From Bifidobacterium mellis (lineage in GTDB: Bacteria; Actinomycetota; Actinomycetes; Actinomycetales; Bifidobacteriaceae): 64,000 nt of DNA. Positions 1 through 64,000 of the stretch are shown here, in pieces. Where the stretch lies: NCBI RefSeq assembly GCF_000967265.1, contig NZ_KQ033885.1, positions 657,552 to 721,551 of the forward strand. Reading direction: 5' to 3'. The notes under the pieces are model-generated. The model saw only the letters and a program-made list of their open reading frames with translations. It was not told the DNA's origin and did no database searches. A program made the translations under genes and the position numbers. Within the stretch, counting starts at the first letter, position 1. Every line of letters begins with the position of its first letter.

Positions 1-119
1 TATGGCGTATTGTGGCTTACACGTCGGTCAGGGATCCTTGAGGTTCGGTCATCCCGGTGTCCTTGGTTGCAGACGTGATGTTGACACTCGGTAAATATAT
101 AAACATAGGAGCAGCAGCA

Positions 120-1790
120 ATGAAGAAGGGTTCACAGCTTACGCTTGTATCCGCGACCATCTGCGCCTTGGCGCTTTTGGCCAGCGGCTGCGGCGGTGGT
201 TCAGACACCAAGGGCGCTCAGCAATCGTCCAGCAGCCAGTCGAGCAACAATACCGTCGTTTCGGCCCATGGGTGTGAGCCGGCCAAGCCGCTCATCCCCA
301 GCAACACAGTCGAGAGCTGTGGCGGGCAGGTGGTGGACGCCATCAACTCGAAGCTGGTCCGCTTCGACAACCATGGCAAGGCCCACAATGATCTGGCTTC
401 GGAGATCAAGGGCAACGACGACATGGATCAGTACAAGGTCACCCTGGTCGATGGGCGCAAGTTCTCGGACGGCACCCCCATCACGGCCAAGTCCTTCACC
501 AAGGCCTGGTCCTGGGCGGCCAATGTGAACAATGGCCAGCTGGGATCCAGCTTCTTCGCCAACATCAAGGGTTATGACGATCTGCAGAAGCAGGGCGTGC
601 CTGCGGATGCCCAGCTGTCCGGCCTGAAGGTCATCGATGACAAGACCTTCACCGTGGATCTGAGCTCGCCCTCGTCCACCTTCCCCATCCAGGTGGGCTA
701 CACCTCCTTTGCGCCGCTGCCCGAGTCCTTCTACAAGGACACCAAGGCCTTCGGGGAGAACCCGGTCAGCTCGGGTCCCTACAAGTTCGATTCCTGGCAG
801 CACAACACCATGATCAAGCTTCGCAAGAACACCACCTACAAGGGTGATGTCAAGATTCAGAACGGCGGCATCGACTACAAGGTCTACACGGATGTCGCCT
901 CGGCCTACGCCGATGTGCAGGCAGGCAATCTGGATGCAATCGATACCGTCCCCACCTCGGCCCAGAAGACCTTCATGAAAGACAGTCTGGTCAAGGGCTA
1001 CAACGAGCCCGGCTCCGTCCTGCAGATGTTCACCATCCCCACCACCATGGAGCACTTCGGCCAGGACGAGGAGGGCCACCTGCGCCGTCAGGCCATCTCC
1101 ATGGCTCTGGATCGCAAGATGCTGATCGACAAGGTTCTGGGCGGTCTGGGCGTGCAGCCCACCGACTTCACCGCACCGACCATCCCTGGCTACTCCAAGA
1201 ATCTCAAGGGGTCCGATAACCTGAAGTACGATGCCAAGAAGGCCAAGGATGCTTGGGCCAAGGCCGATGCCATCAGCAAGTGGCCCGCTGACAAGAGCTT
1301 CCAAATGGTCTACAACGCCGATGGTGGTGCCAAGGACTTCTATGACGGCATGGCCAACTCCATCAAGAATACACTGGGGATCAAGGCCGTGGCCACCCCT
1401 GTGCCCACCTTCAGCGAGTTCCGTGGCAACGTCAACAAGCGTGCCTATAAGGATGCGGCCTTCCGGTCGGCCTGGTCGCCCGACTACCCCTCTCCCGAGA
1501 GCTACCTGCTGAGCAACTTCGCCAGCTCGGCGGCCGACGGCAACGGGTCCAACGACGGCGATTACAAGAACCCGAAGTTCGACGATCTGCTGAAGCAGGC
1601 TGCCAAGGCCAAGAACACCGACGAAGCCAACAAGCTTTTCCAGCAGGCCGAGGAGATCCTCCTGCAGGACATGCCGGCTGTGCCGCTCTACTACGCCAAC
1701 AACAAGGGTGCGTCAGCCAAGAATGTGCAGGGATTGACTCTGCGCTGGAACAGCTACCCGAACTTTGCGGAGTTGTCCAAGAAGCAGTGA
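120..1790 (+). CDS. Oligopeptide ABC transporter substrate-binding lipoprotein (paralogue 1)
   Basis: Extracellular solute-binding protein of family 5 (OppA/DppA type, peptide capture outside the cell). The ATG at 120 follows a GGAG motif (108-111); an upstream in-frame start at 57 would hide the signal peptide. The N-terminus has Lys-Lys, a hydrophobic stretch and a lipobox LASGC with lipidation Cys24, so it is a membrane-anchored lipoprotein. The length (556 aa) is normal for the family. It is followed by a close paralogue and then permease and ATPase genes on the same strand. Two extra cysteines (C52 and C67) near the mature N-terminus are absent from the paralogue. Family assignment is secure; the bound peptide is unknown. 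The upstream 119 bases hold only a possible -35 (TTGACA, 81-86) without a convincing -10. Confidence 0.93.
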   Translation: MKKGSQLTLVSATICALALLASGCGGGSDTKGAQQSSSSQSSNNTVVSAHGCEPAKPLIPSNTVESCGGQVVDAINSKLVRFDNHGKAHNDLASEIKGNDDMDQYKVTLVDGRKFSDGTPITAKSFTKAWSWAANVNNGQLGSSFFANIKGYDDLQKQGVPADAQLSGLKVIDDKTFTVDLSSPSSTFPIQVGYTSFAPLPESFYKDTKAFGENPVSSGPYKFDSWQHNTMIKLRKNTTYKGDVKIQNGGIDYKVYTDVASAYADVQAGNLDAIDTVPTSAQKTFMKDSLVKGYNEPGSVLQMFTIPTTMEHFGQDEEGHLRRQAISMALDRKMLIDKVLGGLGVQPTDFTAPTIPGYSKNLKGSDNLKYDAKKAKDAWAKADAISKWPADKSFQMVYNADGGAKDFYDGMANSIKNTLGIKAVATPVPTFSEFRGNVNKRAYKDAAFRSAWSPDYPSPESYLLSNFASSAADGNGSNDGDYKNPKFDDLLKQAAKAKNTDEANKLFQQAEEILLQDMPAVPLYYANNKGASAKNVQGLTLRWNSYPNFAELSKKQ

Positions 1791-1825
1791 TGATCGTGCC
1801 GGAAACGGCATAATCCGTCGTCGCT

Positions 1826-1867
1826 GACCCGGCCGGATCCGCACCAAAGCGGATCCGCGCCCGGGTC
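1826..1867 (+). terminator. Stem-loop between the two binding-protein genes
   Basis: GACCCGG (1826-1832) pairs with CCGGGTC (1861-1867), and inside it GGATCCGC (1835-1842) pairs with GCGGATCC (1849-1856). There is no long T-run, so it may act as a partial terminator or as an mRNA-stabilising hairpin that sets the ratio of the two lipoproteins. Confidence 0.55.
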
Positions 1868-1919
1868 TTATGCACTGGCGGCGGATTCGGGAAACCAACC
1901 AAAGGAAAGAGCAGTATAT

Positions 1920-3584
1920 ATGAAGAAGCAATCGGCCCTGACCATTGCTGGCGCCGGACTGTGCGTCATGGCGCTCACGCTGGGCGCCTGCGGGGGATCC
2001 GGCGGATCCGACTCCTCCTCTGCAAAGGGGACCGACAGCGGCAGCTCGGATGCCGTCATCTCGGTCTTCAACCCTGAGCCGGCCAATCCGCTCATCCCCA
2101 GCATGACCAACGAGGTGGGCGGTGGCAACCCCATCGACATCATGTTCTCCAAGCTCGTCCGCTTCGACGACAAGGGCAAGCCGGCCAACGAGATCGCCAA
2201 ACAGATCAAGGCCAACGAGGACAACACCCAGTACACCGTGACCATCAACGACGGCTGGAAGTTCTCGGATGGCACCCCGGTCACCGCACAGTCCTTCACC
2301 AAGGCCTGGTCCTGGGCGTCCAACATCGCCAACAAGCAGCTGGGTTCCAGCTTCTTCGCCAACATCAAGGGCTATGACGACCTGCAGAAGGAAGGCACCC
2401 CTGGCGATGCGCAGCTGTCCGGCCTGAAGGTCATCGACGACAAGACCTTCACCGTGGATCTGACCTCGCCATCCTCCACCTTCCCCATCCAGGTCGGCTA
2501 CACCGCCTTTGCCCCGCTGCCCGAATCCTTCTACAAGGACACCAAGGCCTTCGGCGAGAAGCCGGTGACCGTGGGACCCTACAAGTTCCAGTCCTGGGAG
2601 CACAACAAGGCCATCAAGCTGGTCAAGGATCCTTCTTACAAGGGCGGCATCAAGGTCAAGAACGGCGGCATTGAGTTCCGCGCCTACACCGATGCCACCG
2701 CAGCCTACCGTGATGTGCAGGCCGGCAACCTGGATGTGCTGGACACCCTGCCTGCCTCGGCCCGCAAGACCTTCCAGACCGACAACACCGTCCAGGCCAT
2801 CAACGACCCGGGCTCGGTCATCCAGATGTTCACCATCCCCACCTACATGAAGCACTTCGGCCAGGATCAGGAGGGCAAGCTGCGTCGCCAGGCCATCTCC
2901 ATGGCCATCGACCGGCCGACCATCATCAAGAAGGTGCTGTCCGGAACCGCCAAGGAGGTCCACGACTTCACGGCCCCTGTCATCCCCGGCTATTCAGCCA
3001 GCATCAAGGGATCCGACGTGCTCAAGTACAACCCGTCCAAGGCCAAGGAGCTCTGGGCCGAGGCCAACAAGATCTCCCCCTGGGGTGAGGGCGACACCTT
3101 CAAGATCGCCTTCAACGCCGATGGCGCCCACAAGGAGATCTACGACGCGGTCACCAACTCCATCAAGAACGCCCTGGGCATCCAGGCTGCGGGCAACCCT
3201 CTGCCCACCTTCAGCGAGTTCCGCTCCAACGTGCAGAACCGCAAGTTCACCGACTCGGCCTTCCGCTCCGGTTGGCAGCCTGACTACCCCTCGCCCGAGA
3301 GCTACCTGTCCAGCAATTTCGCCAGCTCGGCAGCCAACGGCAATGGGTCCAACGACGGTGACTATAAGAACCCCGAGTTCGATGAGCTGATGGACAAGGC
3401 GGCCTCCGCCAAGAGCATCGACGAGGCCAACAAGATCTACCAGCAGTCCGAGGAGATGCTCTTCCGCGACCTGCCCGCAGTCCCGCTCTACTATCAGAAC
3501 TCCAACGGCGTGGCGGCCAAGAACATCAAGGGATTCTCCTTCACTTGGAAGGGAACCCCCGCCTACTACAACCTCAGCAAGTGA
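1920..3584 (+). CDS. Oligopeptide ABC transporter substrate-binding lipoprotein (paralogue 2)
   Basis: Second family-5 solute-binding protein, 554 aa. It aligns with the preceding gene over its whole length; long runs such as GSSFFANIKGYDDLQK and PTFSEFR are shared. This indicates a tandem gene duplication. Signal peptide with lipobox LGAC, lipidation Cys24. The ATG at 1920 follows an AAAGGAAAGAG Shine-Dalgarno. It lacks the C52/C67 pair of paralogue 1, carrying EPANPLIPSMTNEVGGG in that segment. Likely feeds the permease pair encoded just downstream, although a strong terminator separates them. Confidence 0.93.
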   Translation: MKKQSALTIAGAGLCVMALTLGACGGSGGSDSSSAKGTDSGSSDAVISVFNPEPANPLIPSMTNEVGGGNPIDIMFSKLVRFDDKGKPANEIAKQIKANEDNTQYTVTINDGWKFSDGTPVTAQSFTKAWSWASNIANKQLGSSFFANIKGYDDLQKEGTPGDAQLSGLKVIDDKTFTVDLTSPSSTFPIQVGYTAFAPLPESFYKDTKAFGEKPVTVGPYKFQSWEHNKAIKLVKDPSYKGGIKVKNGGIEFRAYTDATAAYRDVQAGNLDVLDTLPASARKTFQTDNTVQAINDPGSVIQMFTIPTYMKHFGQDQEGKLRRQAISMAIDRPTIIKKVLSGTAKEVHDFTAPVIPGYSASIKGSDVLKYNPSKAKELWAEANKISPWGEGDTFKIAFNADGAHKEIYDAVTNSIKNALGIQAAGNPLPTFSEFRSNVQNRKFTDSAFRSGWQPDYPSPESYLSSNFASSAANGNGSNDGDYKNPEFDELMDKAASAKSIDEANKIYQQSEEMLFRDLPAVPLYYQNSNGVAAKNIKGFSFTWKGTPAYYNLSK

Positions 3585-3629
3585 GGTGACGGGAGTCTGA
3601 ATCCCGCACCTTGAAACTGACACCGCCCG

Positions 3630-3664
3630 GGCCGGCGCGGAAGGATCCACTCCGCGCCGGCCTT
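3630..3664 (+). terminator. Strong intrinsic terminator after the second binding protein
   Basis: A 12-bp perfect GC stem, GGCCGGCGCGGA (3630-3641) with TCCGCGCCGGCC (3651-3662), is followed by TTGGTGTT. It ends the binding-protein transcript. An extended -10-like TGGTAGACT (ending 3702) lies before the permease gene, so the permease/ATPase genes probably have their own promoter or depend on read-through. Confidence 0.75.
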
Positions 3665-3774
3665 GGTGTTCCTGCACCCCTGTTGAGGTGTGCTGGTAGA
3701 CTCAAACAAGAATTTTTGCGGCGGCCCCGATCCCCATGCCGATCCCGGTCGCGGATGACAAAGGAGAATAGCCG

Positions 3775-4701
3775 ATGGGAAAATATCTTCTGCGACGTAT
3801 TCTGCAGATGATCCCCGTCGTTCTCGGTACGACACTGCTGATATACGCGCTGGTCTTCGCGCTTCCAGGCGACCCCGTGGCCGCCATGTTCGGGGACAAG
3901 CCGGTCAACCAGGCCGTTGCCGCACAGATACGCTCGGAATACAATCTCGACAAGCCCTTCATCGTGCAGTACGTGCTCTTCCTGAAGAACGCCCTGACCT
4001 TGAACTTCGGTAACACCTTCGCCGGCCAGCCCGTCATCAGCGTGATCGGCAGGGCCTTCCCGGTGACCATCAAGCTGGCCCTGATGGCCTTCGTCTTCGA
4101 GGGCGTCTTCGGCGTGATCTTCGGCATCATCGGCGGCCTGACCAAGGGCAAGTGGTCGGACAACATCATCCTGGTCCTCTCCCTGCTGCTGATTTCGGTG
4201 CCCACCTTCGTCACCGGCTTCATCCTGCAGTACCTGTTCGGTGTCAAATGGCATCTGCTGCCAGCCACGGCCGGGGCCAATCCGGGCTTCATTGACCTGC
4301 TCATGCCGGCCATCGTGCTGGGGTCGGTTTCCATGGCCTCCATCATCCGTCTGACCAGGACGGAGATCACCTCCAACATTTCCGAGGACTACGTGCGCAC
4401 GGCCCGGGCCAAGGGCATGAGCAACCGTTCCGTCATCGTGCGGCATGTGCTGCGCAACTCCCTGATCCCCGTGGTCACCTACCTGGGCGCCGACATCGGC
4501 GGACTGATGGGCGGGGCCATGATCACCGAGCGCATCTTCAACATCCAGGGTGTGGGCAACACCCTCTACCAGGCCATCCTCAGGGGCGAAGGCACCCTGG
4601 TGGTCTCCATCGTGACCATTCTGGTCCTGATCTTCGTCATCACCAGCCTCCTGGTCGACCTGCTCTACGCAGTGCTCGATCCGCGGATCCGGTATGCGTG
4701 A
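3775..4701 (+). CDS. Oligopeptide ABC transporter permease, OppB/DppB type
   Basis: Inner-membrane permease of 308 aa with the expected N-terminal anchor (GKYLLRRILQMIPVVLGTT), about six membrane segments and the BPD-type EAA motif region around YVRTARAKGMSNRSVIVRH, which contacts the ATPase. The ATG at 3775 follows an AAGGAGAA motif. It forms the channel with the next gene, whose ORF overlaps its end. Typical length for DppB. Transported peptides cannot be read from sequence. Confidence 0.94.
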   Translation: MGKYLLRRILQMIPVVLGTTLLIYALVFALPGDPVAAMFGDKPVNQAVAAQIRSEYNLDKPFIVQYVLFLKNALTLNFGNTFAGQPVISVIGRAFPVTIKLALMAFVFEGVFGVIFGIIGGLTKGKWSDNIILVLSLLLISVPTFVTGFILQYLFGVKWHLLPATAGANPGFIDLLMPAIVLGSVSMASIIRLTRTEITSNISEDYVRTARAKGMSNRSVIVRHVLRNSLIPVVTYLGADIGGLMGGAMITERIFNIQGVGNTLYQAILRGEGTLVVSIVTILVLIFVITSLLVDLLYAVLDPRIRYA

Positions 4702-4717
4702 GGAAGAGGGACCGACT

Positions 4718-5722
4718 ATGAGTGAAACGGCAATGAACGAGTCAAGCGAACAGAACGAAAGCCAGGCCCGCGTCTACTTCCCCGACCCCTTGCCGGGGCA
4801 GGAGCGGTTCGTGGCCCCCATCGACGAGACGCCCCTGCGCGAGGTGGACTCGGTGGATGAGGACGTGCCGCCCACCAGCATGTGGGCCGATGCCTGGAAG
4901 ACCCTGAGGCGCAACCCGCTCTTCATCATCTCCGCAATCCTGGCGATTGTGGTCATCCTGGTGGCCCTCTTCCCCAACTTCTTCGCCAAGCAGGACCCCA
5001 TGGCCTGCAGCCTGTCCAACTCCCTGGAACCGGGCAGGGCCGGTCACCCCTTCGGCTTCGACCTGCAGGGCTGCGATGTCTACAGCCGCGTCATCCACGG
5101 GGCCCGGACCTCGGTGGCCATCGGCATCATGACCACCATCCTGGTCACCGTCTTGGGCGGCCTCGTCGGCGCAATCGCCGGATTCTTCGGGGGCTGGGTC
5201 GACGCAGTGCTCAGCCGCATCACCGACATCTTCTTCGCCATCCCCATGATCCTGGGCGCCATCGTGCTCCTGCAGATGTTCCGTACCTCCACCTCACTGT
5301 GGAAGATCATCCTGACCCTGACCCTCTTCGGCTGGGTCAACATGGCACGTATCACCCGAAGCGCCGTCCTGGAGGCCAAGAACCTGGAGTTCAACACCGC
5401 ATCTACGGCCCTGGGCTCCACGCCCCTGCGCAACCTCTTCCGGCACATCATCCCCAACTCCCTGGCCCCGGTCATCGTCATGGCCACCATGTCGCTGGGC
5501 ACCTACATCGTCTCTGAAGCCACGCTGAGCTTCCTAGGCATCGGACTGCCCTCCACCGTGGTCTCCTGGGGCGGGGACATCTCGACGGCCCAGAATCTCC
5601 TGACCACCAACCCCTCGGTCCTCTTCTATCCCTCCGCAGCCCTGGCCATCACCGTGCTGGCCTTCATCATGATGGGCGACGCGGTCAAGGATGCATTGGA
5701 TCCCAAGAGCAGAACGGCCTGA
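4718..5722 (+). CDS. Oligopeptide ABC transporter permease, OppC/DppC type
   Basis: Second permease subunit, 334 aa from the ATG at 4718. That start has a GAAGAGGGA Shine-Dalgarno at good spacing; an in-frame ATG at 4694 overlaps the end of the previous gene and lacks one. An acidic soluble N-terminal segment of about 60 residues precedes the first membrane segment (LFIISAILAIVVILVALFP), as in OppC proteins. The EAA loop is visible around LEFNTASTALGSTPLRNLFRH. Pairs with the upstream OppB-type protein. Confidence 0.93.
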   Translation: MSETAMNESSEQNESQARVYFPDPLPGQERFVAPIDETPLREVDSVDEDVPPTSMWADAWKTLRRNPLFIISAILAIVVILVALFPNFFAKQDPMACSLSNSLEPGRAGHPFGFDLQGCDVYSRVIHGARTSVAIGIMTTILVTVLGGLVGAIAGFFGGWVDAVLSRITDIFFAIPMILGAIVLLQMFRTSTSLWKIILTLTLFGWVNMARITRSAVLEAKNLEFNTASTALGSTPLRNLFRHIIPNSLAPVIVMATMSLGTYIVSEATLSFLGIGLPSTVVSWGGDISTAQNLLTTNPSVLFYPSAALAITVLAFIMMGDAVKDALDPKSRTA

Positions 5723-5733
5723 GTGGAGGAAGC

Positions 5734-7731
5734 ATGACTGAAGCAGACAAGAACATGACCACCAATCAGGAGAATCAACCCCTGCTCGACGTTCGGGACC
5801 TGCAGGTGGATTTCACCGCCGATGGGCGCACCGTCCACGCGGTTCGCGACGCCTCCTTCAACGTCTACCCCGGCCAGTGGGTGGCCATCGTGGGGGAGTC
5901 CGGCTCGGGCAAGTCCACCTCGGCCATGGCTGTGCTGGGTCTTCTGCCCGGTACCGGCAAGGTGACCGGTGGCAGCATCCGGCTCAAGGGCCGCGAGCTG
6001 GTGGGCCTGGACCGCAAGGACTATGAGGCGCTGCGAGGCTCCCAGGTGGGCCTGGTCCCGCAGGACCCCATGAGCAATCTGAACCCGGTCTGGCGCATCG
6101 GCTCCCAGGTCAAGGAGGCGCTGACCGCCAACCACATGGACGTCTCCCGGGAGAAGCGCTCCCGGCTGGCCAAGGCCCTGGCCGGCGACGAAGAGGTGAA
6201 GGTAAAGAAGTCCGACGACGAGCTCTTCATCTCTTCCAAGGACCTGCCCGGTCTACTCGAGGCCGCCCGTCAGGCCCTGAGCGATGCCGGGGTCGCCGAC
6301 GTGGACAAGACCATGGAGGCCATGAAGGCCGAGTGGGATGTGGGCTCCGAGACCCGCTGGGGCGTGGCCAAGTCCCTGATCGACGCCGGTGTGGATGACG
6401 ACGCGGCCTGGGCGCTGGCCAAGGAGCATGTGACCGGCTCGGATATGGACGACCGTATTGCCGGCCTGCTGTCGGAGGCCGGGCTGCCCGAGGCCGCCAC
6501 CAGGGCCCGGCAGTATCCGCATGAGTTCTCCGGCGGCATGCGCCAGCGCGCCCTGATCGCCATCGGCCTGGCCTCCCGGCCCGACCTGCTGATTGCGGAC
6601 GAGCCCACCAGCGCCCTGGATGTGACCGTCCAGAAGCGGATTCTGGACCACCTGCGCAGCCTGACCGAATCCCTGGGTACCGCCGTGCTTTTCATCACCC
6701 ACGACCTGGGTCTGGCGGCCGAGCGCGCCCAGCACATCGTGGTCATGTACCGGGGCCAGGTGGTGGAGTCCGGGCCCAGCCTGGAGGTCCTGCAGCACCC
6801 CCAGCACCCCTACACCAAGCGGCTGGTCCAGGCCGCGCCCTCGCTGGCCTCCCAGCGCATCATCTCCGCCAAGCAGCGAGGTCAGGATGCCGAGGGCCTG
6901 CTGGAGCACCATGTCAAGGGCGAGGGCACCCTGGAGCGCAGCGAGCATGTCATCACCGTGGAGCACCTGACCCGCGAGTTCAGGCTGCCCCGGCGCAAGG
7001 AGATGTTCAAGGCCGTGGACGATGTCTCCTTCTCGGTCAAGCGGGGGACCACCCTGGCCATCGTGGGGGAGTCCGGCTCGGGCAAGTCCACCGTGGCCAA
7101 CATGGTCCTGCACCTGCTCAAGCCCACCTCGGGCCGGGTGACCTACGAGGGCCAGGACATCGCCGGTTTCGGCAGCCGTCAGCTCATGGAGTTCCGCCGG
7201 CACGTGCAGCCGGTCTTCCAGAACCCATACGGTTCCCTGGACCCCATGTACTCCATCTACCGCTCCATTGAGGAGCCCCTGCGCATCCACAAGATCGGCA
7301 ACGCCAAGTCCAGGCAGAAGCGGGTCAAGGAGCTGCTGGACATGGTGGAGATGCCCGAGTCGGTCATGGGGCGCTACCCCAACGAGCTCTCCGGCGGACA
7401 GCGTCAGCGCATCGCCATCGCCCGGGCCATGGCCCTGAATCCGGATGTGATCATCTGCGACGAGGCCGTCTCCGCCCTGGACGTGCTGGTCCAGGACCAG
7501 GTGCTGCGGCTGCTCAACGACCTGCAGGCCGAGCAAGGGCTCAGCTACCTGTTCATCACCCACGATCTGGCCGTGGTCAGGCAGATTGCGGACGAGGTGG
7601 TGGTCATGCAGCACGGCAGGCTGGTGGAGCATGCCACCACCGACGAGGTCTTCGACCACCCCCAGCGCCAGTACACCAAGGATCTGCTGGACGCCATTCC
7701 CGGCGGTAAGCTGCGCCTGGGTCTTGACTAG
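5734..7731 (+). CDS. Fused OppD–OppF-type ABC ATPase with a helical-domain insertion
   Basis: Energises the peptide importer. At 665 aa it is two ATPase domains in one chain. Domain 1 has a P-loop (GESGSGKS, residues 54-61), Q-loop Q110, signature EFSGGMRQR (about 264-272) and Walker B LLIADE. Domain 2 has a P-loop at 445-452, signature ELSGGQRQR and Walker B VIICDE, where the usual D-E-P-T is D-E-A-V. Between the Q-loop and first signature there are about 140 residues where the family normally has about 55. The extra segment (roughly 136-240) is charged and alpha-helical in character. GGAGG precedes the ATG at 5734, 11 nt after the OppC stop, so it is co-transcribed with the permeases. Confidence 0.92.
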   Translation: MTEADKNMTTNQENQPLLDVRDLQVDFTADGRTVHAVRDASFNVYPGQWVAIVGESGSGKSTSAMAVLGLLPGTGKVTGGSIRLKGRELVGLDRKDYEALRGSQVGLVPQDPMSNLNPVWRIGSQVKEALTANHMDVSREKRSRLAKALAGDEEVKVKKSDDELFISSKDLPGLLEAARQALSDAGVADVDKTMEAMKAEWDVGSETRWGVAKSLIDAGVDDDAAWALAKEHVTGSDMDDRIAGLLSEAGLPEAATRARQYPHEFSGGMRQRALIAIGLASRPDLLIADEPTSALDVTVQKRILDHLRSLTESLGTAVLFITHDLGLAAERAQHIVVMYRGQVVESGPSLEVLQHPQHPYTKRLVQAAPSLASQRIISAKQRGQDAEGLLEHHVKGEGTLERSEHVITVEHLTREFRLPRRKEMFKAVDDVSFSVKRGTTLAIVGESGSGKSTVANMVLHLLKPTSGRVTYEGQDIAGFGSRQLMEFRRHVQPVFQNPYGSLDPMYSIYRSIEEPLRIHKIGNAKSRQKRVKELLDMVEMPESVMGRYPNELSGGQRQRIAIARAMALNPDVIICDEAVSALDVLVQDQVLRLLNDLQAEQGLSYLFITHDLAVVRQIADEVVVMQHGRLVEHATTDEVFDHPQRQYTKDLLDAIPGGKLRLGLD

Positions 7732-7768
7732 TCATCCTTTGCACAGACTCACAAGGAAATGAGGCATC

Positions 7769-8614
7769 ATGGGATTGTTCGGTTTCGGCAGGAAACGCGC
7801 CAAGCAGCGGGCCGAGGAGGACCTCGAGGATCAGAAGGACCAGTCCAAGGAGCTCGACAAGTCCGAGGGCGCTGAGAAATCCGACCAGACTTCGCAGACC
7901 TCTCAGGAGGACCGCGATGAGACGGCTGGGGAGCAGGACGAGGCCGAGCAGAGCGGGAAGGGCCCCTGGGACAGCACGGATCCCGAGGCCCCCGACACCG
8001 ATGAGTACCTGGACATCGGCGCCCTGATGCTGCCCTTCCTTGAGGGCAGCGAGCTGAGGCTCAAGGCCAATTCGCAGACCGGCGACGTGCTGGGAGCCAC
8101 CATCACCTACAAGTCCTCCAGTCTGGAGCTGGAGCCCTTCGCGGCCCCCAAGTCCCTGGGCCTGTGGGACGAGGTCCGGGCCGATCTGCTCAAGGCTAAC
8201 CCCTCCTGCAAGGAGGTGGACGGCGTCTTCGGCAAGGAGCTGACCCTGCCCGTCAAGGTCAAGGGCAAGAACCTGCTGACCCGGGTGGTGGGCATCGACG
8301 GACCCAGGTGGATGCTGCGAGGCATCTTCTCCGGCCCGGCAGCCAAGGGCGGCAAGGAGAAGGATGTGCTCGACGGCTATCTGGCCGACCTGGTGGTTGT
8401 CCGTGGCGATGAGCCCCTGGCCCCTCGTGACCTGGTTCCCATGCATGCGCCCGTCACCCCCAATCAGCGCCGGGGAGAAGCCGAAGACGCGGAGTCCAAG
8501 GACGACCAGAGCGCGCAGATTCCCGGCAAGCCGGAGGGCCCCTTCGACTCGGACCAGCAGACCGAGGTGAAGACCACCCTGTCGCGCGGACCCATGTTCT
8601 CGGAGGTCCGCTAA
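7769..8614 (+). CDS. DUF3710 family protein
   Basis: 281-aa soluble actinobacterial protein. The first 75 residues are highly charged and low complexity (Glu/Asp/Gln/Lys); the DUF3710 core follows from about YLDIGALMLP to RDLVPMHAP. No catalytic motif is evident and the function is not known. The gene is followed 4 nt later by DUF3159 and then a TRAM methyltransferase, an order resembling the mycobacterial Rv2696c–Rv2689c region. An AAGGAAATGAG motif precedes the ATG at 7769. Confidence 0.85.
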   Translation: MGLFGFGRKRAKQRAEEDLEDQKDQSKELDKSEGAEKSDQTSQTSQEDRDETAGEQDEAEQSGKGPWDSTDPEAPDTDEYLDIGALMLPFLEGSELRLKANSQTGDVLGATITYKSSSLELEPFAAPKSLGLWDEVRADLLKANPSCKEVDGVFGKELTLPVKVKGKNLLTRVVGIDGPRWMLRGIFSGPAAKGGKEKDVLDGYLADLVVVRGDEPLAPRDLVPMHAPVTPNQRRGEAEDAESKDDQSAQIPGKPEGPFDSDQQTEVKTTLSRGPMFSEVR

Positions 8615-8618
8615 GGCT

Positions 8619-9320
8619 GTGAAGCAGAAGCATTCCGGGCTGGCGGCGCTGGCCGACGACGATTTCTCCGTCATGGAGGCCATCGGCGGATGGCGGGGGA
8701 TCGTCGAGTCCCTGCTGCCGGGGCTGGTATTTCTGGTTTTCTTCCTGGCCACCGGCCGTCTGGGGCTGACCGTGGCGGTTTCGGCGGCCCTGGCCCTGGT
8801 GCAGCTGATAGTTCGTCTGGTCCAGCGGCAGTCCTTTCTGGGGGCGCTGACCGGTCTGCTTTCGGTGGGCATCTGCCTGGTGGCCGCATGGCTGACCCGG
8901 GATGCCCGCAACTATTATCTGCCAGGATTCCTGACCAACGGATTCTGGATCATCGTTCTTGGGGCATCTTTGCTGGCACGGATGCCCGGTATCGGCCTGC
9001 TGGTGGAGTACCTGCGCCGGCCTGTGGTCTCCGGGTGGAGACAGTGGCTGGACTCCTGGCGCAGTGAACCGGACCTGGTCCGGGCCTATACCCAGGCCAC
9101 CCTGGTCTGGATCGCCGTCTTCGCGCTGCGCCTGCTGGTCCAGGTGCCGCTCTACCTGGCCGGTTCCGTAGGGTTTCTGGGCGCCGCACGCCTGATTCTG
9201 GGCCTGCCCCTGTTTGCCCTGGGCATCTGGGTCAGCTGGCTGCTGATCGGCGGGCCCTACCATCGTCGCCAGGCCGACCAGGTTCAGACAGACCAGGAGG
9301 TTCATGCCGATCATGACTGA
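8619..9320 (+). CDS. DUF3159 family integral membrane protein
   Basis: 233 aa with six or so hydrophobic segments, for example VESLLPGLVFLVFFLAT, YYLPGFLTNGFWIIVLGASLL and the C-terminal LILGLPLFALGIWVSWLLIGGP. The start is GTG at 8619, four bases after the stop of the DUF3710 gene, so the pair is probably translationally coupled. The stop (9318-9320) overlaps the start of the next gene. Family function is not established; the association with DUF3710 is conserved in actinobacteria. Confidence 0.85.
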   Translation: MKQKHSGLAALADDDFSVMEAIGGWRGIVESLLPGLVFLVFFLATGRLGLTVAVSAALALVQLIVRLVQRQSFLGALTGLLSVGICLVAAWLTRDARNYYLPGFLTNGFWIIVLGASLLARMPGIGLLVEYLRRPVVSGWRQWLDSWRSEPDLVRAYTQATLVWIAVFALRLLVQVPLYLAGSVGFLGAARLILGLPLFALGIWVSWLLIGGPYHRRQADQVQTDQEVHADHD

Positions 9321-10599
9321 AACCAGGGCTCGTCTGCGCATCGAACGCTATGCCGACCAGGGCCGTTGCGTAAGCCACCTGGAGGACGGCCGGGTGGTCT
9401 TCGTCCGCTTTGCCCTGCCAGGGGAGCTGGTTGAGGTCCTCCTGGACGAGCCTCACGGTCGGGCCGGCAGATTCGCCACGGGCGAGGTCACTCAGGTGTT
9501 GGAGGCCAGCCCTGACCGACGCGAACCCGTCTGGCCCCTGGCTGGACCCTTGGCCTGGGGAGGCGGCCTGGGTGGTGCCGATCTGATTCACGTCAGCCTG
9601 CCCGGTCAGCTGGTCTGGAAGGCTGATCTGATCGGTCAGCAGATGTCCCGTCTGGGCGGGGTGGACGTCCAGGTGCCGGTGGCCCGGGTTCCGGGCGATG
9701 AGGAGCTGGGTGGCCTGCACTGGAGGACCCGAATCGAGCTGGTGGCCGACGACCAGGGGCGCCCTTCCATGCGTCGGCGGGGATCGCATGACCGGTTGCC
9801 GATTCAGACCATGCCCCTGGCCACCCAGGAGCTGCTGGATCAGGCTGACGAACTGGGCATCTGGGAGGGCGGCCTGCCCGCCGGTGCCCGCATACGCCTG
9901 GCCGTGCCCCAGCCGCGCGACGGGGGACCGGTCGGCGACAACTACGCCCTGCTGGTGGACGGTCGCCTGAGTAAGGGGAGCCGCCTGCTGACAGAGCGGC
10001 TGGGGGCCGGGGCAGGACCTGCCTACCAGGTCCGGGCCGACGGATTCTGGCAGGTCCACCGTCAGGCACCGATTGTGCTGACCAAGGCGGTCCTGGACCA
10101 GGCCAGGCAGGCCCTGGATGGGGTCGCCGAACCGGTCGTCTGGGATCTCTACTGCGGATCAGGACTCTTCACCCTGCCCCTGGCCGCTCTGGCCGAAGGA
10201 CGGGCCCGGCTCCTGGCCGTGGAGGGGTCCGCCAGAGCCATTGCCAGCGCGAAACACAACGTGAAGCAGGCCGGACTGGACCGGGTAGCCCTGCGTCGGG
10301 GGGACGTGGCCAAGATCCTGGCTGGCGGTGCGCCCAAGGGGCTGGGACATCCCGACCTGATCCTGCTGGATCCGCCCAGGGCCGGCGCCAAGGCTCAGGT
10401 CTGCCGGCTACTGGCCGCCAGCGGGGCTGGGACCATCATCTATGTGGCCTGCGATCCGACCAGCCTGGCCAGGGATACGGCCACCCTGATCTCCCTGGGC
10501 TACAGCCCCAAGCATCTTGAGGCCTTTGACATCTACCCGATGACCCACCACGTGGAGACTGTGGCGGTCTTCACCCGCACGGCGGGAAGGCGGCGCTGA
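9304..10599 (+). CDS. TRAM-domain RNA methyltransferase, TrmA/RumA-like (Rv2689c type)
   Basis: Likely SAM-dependent uracil-C5 methyltransferase acting on tRNA or rRNA. An N-terminal TRAM fold (RLRIERYADQGRCVSHLEDGRVVFVRFALPGE, split as RLRIERYADQGRC and VVFVRFALPGE) is followed by a Rossmann domain with SAM motif WDLYCGSGLFTLPLA, the catalytic Cys region YVACDPTSLARD and a C-terminal DIYPMTHHVETV motif. The Fe-S cysteines of classical RumA are missing; the equivalent segment reads REPVWPLAGPLAWGGG. The ATG at 9304 lies 3 nt after AGGAGG and a second in-frame ATG at 9313 lies 12 nt after, so the exact start is uncertain. Overlaps the preceding DUF3159 gene. Confidence 0.82.
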   Translation: MPIMTETRARLRIERYADQGRCVSHLEDGRVVFVRFALPGELVEVLLDEPHGRAGRFATGEVTQVLEASPDRREPVWPLAGPLAWGGGLGGADLIHVSLPGQLVWKADLIGQQMSRLGGVDVQVPVARVPGDEELGGLHWRTRIELVADDQGRPSMRRRGSHDRLPIQTMPLATQELLDQADELGIWEGGLPAGARIRLAVPQPRDGGPVGDNYALLVDGRLSKGSRLLTERLGAGAGPAYQVRADGFWQVHRQAPIVLTKAVLDQARQALDGVAEPVVWDLYCGSGLFTLPLAALAEGRARLLAVEGSARAIASAKHNVKQAGLDRVALRRGDVAKILAGGAPKGLGHPDLILLDPPRAGAKAQVCRLLAASGAGTIIYVACDPTSLARDTATLISLGYSPKHLEAFDIYPMTHHVETVAVFTRTAGRRR

Positions 10600-10600
10600 C

Positions 10601-11215
10601 ATGAGCCGCGCCGGGCAAGTCTTGGCAGCGGTCAGGCGGCTGGCGGGTCTGCTGCTGGCGGTCGCTCTGCTGGCAGGCCTGCCCATGCTGACCGGCTGCG
10701 CCCCCAAGGACAGGGCCGTGGGCGACTCCTGGCATGAGGGCACCGTGCCCCACGACGGCGTGGATCGCTCCGACACGCTCGTGGCTTTGATCGGCTGCCC
10801 GCAGAAGGGCGGCAAGGACCCGGATGCCGGTCTTGACAGCCGTATTCTGGCATCATTGAAGGCGGAGAGGATGAAGGGCTATTTCTCCTCAGCACAGTCC
10901 ACCGGCGATCAGCAGGATGGCGTGCAGGATGCCATCAACCGCGGGGTCAGTCTGATTCTGATCCGCCGGCCCGGAGCCGGCGACTGGACCCCAGCCCTCA
11001 AGGCAGCCCGGAAGGCGGGCATCCCTGTGGTAGAGTTCGCTCAAAGCGCCAAGGCTTGGACCCCTGACCCGGGTAGGCTCTACTATGCGGCTACTGTCCA
11101 CCCGGTGGATCCTTCCGGGCATCCACGCGCGCCCTTGCTGGCCGACGCCCTGCAGACCATTGTGGACGACGGACCGCATGCCAGGATCATGGCCGTGCGC
11201 CTGAGCGCTGAGTGA
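10601..11215 (+). CDS. Small lipoprotein with a partial periplasmic-binding-protein-like fold
   Basis: 204 aa. Arginine-rich start, hydrophobic stretch and lipobox LTGC mark it as a lipoprotein. The mature part (DTLVALIGCPQKGG..., QDAINRGVSLILIRRPGAGDW, LKAARKAGIPVVEFAQSA) resembles one lobe of type-1 periplasmic sugar-binding proteins, which usually exceed 300 residues. It may be a remnant or a reduced ligand-sensing lipoprotein. It starts 1 nt after the methyltransferase stop and ends 13 nt before the P-type ATPase start, so it probably belongs to the same operon. I do not recognise a named family. Confidence 0.7.
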   Translation: MSRAGQVLAAVRRLAGLLLAVALLAGLPMLTGCAPKDRAVGDSWHEGTVPHDGVDRSDTLVALIGCPQKGGKDPDAGLDSRILASLKAERMKGYFSSAQSTGDQQDGVQDAINRGVSLILIRRPGAGDWTPALKAARKAGIPVVEFAQSAKAWTPDPGRLYYAATVHPVDPSGHPRAPLLADALQTIVDDGPHARIMAVRLSAE

Positions 11216-11228
11216 GAGGGGGCCGAGG

Positions 11229-13727
11229 ATGAGCACAGGAAGTGATCAAGAGCCGACTATGGGCACAGCAGCGGACACAGGCTTTCCGGAAACCGGCCGG
11301 CCGGGGCTGAGCTCCCAGGAGGTGGAGCGGCTGAAGGCCCAGGGCCTGGTCAACGTCTCCCAGGACCAAACCTCCCGCAGTCTGGGCCAGATCATCCGCG
11401 ACAACGTCTTCACCCTCTTCAACGGGATCATCCTGACCGCCATGGTGGTGGTCCTGCTGACCGGGCAGTGGAAGGACGCGGTCTTCGGCCTGATCATCAT
11501 CATCAACACCGGCATCGGCGTGGCCACCGAGCTCAAGGCCAAGCACACCCTGGACGGGCTGTCCATCCTGGTGGCCTCTGACTATACGGTGCGCAGGGAT
11601 GGGCGCAACCTGACCGTGCCCCACGATGCCATCGTCAAGGGGGATCTGCTCTGGATCCGCTCCGGGGACCAGGTGCCCGCCGACGCGCAGATCATCGACA
11701 CCTACGGCCTGGAGCTGGACGAGTCCATGCTGACCGGCGAATCGCGCACGGTCAAGCACAAGCCAGGGGACCAGGTCTACTCGGGCTCCACGGCCGTCTC
11801 GGGCATGGCCCTGGCCCAGGTGACCGCCGTGGGCGCCGACTCCTACGCCGCCACGCTGACGGCCAAGGCCAAGGTCTACAAGAAGGTCCACTCCGACCTG
11901 AACGAGGGCATCAACACCATCCTCAAGGTCATGACCATAGTGGTCATTCCCCTCTGCCTGCTGCTCATCTTCACCCAGATGCGGACCGTGGGCGGTTTCC
12001 AGACGGCCCTGGCCACCGGAGCCTGGCGGCAGGCCGTGGTGTCCGCCGTGGCCGGGGTCGTGGGCATGATCCCCGAGGGGCTGGTCCTGCTGACCTCCCT
12101 GAACTTCGCCCTGGCCGCCATCCGCCTGGCCCGCCACCAGACCCTGGTCCAGCAGATGGAATCCGTGGAGACCCTGGCCCGGGTGGATGCCCTGAATCTG
12201 GACAAGACCGGCACCATCACCGACGGGGGCATCGTCTACGACGACCTGCACCCGCTGGCCGAGGATCTGCCGGCCCGGCAGTTGCGGCAGGCCCTGGTGG
12301 ACGTCTGCGCGGAGGAGAGCCCCAACGCCACCGGACGGGCCATCCTCAAGGGGATGGACGACCTGCGCCCGGGCAGGGCCGTCAGCCGCCTGCCATTCTC
12401 TTCGGCCCGCAAGTGGAGCGCCGTGGCCGACCAGTCCGGCAGAATCTGGTACTTCGGCGCCCCGGAGGTGCTCCTGGCATCCCAGGCGGGCAGCTGGCCC
12501 CGGGTGGACCGGCAGGTGGCCGACCTGGCCGACCGCGGCTACCGGGTGCTGATGCTGGCCGCCCCCGGCGGGTACCCGGGCACCGACCAGCCTGACTACT
12601 TCACCGGCAGCCCCGACCTGCCCGGGAACCTGAAGCCCCTGGCCCTGATCACCTGCTCGGAGCACATCCGCGACGACGCTGCCGAGACCCTGGCCTGGTT
12701 CCGCCAGCAGGGCGTGCGCTGCCGGGTCATCTCGGGCGACAACCCGGCCACGGTGGCGGCCATCGCCAACAAGGTGGGCCTGACCGGCGACCGGGCGCCC
12801 CGGGCCATGGATGCCCGCCAGCTGCCCGAGGACACGGCAGCCCTGGCCGAGGTCCTGGAGGACGTGGACGTGCTGGGCCGGGTCCTGCCCGACCAGAAGA
12901 AGGCCATCGTCCAGGCCCTGCACCTGAAGGGCCACACGGTGGCCATGACCGGCGACGGGGTCAACGACTCCCTGGCCCTGAAGGAGGCTGACCTGGGCAT
13001 CGCCATGGGTAATGCGGCGGCCGCCACCAAGGCCGTGGCCCAGCTGGTCCTGGTGGATTCGCGCTTCTCCCACCTGCCCGACGTGGTGGCCCGGGGCCGG
13101 CAGGTCATGGCCAACATGGAGCGTGTGGCCGGCCTCTTCCTGGTCAAGACCGTCTACTCGGCCCTGATCTCCCTGGGCGTGGTCCTGACCGGCATCCCCT
13201 TCCCCTACCTGCCCCGGCACATCACCTACATCGGCGCCCTGACCATCGGCACGCCGGCCTTCTTCCTGGCCCTGGCCCCCAACACCAGGCGCTACCGGCC
13301 CGGCTTCCTGAAGCGTGTGGTCACCTTCGCCCTGCCCTCGGGCATCGCCACGGCTTTCATTGTGCTGGCGGCGGCCTGGAGCCTGCCCGGCCTGCTGGGA
13401 CTGGACCTGGCCCGGCCCGGCGACCTGGGGCGCTGGCGTTCGGTCTGCGCCATCGTCCTCTTCTGCATGGGCGTGCTGGTCCTGACCCAGGTGGCCCGGC
13501 CCCTGCGCTCCTGGAGGGGCCTGCTGGTCCTCTTCTTCGGCGCAGCCGGGGTGATCGGGGCCCTGATCCCCGTTGTGGCGCGGTTCTTCGCCATCAGCCT
13601 GCCCACCGGTCCGGCCCTGGCCGCCACCGTGGCCTTCGCCCTGGCGGGTGCCCTGCTCATGGTCCTGGCCGTCCTGGGCTATCCGGCATGCGCACGTTAC
13701 ATCCGTCAGGTAACACATAGGCGCTAA
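11229..13727 (+). CDS. P-type cation-transporting ATPase, CtpE-like
   Basis: 832-aa membrane pump. The actuator TGES motif is at about residue 170, the phosphorylation site DKTGT at about 325 and the hinge motif TGDGVND at about 573-579. The first two membrane segments (IIRDNVFTLFNGIILTAMVV, VFGLIIIINTGIGV) and SLNFALAAIRLARHQTLVQQ resemble mycobacterial CtpE, a calcium-import-associated P-type ATPase of actinobacteria. No heavy-metal-binding N-domain or CPC motif is seen, arguing against Cu/Zn/Cd pumps. About ten membrane segments, with four to six at the C-terminus. The ATG at 11229 follows GGGGCCGAGG; another in-frame ATG lies at 11259. Confidence 0.88.
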   Translation: MSTGSDQEPTMGTAADTGFPETGRPGLSSQEVERLKAQGLVNVSQDQTSRSLGQIIRDNVFTLFNGIILTAMVVVLLTGQWKDAVFGLIIIINTGIGVATELKAKHTLDGLSILVASDYTVRRDGRNLTVPHDAIVKGDLLWIRSGDQVPADAQIIDTYGLELDESMLTGESRTVKHKPGDQVYSGSTAVSGMALAQVTAVGADSYAATLTAKAKVYKKVHSDLNEGINTILKVMTIVVIPLCLLLIFTQMRTVGGFQTALATGAWRQAVVSAVAGVVGMIPEGLVLLTSLNFALAAIRLARHQTLVQQMESVETLARVDALNLDKTGTITDGGIVYDDLHPLAEDLPARQLRQALVDVCAEESPNATGRAILKGMDDLRPGRAVSRLPFSSARKWSAVADQSGRIWYFGAPEVLLASQAGSWPRVDRQVADLADRGYRVLMLAAPGGYPGTDQPDYFTGSPDLPGNLKPLALITCSEHIRDDAAETLAWFRQQGVRCRVISGDNPATVAAIANKVGLTGDRAPRAMDARQLPEDTAALAEVLEDVDVLGRVLPDQKKAIVQALHLKGHTVAMTGDGVNDSLALKEADLGIAMGNAAAATKAVAQLVLVDSRFSHLPDVVARGRQVMANMERVAGLFLVKTVYSALISLGVVLTGIPFPYLPRHITYIGALTIGTPAFFLALAPNTRRYRPGFLKRVVTFALPSGIATAFIVLAAAWSLPGLLGLDLARPGDLGRWRSVCAIVLFCMGVLVLTQVARPLRSWRGLLVLFFGAAGVIGALIPVVARFFAISLPTGPALAATVAFALAGALLMVLAVLGYPACARYIRQVTHRR

Positions 13728-13837
13728 GAATGAACCTCACAAGCACAGATAAGCGTCACTGACGGCCTGGGGTCCTCCCGCCGCCGGTCCACATGGGCGC
13801 AAGGGCAGTGCCTGAGCGTCCAAGGAAGGGGTGGTGC

Positions 13838-16570
<2,733 letters not shown>

Positions 16571-16578
16571 AGATACAA

Positions 16579-16613
16579 AAATCCCCGCCCCTCGATGCCA
16601 GGGGCGGGGATTT
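16579..16613. terminator. Bidirectional terminator between acnA and the Bax-inhibitor gene
   Basis: AAATCCCCGCCCC (16579-16591) pairs perfectly with GGGGCGGGGATTT (16601-16613). An A-run precedes and a T-rich stretch follows, so it can terminate both converging transcripts. Confidence 0.9.
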
Positions 16614-16619
16614 CTTATA

Positions 16620-17423
16620 TCAGTTGCGGTCGCCGACCAGATTCAGGATGTAGAGGAAGAGGTTGACGAAGTCCAGGTAGAGGTTGAGGGCGCAGAGGAT
16701 GGAGACCCGCTTGATGGCCTCCGGCCCCTGGCTGCGGTAGGTGGCGAAGATGACCCTGGTCTGCTGGGCGTCATACATGGTCAGCCCGGCGAAGAGGATG
16801 ATGCCGATGGCCGAGACCACGCGCAGGGCCGTGTCGGAGGGGGCCAGGAAGAGCATGACCACCTGGACCAGGATCAGCATGAGCAGGCCGGCCATGAAGA
16901 TGGACCCCATGCCCAGCATGTTGCGCCGTGTGGTCAGCCCCAGCATACTGAGGACGAAGAAGAAGCCCGCGCTGATCACCAGTGTCAGCATGATGGAAGG
17001 CAGTGAGTAGGTTATGAAGATGGTGCTCAGGGTGAAGCCCATCAGGGCCGCATAGAGGTAGAACATGACCCGGGCGGTGGAGGTGCGCATGCGCATGACC
17101 CGGACGCTCAGAATCATGGCGAAGGCCACCTGGACCACGGCCATGCCGATCCAGCCCAGGGCGCCCGTGGCCTGCATAAAGGCCAGGAGCAGTCCGGTCC
17201 GGGCGGTCAGGTAGGCCGTCAGGGCGGTGACCAGCAGGCCTACGGCCATCTCCGCATAGGCGCGGGACATGGAGACCCGCTCCGCCTTTTCAAAGCTGTA
17301 TGCTGCGTTGGTGTCGATGGGCGAACCCATGCCGTAGGGCTCACCGCCCTGCATGGTCGGCATCGGCTGCTGCGCATACTGACCGTATGGGGCCTGCGGC
17401 CGCGGATTCCCGTTGAAAGCCAT
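16620..17423 (-). CDS. Bax inhibitor-1/YccA family membrane protein
   Basis: 267 aa with seven predicted membrane segments, starting near AEMAVGLLVTALTAYL and ending near YLDFVNLFLYILNLVGDRN, the characteristic BI-1 C-terminus with LNLYLDFVNLFLYIL. An N-terminal, glutamine/methionine/proline-rich cytoplasmic tail (about residues 1-45) precedes. Family members are implicated in calcium leak and protease control; the bacterial role is unclear. AAGGAGGAG lies just upstream of the ATG at 17423. Converges on acnA across a shared terminator. Confidence 0.92.
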   Translation of the reverse strand: MAFNGNPRPQAPYGQYAQQPMPTMQGGEPYGMGSPIDTNAAYSFEKAERVSMSRAYAEMAVGLLVTALTAYLTARTGLLLAFMQATGALGWIGMAVVQVAFAMILSVRVMRMRTSTARVMFYLYAALMGFTLSTIFITYSLPSIMLTLVISAGFFFVLSMLGLTTRRNMLGMGSIFMAGLLMLILVQVVMLFLAPSDTALRVVSAIGIILFAGLTMYDAQQTRVIFATYRSQGPEAIKRVSILCALNLYLDFVNLFLYILNLVGDRN

Positions 17424-17471
17424 CTGCTCCTCCTTGTCTTCCCACCTGTGGCGGGATGGTCGTCTTGTTCA

Positions 17472-17500
17472 ATTCTACATGGCCGGTTTGGCGGTATAAA
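17472..17500 (-). promoter_or_regulatory. Candidate promoter of the Bax-inhibitor gene
   Basis: On the minus strand TTTATA (plus 17495-17500) and TAGAAT (plus 17472-17477) are spaced by 17 bp and lie about 50 bp upstream of the start codon. Only four of six -35 bases match consensus. Confidence 0.45.
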
Positions 17501-17715
17501 GGGTGTTTGCTCTGGCTGGAATCAGGCGGGGGTGGGCCGCCATGGCGGGGTGGTTGCATGCCCACATCCCGCCGTGGCGGTTGCCCCCCCCCCTGATGTG
17601 CCGTCCATCCCTTGGGAGGGTGAGCGGAGTGTGGTGGGGGCGCGGGAGGGAAGTGTCGGCTCTCTTGGGTTTTGAGCCTTGATTGACACGTTCCCTCCCT
17701 GCTCCCCCTATGTAG

Positions 17716-17750
17716 GCCGGAGGCGGGGGGATTGATACGCCGCCCGGCCG
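17716..17750 (-). terminator. Hairpin downstream of the surface-protein gene
   Basis: GGCCGG-A-GGCG (from 17716) can pair with CGCC-GC-CCGGCC (to 17750), just past the stop codon of the minus-strand gene. No T-run follows, so function is uncertain. Confidence 0.45.
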
Positions 17751-17753
17751 CTC

Positions 17754-20700
17754 TTACTCGTGCGAAGCATGAAGCAGCTGGTGTAGTTCCCTCCGGTGGC
17801 GGCGTGAGGCCAGGACCCCGCCCATGCCGGTCATGCCAGTGGCCAGGGCGAGCAGGATGCCCTCCCCTCCGGCCTTGGGGAGCACGCCTGCAGGCAGGTA
17901 TGTGTATCTGAGGGAGGTGTCGGTCAGGATGCGTCCTGCGCCGCCCATTGCATAGTCGACGCTGACTGTGACCGTACCTGGCTGGTGTGCGGGTGTGAGC
18001 ACGGTCACGCCGTTACCGTTGCTGACAGGAGCCAGGTTCGTGCCTGGGCTGGTGTCGAACCTGGCTGCAGTGATCACCGGCTGCAGGTTGAACAACACCG
18101 ACACAGGAACGTTTGAGTCGTCGGTAGTGCCGTCGCCGAGCTGACCATAGCTGTTTTCTCCCCAGGCGTATGCGTATCCGTTGCTGCCCACGGCCAGCGA
18201 ATGATGGTCTCCGACGCTGAACCGTGTGGCTTGTAGCCCTTTGCTAGCGTCGGCTGGACTGGTGGGGTCGCGTACTGGCACAGGAACACTTGAGTTGCTG
18301 GTAGTGCCGTCGCCGAGCTGGCGATACAGGTTCCATCCCCAGGCGTATGCGTATCCGTTGTTGCCCACAGCTAGTGAGTGCTCGCCTCCAGCGTTGATCG
18401 CTGTGGCTTTGAGCCCTTTGCTCGCGTCCTTGGGGCTGGTGGGGTCGCGTACGCGCACAGGAACTGTCGAATCTACTGTGTTGCTGTTGCCGAGTTGGCC
18501 ATAGTTGTTCAATCCCCAGGCGTAGGTGTATCCGTCGCTGCCCACGGCCAGCGAATGAGAGTATCCGGCGCTGACCTGCACGGCTTTCAGTCCTTTGTTT
18601 GCGTCATTGGGGCTGGCGAAGTCTCGCACGCGCACAGGAAAAGACGAAGAGCTTTTGTTGCTGTTGCCGAGTTGGCCATAGTTGTTTAATCCCCAGGCGT
18701 AGGTGTATCCGTCGCTGCCTACGGCCAGCGAATGGTGCCATCCGGCGCTGACCTGTATGGCTTTGAGCCCTTTGTTCGGGTCAGTGGGGCTGGCGGGGTC
18801 GCGTACGCGCACGGGGAAAGATGAATCTGCTGTGCTGTTGTTGCCGAGTCGGCCATTGTCGTTCCATCCCCAGGCGTAGACGTATCCGTTGCTGTCCAAG
18901 GCCAGTGAATGCTCGTCTCCGGCGCTGACCTGTATGGCTTTGAGTCCTTTGTTCGGGTCATTGGGGCTGGCGGGGTCGCGTACGCGCACAGGAACAGAGG
19001 AATACGTTGTGGTGTTGTTGCCGAGCTGACCATGCTGGTTGCTGCCCCAGGCGTATACGTATCCGTCGCTACCCACGGCCAGCGAATGCCATTTTCCTGC
19101 GCTGACCTGCACATAGGTGAAGTCGGTCGGCACGCCTGCAGGTTTCCTCACTATGTTCGGCGTACTCCGGCTGTTAGTCGTTGCGTCGCCGAGCTGACCA
19201 TAGGTGTTGTCTCCCCATGCGTAGGCTTTCCCGTCGCTGCCCACCGCCAAGGAAAAAACATAGGTATAGTATTTTGCTCCGCCGACCTGGTTGAATCTGA
19301 TGCCGCTGGTGCTGTCTGGCGGGGTGATGGTGGTGGTTTCGTGGCCGAGCTGGCTGCCTGTGTCTGGGCTGATTCTCCAGGAGGTGTTGGGGGTTTTGCT
19401 GGTCCATTTGGCGGTGAGGGTGAGATTCTCGGTGACGGGCTTGCTGAAGTCGTAGGCGACTTCGTTGATGAACCATCCGTCGAACTGGTAGCCGCTGCGG
19501 GTCGGGTCGGGTGAGGGCCGTTGGACTCTCCCGTAGGGATAGGTGACCTGCTGGTCTCCGGGTTTGGGGCTTCCTCCGTCCGTCTTGAAAGTGACCGTGT
19601 AGGTGGAACTCTGTCGGATGTCCTTCAGAAGCGTCTGGTCGACCGTGTAGTTGAGGCTCCGGGTGAAGGGCTGGCCGTCCTGCCTTCCGGCGAGTGTGAT
19701 GGTGACTGGTCCGGGCTGGCTTGCTGGCATTTCCGTCTGCCAGGAGCCGTCGGTCTTGTTAAGTGTCAGCGACTGGCTGTCCAGGCTGGCTGATTCCAGG
19801 GTGGGCGCTGTGGTGGTGTTGACTTTTGCTGGCTTGCCTGGCTGGTTCTGGGTGTTGATGCTCCACTGGTATAGGCTGCCCTGCCTGTCTAGGGCGGTGA
19901 TCCTGCCGCCGATGCGGACTGCTTGCAGGTAGTGCTGGTTCCCGTTGTCCGCGCGCGTGGGTGTCTCGCCTGGCTTCCAGGTCCAGATGTGGCCGTCCGT
20001 GCCGGTGATGACGGCCTGGTTCTTGTTGGCGGTGATCCGGCTGGCTTTCATGTTTTCCGACAGGCCGGTGGTTGCGAGGCTTGTCTTGCCGTCGGCCAGG
20101 TAACAGGCCTGCCCGTTTGCGCCCAGGAGGAGGAACCCCTGGCTGAGGGCTTGGGCTTGGGTGATGCGCATGCCCTGGTCTTGTCTGATGCGTTCGGGCT
20201 TGACGTTGGCGGTCCTGCTTGTGTTCCAGGTCCAGGCTTGCCCGTCCGCGTCCAGGGCGAGGGTCCGGCTGGGGGAGGCGACGGCCAGTGTCGCCTGGGC
20301 CTGCCCGGGCAGAACGGTCGTGGCTTGTTCTGTCAATTTTTCGTTCTGACCGTCGGTTTGGTCGGCTTGGAAGGCGTGGACCTGTCCCTGCCGGTCCACC
20401 GCCAGCAGCAGGTCGTCGTTCATGCTGATGCTGGTGAACCTGGTGTTCTGCTTGGTGTCGAGGATGGTGGGCGTTGTTTGTCCGTTGGGCCAGGTGTAGA
20501 TCTGCTGGTCGGATCCTATTGCGGCCTGCCATTGGCTGCCGGCTGCGGCCTGCAGGTAGCGAAACCCGTCGGCAGCCTGGGTGGGGAGAGGAACCTGCTT
20601 GGGTGTGCCGTCCTGCGCCCAGGTGTAGATGCGGCCGTCGCCGGTCAGGCCGACAAACTGGCTGCCTGCCGTGTGGATGCTCGTGTAATAGGACTCTTGC

Positions 20701-21333
20701 AGGCTGGGTGGGCTGATGGTCAGCTGTGTACCGGAGGTGGGCCCATGGTCCGGGCTCAGTGTCCAGTCCGTGGCTTTGGCCCATTTTGCGGTCAGAGTTG
20801 TGTCCTGGAGGATGGGAACCTGGAAGTCGAAGGGCTGGCCGTCGCGTGTCCACCCGTCGAACCGGTAGCCTTCGCGCACGGGGTTGTTTTCCGGAGGGAA
20901 TGCGAGGGTGCCGGCTTTCACGGTCGCCTGGGTAGGAGTGTTGCCGTCGTCTGGGTCGAAGCGCACCGTGTGCGAAGCTTGACCGTCCGTCTTGCCGGAT
21001 GGCTTGGCTGTAGAAGGACCTGTGCTTTTGGTGGCGTCCTTCGACGTTGACGGGACTGAGCTTGATGTCGTGGCGTTCAGGGGTGATGCGGTTTGCAGCG
21101 GCGAGGGTGAAGGCAGGGGAGTGCTGGTTGCGCTGTTGGGGAGTGTGACGGGGGTTTGCTCAGCTACGCGAGGGGTCTGACGACCCCCCCCCCCCGCTAA
21201 ATACAGGAGTGTCCGCCGGACTGGCGGACACGACATCGTCCGCGTTGGCGGACGCGACACCCAGGCCTGCCAGCAGGCCCAGCAGGACGATCGCCGTCGC
21301 CGATGCGCGACGCAGACGGGTACCCAGATGCAT
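17754..21333 (-). CDS. Putative phase-variable, wall-anchored RCC1-propeller/InlB-B-repeat surface protein (OFF frame here)
   Basis: The signal peptide starts at ATG 21333, after AAGGGG (MHLGTRLRR, then ATAIVLLGLLAGLGVASA and a cleavable ASANAD end). It leads into 12 G residues (minus strand) and, with 12, stops after 57 aa at TGA 21160. The long body lies in another frame; 11 or 14 G would join them into about 1,192 aa. Body order: Ser/Thr/Pro linker; InlB-B/Flg_new repeat (HTVRFDPDDG...LTAKW); a divergent propeller-like region; a second such repeat (YTVTFKTDGG...LTAKW); seven RCC1 repeats (HSLAVGSDGY-YAWG), the number forming one seven-bladed propeller; then LPKAG, a hydrophobic segment and RRHRR, a sortase-type sorting signal. 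Probably an adhesin or host/matrix-binding protein. Alternatives: homopolymer sequencing error, or a decayed gene; the intact 3.5-kb body argues against decay. Confidence 0.8.
18110..19260 (-). repeat. Seven tandem RCC1-type repeats at DNA level
   Basis: Units of about 190-200 bp repeat almost word for word, for example the plus-strand phrase for GSDGY-YAWG (cccaggcgta followed by gtatccg) appears near 18161, 18338, 18516, 18697, 18870 and 19050. High nucleotide identity makes recombination-driven change in repeat number plausible and could confuse short-read assembly. Confidence 0.85.
21184..21195 (-). repeat. C12/G12 homopolymer, candidate phase-variation switch
   Basis: Twelve consecutive C on the plus strand sit 46 codons after the start of the surface-protein gene, between the signal peptide and the mature domain. 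The count decides whether the two frames join (11 or 14 = ON; 12 = OFF as given). Confidence 0.8.
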
Positions 21334-21629
21334 GAAATCAATCCCCTTCACCAATGCCAAGCGGTATCAAGGCCTCCTGCCTATCAGCATTAACGTCTTT
21401 CAAAGTCGATGAACCGTCGCTACTGTGGGCGTTAATGGCCCATAAAGTAGAAGCCAGCTATCTCCCAACATCCCCACTTTTCACTTTACCACCAAGCCAA
21501 CAGAGAACGCACGAAATGCAGAAGCGCGACGGTAGGCCTTAAACAAGAGCTGATCCCATCTTGCCTGGCAGATAGAATGAACACACAACACGTCACGGCC
21601 GCTGATCGGCCGATAAGGAGCATGCCTAT

Positions 21630-22469
21630 ATGACCGGAAACGTCACCGACACCGTCATCACCCTCAACAATGGGGTCACCATCCCCCAGCTGGGTCTCGG
21701 GGTCTTCCAAACGCCTGATGGCGAGGCCACCAGTCAGGCCGTCACCTGGGCTCTGCAGGCGGGCTATCGCCACATCGACACCGCCATGATCTACGGCAAC
21801 GAGCAGTCCGTGGGGGAGGGTCTGCGTCGCTCCGGTGTCGACCGGCGGGATGTCTTCTTGACCACCAAGCTCTGGAATGACGACATCCGCGCTGGGCGGG
21901 CCAAGGAGGCCTTCAAGGAGAGCCTGGACCGGCTGGGCGTGGACTACCTGGACCTCTACCTGATCCACTGGCCCGCCAAGGGCTGGCAGCAGGCCTGGGA
22001 GGACATGGAAGAGCTCTACACCCAGCGGCGGGTGCGGGCCATCGGGGTCTGCAACTTCCAGAAGCACCACCTGGATGAGCTGCACACCATCAGCGACACC
22101 AAGCCGGCTGTCGACCAGATCGAGTCCTCGCCACAGTTCGTCAACGGCGACCTGATCGACTACTGCCACGGCACCCTGCGCGTGGATGTGGAGGCCTACA
22201 GCCCCCTGGGCGGCACCGGCGGCAGCCTGCTGGCCGACCCCAGGCTCAAGGCCATGGCCGAACGCTACGACCGCTCCCCGGCACAGATCGTGCTGCGCTG
22301 GCACCTGCAGCGCGGGGTCATCGTCATCCCCAAGTCCACCCACAAGGAGCGGATCGAGCAGAATGCGCAGGTCTTCGACTTCGAGCTGAGCGATGAGGAT
22401 ATGAAGGCCATCACCGCCATGAACAGGGACGAGCGCACCGGCGCGGATCCCGACAACTTCAACTTCTGA
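21630..22469 (+). CDS. Aldo/keto reductase (2,5-diketo-D-gluconate reductase-like)
   Basis: 279-aa NADPH-dependent carbonyl reductase. The catalytic tetrad is visible: D50, Y55, K80 and H113 (HIDTAMIYGN, TTKLW, YLIHWP). The cofactor-binding C-terminus VIPKSTHKERIEQN is intact. Family members reduce aldehydes and ketones, including methylglyoxal; the substrate here is unknown. An AAGGAG (21615-21620) precedes both a 3-codon ATG at 21621 and the true ATG at 21630. Monocistronic and convergent with the alarmone synthetase gene. The 296 bases upstream, to the surface-protein start, show only a possible -10 (TAGAAT near 21573). Confidence 0.92.
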   Translation: MTGNVTDTVITLNNGVTIPQLGLGVFQTPDGEATSQAVTWALQAGYRHIDTAMIYGNEQSVGEGLRRSGVDRRDVFLTTKLWNDDIRAGRAKEAFKESLDRLGVDYLDLYLIHWPAKGWQQAWEDMEELYTQRRVRAIGVCNFQKHHLDELHTISDTKPAVDQIESSPQFVNGDLIDYCHGTLRVDVEAYSPLGGTGGSLLADPRLKAMAERYDRSPAQIVLRWHLQRGVIVIPKSTHKERIEQNAQVFDFELSDEDMKAITAMNRDERTGADPDNFNF

Positions 22470-22589
22470 GAGATGGTGGTACAGGAGGAGACCCGATCTT
22501 GCAGGCGGGGCCTCCTCCCGGGACCCGGCGGAAGCCCCAACCCTTCCACCTGGCCTGGCTTCTATGGTAAAGGATTTGTGAGGATTCAG

Positions 22590-23339
22590 CTAATCGTTAT
22601 TGCTGCTGATGGCCTCGTCGTCGGAGTCCTGCTCCTGGGGCGAACCTGAGATGTCGCGGTGGATGGACTGCATCTGCACCTCGATGTTCTGCAGGGAGCG
22701 GGCACAGTCCAGCAGGGTCTGCGAGTGCTCGGCCAGGCGGGCGTCGGGCAGGTCGGACTTGTAACGCAACTGGTGCTCCAGGGAGGCCCAGTAGTCCATG
22801 GCGATGGTGCGGAACTGCACCTCGACCGGCGTGTAGTGGGGGCCCGAGGTCAGGAAGACCGGCACGGCGTAGATGACGTGCAGGCTGCGGTAGCCGTTCA
22901 TCTTGGGGTTGCGGATGTAGTCCTTGACCCTCAGCACCTGGATGTCCGACTGGTCGGAGAGGTAGCGGGAGACCGAGTAGACGTCATCCCGGTAGTTGCA
23001 GATGACGCGCACGCCGGCCACGTCGAAGATGTGATCGCGCACCGAGGGGATGGTGACGGGCAGGTTCTTGCGGTGCAGCTTGCCGATCAGGGAGTCCACG
23101 CTCTTGAGCCGGCGCTCCATGTGGTGGATGGGGTTGTGGCTGAACCGGACCTGGAATTCGGTGTCCAGCACGTCCAGTTTGGTCGAAATCTCGTACATGG
23201 CCCCCTCGTAGGTCTGCATGAGATTGACGAACTCCGTTATCTCGTCGATGTCCAGCTTGGGACGGTCCTTTTCGTCCAGGTCGGACAGTCGCTGCTTCAT
23301 TTCGGATGCGCTCATGGCACTGTTACGCTCGAGTATCAC
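22590..23339 (-). CDS. Small alarmone synthetase, RelQ/YjbM-like (p)ppGpp synthetase
   Basis: A stand-alone RelA_SpoT synthetase domain of 249 aa without HD, TGS or ACT domains; transfers pyrophosphate from ATP to GDP/GTP. Core motifs: VRVICNYRDDVYSVSRYL, NGYRSLHVIY and VEVQFRTIAMDYWASLEHQ. The C-terminal helix region (LLDCARSLQNIEVQMQSIH) fits tetramerising SAS proteins. The GTG at 23339 is preferred because GGGAGG lies 5 nt upstream; an ATG at 23315 would give 241 aa without a Shine-Dalgarno. Divergent from miaB; complements the long Rel protein at 61-63 kb. Confidence 0.9.
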   Translation of the reverse strand: MILERNSAMSASEMKQRLSDLDEKDRPKLDIDEITEFVNLMQTYEGAMYEISTKLDVLDTEFQVRFSHNPIHHMERRLKSVDSLIGKLHRKNLPVTIPSVRDHIFDVAGVRVICNYRDDVYSVSRYLSDQSDIQVLRVKDYIRNPKMNGYRSLHVIYAVPVFLTSGPHYTPVEVQFRTIAMDYWASLEHQLRYKSDLPDARLAEHSQTLLDCARSLQNIEVQMQSIHRDISGSPQEQDSDDEAISSNND

Positions 23340-23365
23340 ATGAACCTCCCATGCCGCCGTTCGTA

Positions 23366-23380
23366 ACCATGACTCATGGT
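23366..23380. promoter_or_regulatory. 15-bp palindrome between the alarmone synthetase and miaB
   Basis: ACCATGA-C-TCATGGT is a perfect inverted repeat in the 94-bp divergent intergenic region, 27 bp from the synthetase start. It is a plausible operator; no regulator can be named. Confidence 0.5.
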
Positions 23381-23419
23381 ACGCACAGGCCCCGATGGCC
23401 GTGGGACCCGACCTGCGCA

Positions 23420-23434
23420 TACAATCGTGGCTTA
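23420..23434 (+). promoter_or_regulatory. -10 element of miaB (probable leaderless start)
   Basis: TACAAT (23420-23425) lies 8 nt before the ATG at 23434. No Shine-Dalgarno precedes that ATG, so transcription probably begins at or next to the start codon. No good -35 is seen. Confidence 0.5.
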
Positions 23435-24852
23435 TGGAAGCAGGCAAGGGCATGAGCGTGACCGCTCAGCGTAAGGACAGCAGGGGCGTCTACTATGTGC
23501 GGACGCTGGGCTGCCAGATGAACGAGCATGATTCCGAGCGGATCGCCGGGGTGCTCCGGGCCCAGGGCTACCAGCAGGCCACGCCCGAGCAGGTCCGCGC
23601 GCGCGAGGTGGACGTGATGGTGCTCAACACCTGCGCCGTGCGCGACAACGCCACCCAGCGTATGTACGGGACCATCGGGCGCTGGCACAGGTTCAAGCAG
23701 CACAAGCCCGACACGCGGATCGCCGTGGGCGGTTGCATGGCCCAGAAGGACCGGGAGCGGATCGTGAAGGCGGCGCCCTGGGTGGATGCGGTCTTCGGCA
23801 CCAGGGACATCGGCTCGCTGCCCGGGCTTTTGGACAAGGCCCGCAAGGACGGGCGGCCCCAGGTGGGGGTGTCGCAGGAGCTGCGGGATCTGCCCGGGCG
23901 GCTGCCGGCGGTCAGGGCCTCGCGCTCGCAGGCCTGGGTGTCCATATCGGTCGGCTGCAACAACACCTGCACCTTCTGCATCGTGCCCTCGGTGCGCGGG
24001 CGGGAGCGGGACCGGTCCATGGACGACATCCTCCAGGAGGTTGAGGACTGCGTGCGCTCCGGTGCCCGCCAGGTGACCCTGCTGGGGCAGAACGTCAACT
24101 CCTACGGCTGGTCTACGGGGGACCGCTACGCCTTCGCCCGGCTCCTGCGGGCCTGCGGCCGTGTGCCTGGGTTGGAACGGATCCGCTTCACCTCGCCCCA
24201 TCCGGCGGCCTTCACCGACGACGTGATCGCGGCCATGGCCGAGACGCCCACGGTCATGCACCAGCTGCACATGCCCCTGCAGTCGGGCTCCGACCGGATT
24301 CTGCGGGCCATGCGGCGCTCCTACCGGTCCCAGCGCTTTCTGCAGATACTGGACAAGGTTCGGGCCGCCATGCCCGATGCCCTGATCACCACCGACATCA
24401 TCGTGGGCTTCCCGGGGGAGACCGAGGAGGACTTCCAAGCCACCATGGACGTGGTGCGCCGGGCGCGCTTCTCGTCCGCCTTTATCTTCGAGTATTCGCC
24501 GCGTCCGGGCACGCCTGCCGCGCGCATGCCACAGCTGCCCAAGGCCGTGGTCCAGGACCGGTTCGAGCGGCTGCAGGCCCTGCAGGAGTCCATCACCCTG
24601 GAGCACATGCAGGCCTTCCTGGGCAAAGAGGTGGAGGTGCTGATCGGCGACGGGCACGGCCGACACGACGGCAGCACCCATCGCGTGACCGGGCACGAGC
24701 GCACCGGGGTGCTGGTCCACGTCGGCGTGCCCCAGGGGATGCCTGCGCCAAAGCCCGGGGATCTGGTCACCTGCACCGTCACCCAGGCCGGGCCCCACTA
24801 TCTGATCGCCGACCCGGATCCCCGGGCGGGGCAGGTCTATGGCATCCGCTGA
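23434..24852 (+). CDS. miaB: tRNA-2-methylthio-N6-dimethylallyladenosine synthase
   Basis: Radical-SAM methylthiotransferase that adds the 2-methylthio group to i6A37 of tRNA. The N-terminal UPF0004 cluster cysteines are in [20 protein letters not shown] and GGCMAQKD; the radical SAM motif CNNTCTFC is near residue 175; a C-terminal TRAM domain follows. The start at 23434 is chosen for the TACAAT -10 just upstream; in-frame starts at 23395 and 23452 exist. About 472 aa. The last 14 bases overlap miaA, which makes the substrate, so both steps are coupled. Confidence 0.94.
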
Positions 24853-25843
24853 ACCCCGCATCATCTCCATCGTGGGTCCCACAGCCTCGGGCAAGACCGC
24901 CCTGGGCGTGGCCCTGGCACAGGCTCTCCAGGCCCGCGGGCAGACGGCCCATATCGTCAATGCCGATGCCTACCAGATGTACCGGGGGATGGATGTGGGC
25001 ACGGCCAAGCCTTCGGTAGGTGAGCGGCAGGCGGTGGTCCACCACCTGATCGACATCATCGAGCCGGAGGAGGCCATGAGCGTGGCCCGCTTCCAGACCA
25101 TGGCCCGGTCCCTGATAGCCGACCTGCGGGCCCAGGGAATCCGGCCGATCTTGGTCGGTGGCTCAGGGCTCTATACCCGGGCTGTCATCGACGATCTGTC
25201 CTTCCCCGGCACCGACCCGGCGGTCAGGGCCAGGCTGGAGGAGCGGGCCCAGGAGGAGGGACCCGGGCTGATCTTCCGCGAGCTGCAGGAGCGGGACCCG
25301 GAGGCTGCGGCGCGAATGGACCCTCGGAATGTGCGGCGGACCGTGCGGGCTCTGGAGGTCATGGAGATCACCGGACGGCCCTATTCGGCCAGCCTGCCCC
25401 GGTACCGCTACCTGCTGCCCGCCCTGCAGCTGGGGCTGGACCTGCCCCGGGAGGAGCTGGACCGCAGGATCGACCAGCGCACCCAGGCCATGCGCGACCA
25501 GGGGCTGGTCGACGAGGTGAGCGGGCTGCGGAACCGCCTGGGGACCACGGCCTCACGCGCCCTGGGCTACCAGCAGATTCTGGACTACCTGGACGGCCGC
25601 ACCGACCTGGATGCCGCCTTCGGTCTGATAGCGCAGAAGACCAAGCGCCTGGCCCGCAAGCAGATGGGCTGGTTCGGCCGGGATCCGCGCATCCACTGGC
25701 TGAATGCCCTGGCCCCGGACCTGGCCCGGCAGGCCCTGGATCTGGTGGACCGGGCCGACCAAGGCCGCTTCGACCAGGCGGATGCCCAGGCCGACCAGTC
25801 GGACCAGGGGAGGGTGACCAGACACCATCTGGGCGCGCTTTGA
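24839..25843 (+). CDS. miaA: tRNA dimethylallyltransferase
   Basis: Transfers the dimethylallyl group from DMAPP to A37 of tRNA, the step before MiaB. 334 aa. P-loop [11 protein letters not shown] near the N-terminus, then the substrate-binding [17 protein letters not shown] and [18 protein letters not shown] motifs. The C-terminal 30 residues are a low-complexity Asp/Gln/Arg tail ([13 protein letters not shown]) beyond the normal domain. Starts inside the end of miaB; its stop codon overlaps the palindrome in the merR promoter. Confidence 0.95.
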
Positions 25844-25869
25844 CTTCAAGTACTTGAAGTTCCTAGGCT
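25840..25869 (+). promoter_or_regulatory. MerR-type promoter with an 18-bp perfect palindromic operator
   Basis: TTGACT (-35, 25840-25845) and TAGGCT (-10, 25864-25869) are 18 bp apart. The spacer is almost filled by ACTTCAAGTACTTGAAGT (25843-25860), a perfect inverted repeat, the classical place for a MerR-family dimer. ATG of the regulator follows 8 nt after the -10, suggesting autoregulation and a leaderless mRNA. Confidence 0.75.
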
Positions 25870-25877
25870 GGACGGGT

Positions 25878-26414
25878 ATGACCACCATCATGCAGCCCCA
25901 GGCTGAAACCCAGACCGCCCGAACCCAGAACGCCCAAACCCAGATCGCCCAGGGATCCGGGCCCTGGTACACCATCCGCCAGGCCTCGCTCATGTCGGGG
26001 ATGCCGGAGACCACCCTGCGCTACTACGAGACCATCGGCATCATTCCGCCCATTGCCAGGGACCCCTCAAGCGGCCACCGTTGTTACAACCAGGAGGATC
26101 TGGACCTGCTGGAGACCATCTCCTGCCTGAGCGCTACGGGCATGTCCCTGGAGCACATGCGGGAGTATCTTGGCAACCGTGCGGCGGGGGCCGAGGCCGC
26201 CGGACGGCAGATCGAGCTCCTGGCCGAGCAGGGGCGACGACTGGACCAGCGGATGGCCGACCTACGGGCACGGAAGCGGTATGTGCAGCTCAAAATACGA
26301 TACTGGGGGCGCGTCCGCGACCACGACCAGGCCGGGGCGACAGAACTGATCAATCGGAGTGCCCAGATCATCGAGGCCGCCAAGCGCAGCGGCAACGAGC
26401 GGCTGCCAAGCTGA
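25878..26414 (+). CDS. MerR family transcriptional regulator
   Basis: 178 aa. A Gln/Thr/Ala-rich N-terminal segment of about 30 residues precedes the winged HTH (YTIRQASLMSGMPETTLRYYETIGIIPP, in pieces YTIRQASLMSG and TLRYYETIGIIPP), then the DLDLLETI..GMSLEHMREYL hinge and a coiled-coil dimerisation helix. There is no C-terminal metal-binding cysteine cluster, so a MerR/ZntR metal sensor is unlikely; it looks more like the AdhR/NmlR-like carbonyl or redox-responsive group. The start at 25878 fits the promoter; 25854 would lie upstream of the -10. Its target beyond itself is not visible in this window. Confidence 0.87.
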   Translation: MTTIMQPQAETQTARTQNAQTQIAQGSGPWYTIRQASLMSGMPETTLRYYETIGIIPPIARDPSSGHRCYNQEDLDLLETISCLSATGMSLEHMREYLGNRAAGAEAAGRQIELLAEQGRRLDQRMADLRARKRYVQLKIRYWGRVRDHDQAGATELINRSAQIIEAAKRSGNERLPS

Positions 26415-26438
26415 GGTTGCCGGGCTGAGGCTGCCAAC

Positions 26439-27149
26439 TCAGTGGGCCGGACCCTGGTCCCAGCCGGCGATCAGAAATATTCGGGTTGGGTTGACCGGGC
26501 GGACCATGCCCGCAACCAGGGCCTGCAGGTCATCGGTGCTGCCCCGGAGCGCTCGTTGGATGGCCCGGCGGTGGGCGGTCGGATCAGCCCGTCCCCAGTC
26601 CAGGTCCCAGCCGGCATCGTGCGACAGGCGCGAGAGGAAGATGCGCAGGGTCATGCCGTCACAGTCGGCGAAGGGGTGCAGGTAGGAAAGCTCGTCATAG
26701 TAATGGGCCAGGCGCTCCACGAAGACCGGACGGTCCAGGCTGGCCAGGTTGCGTTCGGCCGCCAGCTCCTGGCCGATGGCTGCCGCTCCCTGCTCCAACA
26801 TGGCCGCCGGGTACAGACTGGCGCCGTCCTCCGGTTGAGGTCGGCGCAGCGCTCGCTCTTCCGGCTGGCCGGGCAGCAGTCGGCGGTGGATGGCCCGCAG
26901 CTCTGCAAGATCGCCCTCGGTCGCCCAGGGTCGCTGACAGACCAGGATGGTCCGCAGAAAGAGGGTATCCGTCGGGGCATCCGCCTTGGCCTCCAAGCGT
27001 CGGGCCTGGTCGGCCAGCGCCTCGGCCTGCCTTCTGCCCGCCATAAAGTCGCTGGCTGCCTGAAGGGCCCAAGGACCGGGCTGACGGTCATCCAGAAGCA
27101 GGTTGCGCAGGGCGAAGGCCACGGCGCTCTGACGTTCGGCTGGTGTCAT
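26439..27149 (-). CDS. Fic/DOC-fold protein with a degenerate Fic motif
   Basis: 236 aa, all-helical Fic fold. The core segment SYLHPFADCDGMTLRIFL aligns with canonical HPFx(E/D)GNGRxxR. H158, P159, F160, G165 and R169 remain, but the first Gly is Cys163, Asn is Asp164 and the first Arg is Met166. The catalytic His is kept while ATP-phosphate anchoring residues are changed, so AMP transfer may be lost or altered. No inhibitory (S/T)xxxE(G/N) helix and no antitoxin gene are seen. The ATG at 27149 has a TAGCAT 7 nt upstream and no Shine-Dalgarno. Divergent from ftsK. Confidence 0.75.
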   Translation of the reverse strand: MTPAERQSAVAFALRNLLLDDRQPGPWALQAASDFMAGRRQAEALADQARRLEAKADAPTDTLFLRTILVCQRPWATEGDLAELRAIHRRLLPGQPEERALRRPQPEDGASLYPAAMLEQGAAAIGQELAAERNLASLDRPVFVERLAHYYDELSYLHPFADCDGMTLRIFLSRLSHDAGWDLDWGRADPTAHRRAIQRALRGSTDDLQALVAGMVRPVNPTRIFLIAGWDQGPAH

Positions 27150-27249
27150 GCCAACGATGCTAGCCCTGGCGGCCCCCGTCTGAAAGAGTTGTGCACACTG
27201 ACCCGGCGGGCCCGATGCAGACCGGGGTTCTGGGTAGGCTGAAAGGGTT

Positions 27250-29931
27250 ATGACACGTAAGCAGCAAGCAGACGCACGCGGTCGCGGCCGGACCGCATCC
27301 AAGGAAAGCCAAGACCCGGAACCCTTCTGGCACAAGGCCTTGCTGGCCCTGCCCCGGGGCTTTGGATCCCTGGTGCGTGCCGTGGCCGGCAAAAACGGTG
27401 ACAACTCCGCCTACCGCAAGGACGGGCTCTGCTTCGTACTGGTCATTCTGGCCGTGCTTTTTTGCGCCAGCGAATGGTTCCGTGTGGACGGCTTCCTGGG
27501 GCGAGGACTGCACGCCCTGGCTGCGGGCGTTCTGGGGCTCTGCAGCATCATCCTGCCGGTGGTTCTGCTCTTTGCGGCCTTCCGGCTGGTCTGCTACACC
27601 GGGCGCGAGGCCGGCAACCTGCCTGTGGTGGGCGGCCTTATGGTGGTGCTCTGGTCGGTCTGCTCCATTCTGGACGTGCTCATGGCCTCGGATTATCGCG
27701 GCTTCGACATGAGGGCCATCAGCGATTCAGGCGGCCTTCTGGGCTTCTTCCTGGGGTCGCCCCTGGCCTGGGGGCTGTCCAAGGTCTTTGCCGTCATCAT
27801 CTTCGTCCTCGTGGCCATTTTCGGCTTCTTCATTACCTTTAGATTCCATATGAGCGACCTCATGGCCTGGCTGCGCGGGAAGAGGACCCATGCCTCCAGC
27901 TCGGCTCCGGCGCAGACAGCCCCCAACGAGGTCAGGCTGGGGGATGACACCCTGCCCCTGGCGCCCGGCGTGCCCACCCATCAGGAGTCGGACCAGAAGG
28001 ATGCCCAGAACCCCGGCAAGGGCGGGGTGGCCGGCTGGTTCAGTCGGCTGCTGCATGGCCGCATCCGCAAGGATACGGACACCCATCTTGAGCGTTACGA
28101 GGCTGACGAGCCCTTCTCCCAGGCGGCCTCGCTGGAGGAAGCCGACCAGGGTGACCAGGTGTCCACGCAGAGCATGCCCGCGGTGGAGGCCCCGGCCACG
28201 GCTGCGCTCCTGGATGCCAGGGAGAAGGGGCATCCCAAGGTGGATCCGGCCGCGCTGTCCGGCGTAGGGGCCTCGGATCCCTGGGCTGCTGCCGCCGCCG
28301 CGGCCGACACCGTGCAGATGGACGCCCAGCCCGCTCCGGAAGCAGGCGATCATACGGCCGAAGCCCAGGCTGCAGACGCGTCAGGTGCATCCGACGACCG
28401 ACAGGTGGACGAGAGCCGACCCTATGTGCTGCCCAGCACGGACCTGCTGGTCAAGGGCAAGCCCCACGCGGTCAGGACCTCGGCCAACGACGCGGTCATC
28501 AAGGCCCTGCAATCGACTTTCCAGCAGTTCGATGTGGACGCCAAGGTGGTCGGCTTCCTGCGCGGCCCCTCGGTCACCCAGTACGAGGTGGAGCTGGGCC
28601 CGGGCGTCAAGGTGGAGAAGGTCACCAACCTTCAGCGCAACATCGCCTACGCGGTGGCCAGCTCGGACGTGCGCATCCTGTCCCCCATCCCCGGCAAGTC
28701 GGCCATCGGCATCGAGATTCCCAACGTCGACCGCGAGATCGTCCACCTGGGCGACGTGCTGCGCTCCGACAAGGCCCAGCAGGACGACAACCCCATGATG
28801 ACCGCCGTGGGCAAGGACGTGGAAGGCCACTATGTGACCGCCGACCTGACCAAGATGCCCCACCTGCTGGTGGCCGGCGCCACGGGTTCGGGCAAGTCCA
28901 GCTTCATCAACTCCATGCTGGTTTCGCTGATCATGCGGGCCACGCCGGAGCAGGTCCGCCTGATCATGGTGGACCCCAAGCGCGTGGAGCTGAGCGCCTA
29001 CGCCGGCATTCCCCACCTGCTCACACCCATCATCACCGAACCAAAGAAGGCCGCCCAGGCCCTGGAGTGGGTGGTCAAGGAGATGGACGCCCGCTACGAC
29101 GATCTGCAGTTCTTCGGATTCCGGCACATCAAGGACTTCAACAAGGCCGTGCGCGAGGGCAAGGTCCATGCTCCCGCCGGCTCCAACCGCAAGGTGGCCC
29201 CTTATCCCTACCTGGTCGTGGTGGTCGACGAGATGGCCGATCTGATGATGGTGGCCAAGAACGATGTCGAAAGCTCCATCCAGCGGATCACCCAGCTGGC
29301 GCGTGCCGCCGGCGTCCACCTGGTCCTGGCCACCCAGCGGCCCTCGGTGGACGTGGTCACCGGTCTGATCAAGGCCAACATCCCCTCCAGGTTGGCATTC
29401 GCCACATCGTCCTCAACGGATTCCCGGGTCATTCTGGATGCCACCGGCGCCGAGACCCTGATCGGCCAGGGCGATGCCCTCTTCCTGCCCATGGGCCAGG
29501 CCAAACCCACCCGCGTTCAGGGGGCATGGGTCTCAGAGTCCGAGATTCGCAAGGCGGTGGATTATGTGCGCACCCAGCGCAAGCCCCACTACCGCGAGGA
29601 CATCGAGCAGATGGCCGACAAGGCCGACCACAAGAACGAGATCCAGGAGGAGATTGGCGACGACATGGACGAGCTGCTCCAGGCGGCCGAGCTGGTGGTG
29701 ACCACCCAGTTCGGGTCCACCTCCATGCTCCAGCGCAAGCTGCGTGTGGGCTTCGCCAGGGCGGGGAGACTGATGGACCTGCTGGAGTCGAGGGGAATCG
29801 TAGGGCCATCGGAGGGTTCCAAGGCCCGCGAGGTGCTCATCCAACCGCCGCAGCTGCAGCAGGCCCTGGCATTCATCAGAGGTGACGCCACCTCCATGGA
29901 TCCCGCCCCGGATGAGCAAGCGCAGGGCTGA
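27250..29931 (+). CDS. ftsK: FtsK/SpoIIIE DNA translocase
   Basis: 893-aa septal DNA pump that clears chromosome dimers and terminus DNA at division. Four membrane segments lie within about residues 55-200, followed by an acidic linker (about 205-395) and a RecA-like motor with Walker [10 protein letters not shown] near residue 543, Walker [13 protein letters not shown] and [13 protein letters not shown]. The C-terminal gamma winged helix ([20 protein letters not shown]) reads KOPS-like sequences. AAAGGG precedes the ATG at 27250. First gene of the ftsK–pgsA–cinA–clgR–recA–recX block typical of actinobacteria. Confidence 0.95.
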
Positions 29932-30038
29932 ACATCGGCCCAAAAAGCTGGGTCTGGTCTACCGTTATGATGAAACTGCCGCCCGGCATGTGTTGTTGGA
30001 CGGCCCGAGCGCACGAGTATCGCGTATAAGGAGTGGCA

Positions 30039-30644
30039 ATGCAGGAGCATGCCGAGTCAGAGACCGGTCGTGAGAGGCGCAGGCTTCTCGAAGGATGGAA
30101 TTCACCCCCAAACCTGGTCACCTACACCCGTATCCTCCTGGTCCTGGTCTTCATCGTCCTGGATCTGATGGCCGGTCCCTGGGGCGAGCGCAGGCCTGGC
30201 ATGCGGTGGACCGCCGCCGTGCTCTTCATCCTCGCCGCTTCGACCGACAAGCTGGACGGGTGGCTGGCCCGCCGGTACAACCAGGTGACCGAGCTGGGCA
30301 AACTCATGGATCCCATTGCCGACAAGCTGCTGATCTGCTCGGCGCTGATCGTGGCCTCCGCCTTCGGCGAGCTCTGGTGGTGGGTCACCCTGCTCTTCCT
30401 GGTGCGGGAACTGGGCATCACCCTGCTGCGGGTCCTGGTCATCAACAAGCAGGGCCGGGTCATCGCCGCCTCCCAGGCCGGCAAGTACAAGACCTTGTTT
30501 GAATGCATCGGCCTGGGCATGCTCATGGTGCCCCTGTCGGCCGTCTGGCCCTGGTACCTGGTGGCCACCCGTGTGGTCATCCTGGTGGCCCTGGCCCTCT
30601 GCCTCTACTCGGGCGCGGAATACGTGATAGGGATGCGGCGATGA
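30039..30644 (+). CDS. pgsA: CDP-diacylglycerol–glycerol-3-phosphate 3-phosphatidyltransferase
   Basis: 201-aa membrane enzyme making phosphatidylglycerol phosphate, the first committed step to PG and cardiolipin. The CDP-alcohol phosphotransferase signature is complete: DKLDGWLARR, then GKLMDPIADK. Four or more hydrophobic segments. AAGGAG sits 5 nt before the ATG at 30039; the GTG at 30033 overlaps that motif and is rejected. Its stop overlaps the cinA start (ATGA). Confidence 0.93.
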   Translation: MQEHAESETGRERRRLLEGWNSPPNLVTYTRILLVLVFIVLDLMAGPWGERRPGMRWTAAVLFILAASTDKLDGWLARRYNQVTELGKLMDPIADKLLICSALIVASAFGELWWWVTLLFLVRELGITLLRVLVINKQGRVIAASQAGKYKTLFECIGLGMLMVPLSAVWPWYLVATRVVILVALALCLYSGAEYVIGMRR

Positions 30645-31210
30645 TCGGCAAGAGCGTGCAGGGCCGTTGCGACGACCTGGCTGGACGGATCATCGACACC
30701 TGCCGTGATTCGGGCCTGCTGCTGGCCGCCGCCGAATCGCTGACCGGAGGGCTGCTGGCCGATGCCTTCGTCAGGATCCCCGGGGCCTCAGACGTCTTCC
30801 TTGGATCGGCCGTCACCTACGACATCGCCGCCAAGGCCGCGATCCTCAAGGTGGACCAGGATCTGCTGGCCACCCAGGGCGCGGTCCATCCACGGGTCGC
30901 CCAGGAGATGGCCGAGGGCACGGCCAGGCTCTACACCAGGCCAGGGCACGAGGACACGGTCATCGGCATGGCCACTACGGGTGTGGCCGGTCCGGGCCCT
31001 GACGGGGACGATCCTGCCGGGCTGGTCTACATCGGTCTGGCCCTGCCCGTCCGTGTGATGGGTCGACGTATAGAGACCGGCCTTCAGTCCCACGCCTACC
31101 GGACCTATGCCTACGAGCTGCATCTGGACGGCGACCGCGAACAGGTGCGCCGGGGTACGGTCATGCGGATTCTGGACCAGCTGGATCGGGCCCTGCACTC
31201 GCTCGGCTGA
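30641..31210 (+). CDS. CinA C-terminal family protein (nicotinamide-nucleotide amidase domain)
   Basis: 189 aa, only the C-terminal CinA/PncC domain: [16 protein letters not shown], a [18 protein letters not shown] segment and the G-rich [20 protein letters not shown]. Such proteins deamidate NMN to recycle NAD by-products. Starts at 30641, ATGA overlap with pgsA; much longer in-frame starts run through pgsA and are discarded. The pgsA–cinA–clgR order is conserved in actinobacteria. Confidence 0.9.
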
Positions 31211-31251
31211 CGGCCTGATATCCACAAGGCGATACCGGACCTTGCGCATAC

Positions 31252-31265
31252 GTGACCTTGGTCAC
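31252..31265. promoter_or_regulatory. 14-bp palindrome upstream of clgR
   Basis: GTGACCTTGGTCAC is a perfect inverted repeat 100 bp upstream of the clgR start. It may be an operator; it does not match the SOS box or CIRCE. Confidence 0.45.
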
Positions 31266-31364
31266 AAAGCAGGCCTTTCGGGTTCCTCCCCTGGAATAAT
31301 CCAGCGGCTGGTCTGTTGGTCAGTGTGTAAGAAGTTGAACACGATAATGGCGAAAGGGGCTGCT

Positions 31365-31883
31365 ATGGCCAGCACCGAGACCGTGATGACTCGAACCAAC
31401 GAAACCTATGATGTCAAGCCGGCCGCACCCGGAGTGGAGCGCAACGCGCGGGTTCGTGATCTGACACCCGCCCAGCGTCGTGCCGTCGTCTTCGCCCAGC
31501 AGCAGGTGATCCGTGCCAAGGCCGCCAAGAAGGCCAAGGAGGAGCGCCAGGCCAACCTGAACAAGATGTGGATGGAGGAGGACGGCATGGAAGCCAGCCG
31601 TCAGCGGGCAGCCTCCGCCAATGACGGCCGGGCCGTCACCCATACCGTCTCCCTGCGCGAGGCCCTGGGCCACGTGCTGCGCGAGCTGAGGACCAACGAT
31701 CACAAGACCCTGCGTGAGGTCAGCGAGAAGGCGGGCGTGTCCTTGGGCTACCTGTCAGAGGTGGAACGCGGCCAGAAGGAGGCCAGCTCCGAACTGCTGA
31801 GCTCCATCGCCGACGCGCTGGGCCTGGGGGTGCCGCAGACCCTGCGGATGGTGGCGGACTATCTGGAGTCCACTCAGGAGTAA
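31365..31883 (+). CDS. clgR: ClgR-like XRE-family regulator of clp protease genes
   Basis: 172 aa. The C-terminal HTH ([20 protein letters not shown] and [18 protein letters not shown]) closely matches actinobacterial ClgR, an activator of clpP/clpC and other stress genes. The first 100 residues are a basic, helical extension ([19 protein letters not shown]) longer than in typical ClgR proteins. The ATG at 31365 is chosen for AAAGGGG 5 nt upstream; 31347 is an alternative. Ends at a clear terminator. ClgR proteins end in hydrophobic Clp degrons in some species; this one ends YLESTQE, without an obvious one. Confidence 0.85.
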
Positions 31884-31923
31884 GCATGTCAGGTCCGGTC
31901 GGCTGACCCGGCGGACCGTTCTC

Positions 31924-31960
31924 GAGGGCGTCCGGTTCTGAGGAACCAGGCGCCCTCTTC
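31924..31960 (+). terminator. Terminator after clgR
   Basis: GAGGGCG (31924-31930) pairs with CGCCCTC (31951-31957), with an inner GGTTC/GAACC pair (31934-31938 with 31943-31947), followed by TTCT. Confidence 0.75.
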
Positions 31961-32028
31961 TGCTGACTGTCGGTTGCTACCGTAGAAGGGGTGTGACAGG
32001 GTGGGTCTTGGACGAAAGGTGATGTCGG

Positions 32029-32262
32029 GTGCGTGAACGGGAATTCTGGCAGCTGCTGGAGGAGGTCTTCGGGCGGGTCTACGGACGCAGTCTGGCCCGT
32101 GACCAAAGGCTGACCGCCCTGGATGCCATGACCGTAATAGAGGCACTGGATGCGGGCGTGGAGCCGCGCGTGGTCTGGAACGTGCTCTGCGATCAGATGG
32201 AGATTCCCGACTCCAGGCGCTGGGGGAAGGACCACAATGCGCCGCCCTTGCCGGCAGCCTGA
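32029..32262 (+). CDS. DUF3046 family protein
   Basis: 77 aa, matching the small actinobacterial DUF3046 family: REREFWQLLEEVFGRVYG at the start, ALDAMTVIEALDAGVEP in the middle, VVWNVLCDQMEIP at the end. Starts with GTG at 32029, preceded by GAAAGGTGAT. The gene typically lies next to recA in actinobacteria, as here. Function unknown. Confidence 0.85.
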   Translation: MREREFWQLLEEVFGRVYGRSLARDQRLTALDAMTVIEALDAGVEPRVVWNVLCDQMEIPDSRRWGKDHNAPPLPAA

Positions 32263-32311
32263 TCGGCGGATTTTATCCTCTGCGAATTTATTTCCCGCTC
32301 CAGGCGATTTT

Positions 32312-32341
32312 CGAACATTTGTTCGCATGGTCGGGTATACT
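32312..32341 (+). promoter_or_regulatory. recA promoter with SOS (LexA) box
   Basis: CGAACATTTGTTCG (32312-32325) is a perfect actinobacterial/Gram-positive SOS box. TATACT (32336-32341) is the likely -10; a 17-bp spacing puts the -35 inside the box, so LexA binding would block RNA polymerase. Confidence 0.88.
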
Positions 32342-32490
32342 GATACCCATGGTCCGGTGACCATCGGCACGTTCGACCACATCGGGCGCCGGGACCGCAG
32401 ACGGGTTCCGACGGCGGATAGGCTGTCAATCGTGAGGTCGTCAATCAGGATGTCGTCATCGTGAGGTCGGTTACTAAGAAGGAGAGCCAT

Positions 32491-33645
32491 ATGGCACGTC
32501 AGAGCAACAGTGGCAAGGCGAAGAAGGAAGAGGAGGGCGGGATCGATCCCCGTCGCCAGGCAGCCTTGAACACGGCCCTCGCGCAGGTGGAGAAGAGCTT
32601 CGGCAAGGGTTCGGCCATGCGTCTGGGCGACAAGCCTGCCCAGGATGTGGAGGTCATTCCCACCGGGTCCCTGGCCTTGGATATGGCCCTGGGCATCGGC
32701 GGACTGCCCCGCGGCCGCATCGTCGAGATCTATGGTCCGGAATCCTCGGGCAAGACCACCCTGGCTCTGCATGCGGTGGCCAATGCGCAGGCCGGCGGTG
32801 GAGTGGCCGCCTTCATCGATGCCGAGCACGCTCTGGATCCCGAGTACGCCAAGAAGCTGGGCGTGGACACGGACTCCCTGATCGTCTCCCAGCCGGACAA
32901 CGGCGAGCAGGCGCTGGAGATCGCCGACATGCTGATCCGGTCGGGCGCACTGGACGTCATCGTCATCGACTCGGTGGCCGCCCTGGTGCCCAAGGCCGAG
33001 ATCGAGGGCGATATGGGCGATAGCCACGTGGGTCTGCAGGCCCGTCTGATGAGCCAGGCCCTGCGCAAGATGACCGGTGCCCTGTCCCAGGCCAACACCA
33101 CAGCCATCTTCATCAACCAGCTCAGGGAGAAGATCGGTGTCTTCTTCGGCAGCCCGGAGACCACCACCGGCGGCAAGGCCCTGAAGTTCTATGCCTCGGT
33201 CCGTCTGGACATCCGCCGTATCCAGACCCTGAAGAACGGCGACGAGGCAGTGGGCAACCGCACCAAGGTCAAGGTGGTCAAGAACAAGATGGCCCCGCCT
33301 TTCAAGGTGGCTGAATTCGACATCCTCTATGGAGAGGGCATCTCCAAGGAGGGTTCGGTTCTGGACATGGCCCTGCAGACCAACATCGTCAAGAAGTCGG
33401 GCTCCTGGTTCACCTACGAGGGCGATCAGCTGGGTCAGGGCAGGGAGAACGTCCGTCAGTTCCTCAAGGACAACCCCGGCCTGACCAAGGAAATCGAGGA
33501 TAAGGTCAAGGTGGCCTTCGGCCTTATTCCTGCCCCCTCTGAGGACGACAAGGCCGATCAGGCCGATGCTGACCAGGGCAGCAAGGAAGACGACTCGGCT
33601 CCTGTCGACGTCAACAGCACTGTGCCCACGGCCCAGGCTGCATGA
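32491..33645 (+). CDS. recA: Recombinase A
   Basis: 384-aa RecA: DNA strand exchange and LexA co-protease. P-loop [10 protein letters not shown] near residue 79, [20 protein letters not shown], and [20 protein letters not shown]. The C-terminus ends in an acidic Asp/Gln/Ala tail ([17 protein letters not shown]). The ATG at 32491 follows AAGGAGAG; the GTG at 32461 in frame is too far. Followed 4 nt later by recX. Confidence 0.98.
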
Positions 33646-33649
33646 TCCG

Positions 33650-34660
33650 ATGATTTCGGCCGAGGACTTCCTCAAGGAAAATCCTGTCCGACTGACTCAG
33701 ACCGAGGATTCTGCCGACTCCAGTGCAGAGTCGGTGGATTCTCGGTCGGACCAGTTGCAGCCAGACTCTGCGGGCGCGCCTGCTCCAGCAGGTCCGGCAG
33801 GGTCAGCAGATATTGGGACAGTCCTTGATTCCGCTACCGATTCGCGGTCTGATTCGGGCCCTCTGCATACCTTAAAGTCCCTGCTCACTGCGGATGTTCG
33901 CCCCGTTGCTATCCGGCAGAATGACAGTGACAAGGACAAGGAAGACAGCCGCCCAGTGCAGCCCCCTGTCCTCGGTCTGGGGCGTGGCGCCCAGTTCGGA
34001 GGCAGTCTTGAAGATATTGACAGTGCTGCCAATGTTGATATGGGTGATGAATCCCTGGCAGGTCACCATTCCCCTGGGCGCCGTTCTGCCCGGGGTTCCG
34101 ACAGAAGGACTCGCCGCCGTGGCCGTCGCCCACGTGCCGGCGGCTTTGGCGGAGGCTCAGCACCTGCAGCTCCGCGAGCAGATGCTGTTGATGCGGATGC
34201 TTGCCGGGAGGCTGCACTGACCCTGCTTGATGCGGCGGCCCGTTCCAGCGGGGCGCTGGCCCGTCGTCTGGTCGACAAGGGGTTCGACACGAACGTGGTC
34301 GATCAGGTGGTCGACCGGTTGACCAGGCTGGGTCTTGTGGATGACCAGGCCTATGCCCAGGATCTGCTGCGTTCCTGCCTGCATCGCACCATGGGGGAGC
34401 GGGGTGTGCTCTCGGAGATGACCCGCAAGGGTCTGGATCCGGGACTGGCTGCGCAGGTGGTGGCCCAGGCCTCTCGTGAGGGACTCTTCGTCGACTCCGC
34501 CTACGAGCTTGGCCGCAAGGTTGCCCGCAAGACGGCCGGACTCGATCTCAAGGTCCGAAAACGCCGATTCTGGAGTGCCGGATCACGCAAGGGCCACAGC
34601 CCCGGCCTCCTCAACCAGGTGGCAGCCGACCTTTTCGTCTCCGACGACTCTCTTGATTGA
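33650..34660 (+). CDS. recX: RecX regulatory protein with a long disordered N-terminal extension
   Basis: Inhibits RecA filament extension. 336 aa, about twice the usual RecX length. The RecX helical repeats occupy roughly residues 180-330: [39 protein letters not shown] and ERGVLSEMTRKGLDPGLAA. Residues 1-175 are Ser/Asp/Pro-rich and then Arg/Gly-rich (RRSARGSDRRTRRRGRRPR), probably disordered and nucleic-acid binding. ATG 33650 sits 4 nt after the recA stop, giving co-transcription. An internal start cannot be excluded. Confidence 0.87.
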   Translation: MISAEDFLKENPVRLTQTEDSADSSAESVDSRSDQLQPDSAGAPAPAGPAGSADIGTVLDSATDSRSDSGPLHTLKSLLTADVRPVAIRQNDSDKDKEDSRPVQPPVLGLGRGAQFGGSLEDIDSAANVDMGDESLAGHHSPGRRSARGSDRRTRRRGRRPRAGGFGGGSAPAAPRADAVDADACREAALTLLDAAARSSGALARRLVDKGFDTNVVDQVVDRLTRLGLVDDQAYAQDLLRSCLHRTMGERGVLSEMTRKGLDPGLAAQVVAQASREGLFVDSAYELGRKVARKTAGLDLKVRKRRFWSAGSRKGHSPGLLNQVAADLFVSDDSLD

Positions 34661-34703
34661 ATTGAGCTGATTGCTGCCAAGGCATCACACAGTGAAAGAG
34701 AAG

Positions 34704-35081
34704 ATGAGACCTCTCATATACCCCGGGTTCTGTCATCGACCGGATGAAAATCCGGACGACGGATGGCCATCCATCTCGACCTGACGTCGCCGCCAGGCTC
34801 TAGCGGCCTACCCGAAGGCGGGACGAGCAGCCCCTGAATGCCTTCTGCTTGGCCTTGCTCCCGATGAGGCTTGCCATGCGGTCGGCGTTACCGTCGACCC
34901 GGTGGTCTCTTACACCGCCGTTTCACCCTTGCCCGCCTTTACCAGGCGAGCGGTCTGTTCTCTGTTGCGCTATCTCTCAGGTCACCCTGGGCGGACGTTA
35001 TCCGCCATCGTGCTCTGTGGAGCCCGGAAGTTCCTCAGCCCTTCCCAGGAGGAGGGACCGCGGCCATCCGAGAGGTCTCGG
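34704..35081 (-). ncRNA. rnpB: RNase P RNA
   Basis: Catalytic RNA for tRNA 5' maturation, about 378 nt, transcribed leftward. On the minus strand: GAGGAACTTCCGGGCTCC followed by ACAGAGCACGATGG and GGATAACGTCC (conserved region I), GGGTGAAACGGCGG and AAGAGACCACC in the middle, and GACAGAACCCGG near the 3' end. Helix P1 is seen as GAGACCTCTC (5', plus 35070-35079) pairing with GAGAGGTCTC (3', plus 34706-34715), fixing both ends within a few bases. TATGCT (plus 35088-35093) is a well-placed -10. Open frames here are incidental. The flanks 34661-34703 and 35094-35256 hold no gene I can support. Confidence 0.95.
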
Positions 35082-35256
35082 GGATACAGCATAGCGGAAC
35101 TGAACGACCGAACCATCGGTCATGATCCCGCTCTGGCCTCAAGCTCAATCAGTGAGTCAGCCCCGCTCTTCGGATACAATCGGAAGCACAGTCGATGGTG
35201 ACTAAGTCCGCCATCGCACCAGCGGTTCGTCCGCTCACAAGTGCAAGGAGATTCCC

Positions 35257-35931
35257 ATGGAGATCGTCATTACCGGTCGACATACCCAAATCAAGCAGCG
35301 GTTCCGCGACGTTGTGGACAGCAAGATGAACAGGGTGACGGCCATCGCCCCCGATGCCCAGCGCATCCAGGTCGTTCTGACACATGAAGGCAATCCCCGC
35401 CAGGCTGACAGCGCCAAGAGGGTGGAGCTCACGGTCCAGGCCGGCAAGACCGTGATTCGCGCCGAGGCTTCCAGCGCCGACGAGTTCAGCGCACTGGACA
35501 TGGCCTTGGACAAGCTGACCCAGCGTCTGCGCCGGGTCCGCGACCGCCGCAAGGACCATCGCCGCGGACTGGAGCATCCGCCACTGCCCGCCGATCTGCC
35601 CGTGGATGACCAGGCAGGTGATGAGGGCGATCAGGGCCAGGAGTCCAATCCAGACAACAGCGCCCAGAGCGCCGTGGCCTCGGACCTGGCACCGGGTCAG
35701 TCGGTCGAGGTGCAGGTGGGGGACACTCCCATCGTCATCCGCCGCAAGCTGCACATCGCCGAGCCCATGAGCATCGACGAGGCCCTCTACGAGATGGAGC
35801 TGATCGGCCACGACTTCTTCCTCTTCGTCAACAAGGAGACCCGGCGGCCGTCGGTGGTCTACCGTCGGCACGGTTGGAGCTACGGTGTCTTCGAAATCGA
35901 TACGCCTGAGCATGTAGGCCAGAAGAAGTAA
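35257..35931 (+). CDS. hpf: Ribosome hibernation-promoting factor, long form
   Basis: 224 aa: an N-terminal RaiA/YfiA domain (MEIVITGRHTQIKQRFRDVV ... LDMALDKLTQRLRRVRDRRK), an acidic linker, and the C-terminal dimerisation domain (EPMSIDEALYEMELIGHDFF, then VVYRRHGWSYGVFEID). Long HPF dimerises 70S ribosomes into 100S particles in stationary phase or starvation. AAGGAG precedes the ATG at 35257. It sits upstream of secA, an arrangement common in actinobacteria. Confidence 0.94.
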   Translation: MEIVITGRHTQIKQRFRDVVDSKMNRVTAIAPDAQRIQVVLTHEGNPRQADSAKRVELTVQAGKTVIRAEASSADEFSALDMALDKLTQRLRRVRDRRKDHRRGLEHPPLPADLPVDDQAGDEGDQGQESNPDNSAQSAVASDLAPGQSVEVQVGDTPIVIRRKLHIAEPMSIDEALYEMELIGHDFFLFVNKETRRPSVVYRRHGWSYGVFEIDTPEHVGQKK

Positions 35932-36156
35932 GAGCAAAACGGATATTGAACAGTGGGGCGATTCCCCGGCGGCAGGTTGGCCCGGCCTCCGGAGAATTGC
36001 CCTCTTCAATGCCCGGTCCGGCTGCCAAGGCCGCAGCCGGGTTTGCGGAACCATCGGTTTCGAGAAAATCGGTGCATTCGCGTAAGATAATCAAGGTCTG
36101 GGCCTACGTCAGCTGAGGGCGTGCGAAGGCCATAAAAGAACGGTAGGGAGCGCAAC

Positions 36157-39078
36157 GTGGTAGCAGTCTTGGACAAGGTCCTCCGTATGGGCGAGGGTCG
36201 TCAGATTCGCAAGCTTCAGGGGGTGGCCAAGGCGACCAACGCCTTCGAGGATCAGATCTCGGCCATGAGCGACGAGGAGCTCAAGGGTCAGACGCCAAAG
36301 TTCAAGCAGCGACTTGAGAACGGCGAATCCCTCGATTCCCTGATGCCTGAAGCCTTCGCCACGGTTCGCGAGGTTTCCAAGCGCACCCTGGGCCAGCGGC
36401 ACTTCGACGTCCAGCTGATGGGCGGAGCGGCCCTGCACTGGGGCAACATCGCCGAGATGAAGACCGGCGAGGGCAAGACCCTGGTGGCCACCCTGCCCAG
36501 CTATCTGAATGCCTTGGAAGGCAAGGGCGTGCACGTGGTCACGGTCAACGACTACCTGGCCTCCTACCAGAGCGAGCTCATGGGGCGCATCTTCCGCTTC
36601 CTGGGCATGAGCGTGGGTTGCATCATCACCGACCAGCGTCCCGCCGAGCGCCGCAAGCAGTACCAGGCGGACATCACCTATGGCACCAACAACGAATTCG
36701 GCTTCGACTACCTGCGTGACAACATGGCCTGGGACAAGGACGAGCTGGTCCAGCGCGGCCACCATTTCGCCATCGTGGATGAGGTGGACTCCATCCTGAT
36801 AGACGAGGCTCGAACTCCTCTGATCATCTCCGGACCCGCCGAGGGCGATGTGACCCGATGGTACCGGCAGTTCGCCAAGCTGGTCCCCAAGCTCACCAGG
36901 GATGAGGACTACGAGGTCGACGAGAAGAAGAAGGTCGTCGGCATCCTGGACCCCGGCATCACCAAGGTGGAGGACTACCTGGGCATCGACAACCTCTACG
37001 AGCCCGCCAACACCGCCCTGATCGGGTACCTGAACAACGCCATCAAGGCCAAGGAGCTCTTCCTGCGCGACCGCGACTACGTGGTCCAGAACGGTGAGGT
37101 CCTGATTGTGGACGAGCATACAGGCCGTCTGCTCAAGGGCCGCCGCTACAACGAGGGCCTCCACCAGGCCATCGAGGCCAAGGAGGGCGTGGAGGTCAAG
37201 GCCGAGAACCAGACCTTCGCCACCATCACCCTGCAGAACTACTTCCGCATGTACGACAAGCTGGCGGGCATGACCGGAACGGCCGAGACCGAGGCCGCCG
37301 AGTTCATGAACACCTACAAGCTGGGCGTGCTGCCCATCCCCACCAACAAGCCCATGATCCGCAAGGATCAGCCGGATCTGATCTACCGCACCAAGAAGGA
37401 GAAGCTGACCGCCATCGTCCGCGATGTGGCCAAGCGGCATGCCAAGGGCCAGCCCATCCTACTGGGCACCGCATCCGTGGAGTCCTCCGAGGTGGTCTCC
37501 TCCCTGCTGGACGTGGCCGGCATCGACCATCAGGTCCTCAACGCCAAGCAGCATGCGCGCGAGGCTGCGGTCGTGGCTGTGGCAGGGCGCAAGGGGGCTG
37601 TGACCGTGGCCACCAACATGGCAGGGCGTGGCACCGACATAATGCTGGGCGGAAACGTGGAGTTCCTTGCCGATCAGAAGCTCAAGGAGCAGGGTTACTC
37701 CTCCGACGACACTCCTGAGGAGTATGAGAAGCGCTGGCCCAAGATGCTGGACTCCGTCAAGGAGCAGGTCAAGGACGAGCATGAGGAGGTCGTCAAGCTG
37801 GGTGGCCTGTACGTACTGGGCACCGAGCGGCACGAGTCCCGCCGTATCGACAACCAGCTGCGCGGCCGCTCAGGCCGTCAGGGCGATCCTGGCGAGTCCA
37901 GGTTCTACCTGAGCCTGGAAGACGATCTGATGCGCCTGTTCAATACCGGGATGGTGGCTCAGCTCATGTCCAAGAGCCTGCCCGAGGGCCAGCCCATCGA
38001 CAAAAAGAGCGTCTCCAAGGGTGTGCGCAACGCACAGAAGTCCGTGGAATCCCGCAACTACGAGATCCGCAAGAACGTGTTGAAGTACGACGATGTGATG
38101 AACAAGCAGCGTCAGGTCATCTATGGCGAGCGTCAGGCGGTGCTCAAGGGCGAGGACATCCACGAGGACATTCTCCGCTTCATCAGCGAGACCATCACCT
38201 CATACATCCGGGGTGCACAGAAGGGCTCGGACAAGCCCGAGGACTGGGATGCCGACGGGCTCTGGAAGGCGCTGGCCTCCGTCTACCCGGTCAGTCTTGA
38301 CCAGGATGAGACCATGGACTCCCTGGAGGGTCTGAAGGGTGACAAGGCCGTCAAGGCTCTGGCGGACAAGTTGGTGGAGGATGCCGATTCCATCTACCAG
38401 CAGCGTGAGGACGAGCTGGGCGAGAAGGGCTCCAGGCAGCTGGAGCGCCAGGTGGTCCTCTCCGTCCTGGACAGCAAGTGGCGTGAGCACCTCTACGAGA
38501 TGGACTACCTGAAGGACGGCATCGGCCTGCGCGGCATGGGTCAGCGTGACCCCCTGGTCGAGTACCAGCGCGAGGGCTACCAGATGTACAACTCCATGAT
38601 CGACGCCATCAAGGAGCAGACCGTGCAGCTGCTCTTCAACGTGGACCTCAAGCAGATCGCGGCCAGCCAGGAGAACGAGCGGCGGGCCCGCGAGGAGCGT
38701 AAGGAGAACGAGGAGAGCCAGTCCGAGCCGGTCAACTACCAGGCGCCTGAAGAGCCTGATGCCGAGGACGAGACCACCGACATTGACGAGACTGCCGAGG
38801 AGCATGACGAGGGTGCTCCGGCTGGCAGCATCCAGGAGGATTCAGAGGAGGATGCCTCTGAGGATGCCGCTGACGAGGGTGCTCCGGCCCCGGTCGGACC
38901 TGCCCCTATCAGCCATGCCGAGGGCAAGGTCCCTGCCAACAAGAGGCCCAAGGCCGTAGAGGATCACTCGCCTTGGTCTGATGGCCGCACCTTCCCGGGC
39001 ACGCCCCGCAACGCCCCCTGCCCCTGTGGTTCCGGACGCAAGTACAAGATGTGCCACGGCCAGAACGAGAAGAAATGA
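36157..39078 (+). CDS. secA: Preprotein translocase ATPase SecA
   Basis: 973-aa motor of the Sec pathway. Walker [15 protein letters not shown], the [16 protein letters not shown] motor motif, PNHAxxH-type region ([10 protein letters not shown]), [12 protein letters not shown] and [21 protein letters not shown] are intact. The C-terminal acidic linker (about 850-930) ends in the zinc SEC-C motif [14 protein letters not shown]. Start is GTG at 36157 after AGGGAGCG; downstream ATG codons would cut the conserved N-terminus. Ends at a clear terminator. Confidence 0.97.
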
Positions 39079-39131
39079 CAGGTTCGCATAATCACTAGCG
39101 GCTTCTGCAGATAAGGTTGCCGATCTGACTG

Positions 39132-39163
39132 ACGGCCATCGCTCACAAGGGCGGTGGCCGTTT
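39132..39163 (+). terminator. secA terminator
   Basis: ACGGCCATCGC (39132-39142) pairs with GCGGTGGCCGT (39151-39161) with one mismatch, followed by TT. Confidence 0.75.
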
Positions 39164-39164
39164 C

Positions 39165-39196
39165 CATATATTGGATTGCCTACTTTCATATATTGG
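39165..39196 (+). repeat. Paired CATATATTGG repeats upstream of trpD
   Basis: CATATATTGG occurs at 39165-39174 and 39187-39196, 22 bp apart (two helical turns). A related GAATATGGGATTGCC follows at 39211. These AT-rich repeats stand out in a GC-rich region and may be an operator. Confidence 0.5.
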
Positions 39197-39225
39197 TAGC
39201 AAAGTGACCAGAATATGGGATTGCC

Positions 39226-39286
39226 TTGTGCAGGGGAGGGGCAGGGCAGTAAACCTAGAGCAAACAGCGGGGCATCCAGCCCCGCT
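39226..39286 (+). promoter_or_regulatory. Candidate trpD promoter and 5' stem-loop
   Basis: TTGTGC (39226-39231) and TAAACC (39250-39255) are 18 bp apart. The predicted start (about 39262) is followed at once by AGCGGGGC (39266-39273)/GCCCCGCT (39279-39286) and TTCTTC, a perfect 8-bp stem that could be an attenuator or a 5'-end stabiliser. No Trp-rich leader peptide or T-box motif was found. Confidence 0.4.
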
Positions 39287-39308
39287 TCTTCAAAGGAAAA
39301 GAGTCATC

Positions 39309-40409
39309 ATGCGGCCACTTAGCTGGAAATCCGTCCTGAACTCCTTGGTGTCCGGTCGGCACCTGAGCGCGGATGAGGCCGAGTGGTGCATGAACGATTT
39401 GATGGACGGGCATGCCGACCCTGTCCAGGTGGGAGCCGCCCTGTCCATGCAGTCCGCCCTGGGACTGACCAGCCCGGAGGTCGAGGGGGCTGCCAAGGCC
39501 ATGGTGGGCCATGCGGTGCCGCTGAAGGTCAGCGGCGACGTGACCGACATCGTCGGCACCGGCGGCGATGGGGCGGCGACGGTCAACCTGTCTACGATGG
39601 GTGCCATCGTGGCTGCGGCTGCGGGGGTCAGGATCGTCAAGCACGGCAACCGGGCCGCATCCAGCAAGAGCGGCACTGCCGACTGTCTGGAACAGCTGGG
39701 TCTTCCCCTGGATCTGCCGCCCAAGGAGGTGGCTGCCATGGCGGATCGTTACGGCATCACCTTCGTCTTCGCCAAGACCTTCCACCCCGCCATGCGGTTT
39801 GCAGGGCCTGTCCGCTCGTCGCTGGGTATTCCGACCGTCTTCAACCTGCTGGGACCCCTGACCAACCCGGTCAACCCGCGCTATGTGGCCATAGGATGCG
39901 CCCAGCGCCAACTGAGCCCCATGATGGCCCAGGTCTATGCCTCTCGCGGTCAGGAGGGCATGGTCTACACCTCGGTCGAAGGCCTTGACGAGATGGCCCC
40001 GACCGGCCCGGTCTCCATCTGGGAGATTCACCAGGGCAAGGTGGAGGAACGCTCCTTTGACCCGACTCGCGAACTGGGTCTCGACCCGGTCAATCCGGAA
40101 GACCTACGCGGTGGCGATCCCGCCTTCAACGCCAGCGTCGTCAGGGACTTCCTGGCCGGCAAGTCGGTTCCTTCGCGTTCCACGGCCCTGCTCAATGCGG
40201 CCTCGGCCATCGTGGCCGACGGCACACAGATCGATGCCGGTCCCGAGGCCGACCTGAGCGTGCGGTTTGCCCAGGCCTACCAACTGGCTACCCAGGTTGT
40301 GGACCAGGGGAGGGCGGCCGACCTGCTGGCAGCCTGGATCCACGGAGCCCAGGAAGCGCAGTCCCGCTGCCGGCAAGAGGAACGGACACGCCGTCCTGTC
40401 CTGGTCTAG
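39309..40409 (+). CDS. trpD: Anthranilate phosphoribosyltransferase
   Basis: 366 aa. Second step of tryptophan synthesis: anthranilate + PRPP to phosphoribosyl-anthranilate. PRPP/Mg motifs DIVGTGGDGAATVNLSTMGA, KHGNRAASSKSGTAD and the FHPAMR anthranilate site are present. The ATG at 39309 fits the family N-terminus; AAGGAAAAGAG lies upstream. The gene stands alone here, away from other trp genes, after the secA terminator. Confidence 0.95.
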   Translation: MRPLSWKSVLNSLVSGRHLSADEAEWCMNDLMDGHADPVQVGAALSMQSALGLTSPEVEGAAKAMVGHAVPLKVSGDVTDIVGTGGDGAATVNLSTMGAIVAAAAGVRIVKHGNRAASSKSGTADCLEQLGLPLDLPPKEVAAMADRYGITFVFAKTFHPAMRFAGPVRSSLGIPTVFNLLGPLTNPVNPRYVAIGCAQRQLSPMMAQVYASRGQEGMVYTSVEGLDEMAPTGPVSIWEIHQGKVEERSFDPTRELGLDPVNPEDLRGGDPAFNASVVRDFLAGKSVPSRSTALLNAASAIVADGTQIDAGPEADLSVRFAQAYQLATQVVDQGRAADLLAAWIHGAQEAQSRCRQEERTRRPVLV

Positions 40410-40514
40410 GTTCGCGGTTGCAAAACCTGTTCGGACCCCGTTGGCTGATGTTCCTGCCAGTGGGGTCCGAACGTATTGGTGGCCTGGATATGCTGGATAT
40501 GGCGGCACTCGGCA

Positions 40515-41060
40515 TTATCGCCGGTAGTGCCGTTCGTCGTCATCGAAGAGCCCGCTTGAATCGTCGCGGAAGTTCTTCCGGTCGATGATCAGTCCTGCGA
40601 TGCCTATCAGCAGGAGCAGTCCCGCCAGCAGGCCGGTCAAGCCGGACCAGCGGGGGATCAATATGGTCAGGAAGAAGCAGATCAGGCCCAGCACCGTCAT
40701 GATCATGAAGGCCGCATGCCTTCTGCCCAGGTCGCTCAGATCGGGGTTGGGCGGCACAAAGTTCGACGACTGGTCCATGACCTCGTCGGTGTCCAGCCAG
40801 CTGCTGCCTTGGAAATCGCGCGGTCCGGAGCCGCCGACGAAGGAGTCGCGCTTCAGGTCCTCGGCCCTCAGCGCCGCCTTCTTCTCGGACTTTCGGGCCT
40901 TCTTTTCGAACTCCTTGGCCGTCCTGGACGATTCCAGGGAACCCAGCTCGTCAGCGTGCGAATTCAGGAAGTCCGCCCACTCCTCGTCCCCCTGTGAGGG
41001 CCCGGTTCCCGCCTCGCTGTTATACTGATTCCCGGCGTCGTTATGCTTGTGCTCGGTCAT
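40515..41060 (-). CDS. Uncharacterised two-pass membrane protein
   Basis: 181 aa. Residues 1-115 are soluble and charged, with a Lys/Glu/Ala-rich helical stretch (TAKEFEKKARKSEKKAALRA). Two membrane segments follow at about 117-135 (AAFMIMTVLGLICFFLTIL) and 139-159 (SGLTGLLAGLLLLIGIAGLI), then an acidic/Arg tail. I do not recognise a family. The chosen ATG at 41060 has TACGAT 6 nt upstream and no Shine-Dalgarno (leaderless type); the frame stays open far upstream but that part overlaps plsC. Its start is 48 bp from the divergent plsC start. Confidence 0.75.
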   Translation of the reverse strand: MTEHKHNDAGNQYNSEAGTGPSQGDEEWADFLNSHADELGSLESSRTAKEFEKKARKSEKKAALRAEDLKRDSFVGGSGPRDFQGSSWLDTDEVMDQSSNFVPPNPDLSDLGRRHAAFMIMTVLGLICFFLTILIPRWSGLTGLLAGLLLLIGIAGLIIDRKNFRDDSSGLFDDDERHYRR

Positions 41061-41108
41061 AGAACCATCGTAACCTCGGCCGCACGCATTCGCTACCAAG
41101 GAGTCTCT

Positions 41109-41804
41109 GTGCTGTACTGGTTCTTCGTCAAACTGCTCGGTCCGTTGGCGCGTATCTGGTTCAAACCGACCGTTGAAGGCACGGGGAACATTCCCAAGCA
41201 GGGGGCTGCCATCATCGCCTCCAACCATCTGGCCGTCATCGACGACGCCCTTCTGCCCATCACCTGCCCCAGGATGATCCACTTCATGGGCAAGGCCGAA
41301 TACTTCAACGGCAAGGGGATAAAGGGCAAGTTCAAGAAGTGGTGGTTCAGCTCGGTCGGAGTCTTCCCCGTCGACAGGTCGGGCGGCTCCAAGTCGCTGG
41401 GAGCCATGGAAACGGCACGTTCCATCCTTGAACACGGGCATATCTTCGGCATCCATCCGGAGGGTACGCGCAGCCCGGACGGCAGACTTTACCGTGGACA
41501 CACCGGGGCGGCGCGGCTGGCCTTCGAGACCGGAACGACAGTGGTGCCCACCGCCATCATCGGCACCCGGCAGCTTCAGGAGCCTGGCCACGTGCTTCCG
41601 CATAAGGGCAGGACCAAGGTCATCTTCGGCAAGCCCATCACCGTGCCCTACGTGCCGGTCAACAGCCTCACCCACGAGGAGATCCGCAACCTGACCGACC
41701 GCATCATGCAGGAGATTCAGGAGATGAGCGGGCAGCGCTACGTGGATGTGTATGCCCAGGTCATCAAGGCGCATGAAAACAAGGAAGAGCTGCCTGACGA
41801 CTGA
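41109..41804 (+). CDS. plsC: 1-acyl-sn-glycerol-3-phosphate acyltransferase
   Basis: 231-aa membrane-associated acyltransferase that makes phosphatidic acid. Catalytic motif NHLAVIDD (NHx4D) and the substrate motif HPEGTRSPDG are present. The GTG at 41109 is chosen because AAGGAG lies 5 nt upstream; a longer in-frame ATG at 41043 overlaps the divergent gene's start. Converges with the kinase gene downstream, whose stop is 18 bp away. Confidence 0.9.
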   Translation: MLYWFFVKLLGPLARIWFKPTVEGTGNIPKQGAAIIASNHLAVIDDALLPITCPRMIHFMGKAEYFNGKGIKGKFKKWWFSSVGVFPVDRSGGSKSLGAMETARSILEHGHIFGIHPEGTRSPDGRLYRGHTGAARLAFETGTTVVPTAIIGTRQLQEPGHVLPHKGRTKVIFGKPITVPYVPVNSLTHEEIRNLTDRIMQEIQEMSGQRYVDVYAQVIKAHENKEELPDD

Positions 41805-41821
41805 CCGCAGAGACAGGGTGG

Positions 41822-44053
41822 TCAGACCACAGTCAGGGTCACGACGGCCGGCGAACCGTCATCATTGACCACCTTGACCTGGGTGCCGGGGTTGGGGTCC
41901 TGGATTCGCACCGTGTGGGTCAGATTGCCCAGTGGCGCGGAGATGTTGACCTTGAGCCCGTATCCCTGCAGGATCTGTGTGGCCTCATCCTGGCTCTTGC
42001 CTTTCACGTCGGGCATGCTGATGAATTGCGGCCCCTTGGAGACCACCACGTTGACCGCATCGCCCCAGTGCAGCTGTTCCTGGGCCTGGTGGGAGGCGGA
42101 GATCACCTGGTTGCGGGGCACCGTGTCTGACCAGTCCTCGCTGTAGTTGACCTTGAGCCGGAGGGCTTCCAAGGCCGCCTTGGCATCATCCCTGGCCTTG
42201 CCGATGATGTCGGGCATGGCCACCGGCATCCGCCCCTTGGACAGGACCAGACTGACCTTGGTATCATGCCGGGTCCTGGTTCCCGGGGCCGGTTCCACCG
42301 AAATCGCCGCTCCCTCGGGAATATCCATGGAGTACTGGTCCTTGGAGGAGTCATGGTCGATCTTGTCGAACCCAGCCGCCTTCAGGGCTTGCAGGGGGTC
42401 CTTGCCGTTGGAGGTGTCCGGCATGAGGATGTCCTTGGGCACTGTGGCCTGGCGAATCCCCTTGGAGACCGTCAGGCTGAGGATGCCGCCCCGCTTGCTG
42501 ATATGGGCTCCGACGGTATCGGGATCCGCAGCCATGATGGCCCCTTTGGGCACCTGGTCGCTGAAGTCGTAGTCGGTGTCGACATCGATGCCTGCGACCT
42601 TGAGTGTGCTGGCGTACCTGGCGTAGTCGGCGCCGATGACCTTGCACTCCTGATTCTCGGGGCAGGAGATATCGTCCGGCTTGGGCAGGGCGACATAGCT
42701 GCCCGGACCCAGGTAGTACCACCAGGCGCCACCGCCGCCTCCGGCCAGGGCCAGCACCAGCAGAACCACCAGCGCGATGATCAGGCCCCGATGCCGGTGC
42801 TTGGGTTTGGCCGTTTCGGCACCTTGCTGCATGGTCTGGACGGAAGCCGGAACGAGGCCTGTATCGGCGGGGGATGCTGTCGGGTCCTGAGGCTGCAGGA
42901 CGGTTGTGGTTTCTGCCCGTGAGGGGGTGTCCACGTCGTTGAGCCGATAGCGCCTGGTCGCTGCGTCCGCATCATCGGTTTCGGGCGGGGCGGGCACATT
43001 CAGGACCGTGTCCGAATCCTCCGGGTCGGTTGCTGCAGCAATGGTCTGTGTGGCTGCGTCTTCGGAATCGTCGCTGGGTGCCGTGGCTGCCTGCCTTGGC
43101 GGTTCGGTCATCTCAGGGTTGGCGGACCCGGGCTGTCCGCTGGCTGCGGCTGCTGCGGCCGCTGGGGCTGTCGCAGGCAGCACGTAGTCCATGGCCTGCC
43201 GGTCCAGTCCCCTGACCACCTTCCTCAGGCCTTCCAGGGCCTTGCCTGCGTCGTCCGGGCGGTTTTCCGGTGAGCGGTCGGTAAGTCCGGAGACCAATGC
43301 GGCCACGGATGGGTCGATTCCCGGGCAGGCCTGGGCCAGGGAGGGGACGTCCTCGTGGACGTGCTTGAAGACGATGGTCACCGGGTTGTCGCTGGCGAAG
43401 GGGACCGTGCCGGTCAGCATCTCGTAGGCGATGATGCCCACGGCATAGAGGTCGCTCTGGGGGGAGGCCTCATTGTTCTCGATGGTTTCGGGGGCCAGGT
43501 AGGCGGCCGTGCCCATGAGCATGCCCGTGGAGGACAGGGTGGCCTGGGCGGCGGCGCGGGCCAGGCCGAAGTCGGTGATCTCCACGTGGCCGCGGTCGTT
43601 GATGAGGATGTTTTCCGGCTTGATGTCGCGGTGGATGACGCCGGCTCGGTGGGCGGAGGCCAGGCCGTCCAGTATTTCGCCCAGGATGCGCAGGGTCTCC
43701 TTCAGGGGATAGATGCCCTGCCGGGCCATGTCCCGCCGCAGGCTGATGCCGTGGACATACTCCATGACCAGGTAGTCCAGCCCCTGATCGACGCCCGTGT
43801 CGTAGACCTGGACGATGTGGGGGTTGGCGATGGCGGCCGCCGACCTGGCCTCCCGGCGGAAACGCTCCTCGAACTGGGCCCTGTGCGGGCCCTGGGCCAG
43901 CATGGTGTGCATGATCTTGACCGCCACATGCCTGGACAGCCGCAGATCCAGAGCCTCGTAGACCGTGGCCATGCCACCTTGCGCAATCTCGCGCAGAATG
44001 CGGTAGCGCCCGTCTATGATCCGGTCGCTGGTCCTCTCGTCCGCTTCACTCAT
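41822..44053 (-). CDS. Serine/threonine protein kinase with PASTA domains, PknL-like
   Basis: 743-aa membrane receptor kinase. Kinase domain at about 16-285: IAQGGMATVYEA, catalytic Lys46, HRDIKPENIL (141-150) and DFG at 161-163. A Thr/Pro/Ala-rich juxtamembrane linker (about 290-420) leads to one membrane segment (423-448) and about four extracellular PASTA repeats (453-743) that bind muropeptides in related kinases. The start at 44053 overlaps the stop of the prenyl synthase gene by 8 nt, so both are co-transcribed. Kinase beside a prenyl synthase recalls the mycobacterial idsA2–pknL neighbourhood; the exact orthologue is an inference. Confidence 0.9.
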   Translation of the reverse strand: MSEADERTSDRIIDGRYRILREIAQGGMATVYEALDLRLSRHVAVKIMHTMLAQGPHRAQFEERFRREARSAAAIANPHIVQVYDTGVDQGLDYLVMEYVHGISLRRDMARQGIYPLKETLRILGEILDGLASAHRAGVIHRDIKPENILINDRGHVEITDFGLARAAAQATLSSTGMLMGTAAYLAPETIENNEASPQSDLYAVGIIAYEMLTGTVPFASDNPVTIVFKHVHEDVPSLAQACPGIDPSVAALVSGLTDRSPENRPDDAGKALEGLRKVVRGLDRQAMDYVLPATAPAAAAAAASGQPGSANPEMTEPPRQAATAPSDDSEDAATQTIAAATDPEDSDTVLNVPAPPETDDADAATRRYRLNDVDTPSRAETTTVLQPQDPTASPADTGLVPASVQTMQQGAETAKPKHRHRGLIIALVVLLVLALAGGGGGAWWYYLGPGSYVALPKPDDISCPENQECKVIGADYARYASTLKVAGIDVDTDYDFSDQVPKGAIMAADPDTVGAHISKRGGILSLTVSKGIRQATVPKDILMPDTSNGKDPLQALKAAGFDKIDHDSSKDQYSMDIPEGAAISVEPAPGTRTRHDTKVSLVLSKGRMPVAMPDIIGKARDDAKAALEALRLKVNYSEDWSDTVPRNQVISASHQAQEQLHWGDAVNVVVSKGPQFISMPDVKGKSQDEATQILQGYGLKVNISAPLGNLTHTVRIQDPNPGTQVKVVNDDGSPAVVTLTVV

Positions 44054-45281
44054 GCTCGTCTTGTCCGGCCCTCTGCACCTCGGAGGCCTGACCGGCCTCG
44101 GCATCAATGGAAGATACATGTTCATGATACCCGGCGGTGGTGGCAAGCGGCAGGAAGCGTCGGCAGGCCTTGAGGAAGATCGCTCGGCCCTCTGCTGACA
44201 GCTGCAGAGCATCGGCCAGGGCCTGGGCTCGGGCCTGGGCTCGGGAGGACAGGCCGGCAATGCGTCGACGACTGGCTTCCACGGCCCCGCAGGAGCGCAT
44301 CAGGTCACGGACCATATCCACCTGGGCATCCTTGCGGCGTTCGGTCGGTGAATTGTAGAGTCGGCGGACCTCCTTGGCCTGACCAGGGCCGGCCATGGCC
44401 AGGGTGTCGGCCAGGAGGACGGTCCGCTTGCCCTCACGGATGTCGCCGCCCACGGGTTTGCCGGTGCGGCGGTCGTCGCCTGCCACATCCAGCAGATCGT
44501 CCGCCAGTTGGAAGGCCAGACCCAGATCCAGGCCCAGGGCGCGTACCGAATCTTTGTGCCCTTCCAGGTCTATTCCGGCAGCCAGCAGGCCCAGGGCCAG
44601 GGGGGCCATGGTGGTGTAGGAGGCGGTCTTCCAGGCCATGGTGTGCAGGGCCTGACTGCGCAGGCGTTCCGGATCGTCCAGTGGAGCCTCTTCCATACCC
44701 ATGTCCAGGATCTGGCCGGTGACCACGGCCGTCTGCATGGCTTGGAAGGCTCTGCCGATGGCCGATTCCTGAGGCAGGTCGGCAGCCGCCTGGAGGGCCA
44801 TGGTTGTGCTCAGTGATGCCAGCAGGTCGCCAAGGAGGATGCCCAGGCCGGTGCCACGGGCATCGGGGCCTGCGGGGAGCCGGTCGCTTGGATCGTTTCC
44901 GGCGGCCGACCGGCTCAGGGCCAGATGGGCGGCAGGACGGCCCCGACGACGGGGGGAGCCGTCGATGATGTCGTCGTGGACCAGGGCGCTGGTCTGATAG
45001 ACCTCCAAGGCGCAGGCAAGGTCCACTGCCGCCTGTTCACGGTCCGGATTCTGCTCGGATTCCAGAGCCCGCCAGACATCGCAGAGCAGGAGGGCGCGCA
45101 GTCGTTTGCCGCCACGGCCTGCCTCGATTGCCTGGTGGATGACCTCCTGCAAAGCCCCCTGTGAGGGGTTCTGATCCAGGGGATGGTCCAGTCCGGGCTC
45201 TGGAGCAGTCAGGTGGTCGCATTGGCTCCGGAGCAGTTCCTCCATGCGTTGTTCGACCCGTGCTGCAGTCACGCTCTTCAT
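44046..45281 (-). CDS. Polyprenyl (geranylgeranyl-type) diphosphate synthase
   Basis: 411-aa trans-prenyltransferase that condenses IPP onto allylic diphosphates for isoprenoid lipids. First Asp-rich motif VHDDIIDGSPRRRG and second motif QLADDLLDVAGDD are intact. Chain length is not readable with confidence. The ATG at 45281 has TAGGCT 7 nt upstream and only a weak TAAGG, so it may be leaderless. Its 3' end overlaps the kinase gene by 8 nt. Confidence 0.9.
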   Translation of the reverse strand: MKSVTAARVEQRMEELLRSQCDHLTAPEPGLDHPLDQNPSQGALQEVIHQAIEAGRGGKRLRALLLCDVWRALESEQNPDREQAAVDLACALEVYQTSALVHDDIIDGSPRRRGRPAAHLALSRSAAGNDPSDRLPAGPDARGTGLGILLGDLLASLSTTMALQAAADLPQESAIGRAFQAMQTAVVTGQILDMGMEEAPLDDPERLRSQALHTMAWKTASYTTMAPLALGLLAAGIDLEGHKDSVRALGLDLGLAFQLADDLLDVAGDDRRTGKPVGGDIREGKRTVLLADTLAMAGPGQAKEVRRLYNSPTERRKDAQVDMVRDLMRSCGAVEASRRRIAGLSSRAQARAQALADALQLSAEGRAIFLKACRRFLPLATTAGYHEHVSSIDAEAGQASEVQRAGQDEHE

Positions 45282-45319
45282 GCCTTAGAGCCTATCCGCA
45301 TATCTGCCCAGCAGGCAGG

Positions 45320-45349
45320 CTGCAAGGCCCATGGCTGCAAGGACCATGG
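45320..45349. repeat. Tandem 15-bp repeat upstream of the prenyl synthase gene
   Basis: ctgcaaggcccatgg is followed directly by ctgcaaggaccatgg (one mismatch). Each unit ends in palindromic CCATGG. It lies 39-68 bp upstream of the minus-strand start codon. Confidence 0.6.
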
Positions 45350-45472
45350 TGGATGGATGACCCCACTTGACCACATGATCGGCTGTGGCCTTCCTAACGG
45401 TTCCAGCTGGTTCAGGATGGTGCCCAGGCTCCCCGGACCACAGACCGGGAGCGGATGGGAGGCGATGACGGC

Positions 45473-46081
45473 ATGAACGATTCATATGAACACGGCATGA
45501 CAAAACTGGTGGAGAACTATCGAGAGGGTCGACGACGATGGGGCGTGGAAGATGCTGACAGGCGATGGCTCCAGCAACCCTTGACAGACTGGACTGCCGG
45601 CTTGAGGGGGCGGCAGCAGGCGCACCCGCCTCTGGACTCCGACTCGGCGGACCGTCTGGCTGTGGCCATCAAGGAAACCCTGGCCATACGCGACGGGCTG
45701 ATTCTGTCAATCCTGGCGCCTGAGCCTGGTCTGCATGCTGACCGGCTGCTGGACCTGTGTGTGCGTCCCAACGATGCGTCCAATGTGACGGTGCTCTGCA
45801 ACATTCTGGATGCGGTCTTCAAGGACCCTGCCACGCGGCCGGACCATCCGCGTTGCCGGGCCGGGCTGGCCATGCTTCAAGCCATAACTGATCAGGTTCC
45901 GCCGGGGTTTCGGTCCCAGCCCCTGGCGGTCGCGGCCTACGTCGACTGGTGGAATGGGGGATCCCGGGCATCCGGGTTCGCCGAGGAAGCTCTTTCCGAC
46001 GACCGCTCATGCAGTCTGGCCGCCATCGTCCTGGCTTTGATCGGCCGCGGCATCGAACCGGCCTGGAGGCAATCGGGCTGA
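45473..46081 (+). CDS. Uncharacterised protein with a DUF4192-like C-terminus
   Basis: 202 aa from the ATG at 45473. The C-terminal part (SQPLAVAAYVDWWNGGSRAS, LSDDRSCSLAAIVLALIGRG) resembles the end of DUF4192 proteins of actinobacteria; the N-terminal half matches nothing I recognise. No signal peptide or membrane segment. GGGAGG lies 11 nt upstream; starts at 45455 and 45497 are alternatives. It precedes the sigma factor gene on the same strand. Confidence 0.65.
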   Translation: MNDSYEHGMTKLVENYREGRRRWGVEDADRRWLQQPLTDWTAGLRGRQQAHPPLDSDSADRLAVAIKETLAIRDGLILSILAPEPGLHADRLLDLCVRPNDASNVTVLCNILDAVFKDPATRPDHPRCRAGLAMLQAITDQVPPGFRSQPLAVAAYVDWWNGGSRASGFAEEALSDDRSCSLAAIVLALIGRGIEPAWRQSG

Positions 46082-46194
46082 ATCGGGAATAATCGTCCCC
46101 CTGGGGTGGTTCACTTAGTGAGTCTAAGATTTGACCTTGCCATAGCTGTGCCTTGAAAGCAGTGTCGGCGGGTGGGATGATCCAGGAGGAGAAT

Positions 46195-47619
46195 TTGGCC
46201 ACGAAGGACACCAAGTCAGCCAAGACAGCCGCAGTGGATACCGGGAAGGGCCGGACCAGTTCAACCGCCGGCAAGACCAAGACCGCCACCAGGTCCAAGA
46301 CCAGCAGCAGCAAGGCGTCCCGCAAGACCGCAGCCCGCAAGACCGCCACTGCCAGCACTTCGACGGCCAAGACCAACCGTCGCCCGGCCTCCAAGACCAA
46401 GAAGAAGGTCGAAGAGGAGCCCATCCTGCAGCCGGAGGAGCAGGAGCCCGACGAGGACCTGCTCGAGGACCAGGAGGACGACGACCAGCTGGACAAGAGC
46501 GAGGATCAGCTGGAGGACGAGCCCGACGAGGACGATCAGGAGGAGGACGAGGCCCACCAGGTCGAGGATGAGGCCGAGGAGGACCGCAAGGCCGCCCATG
46601 CCCTCGCCGCCAAGGTCAAGGGCGCCTTCGTCGTCGACGATTCCGATGACGATGAGAATGTCACTCCCTCAGGCAACCCCAAGCGTCGTGTGGTCACCGC
46701 CGGCGCCACTGCCGATCCCGTCAAGGACTACCTCAAGCAGATCGGCCGCGTCAGCCTGCTGAACGCCGAACAGGAGGTGGACCTCTCAGAGCGTATCGAG
46801 GCCGGCCTCTATGCCCAGCATCTGCTGGACACCGAAGGCGATGGCATGGACTTCAAGCGCCGCCGCGAGCTCAAGTGGGCCGCCAACGACGGGAAGAAGG
46901 CCAAGGACCATCTGCTGGAGGCCAACCTGCGACTGGTGGTCTCCCTGGCCAAGCGATACACCGGCAGAGGCATGCTCTTCCTGGACCTGATCCAGGAAGG
47001 TAACCTGGGTCTGATCCGTGCGGTGGAGAAGTTCGACTACACCAAGGGCTACAAGTTCTCCACCTACGCCACCTGGTGGATTCGTCAGGCCATCACCCGT
47101 GCCATGGCCGACCAGGCCCGCACCATCCGTGTGCCCGTTCACATGGTCGAGGTCATCAACAAGCTCTCCCGCGTCCAGCGTCAGATGCTGCAGGACCTGG
47201 GTCGCGAGCCCACCCCCGACGAGCTGGCCCGTGAGCTGGACATGCCCGTCGAGAAGGTCCAGGAGGTCCAGAAGTACGGGCGCGAGCCCATCTCCCTGCA
47301 CACCCCTCTGGGCGAGGACGGTGACTCGGAGTTCGGCGATCTGATCGAGGACACCGACGCCATCGCCCCCTCGGATGCTGTGGCCTTCTCCCTGCTGCAG
47401 GAGCAGTTCCAGCAGGTGCTTGAGACCCTGAGCCCCCGCGAGGCCGGCGTCATCAAGATGCGTTACGGCCTGGAGGATGGGCAGCCCAAGACCCTGGACG
47501 ACATCGGCCGCGTATACGGGGTCACCCGTGAGCGCATCCGCCAGATCGAGTCCAAGACCATGTCCAAGCTGCGGCATCCTTCGCGCTCGCAGACCCTGCG
47601 TGACTTCCTGGATCAGTGA
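46195..47619 (+). CDS. rpoD: Principal RNA polymerase sigma factor (RpoD/HrdB/SigA)
   Basis: 474 aa. Lys/Ala/Thr-rich N-terminus, then an acidic segment (about residues 75-140), region 1.2 ([20 protein letters not shown]), region 2 ([38 protein letters not shown]), region 3 and region 4 HTH ([20 protein letters not shown]). The full regions 2.4 and 4.2 mark it as the housekeeping sigma. TTG at 46195 is preferred: AGGAGG lies 5 nt upstream, whereas the ATG at 46177 precedes that motif. Synteny sigma–parE–parC–sepH–DUF4193–dut matches other actinobacteria. Confidence 0.95.
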
Positions 47620-47748
47620 CCTCTGCGCCCGGCGGGGAGGTCCGGATGCTGTCGAGGCCTCCTTGCTAGAAATGGTCATCGGTGCGTAAGCGACCGCCCA
47701 TGCGAGGACCCGTGTCCCCTGGGCGCCAAGAGGTGAACGGCGAGGTAA

Positions 47749-50106
47749 ATGGTGGCGAAAAAGCCTGAAAAGGGAAAGTCCTATGGTGCCGGCAGTCTGA
47801 CGGTCCTGGATGGCCTGGACGCAGTGCGCAAACGTCCAGGCATGTACATCGGGACCACGGACAGCCAGGGGCTCATGCACTGCCTTTGGGAGATCATCGA
47901 CAACGCCGTGGACGAGGCCCTAGCCGGCCAGTGCGACCACATCAAGGTCATTCTGCACAAGGACGGCTCCATCGAGGTGGACGACAACGGCCGAGGCATC
48001 CCCGTCGATATTGAGCCTCGAACCGGGCTGACCGGCGTGGAGGTGGTCCTGACCAAGCTTCACGCGGGCGCCAAGTTCGGCAACTCCTCCTACACGGCCG
48101 TGGGCGGCCTGCACGGCGTGGGCTCTTCGGTGGTCAACGCCCTGAGCTCCCGACTGGACGTGGAGGTGGACAGGGACGGCAAGACCCACCGGATGCGCTT
48201 CCACCAGGGCCATCCAGGCACCTACCAGGACCCAGATCCGGAGCGGCCCTCGCCTGACTCGCCCTTCAAGCGCACCAGGAAAAACCGGCCTACACCCCTG
48301 GAAGTAGTGGGCAGCGTGCCCAAGTCCCGGACCGGGACCAGGGTGCGCTACTGGGCCGACCCGGAAATCTTCAACCCCACGGCCCGGTTCAGCTACGCCC
48401 AGCTGATCGACCGGGTGCGCCAGACCAGTTTCCTGGTGCCCGGCCTCAAGATCACCGTGATTGACGACCGCATCCCCGCCACAGGAAGCGCCGAACAGGA
48501 CCTGCGCCTGGAGGTTGACGGCGAATCCGCTGCGGAGCCGGACAATCAGAACGTCCAGGACGATCAGGAAAACCTTCATGGATCTTCCAACAGGGACGAT
48601 CTCTCTGAAGAAGGCACCGAAGGCGAACGTGCCGAGGACGCGCAGCCGGATGATGCCGACCTTTCGGCCACCGAGCGGGCCGACCGGGCCATGCTGCAGC
48701 CGGAGGACGAGTCCGGCCATCAGCGCGTGGAGGAGTTCCTGCACACCGGCGGGGTGACGGACTTCGTGGACTTCCTGTCCAAGGGCGAGCCGGTCAGCGA
48801 CATCTGGCGGATCAGCGGCCAGGACACCTACCAGGAGGAGACCCAGCGGGTGGGCTCGGACGGTGAGTTGCACGCCGAGCAGGTGGAACGCGTCTGCGGG
48901 GTGGATATCGCCCTGCGCTGGGTCAACGATTACGATTCAGTCGTTCGCAGCTTTGTCAATGTGGTGGAGACGCCCGGCGGAGGCATGCATGTGGACGGGT
49001 TCATGAACGCCATGACCCGCCAGGTGCGCAAGGCCGTGGAGGCCAACGCCCGCCGCCTCAAGGTCAACCTCAAGGATTCCCACACCAAGGTGGAGCGAGA
49101 CGATGTCCTGGCCGGGCTGGTGGCCGTGGTCACCGTGCGTATCGCCGAGCCGCAGTTCCAGGGCCAGACCAAGGACGTGTTGGGTACGGCCCAGGTCAAG
49201 CCCATCGTCACCCGGATGACCGACGACCAGTTCGGCCAGATGATCAGCGGCTCCAAGCGCGGCTTCAAGGAGCAGTCCGGCCAGGTGCTGGAGAAGATCG
49301 TCGGCGAGATGCACGCCCGCGTCCAGGCACGCAAGACCAAGGAGGTCACCAGGCGCAAGAACGCCCTGGAGTCGGCCTCCATGCCCTCCAAGCTCTCGGA
49401 TTCCATGCCCGGCAACGACGACATCGCCGAGCTGTTCATCGTCGAGGGCGACTCCGCCCTGGGTACGGCCAAGGCAGCCCGAAACTCCACGTTCCAGGCC
49501 CTGCTGCCCATCCGAGGCAAGATCCTCAACGTGCAGAAGGCCTCCCTGTCCCAGATGCTGACCAACAAGGAGTGCGCCTCCATCATCCAGGTGGTCGGCG
49601 CCGGCTCGGGGGCCAGCTTCGACATCGACCAGGCCCGCTACAACAAGGTCATCATGATGACCGATGCCGACGTGGACGGTGCCCACATCCGCATCCTGCT
49701 GCTGACCCTCTTCTACCGCTACATGCGGCCCTTGATCGAGAACGGGCGGGTCTACGCTGCCGTGCCGCCCCTGCATCGAATCGCGCTTGCAGGCAAGAAC
49801 AAGGGGAAGTTCATCTACACCTATTCGGACGATGAGCTGGAGGGCAAGCTGGCCGACCTGCGGGCCAAGCACATCGACTACAATCCCGATGTGCAGCGCT
49901 ACAAGGGTCTGGGCGAGATGGACGCCGACCAGCTGGCCGACACCACCATGGATCCCCGGACCCGCATGTTGCGCCGCATCCGCATGGAGGATGCCGCTCA
50001 GGCGGCCGGCATCTTTCCCCTGCTCATGGGCGACGACGTGCCGCCCCGCAAGCAGTTCATCGTGGACAATGCCGACGACTTCGACCGGAGCAAGATCGAC
50101 ACCTGA
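47749..50106 (+). CDS. parE: DNA topoisomerase IV subunit B (gyrase B-like) with an acidic insertion
   Basis: 785-aa ATPase subunit that drives decatenation with ParC. GHKL motifs EIIDNAVDEA (N52), DDNGRGIPV and GGLHGVGSSVVNALS; TOPRIM motifs ELFIVEGDSALG and MTDADVDGAHIR; C-terminal RYKGLGEMDADQLADTTMDP. Between the ATPase and transducer domains an extra 80 or so residues (about 246-325) are rich in Asp/Glu/Gln/Asn. Its partner is encoded 5 kb downstream on the other strand. GyrB was considered, but the pairing with the nearby ParC-like gene and location after sigA favour ParE. Confidence 0.9.
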   Translation: MVAKKPEKGKSYGAGSLTVLDGLDAVRKRPGMYIGTTDSQGLMHCLWEIIDNAVDEALAGQCDHIKVILHKDGSIEVDDNGRGIPVDIEPRTGLTGVEVVLTKLHAGAKFGNSSYTAVGGLHGVGSSVVNALSSRLDVEVDRDGKTHRMRFHQGHPGTYQDPDPERPSPDSPFKRTRKNRPTPLEVVGSVPKSRTGTRVRYWADPEIFNPTARFSYAQLIDRVRQTSFLVPGLKITVIDDRIPATGSAEQDLRLEVDGESAAEPDNQNVQDDQENLHGSSNRDDLSEEGTEGERAEDAQPDDADLSATERADRAMLQPEDESGHQRVEEFLHTGGVTDFVDFLSKGEPVSDIWRISGQDTYQEETQRVGSDGELHAEQVERVCGVDIALRWVNDYDSVVRSFVNVVETPGGGMHVDGFMNAMTRQVRKAVEANARRLKVNLKDSHTKVERDDVLAGLVAVVTVRIAEPQFQGQTKDVLGTAQVKPIVTRMTDDQFGQMISGSKRGFKEQSGQVLEKIVGEMHARVQARKTKEVTRRKNALESASMPSKLSDSMPGNDDIAELFIVEGDSALGTAKAARNSTFQALLPIRGKILNVQKASLSQMLTNKECASIIQVVGAGSGASFDIDQARYNKVIMMTDADVDGAHIRILLLTLFYRYMRPLIENGRVYAAVPPLHRIALAGKNKGKFIYTYSDDELEGKLADLRAKHIDYNPDVQRYKGLGEMDADQLADTTMDPRTRMLRRIRMEDAAQAAGIFPLLMGDDVPPRKQFIVDNADDFDRSKIDT

Positions 50107-50154
50107 TCGACCTTCAGCAAGGCCCAAAGGGACGGGGAGAGGAGTGTGACGCAT

Positions 50155-53100
50155 ATGGGCGATCCCTTAGATAATTTCTCCCCGCAGACGGCCGGCTGGT
50201 TCCGCCAGGCCTTTCCCGACGGGCCCACGCCGACCCAGATGCAGGCCTGGCCGGCCATCCGCTCAGGCGGTGATGCACTGATCATTTCGCCCACCGGGTC
50301 AGGCAAGACCCTGGCTGCCTTTCTTTGGGCCATCGACGAGCTCATGACCATGCCTCGGCGCTCCCGGAAGCCTGGGGTCGCCGTGCTTTACATTTCGCCC
50401 ATGAAGGCCCTGGGGACGGATGTGGCCCGCAACCTGCAGGCTCCGCTGGACGGTATAGCCGAGCGATTCGAACAGCAGGGACGCAAAGCGCCCAAGGTCC
50501 GGACCGGCATCCGTACCGGGGACACCGACGCCCGCGGCCGCAGGGTCCTGGCCGCCCATCCCCCGGATATTCTGGTCACCACCCCTGAATCCCTCTATCT
50601 GATGCTGACCTCCAAGGCAGCCAGCACGTTGAAGAATGTGCAGACCGTTATTGTGGACGAAATCCACGTTCTGGCGGGCAACAAGCGCGGGGCTCATCTG
50701 GCCCTGAGCCTGGAGCGGCTGGACGATCTGGTTGGACAGCCCGTGCAGCGGATCGGCCTGTCGGCCACGGTACGGCCGCCCGAACAGGTGGCACGTTTTC
50801 TAGGCGGCAGCCGTCCGGTCAGCCTGATCCAGCCCAAGTCGTCCACGGCCATGGACCTGCGGCTGATCGAGCCCTTGGAGGACATGGGCGATCTGGCTGC
50901 ACCGCCCGGCGAATCCGGCCAGAAGGGTCAGGAGGGCGACCAAAGAAGCGGATCCATCTGGCCAGCCGTCGAACGGGCCATTCTGGACCAGGTCCTGTCC
51001 CACCACACCACCCTGGTCTTCGTCAACTCGAGAGGTCTTGCCGAGCGTCTGACCGCCCGGCTGAATGACCTGCACCAGTCCGATCTGCAAGCGCCCAACC
51101 ACCGTAGGCGAGGCAGCAGTGGGCAGGACCAGCCAGGTCTGTGCCCTGAAACAGACCGGACCACGGGCAGGGTTGTGCAGGCCTGGGAGCCAGCCCACTA
51201 CGATTCGGCCACCGGGTCCACCTCCGAGAGAACATCCGGCCAGCCTGTCGACCAACCCATTGCCATGGCCCACCATGGTTCGGTGTCCAAGGGGCGCCGC
51301 CGCCAGGTGGAGGACGACCTCAAGGCCGGCAGACTGCGGTGCGTGGTGGCCACCTCCAGCCTTGAGCTGGGCATCGATATGGGTTCGGTCGATCTGGTCA
51401 TCCAGGTCAACGCCCCGCTGTCGACCGCCTCAGGGCTGCAGCGGGTGGGCAGAGCCGACCATCAAGTGGGACGGGTATCGCAGGCCAGGCTTTTTCCCCT
51501 GACCCGCGGGCAGATCCTGGAGTGCACGGCCAGCATGGAAAGCATGGTCCAGGGCGACATCGAACCCACCGTCATGCCCGGTAACCCCTTGGATGTTCTG
51601 GCCCAGCAGACGGTGGCCGCGGCCGCCATGGGGCCACTCAAGGAGGGGGACTGGCTGGCCACGGTCAGACGGGCCGCGCCCTTCGCCCACCTGGACCAGC
51701 AGGTCTACCGGGCGGTGCTGGGCATGCTCAGCGGGGCCTACACCTCCCAGGACTTCACCGCCTTCCGCCCCATCCTGGTCTGGGACCACCAGACCGGCAC
51801 CCTGACGGCCCGCCCTGGTGCACAACGACTGGCAGTGACCTCAGGAGGCACTATCCCCGACCGTGGCTCCTACAGTGTGGTCATGCCCTCCGAGGCCGCC
51901 GGCGGCAAGCCCCGCCGAGTGGGGGAGCTGGACGAGGAGATGGTCTACGAGTCCCGCAAGGGGGACGTGATCACCCTGGGCACCACCTCTTGGAGAATCC
52001 AGCAGATCACCCGCGACCGTGTGGTGGTGGTGCCCGCCCCGGGACGCTCGGCCAGGCTGCCCTTCTGGCACGGGGAGGGCAACGGCCGTGACCCCGCCTT
52101 CAGCCGTCGTCTGGGCAGGCTCGCCAGGGAACTGTCACAGGGCCTTATACCGGCGGTCCAGACTGCCTCCGGTCGACCAGGCTTCACTCGACCCGTCTGT
52201 TCTCGTCTGTTGGAGGACGGCCTGGACCGTCCTGCCATCAACAATCTGGCCACCTTTCTGGCCGAGCAGCAGGCCTCCACCGGCCGGGTGCCCGACGACC
52301 GGCATCTGGTGGTCGAGCGCTGCCCCAACGAGGAGGGCGACCTGAGGCTGATCCTCCATTCGCCGTATGGTCGCAGGGTCAACGAGCCCTGGGCCCTGGC
52401 CATAGCCGCCCGGCTCTCCCGCGAGCGCGGCTACGACGGTTCCGTCTGGGCTGGGGAGGATGGCATCGTCGTGCAGATCCCGGGCACCGATGCCTTCCTG
52501 GAAGATCAGCGGATATTCGGATTCACCCCCGATCAGGTGGAGCGCGAGGTCCGACGGCATCTGGTTGGCTCTGCGCTCTTCCAGGCCCGTTTCCGCCAGT
52601 GCGCAGCCCGCTCGCTCTACATGCCCAGGATGGAGCCGGGCCGCAGGGTTCCGCTCTGGCAGCAGCGTCTGCGGGCCTCCCGTCTGCTGGACGCGGCCCT
52701 GAAGGAGGATGACTTTCCCCTGGTTCTGGAGACCATGCGCGAGTGCCTGCAGGATGTCTACGACATGCCTGCCCTGCGCGAGCTCATGGCCGACCTGGAG
52801 CAGGGGAGCGTCCGTCTGGTCCCGGCCTCCACCAAGACCCCCTCACCCATGGCCTCAGGACTGCTCTTCGGCTACCTGGGCACCTTCATGTACCAGTACG
52901 ACATGCCCAAGGCCGAGCGCGACGCCGCCATGCTGGCCATCGACTCCGACCTGCTGGAGCAGATGGTCGGCCAGGTGGACATGGCTGACCTTCTGGACCA
53001 GGAGACCGTCGACCAGGTGACCGCGGATTTGCAGCGGCTTTCGCCCAGGACCCGGGCCAGGGGTGCCGAAGGACTGGCCGACCTCTTGCGCACCCTGGGC

Positions 53101-55104
53101 CCCATGGACCTGGCCGGGATTCGTCGGCGCATGCGCGGTCAGGAGGACGAATCGGTGACGGAGGCACAGGTCCGGGCCATGCTGGATGAGCTGCAGGCCC
53201 AGTCCAGGGTGGTCCAGGTCAGACTGGGCGCTCGTGACTGCTGGGTATGGGCCGGTCAGGCGGGGCGGCTGACGGCGGTCCTGGGGCCCGGCATCATCCA
53301 TCCATCCGCCCAGCCGACAAAGCAATCTGAATCGGACAGCGAGGCCTTCGACCAGCTGGTCAGGCAATATGCTGCAGTCCATGGGCCGTTCACCACCCAG
53401 GACCTGGCCGGCCGCCTGGGTCTGGGCAGTGCGCTCTTGGAGGACAGACTGCGTTCCCTGGTCGCACGCGAGCTGCTCATGACCGGTGTCTTCCCCCGTC
53501 CTGACCTGAGTGCCTATGGCGAGCCCGGATGGGAGGGAGGCGAACCCTGCCGAGGATGGCTGGATCCAGGGGTCTTCCGTCGGCTGCGCTCGCGGTCCCT
53601 GGCCAAGGCCAGCAAGGCCGCCAGCCCCGTTCCCGGCCATGTCTACAGCGACTTTCTCCTTCACCGGCAGGGTCTGGCACCCCTTGGCCAGGAGCCGTTG
53701 ATGGGCACCGAGGGACTGCTGGAGGTGGTTGCGCAGCTGGAAGGACTGAATCTGCCGCCCGCGCTCTGGGAGTCGGCCATCTTCCCGGCCAGGGTGCGTG
53801 ATTACGGTCCCGCATTGATGGACGATCTGCTGGCCTCGGGCCAGGTGGTCTGGGTGGGGTCCGACCAGGGGGAGGGTCCGCTGGGCGCCATGACCTTTTA
53901 TCTTGCCGAGGACCTGGATGGGGAGCTTCCGACACAATCCAGCGGTTCTCCGTCGGTCACGGATGAGGCCGGCAAATCGAGCAACCCGGGCAACGGGGGC
54001 GATATGGAAGAGACCCTGCTGGATGTTCTGGCTGATGGGGGAGCCTACCGCTTCGATCGCCTTCTGCGTGCCTGTGCCGGCCGGGGCGGGGATGACATTG
54101 GGTCCCCTGATTCCCAGGCCCCCGATCAGGAGGCCATGGCCCGGTCGCTCTGGGTGCTGGTTAGACGTGGACTGGTCACCAACGCCTCCCTGGCTCCGGT
54201 CCGGCGGCTGGTCCGAGGATCGGAACCGCAACGCTCGGGTAGGACCCGCCGTTTACCCCATGGACTGCGTGGACGCGGCAGGCCCTTGGGTCGCGCAGCC
54301 TTGACGCGTGTGGCCGGCTCATCAGCGCTGTCAGCGGCGATGGAGGGGTTCTGGACTCTGGTTGCGGATGAGGGCGGAGCGGCAGAAGTTGCAGCGGGAA
54401 CTGGCATGACCGATTCGAGCGACAGATCCAGAGGCGGCCAGGACGATGACCGGCAGCGGACCGTCCGCCTGGTCCACGAGGAGCGAGCCGTCCTGGACCG
54501 CTATGGGCTCCTGGCCCCGGTCCTGCCCGAAGTGCGGACCCTGCCCGGCGGATTCTCGGCCCTCTATCAGGTCTGCAGACGCATGGAGGAGGCCGGCCAG
54601 CTGACGCGTGGGGTCATCGTCGACGGTTTCGGCGGCGCCCAGTTCGCCCCGCGGGAGGTGATCGACCAGCTCAGGGGCTTCCAAGAGGATGATCGCAATG
54701 ATGACGGTGAAGGCGGATCGGGGCAGCGAACTGCCGAACCTGTGGTCATGGACGTGACCGATCCAGCCAACCTCTATGGCACGGCCCTTGCCTGGCCGAC
54801 CACATCAGGGGATGCCGGCGGCCGGCCCGTTCGGCGGATGGGGAACCTCCTGGTGCAGAATCGAGGCCGCGCCCTGGTCTATGCGGCACCCAAGGGTCAT
54901 CATCTCCTGGTCTTCGGTCATCCCGAGCGTGGATTGCTGGAGGCCGCCTTCGCCCAGCTGGCCTCATGGCTGAGGCGGGGCGGGCAGGGACGCATCCTCT
55001 TCAGTGATGCCAATGGCCGGCCCCTGACCATGCGCGAATCGGTGGGCATGGCCCTGGCCGCCGCCGGATTCACGGCCGGGCCGGGCGGCATGGCCCTCTA
55101 CTGA
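50155..55104 (+). CDS. lhr: Lhr-family ATP-dependent helicase
   Basis: About 1,649 aa, a very large superfamily-2 3'-5' helicase linked to DNA repair. Motif I SPTGSGKT, motif II DEIH (VIVDEIHVLAGNKRGAH), motif III LSATVRPPEQ, motif VI region LQRVGRADHQVG. The Lhr-specific winged-helix and beta-barrel regions follow (PEGxxY-like segments, RVLxxLxxxG type C-terminus). A low-complexity insertion lies between motifs III and IV (HRRRGSSGQDQPG and nearby). ATG 50155 is preferred over GTG 50146, which lies only 2 nt after AGGAG. Converges with parC. Confidence 0.92.
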   Translation: MGDPLDNFSPQTAGWFRQAFPDGPTPTQMQAWPAIRSGGDALIISPTGSGKTLAAFLWAIDELMTMPRRSRKPGVAVLYISPMKALGTDVARNLQAPLDGIAERFEQQGRKAPKVRTGIRTGDTDARGRRVLAAHPPDILVTTPESLYLMLTSKAASTLKNVQTVIVDEIHVLAGNKRGAHLALSLERLDDLVGQPVQRIGLSATVRPPEQVARFLGGSRPVSLIQPKSSTAMDLRLIEPLEDMGDLAAPPGESGQKGQEGDQRSGSIWPAVERAILDQVLSHHTTLVFVNSRGLAERLTARLNDLHQSDLQAPNHRRRGSSGQDQPGLCPETDRTTGRVVQAWEPAHYDSATGSTSERTSGQPVDQPIAMAHHGSVSKGRRRQVEDDLKAGRLRCVVATSSLELGIDMGSVDLVIQVNAPLSTASGLQRVGRADHQVGRVSQARLFPLTRGQILECTASMESMVQGDIEPTVMPGNPLDVLAQQTVAAAAMGPLKEGDWLATVRRAAPFAHLDQQVYRAVLGMLSGAYTSQDFTAFRPILVWDHQTGTLTARPGAQRLAVTSGGTIPDRGSYSVVMPSEAAGGKPRRVGELDEEMVYESRKGDVITLGTTSWRIQQITRDRVVVVPAPGRSARLPFWHGEGNGRDPAFSRRLGRLARELSQGLIPAVQTASGRPGFTRPVCSRLLEDGLDRPAINNLATFLAEQQASTGRVPDDRHLVVERCPNEEGDLRLILHSPYGRRVNEPWALAIAARLSRERGYDGSVWAGEDGIVVQIPGTDAFLEDQRIFGFTPDQVEREVRRHLVGSALFQARFRQCAARSLYMPRMEPGRRVPLWQQRLRASRLLDAALKEDDFPLVLETMRECLQDVYDMPALRELMADLEQGSVRLVPASTKTPSPMASGLLFGYLGTFMYQYDMPKAERDAAMLAIDSDLLEQMVGQVDMADLLDQETVDQVTADLQRLSPRTRARGAEGLADLLRTLGPMDLAGIRRRMRGQEDESVTEAQVRAMLDELQAQSRVVQVRLGARDCWVWAGQAGRLTAVLGPGIIHPSAQPTKQSESDSEAFDQLVRQYAAVHGPFTTQDLAGRLGLGSALLEDRLRSLVARELLMTGVFPRPDLSAYGEPGWEGGEPCRGWLDPGVFRRLRSRSLAKASKAASPVPGHVYSDFLLHRQGLAPLGQEPLMGTEGLLEVVAQLEGLNLPPALWESAIFPARVRDYGPALMDDLLASGQVVWVGSDQGEGPLGAMTFYLAEDLDGELPTQSSGSPSVTDEAGKSSNPGNGGDMEETLLDVLADGGAYRFDRLLRACAGRGGDDIGSPDSQAPDQEAMARSLWVLVRRGLVTNASLAPVRRLVRGSEPQRSGRTRRLPHGLRGRGRPLGRAALTRVAGSSALSAAMEGFWTLVADEGGAAEVAAGTGMTDSSDRSRGGQDDDRQRTVRLVHEERAVLDRYGLLAPVLPEVRTLPGGFSALYQVCRRMEEAGQLTRGVIVDGFGGAQFAPREVIDQLRGFQEDDRNDDGEGGSGQRTAEPVVMDVTDPANLYGTALAWPTTSGDAGGRPVRRMGNLLVQNRGRALVYAAPKGHHLLVFGHPERGLLEAAFAQLASWLRRGGQGRILFSDANGRPLTMRESVGMALAAAGFTAGPGGMALY

Positions 55105-55121
55105 GTCTGTGCCGAGCGCCC

Positions 55122-57755
55122 TCAGGCCACGAAGGCGATGGGCGCTGCCAGCTCCTGGCCGGAGGCATCCCGGCGCATGTCCACGTCGGGCAGTTCGACC
55201 GGAGAACCGGCGGCGGTGCTGGCGTGCAGGGGCCAAGCACCTACCCGTGCCAGCAGGAGGGTGTCCTGACCCTTGAGGAAGCGTTGGGAGCGCACGCCAC
55301 CCGTGCCGCGGCCCTTGACCGGATACATCTCCAACGGGGTCAGCTTGCCCGACCCGTTCTCGGTGCCTGGAAGGGCCTCGGAGTCGCCGGCCACGGTCAG
55401 AACCACGGCCCCGGCCTGGGTGCTCATGCCATCCTCGCCGGTCTCCTGGTAGGTCCAGCCGATCTCCCCGGCCGGCACGACCGCGAAGGTGGCGACCTGG
55501 CAGCCCTGGGCCAGACGGATGCCGGCCATGCCTGCCGCATTGCGGCCCTGGGGTCGGACCTTGTCCCCGGTGAAGGTCAACAGGCTGGCATCCGAGGAGA
55601 TGAACACCATGCGGTCCCCGTCCTGGCAGGGGGCTGCGAAGACCACTTGGTCGCCATCCTTCAGATCGATGACCGACCAGGAGTCCATGGTGGTAGGGGA
55701 TTCGCGGTTCCAGCGCTTGACCGTGCCCAGTCGGGTGCCCAGGGCCAGGGGCCGGGAGTCGGCCATGTCGATGACGGTGACGGCGTGCTCGTCGGCCTGT
55801 GGCTCGGTGCTGGTGGTCCCGCCCAGGAGTTCGTCGGCCACGATGCCACCGCTCAGGTTGGGGTTGGCGGTGGCCGGGATCAGCGGCAGGTCGGCCACTG
55901 GGGCCGTGATCAGCCGTCCAGCCGTGGTGACCAGGCCATAGGTGGCCAGGGTGGTGGTGGCGAATATGGCGAGGATCTGGTCGTCATGCCCCCGGTCCTG
56001 GTTGCGCGGCCGGGACCGCCAGGCATCCAAGGCGCCCGGGGTGCTTCGTGCCAAGAGCCCTGTGGCGCTCATCATGACCGTACAGGGTTTGTCCTCCATG
56101 TGCAGGTCGCCCCCGTCACCGCCACGGCTGGTTCCTCCGCTGGCCAGCAGTGCACCCTGGGAGCCAGCACCGATCTTTCCGGAGGTCTGCCGAGCGGTCT
56201 GCCGATCGCCGGCTGCCGACTGCACGGGGGCCAGGTCGCCGGAAGGCTCCTGGTCCAGGATGACCGTGCGTCTGGGCGTGCCCCACTGGGCCACCGCCTG
56301 ATCCATCTCCTGGATGACCACCCGGTCCAGCTCGGCCGAAGAGCCCAGAATCCGCTCCAGCTCCTCCAGCTGCTTGTTGAGGTCGTCTCGCTCGCCCTCC
56401 AGCTCGATCCGGCTCATCTTGGTCAGCCGCCGCAGCCGCAGGTCAAGAATGTACTGGGCCTGGGTCTGATCCAGGTCGAAGACCGCCATCAGCCTGGTCT
56501 TGGCCGCATCCGCGTCGTCCGAGCTGCGGATGACCTGGATGACCTCGTCGATGTCGACCAGGGCCAGCAGGAGCCCCTCGACCAGGTGCAGACGCTCCAG
56601 GGCCTTCTTGCGGCGGAACTCGCTGCGCCGATGGATGACCGTGCGCCGGTGCTCCACCCAGACCTCCAGCAGCTCCTTGAGCCCCATGGTTCTGGGCCGT
56701 CCGTGGACCAGGGCCACGTTGTTGATGGTGAAGGAGTCCTCCAGCGGCGTGTACTTGAAGAGCTTGCCCAGGACCTTAGCCGGGTCGAATCCCGTCTTGA
56801 TCTCGATGACCAGGCGGGTCCCGTTGTGCCGGTCGGTCAGGTCGATGGCGCTGGAGATGCCCTCCAGCTTGTGGTTGCGCACCCCCTCGGAGATGCGTTC
56901 CAGAACCCGCTCGGGGCCCACCATGAAGGGCAGCTCGGTGACCACGATGGCCTTCTTGCGGGCGGTCACGTTCTCCAGGTGGGTGACGGACCTGGTCACG
57001 AAGGCCCCCCGGCCGTGCTCGTAGGCCTTGCGGATACCGTCCCTTCCCACGATGATTCCGCCGCCGGGCAGATCCGGACCGGGCACGTAGCGCATGAGCT
57101 CGTCCAGGCTTGCGTCCGGGTGGGCCATCAGATACTTGGCCGCGGCCACCACCTCGCCCAGGTTGTGGGTGATCATGTTGGTGGCCATGCCCACGGCGAT
57201 GCCCGAGGCCCCGTTGACCAGCAGGTTGGGGATGGCCGAGGGCAGGACCTGGGGTTCCTTGAGCTTGTTGTCGTAGTTGGGGGAGAAGTCCACCGTGTCC
57301 TGGTCGATGTCGGCGTTCATGCCCAGGGCCGCCGGGGCCAGCCTGGCCTCGGTGTAGCGGGAGGCCGCCGGTCCGTCGTCCAGGGATCCGAAGTTGCCGT
57401 GGCCGTCGACCAGGGGAAGGCGCATGGCGAAGGGCTGGGCCAGGCGGACCATGGCCTCGTAGATGGATGAGTCGCCATGGGGGTGCAGCTTGCCCATGAC
57501 CTCGCCCACGGCCCTGGCCGATTTCATGTAGGGGCGGTCGGGATTGAGGTTCATCTGGCCCATCTGGTAGATGATCCGCCGCTGGACCGGTTTGAGTCCG
57601 TCGCGGGCGTCGGGCAGGGCCCTGGCGTAGATAACCGAGTAGGCGTATTCCAGGAAGGACTTGCTCATCTCCTCGTTCAGGGGGGTTTCGACGATGTGCT
57701 CCTTGACCTGCCGGGGGTCGTACCCCGCCGCCTTGCTCCTGCGATGAGTTGCCAT
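55122..57755 (-). CDS. parC: DNA topoisomerase IV subunit A
   Basis: 877-aa DNA cleavage subunit. Catalytic Tyr134 in [10 protein letters not shown]; quinolone-region [10 protein letters not shown] with Ser96 and Glu100, i.e. the susceptible-type residues. The coiled-coil gate ([19 protein letters not shown]) and C-terminal six-bladed propeller with repeated G-R-L-I/K-R segments follow. A glycine/serine-rich insertion (about residues 525-585) interrupts the start of the propeller. GGAGCAGGAGC precedes the ATG at 57755. Converges with lhr, 17 bp between stops. Confidence 0.92.
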
Positions 57756-57860
57756 GCTCCAGCTCCTGCTCCTTCACGTTCCGCCTTATGATAACCGGAC
57801 GGCTTGCCAAAGCATCCGCGGCGGGGATGCAGTGTCGGCCTGGGGTCTGACCGTGCTTGA

Positions 57861-59093
57861 ATGGAAGGCATGGGTCTGGATACACCTGACATGAAGGAAC
57901 TGCTGGAGCCGAGTCCGCCTATCCGATACGGGGACCGGACGGGGGCCAATTACGTTGGCGGACCCCGGCATCTGTCTGCCGTCCTGCCCGCCCTGAGCGC
58001 CTGCCTGGGAGCGCCCGTGGCCACTGATGTCCACCCGTCCGCCAAAGCCCTCCAGGAGGCCCTGGGACTGCCTGACGCCCGGTCGGTGGTCGTCGTCCTG
58101 GTGGACGGTCTGGGATTCTGGAACCTGGTCAGCCGCCAGGGTCATGTGCCCTACCTGCGCTCGCTGCTGTCCGAACCCATCAACCAGCGTCCCCTCTACA
58201 CCAGCCTGCCTTCGACGACCGTGGCTGCCATGGGGGTCTTCGGCACCGGAACCAGCCCTGGACTGACCGGCATGACCGGTTACACCCAGCTGAATCCGGA
58301 CACCGGCCAGCTGGGCCAGATGATCCAGTTCAGGGGGGCCCAGGACCCCGAGCGCCTGCAGCGCCGCCCCACGGTCTTCGAGACCCTCCAGGCGCAGGGG
58401 GTCCGGGTGACCTCGTCAGGTCTGCCTCGTTTCCGCAACTCCGCCCTGACCCGTGCAGCCCTGCGCGGCGGGGACTACCTGGCCCACAACCACTCCCGTC
58501 AGCGTCTCCTGGCCGCCTGCCAGGCCGCCCGCCAGTCGGGGCTGACCTACCTCTATATCCGCGATGTGGACAAGGTGGGCCACCACAGCGGTTGGGAGGG
58601 CGAGGAGTGGGTGGCCGCCCTCGAAGCGACCGATGCCCAGCTGGCCGAGCTTCATCGCCGCCTGCCCGCCGGGACGCTGACGGTGATCGTAGCCGATCAC
58701 GGCATGGTGGAGGCTGATCCGGACCAGCGCATTGACATAGCCCAGGACCCGGAGCTGAGCCAGGATGTGCGACTGGTGGGCGGCGAGCCCAGGGCGGTCA
58801 TGCTCTACCTGGACCAGGGGGCGGATCCACAGGTCGTTTCTGCACGCTGGCATGATCGTCTGGGGGAGCGGGCCTGGGTGCTGACCCGGGACCAGGCCAT
58901 CCAACAGGGCATCTTCGGCCCTGTGGACCCCCGGATTCGACCCATGATCGGCGACCTCCTGATTCTGGCCGGTGACCGGGTCACCCTGGTGAATTCTGCA
59001 GGTCAGACGGATGCCGCGACCAGACTGCCTGGCGTGCATGGCTCATGGACCCGTCTGGAGACGCAGATTCCCTGCCTGATCGATCTGGTCTGA
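57861..59093 (+). CDS. Alkaline phosphatase/nucleotide pyrophosphatase superfamily protein
   Basis: 410-aa metal-dependent phosphodiesterase/phosphatase fold. Metal site 1 VVVLVDGLGFWNL, nucleophile loop LPSTTVAAMGVFGTG, DVDKVGHHSG and VIVADHGMVE supply the usual Asp/His ligands. No signal peptide, so probably cytoplasmic. Substrate unknown. ATG starts at 57861, 57870 and 57891 are all possible and none has a clear Shine-Dalgarno. Divergent from parC by 105 bp. The gene is commonly found in the sigA–sepH region of actinobacteria. Confidence 0.85.
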   Translation: MEGMGLDTPDMKELLEPSPPIRYGDRTGANYVGGPRHLSAVLPALSACLGAPVATDVHPSAKALQEALGLPDARSVVVVLVDGLGFWNLVSRQGHVPYLRSLLSEPINQRPLYTSLPSTTVAAMGVFGTGTSPGLTGMTGYTQLNPDTGQLGQMIQFRGAQDPERLQRRPTVFETLQAQGVRVTSSGLPRFRNSALTRAALRGGDYLAHNHSRQRLLAACQAARQSGLTYLYIRDVDKVGHHSGWEGEEWVAALEATDAQLAELHRRLPAGTLTVIVADHGMVEADPDQRIDIAQDPELSQDVRLVGGEPRAVMLYLDQGADPQVVSARWHDRLGERAWVLTRDQAIQQGIFGPVDPRIRPMIGDLLILAGDRVTLVNSAGQTDAATRLPGVHGSWTRLETQIPCLIDLV

Positions 59094-59129
59094 CTGCCTG
59101 GGATCGACTGCCTGGGATGACGAACTCAG

Positions 59130-60188
59130 CTACTTGCCGAAGAGGATCTCATCCCAGCTGGGCACGGCCGACCGCCCGGAGTGTTTTTTGGCCCGCTTGC
59201 TGCGGCGACCCTCCTTTGGCTCGTCCTTCTGCTCATCCTGACTGGCATCGTCGCCTTGTTCCGGCTGCTGGCTCTGCCCATGGTTCTGTACGGGCAGGAC
59301 CATGGTGGATTCATTGTCCCGGATGGGAGGATGCTCGGCCGTGTCGGGGTCCTCGTTCAGTTCTGCGCTGGGGTGGCCGGGCTCTCGCTCGGCTGTCCGC
59401 TCCTGGCCTTCCTTGGGCTTGCCATAGAGCCAGGCCGTGAGTGCCGCCTGACGCTCGCCGTCCTCCTGGCCGTCCGAATCACGGTCCTCTTCCTCGATCT
59501 GGGCAAGGGCATCTTCCTGGTTTGGAGGCCGTCTGTCGGTCTGGTCGTCGATCTCTTCGGCGGGGCCCTGGTCCCAGGCAGGCCGCTCCTGTCCATGGTC
59601 GTCTGTGGAATCGTCCAGCAGCATCCTTGCCGCCCCGTTCAGGCAGGTCACGGTGTTGTCATGCATGTTCCAGGCCCAGCGGGCGTTGAATATCCGCTTA
59701 TCCAGCGTAAACACGCCGTTGATGTTCCAGGGTTCGTACCCTCGTCTGGTGGCCTGCCAGGAAACCTGTGACAGGCTGACCCCCGCACGGGCCAGCACCT
59801 TGCCGATCAGCTCCTGGTAGTTTCGCCCGCCCGACCCCTTGGGCGCCGGCATGGTCAGGAACTGCTCGATGGCGTACTTCTTCTCGGTCTCCACCGGGGC
59901 CGCGAAACGCCGTACCAGCGCTTCGTTGACAGCGTATTGCTGAGCCACCTGCTCGGGGCGGGCGCCGGCGCGCACAGCCGCCTGGATGGCAGAGACGGGC
60001 AGTGGCTTGGACTTGCCGGTCTGGGGGTCCACATCCTCTTCCTCCTTGACCTGCTTGGCCTCAAGAATGGCGCGATCAAGCGCATCGTCGACCCTTACGG
60101 CGAAGTGCCGGTGGTCACAGACGAAGACCAGATCGCCCCTGTCGTCGACATGGTCAAAGCTGGCCACCCTGGTCCCATTCTCAGACAT
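59130..60188 (-). CDS. sepH: SepH-type septation protein (DUF3071)
   Basis: 352 aa. The N-terminal DUF3071 domain (about 1-190) has a helix-turn-helix-like core (AIQAAVRAGARPEQVAQQYA, VSWQATRRGYEPWNINGVFT); in Streptomyces and Mycobacterium SepH stimulates FtsZ assembly. The C-terminal half is low-complexity Glu/Gln/Asp/Arg and ends in SKRAKKHSGRSAVPSWDEILFG, the conserved C-terminal FtsZ-associated motif type. AGAGGATAGGGG precedes the ATG at 60188. Divergent from DUF4193. Confidence 0.9.
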   Translation of the reverse strand: MSENGTRVASFDHVDDRGDLVFVCDHRHFAVRVDDALDRAILEAKQVKEEEDVDPQTGKSKPLPVSAIQAAVRAGARPEQVAQQYAVNEALVRRFAAPVETEKKYAIEQFLTMPAPKGSGGRNYQELIGKVLARAGVSLSQVSWQATRRGYEPWNINGVFTLDKRIFNARWAWNMHDNTVTCLNGAARMLLDDSTDDHGQERPAWDQGPAEEIDDQTDRRPPNQEDALAQIEEEDRDSDGQEDGERQAALTAWLYGKPKEGQERTAEREPGHPSAELNEDPDTAEHPPIRDNESTMVLPVQNHGQSQQPEQGDDASQDEQKDEPKEGRRSKRAKKHSGRSAVPSWDEILFGK

Positions 60189-60355
60189 GCACGCCCCTAT
60201 CCTCTTACGGTTCCTTTACACGGCCTTAGGTATTTCCATTGTGCCCTACGGTTGGTATTTTACGTGCTTTTGAAATCGTGTATCCTATGCGCAGTACATA
60301 TCGTGCGAAATGACCGGCATACGAGGTGGCTGGTCGAACAAGGAAAGGGTACACG

Positions 60356-60649
60356 ATGGCACAGGATTACGATACCCCGCGCGACAAGGACGAGGACGAG
60401 GAATCCCTGCAGGAGCTTGGCAAAAGCGGTCAGGATACCGGGGCTGACCTTGACGACGACGAGAACGCCATCGCCGAAGATTACGAGCTGCCTGGCGCCG
60501 ACCTGAGCAATGAGGACTCTTCAGTGACTGTCATCCCCATGCAGGGCGATGAATTCATCTGCTCCAACTGCTTCCTGGTCAAGCACCGGAGCCAGCTGGC
60601 CTACACCACCCCCGACGGCAAACCCGTCTGCAAGGAGTGCGCCGCCTGA
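60356..60649 (+). CDS. DUF4193 family protein
   Basis: 97 aa, acidic N-terminus, then the C-terminal zinc-ribbon-like CSNCFLVKHRSQLA ... CKECAA. It is an actinobacterial protein of unknown role that regularly precedes dut. GGAAAGGG lies 8 nt upstream of the ATG at 60356. The stop overlaps the dut start by one base (TGATG), so translation is likely coupled. The 167-bp divergent region to sepH holds AT-rich promoter-like sequence (TATCCT, TACATA) but no clear single promoter. Confidence 0.88.
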   Translation: MAQDYDTPRDKDEDEESLQELGKSGQDTGADLDDDENAIAEDYELPGADLSNEDSSVTVIPMQGDEFICSNCFLVKHRSQLAYTTPDGKPVCKECAA

Positions 60650-61113
60650 TGGCCTATGACGAGTCCTACAACGAGCCTGAAACGGTCGAGGTCCTGTTCA
60701 AGTCCTTGGATGGGGCCGAGGTGCCGGAATACGCCATGCCCGGCGATGCAGGGGCCGATCTGCGGGCCAGGGTGGCTGTGGATCTGGCCCCCTTCCAGCG
60801 GGCGTTGGTGCCCACGGGAGTGGCCCTGGCCCTGCCCAACGGCTACGTCGGCCTGGTTCATCCGCGCTCGGGACTGGCGGTCAAAATGGGGGTGACCGTG
60901 CTCAACGCGCCCGGGACCATCGATGCCGGGTACCGGGGTGAAATCAAGGTGCCGCTGATCAACCTGGATCCGCATGAGTCGGTCCACTTCGAGCCGGGGG
61001 AGCGCATCGCCCAGCTGGTCATCCAGCGCTACGTGCAGGCACGCTTCGTGCCCGCCGAACGCCTGCCTGGCTCAGTGCGTTCGGATGGCGGATTCGGCTC
61101 GACCGGCCGCTGA
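60649..61113 (+). CDS. dut: dUTP diphosphatase
   Basis: 154-aa trimeric dUTPase that hydrolyses dUTP to dUMP. All five motifs are visible: AGADLRA, PRSGLAVK, GTIDAGYRGEIKV, ERIAQLVIQ and the C-terminal arm RSDGGFGSTG. ATG 60649 overlaps the DUF4193 stop. A downstream 82-bp gap separates it from rel. Confidence 0.97.
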   Translation: MAYDESYNEPETVEVLFKSLDGAEVPEYAMPGDAGADLRARVAVDLAPFQRALVPTGVALALPNGYVGLVHPRSGLAVKMGVTVLNAPGTIDAGYRGEIKVPLINLDPHESVHFEPGERIAQLVIQRYVQARFVPAERLPGSVRSDGGFGSTGR

Positions 61114-61195
61114 GGCACCCTTGGACACGGGCGGCCTGAATGGGCCAGGCGCAAGTGTAGGATTGGTGCATTATATCTGGACATTGGAGGCTTGA

Positions 61196-63556
61196 ATGGT
61201 CACTCAGGAGGGCAGCGTCTGCAGCAATGATGTCGGCGATCAGGTCCCTTCCGGCCTGTCCTCCAGAGCCTTGGGCTGCGAGGTCAGCGACGATCCGCTC
61301 AACCCCCTGATGCCCATCTGGGAGATTTGCTCCGTCCATCATCCCGGTGAGGATCTGTCCATGCTTAAGCGCGCCTATGACCGGGCCGTGGTTCAGCATG
61401 CCGACCAGAGGCGCAAGTCCGGCGAGCCCTACATCATCCATCCACTGGCTGTGGCCCAGATTCTGGCAGACCTGGGCATGGGGCCCACGGTGGTCTCGGC
61501 CGGTCTGCTGCATGACACGGTGGAGGACACCGATTACACCCTGGAGCAGTGCAGGGACGAGTTCGGCGACACAGTGGCCGGCCTGGTGGACGGGGTCACC
61601 AAAATATCCAAGATGGACTACGGTGATTCGGCCCAGGCCGAGACCATCCGCAAGATGATCGTGGCCATGAGCCGGGATGTGCGCGTCCTGGTCGTCAAGC
61701 TTGCCGACCGGGTCCACAACGCCCGCACCTGGCGCTACGTCAAGGCTTCATCGGCCCAGCGCAAGGCCCGCGAGACCCTGGACGTCTATGCGCCCCTTGC
61801 CAACCGTCTGGGCATGAACGCCATCAAGACCGAGCTGGAGGAGCTCAGCTTCAAGACCCTCTATCCCAAGATCTACAACGAGATCGTGGTCCTGGTCTCC
61901 CGCAGGGCCGGCCAGCGGGAGGTCTACCTGAAGCAGATCCTGGACGAGATCCACGAGGATCTGGACGCCCAGGGCATCAAGGCCCAGGTGACCGGGCGGC
62001 CCAAGGACTACTTCAGCATCTACCAGAAGATGATTGTGCGCGGGCACGATTTCGCCAACATCTACGACCTGGTCGGGGTGCGCATCATCGTGGACACCAT
62101 CCGTGACTGCTATGCGGCCCTGGGCGCCGTCCATGCCCGCTGGAGCCCGGTGCCCGGGCGGTTCAAGGACTACATCGCCATGCCCAAGACCAACCGCTAC
62201 CAGTCCCTGCACACCACGGTGGTGGGCCCGGGCGGCAAGCCGGTCGAGATTCAGATCCGCACCTGGCAGATGCACCGTCGTGCCGAATTCGGGATCGCCG
62301 CCCACTGGAAGTACAAGGAGAACGGTTCCGCCGGCCGCGAGCTCTCCCAGCCCGACAAGTCCGATGTCAAGCGTGAGCGCCAGGAGGGGGAGCTGAGCCA
62401 GGAGGACAACCTGACCTGGATCCAGCAGCTGGCCGACTGGACCAGCGAGACCCCGGACTCCAATGAGTTCCTGGGCTCCCTGAAGGACGATCTGGGTTCG
62501 GCCGAGGTCTACGTATTCACGCCCAAGGGCAAGATCATCTCCCTGCCGGCCGATTCCACGCCGGTGGACTTCGCCTATGCCGTCCACACCGAGGTGGGCC
62601 ACAGAACCATGGGCGCGCGTGTCAACGGCCGTCTGGTCCCCTTGGACACCAAGCTGCGCAACGGGGACACGGTGGAGATCCTGACCAGCAAGTCGGACAC
62701 CGATGGACCCTCGCGCGACTGGCTGAGCTTCGCCAAGAGCCCCCGTGCCCGCAGTAAGATCCGTCAGTGGTTCAGCAAGGAACGCCGTTCGGAGACCATC
62801 GAGGAGGGCAAGGACGAGCTGATCCGCGCCATGCGCAAACGGAACCTGCCCGTGGCCACCCTGCTGACCCCCGAAGCCATGGTGGGAGCCGCCGACGAAC
62901 TCAACTATCCCAACGAGAAGGCGGTCTACGCCGCCATCGGCGACGGACAGGTCTCCACCCAGAACGTGATCTCGCGCCTGGTCCATGACGCCGGCCGGTC
63001 AGCCCTTGAGGACGAGGTTGAGCAGGAGGCCATTCCCCTGCAGCGGGTGGCCAAGTCCAGTCGGCCGGAGACCTCCCAGGGGATCTCGGTCAAGGGCGTG
63101 GACGATGTCTGGGTCAAGCTGGCCCGTTGCTGCACCCCAGTGCCGGGAGACCCCATCACCGGGTTCATCACCCGCAACCAGGGCGTTTCGGTCCACCGGT
63201 CCGACTGCCAGAACCTTCTGGAGCTGCGCAAGAAGCAGCCTGAACGGATCATCGAGGTCTCCTGGACGGGCAAACAGGGCACCTTCATGGTCCAGATCCA
63301 GGTGGAGGCCCTGGACCGGCCCCATCTGCTCTCGGACATCACCCAGGTGCTGTCCGACCACGGCGTCAATATCCTGTCGGGCAGCCAGTCCACAGGCCGG
63401 GACCGGGTGGCGGTCAGCCAGTTCGTCTTCGAGATGGGCGACCCCCAGCATCTGAATACCCTCCTGTCGGCCGTCAGGAAGATCGATGGGGTCTTCGACG
63501 CCTACCGGCTGACAGGAGCCAAGGGCTCGGCCAGTCCCCATATGCGGGCCATCTGA
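61196..63556 (+). CDS. rel: Bifunctional (p)ppGpp synthetase/hydrolase (Rel)
   Basis: 786-aa ribosome-linked stringent factor. Hydrolase HD motif GLLHDTVEDTDYT with upstream HPLAVAQILADL; synthetase motifs RPKDYFSIYQKM, NRYQSLHTTVVGPGGKPVE and EIQIRTWQMH; TGS domain VYVFTPKGKIISLPADSTPVDFA, in part; ZFD cysteines (ARCCTPVPGD) and a C-terminal ACT domain (MVQIQVEALDRPHLLSDIT). Both active sites look intact, so it can make and degrade alarmone. TGGAGG lies 5 nt before the ATG at 61196. An N-terminal Cys-containing stretch of about 40 residues precedes the HD domain. Confidence 0.96.
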   Translation: MVTQEGSVCSNDVGDQVPSGLSSRALGCEVSDDPLNPLMPIWEICSVHHPGEDLSMLKRAYDRAVVQHADQRRKSGEPYIIHPLAVAQILADLGMGPTVVSAGLLHDTVEDTDYTLEQCRDEFGDTVAGLVDGVTKISKMDYGDSAQAETIRKMIVAMSRDVRVLVVKLADRVHNARTWRYVKASSAQRKARETLDVYAPLANRLGMNAIKTELEELSFKTLYPKIYNEIVVLVSRRAGQREVYLKQILDEIHEDLDAQGIKAQVTGRPKDYFSIYQKMIVRGHDFANIYDLVGVRIIVDTIRDCYAALGAVHARWSPVPGRFKDYIAMPKTNRYQSLHTTVVGPGGKPVEIQIRTWQMHRRAEFGIAAHWKYKENGSAGRELSQPDKSDVKRERQEGELSQEDNLTWIQQLADWTSETPDSNEFLGSLKDDLGSAEVYVFTPKGKIISLPADSTPVDFAYAVHTEVGHRTMGARVNGRLVPLDTKLRNGDTVEILTSKSDTDGPSRDWLSFAKSPRARSKIRQWFSKERRSETIEEGKDELIRAMRKRNLPVATLLTPEAMVGAADELNYPNEKAVYAAIGDGQVSTQNVISRLVHDAGRSALEDEVEQEAIPLQRVAKSSRPETSQGISVKGVDDVWVKLARCCTPVPGDPITGFITRNQGVSVHRSDCQNLLELRKKQPERIIEVSWTGKQGTFMVQIQVEALDRPHLLSDITQVLSDHGVNILSGSQSTGRDRVAVSQFVFEMGDPQHLNTLLSAVRKIDGVFDAYRLTGAKGSASPHMRAI

Positions 63557-63705
63557 CCTTCCCTCTCAGCCACCAATATGTCCGCTTACCCTCTGCACTC
63601 TTTCGACGGCATTCTTCCTGTTGTGCTGTCGAAGTGATCATTTGCTTCCAGCCTTGAAAATTCACTGGGCCACAGTCTGAAAGACTGCTGTGAACGGTGG
63701 TTACA

Positions 63706-63742
63706 GAAGGACCCCCGGTGGTCAATGACCAGGCCGGGGGCC
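63706..63742. terminator. Hairpin between rel and the DUF349 gene
   Basis: A long imperfect inverted repeat, GGACCCCCGGTGGTCA with TGACCAGGCCGGGGGCCC in the arms (one or two bulges), sits between converging genes. It lacks T-runs, so terminator function is inferred. The rest of 63557-63761 holds no gene I can support. Confidence 0.5.
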
Positions 63743-63761
63743 CTGACGGAAACGGGTGCGA

Positions 63762-64000
63762 TCAGCGCACGGCGTTCATCCATTGTTCCTTGGTGGCCTT
63801 CTCGGCCTCCAGTTCCTGCTTCTTGGCTGGATCCTGCTCGGCGGCGATCCGACGATCCAGGTCCTCAAGCTGGGCGGCCAGCTGCTGCTCGAAGCTGGAG
63901 ACTCGGGCATCGGCCTCGGGGTCGGACTGGTTCCAGGCCGCATCCTCCACGGCCTTGATCTGCCGATCCACGGCATCCATCCTGCCCTCGATCCGGCGCA
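63762..64000 (-). CDS. DUF349 domain-containing protein (C-terminal end only)
   Basis: The gene runs off the right edge; 79 codons are visible, starting ...RRIEGRMDAVDRQIK. The sequence (DAAWNQSDPEADARVSSFEQ, LAAQLEDLDRRIAAEQDP, EKATKEQWMNAVR) is a coiled coil typical of the end of actinobacterial DUF349 proteins, which often lie next to rel. Function not established. An ATG at 63980 exists but the frame is open through the edge, so it is not taken as the start. Confidence 0.7.
   Translation of the reverse strand, partial: RRIEGRMDAVDRQIKAVEDAAWNQSDPEADARVSSFEQQLAAQLEDLDRRIAAEQDPAKKQELEAEKATKEQWMNAVR

Follow-up and report, generated by a model that had tools for sequence, protein, structure and literature searches.

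A surface-protein gene built around an RCC1 propeller, in a Bifidobacterium of the bee-associated asteroides clade, is probably phase variable. In the 64,000-nucleotide stretch of the Bifidobacterium mellis genome (2.13 Mb) analyzed here, hereafter the window, a run of 12 guanines splits the gene into a short signal-peptide open reading frame (ORF) and a long, otherwise intact body. This reading, already put forward in an earlier note on the same DNA, is supported by comparison with relatives, in which orthologous tracts occur in both in-frame (ON) and out-of-frame (OFF) lengths ahead of a body that is intact and under purifying selection.

Organization of the locus

The earlier note had described a signal peptide separated from its body by the G12 tract, a body reached in frame with 11 or 14 G and free of any other disruption, and a sortase-like C-terminus, all of which were recovered (Table 1). 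The signal-peptide ORF passes through the tract and meets a TGA 24 bases past it, and the body is entered from the signal-peptide frame at tract lengths of 2 modulo 3, so that the gene as assembled is OFF. The body is free of internal stops over all of its 1142 codons, matches the Pfam RCC1 repeats (E = 2.5e-89) as well as two Listeria-Bacteroides repeats (E = 9.3e-26), and ends in LPKAG, a hydrophobic stretch and RRHRRE, an arrangement by which it would be anchored to the cell wall through LPKAG. The placement of the tract has to be corrected slightly: it had been set exactly at the junction between signal peptide and mature domain, and it is indeed near that junction, but it lies 15 codons past the AxA motif (ANA, followed by DD; assigned by eye rather than with a predictor) and hence just inside the mature part. 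As in contingency genes, a putatively hypermutable tract sits near the coding start of a gene that is otherwise intact. A near-mode search of plasmid records returned no match, and a plasmid-borne origin of the gene was dropped.

Table 1. Features of the RCC1 surface-protein locus (positions in the window)
Feature	Positions	Strand	Basis and remarks
Likely ribosome-binding site, GAAGGGG	21343..21349	-	By eye; identical across the five-ortholog alignment
Signal-peptide ORF, 57 aa	21160..21333	-	ATG at 21333; OFF-frame end at TGA 21160-21162
Predicted Sec-type signal peptide, 31 codons to ANA/DD	21241..21333	-	Core and AxA by eye; hydrophobicity scan
G12 tract, proposed switch	21184..21195	-	Counted in the sequence; 14, 13, 13 and 15 G in orthologs
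Conserved 24-base segment with one stop per OFF frame	21160..21183	-	TAG 21164-21166, TGA 21160-21162
Body, 1142 codons plus stop	17754..21182	-	No internal stops
Listeria-Bacteroides repeat (Flg_new), better of two	19407..19601	-	Pfam PF09479; body residues 528-592
C-terminal RCC1 propeller, body residues ~630-1030	18093..19295	-	Pfam RCC1 repeats; hypervariable pairs per blade (entropy); UVR8 alignment
LPKAG, LPxTG-like wall-anchor motif, followed by hydrophobic stretch and RRHRRE	17868..17882	-	LPxAG-type end in relatives

Of 100 dinucleotide-shuffled versions of the window, 8 contained at least one G12 (mean 0.15), and the length of the tract therefore says little by itself. What goes beyond chance is its position together with its recurrence, both in the source genome and in relatives. 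Seven of the 26 tracts of at least 10 G in the source genome stand at the start of an RCC1-family body, three of them as G11 (ON), three as G12 (OFF) and one as G13; a signal peptide was called in 6 of the 7, the G13 copy falling under the calling threshold. One of the other 19 resembles a real coding tract, and the rest are intergenic or lie in spurious-looking ORFs, as judged by eye. Within the window, no base is repeated 7 or more times in a row except in the G12 and in one G10 (17584-17593, minus strand), which lies in the gap separating the RCC1 gene from the following one (16620-17423). The possibility that the G10 acts together with the switch was considered and rejected, the run being intergenic; the corresponding site in the G012 ortholog is GGAGAGGGGG, which points to recent growth or interruption of the run.

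Several other G runs stood out in the genomes compared. A 333-aa ORF that by eye resembles a transport permease has an in-frame G12 close to its start (L063, G000:C2:68782-68793) and is possibly another switched gene. A single intergenic stretch contains two tracts, of 13 and 11 G, one on each strand and some 90 bp from each other (L062, G000:C1:57843-57855 and 57944-57954), and locus L179 carries very long runs of 17 and 28 G side by side, which look like an assembly artefact.

Tract lengths, stop codons and selection in relatives

The closest named relatives of the protein are found in B. choladohabitans, B. asteroides, B. apousia, B. polysaccharolyticum, B. mizhiense and B. xylocopae, together with unnamed strains (13 of 19 loci); these species are bee symbionts. 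Relatives at E <= 1e-10 were present in 22 of the 27 genomes of the genus, and the RCC1 model matched 32 of 151 Bifidobacteriaceae genomes, 22 of them within this genus. Five orthologs are near-identical over the approximately 420 bp leading up to the tract, with only one further 1-base indel across that stretch, and their tracts measure 12, 14, 13, 13 (plus one G just upstream) and 15, placing two of the genes ON and three OFF. The single in-frame length in all relatives that the earlier note had named as evidence against switching is thus not what the relatives carry. Natural in-frame and out-of-frame alleles exist, between species rather than within one strain, the comparison covering one genome per species.

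The same pattern extends to the wider family. The loci read contained 117 tracts of at least 8 G, 84 of which precede an ORF of at least 250 codons. Five of these were dropped for want of a called signal peptide (G000:C2:68782, G000:C2:1125707, G001:C1:928051, G004:C9:169617 and G012:C7:153204), leaving 79 copies, 19 ON and 60 OFF. These are a sample from loci picked for RCC1 bodies among the matches listed: two of the 79 have fewer than 2 RCC1 signatures, both cut by the end of the locus, and 12 bodies are shorter than 1000 codons, six of them cut in the same way. The tracts comprise one of 10 G, 15 of 11, 50 of 12, 6 of 13, 4 of 14, 2 of 15 and one of 17.

It is very unlikely that these lengths merely reflect assembly or sequencing error, with a true tract of 11 (or 14) G everywhere and the gene always ON. 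Errors are common in long G runs, a study on B. breve cautions that database entries may give other tract lengths than those its authors measured (PMC9187656, in the parts available to us), and the single-contig assemblies scatter more than the others, so that some of the lengths may indeed be sequencing errors. However, five ortholog assemblies show five differing allele states, 60 of the 79 family copies are out of frame, and error alone leaves unexplained the conserved stops that close both OFF frames.

These stops form a compact element directly downstream of the tract. TC follows the tract in 81 of 84 copies, mostly as TCGTCAGACCCCTCGCGTAGCTRA or a diverged version of it, and the OFF frames usually stop 5 and 7 codons past the tract. 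In 76 of 79 copies, defined here by a tract followed by TC and an ORF of at least 500 codons (77 are shared with the signal-peptide set of 79), the stops of both OFF frames lie within 8 codons of the tract, compared with 1501 of 69028 control positions in these genes (2.2%) and with 4.1% when the same peptides were re-encoded by the codon usage of the family. As the copies are related, alignment columns were compared as well. The valine of the cassette that creates the TAG is encoded by GTA in 70 of 71 valine rows (78 aligned), whereas GTA nowhere predominates in 13 other conserved valine columns (15 of 60 rows at the most). Furthermore, the peptide groups RQTPRVAE, RYTAQVDN and RPTARVDK retain both stops via different codons. 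Three orthologous copies (L057-L059) have a short, interrupted run, are in frame and lack the TAG while keeping the TGA; in L039 the tract is absent, the gene is in frame and the stop pair is retained. With no working tract and with signal peptide and body in frame, these four loci (L057, L058, L059 and L039) are natural locked-ON copies.

A programmed slippage of transcription (or of the ribosome) offers another account, in which the DNA is fixed at an OFF length, RNA polymerase slips and every cell makes a little of the protein. Twelve identical bases in a row could cause slippage during transcription as well, the stop pair would fit such slippage equally well, and near-uniform lengths point the same way, G12 accounting for 50 of the 79 copies, for 15 of 16 tracts in genome G020 and for all 5 in G022. 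We nevertheless consider this account unlikely: in-frame alleles of 11, 14 and 17 G exist (19 of 79), the orthologs vary in length, L057-L059, which lack a real tract, and L039, which has lost it, are all in frame, and in the same genus the DNA tract itself has been found to vary within one culture of B. breve (PMC9187656, in the parts available). Transcriptional and replication slippage are compatible and not mutually exclusive. ON copies make up 10 of 19 in the two single-contig genomes and 9 of 60 in the multi-contig genomes, and free slippage would predict more spread in length than is seen in G020, G022 and the G002/G021 pair described below; the preponderance of OFF copies in the assemblies also weighs against a replication-slippage switch. 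Four causes could each account in part for the uniform lengths and for the difference between assembly types, namely counter-selection of expression in culture, gene conversion, transcriptional slippage and effects of sequencing. The uniform lengths and the difference between assembly types are the main reason why we hold the replication-slippage switch to be probable and go no further.

The body is under purifying selection. Ten pairwise comparisons among five ortholog bodies, one of them partial, gave dN/dS values of 0.27-0.41, and 0.10-0.27 for the C-terminal propeller, as expected of a contingency gene kept by selection although often OFF. That a frameshift has killed the gene and left the body to decay is therefore highly improbable: the gene is frameshifted as assembled, and a minority of family matches do contain internal stops (for example G007:C1:618411 and G007:C1:380105), but the accumulation of stops in the body that the earlier note had named as a sign of decay is not seen in the window copy, the dN/dS values speak against decay, and two of the five orthologs are in frame.

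A second lineage places the tract differently. The more distant genomes G002 and G021 (32 stretches chosen in G002 for tracts preceded by T, and 8 stretches in G021; only a few loci were read in G026) yielded 60 tracts of at least 9 G in the 40 stretches read, 46 of them in genes with a signal peptide, of which 32 showed at least 2 RCC1 signatures in the part read. Here the tract lies inside the signal peptide, between the hydrophobic core and the AxA site. Lengths are 10 (15 copies) and 11 (31 copies), 14 of the 46 genes are ON, and in 40 of 46 a stop closes each OFF frame within 20 codons. Loci L160 and L168 of G001, both RCC1-like, have the same appearance. In both lineages the commonest tract length is the usual in-frame length plus one base. 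The two lineages follow the same logic with a different placement.

Mismatch repair, replication orientation and the proposed mechanism

A search for the MutS domain was negative in all 27 genomes of the genus and positive in 11 of 14 control genomes, and NucS was found in 27 of 27. In Mycobacterium smegmatis, NucS leaves indels of 1-2 bases unrepaired, which the authors tie to mycobacterial phase variation (PMC11551767, in the parts available); by analogy, NucS may leave such indels unrepaired in bifidobacteria also. Tracts of at least 10 G number 6-10 in the five genomes without RCC1 matches (G005, G016, G017, G023 and G024) and 12-98 in 20 of the 22 genomes with such matches; the exceptions, G006 (9 tracts) and G009 (none), have one match each among the matches listed.

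The tract genes are uniform in orientation. Because GC skew did not clearly resolve the strand within the window, orientation was judged from the positions of dnaA, with the terminus set half-way. On this basis, all 66 tract genes face the replication fork (7 of 7 in G007, 12 of 12 in G019, 39 of 39 in G002, counting tracts before an ORF of at least 200 codons, one of them without a signal peptide, and 8 of 8 in G021), with the qualification that copies arrayed in tandem cannot count as independent. For ABC-transporter domains the figure is 49 of 150 listed matches (150 of the 210 matches in G002, G007 and G019). Tracts without a long ORF are also fork-facing in 10 of 13 cases, as are, by eye, all 86 Flg_new matches of G007 and G019, and the orientation is therefore more likely a trait of the whole family than of the switch. 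That it causally raises slippage is a speculation.

Under the mechanism that we propose, replication slippage would add or remove one or a few bases of the G tract. Where the length is 2 modulo 3 (11, 14 or 17), translation would run from the signal peptide into the body, and the body would be exported and attached to the wall via LPKAG (ON); with any other length, the stop pair would end translation within 5-7 codons and only a short peptide would be made (OFF). With MutS missing, slipped bases would probably go unrepaired, and with the same switch on many paralogs, a population should show differing combinations of propellers. We infer that slippage occurs within a clone and that the protein is lost when the tract is OFF.

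Known switches, the RCC1 family and a putative variable face

Contingency loci with poly-G or other repeats, as in Neisseria and Campylobacter, turn surface genes ON and OFF by a change of frame near their start. Those loci belong to other phyla and encode other proteins, whereas the bacterium here is a Gram-positive insect symbiont. Closer at hand is B. breve UCC2003, in which a G tract acts as an ON/OFF switch of two sortase-dependent pilus clusters (Penno et al. 2022, PMC9187656). Productive slippage there is mainly the loss of one base, the ON length is enriched in mice, tracts are listed for other bifidobacterial pilus clusters, and other relevant B. breve tracts are mentioned; G-tract switching has since been extended to the pili of B. 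bifidum (PMC10757668). The accessible parts of the B. breve study describe, in the same genus, a G tract of about 10-11 that separates a signal-peptide ORF from an LPxTG body; the two parts are out of frame as sequenced and brought into frame by the loss of one base, and the body has no translation start of its own. The present locus likewise consists of two ORFs with a G tract between them, its anchor being LPxAG rather than LPxTG. In contrast, the switched pilus gene is the first of an operon with its own sortase, and most tabulated strains have one or two such clusters per genome, whereas the RCC1-propeller genes occur in many copies with no adjoining sortase. The two sortase matches in the source genome (C1:87105 and C2:307420) both lie outside the window, and a pilus operon, with a pilin and a dedicated sortase, was rejected. 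The conserved stop pair of the RCC1 genes was not seen described for the B. breve pili in those parts of PMC9187656.

The protein family itself has been reported from bee bifidobacteria. B. asteroides PRL2011, from the honey bee, has 19 RCC1-family copies (Bottacini 2012, PMC3447821), and "Bifido" genomes carry 7-24 copies each, with Flg_new repeats and LPxTG, in tandem clusters (Ellegaard 2015, PMC4449606). The present proteins belong to this family by their RCC1 repeats, the Flg_new repeats upstream of them and the LPxTG-like anchor; among 73 complete family bodies, 67 have an LPxAG end and 3 an LPxTG end. The words homopolymer and frameshift are absent from both texts, and the parts available to us mention no G tract. 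A search of the open-licence literature found no description of tract-switched RCC1 proteins. Mechanism and protein family are thus each already known, and their combination was not found described in the literature searched; the same holds for the stop pair, the scale of the family, the second placement of the tract and the orientation bias.

Whether the family as a whole amounts to a repertoire resembling those of antigenic variation, with many RCC1-propeller paralogs per genome, each switched by a G tract whose commonest length is one base off frame, a stop pair for a clean OFF state, hypervariable pairs on a UVR8-type binding face and a head-on orientation that may raise slippage, seems to us about evenly balanced. 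If so, a harmless insect symbiont would be using a form of surface diversification best known from pathogens, towards hosts, phages or competing strains, and RCC1 surface proteins, a family without known function, would become a testable combinatorial display system in a gut bacterium with a tractable host. The combination of a G tract with downstream stops in the two other frames would also provide a sequence signature for translational phase variation in assemblies, and would explain why such genes appear broken in annotation.

The putative binding face emerges from the alignment of 52 bodies, in which the residue pair of SAG-xx-HS has an entropy of 2.4-3.5 bits at the seven places examined and adjacent residues are mostly below 1 bit; AWG-x-N-x displays a similar pattern. 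These positions suggest a variable binding face on a fixed scaffold. The best match by sequence among solved structures is UVR8 (E = 5.9e-85), which shares the RCC1-fold propeller and in whose GWRHT motif the residues W-R align with the hypervariable pair; this motif carries interface tryptophans of the UVR8 dimer surface (PMC9546227, in the parts available). UVR8 is a plant photoreceptor in which this pair is fixed, whereas the present proteins are predicted to be secreted and wall-anchored, and the pair differs among paralogs.
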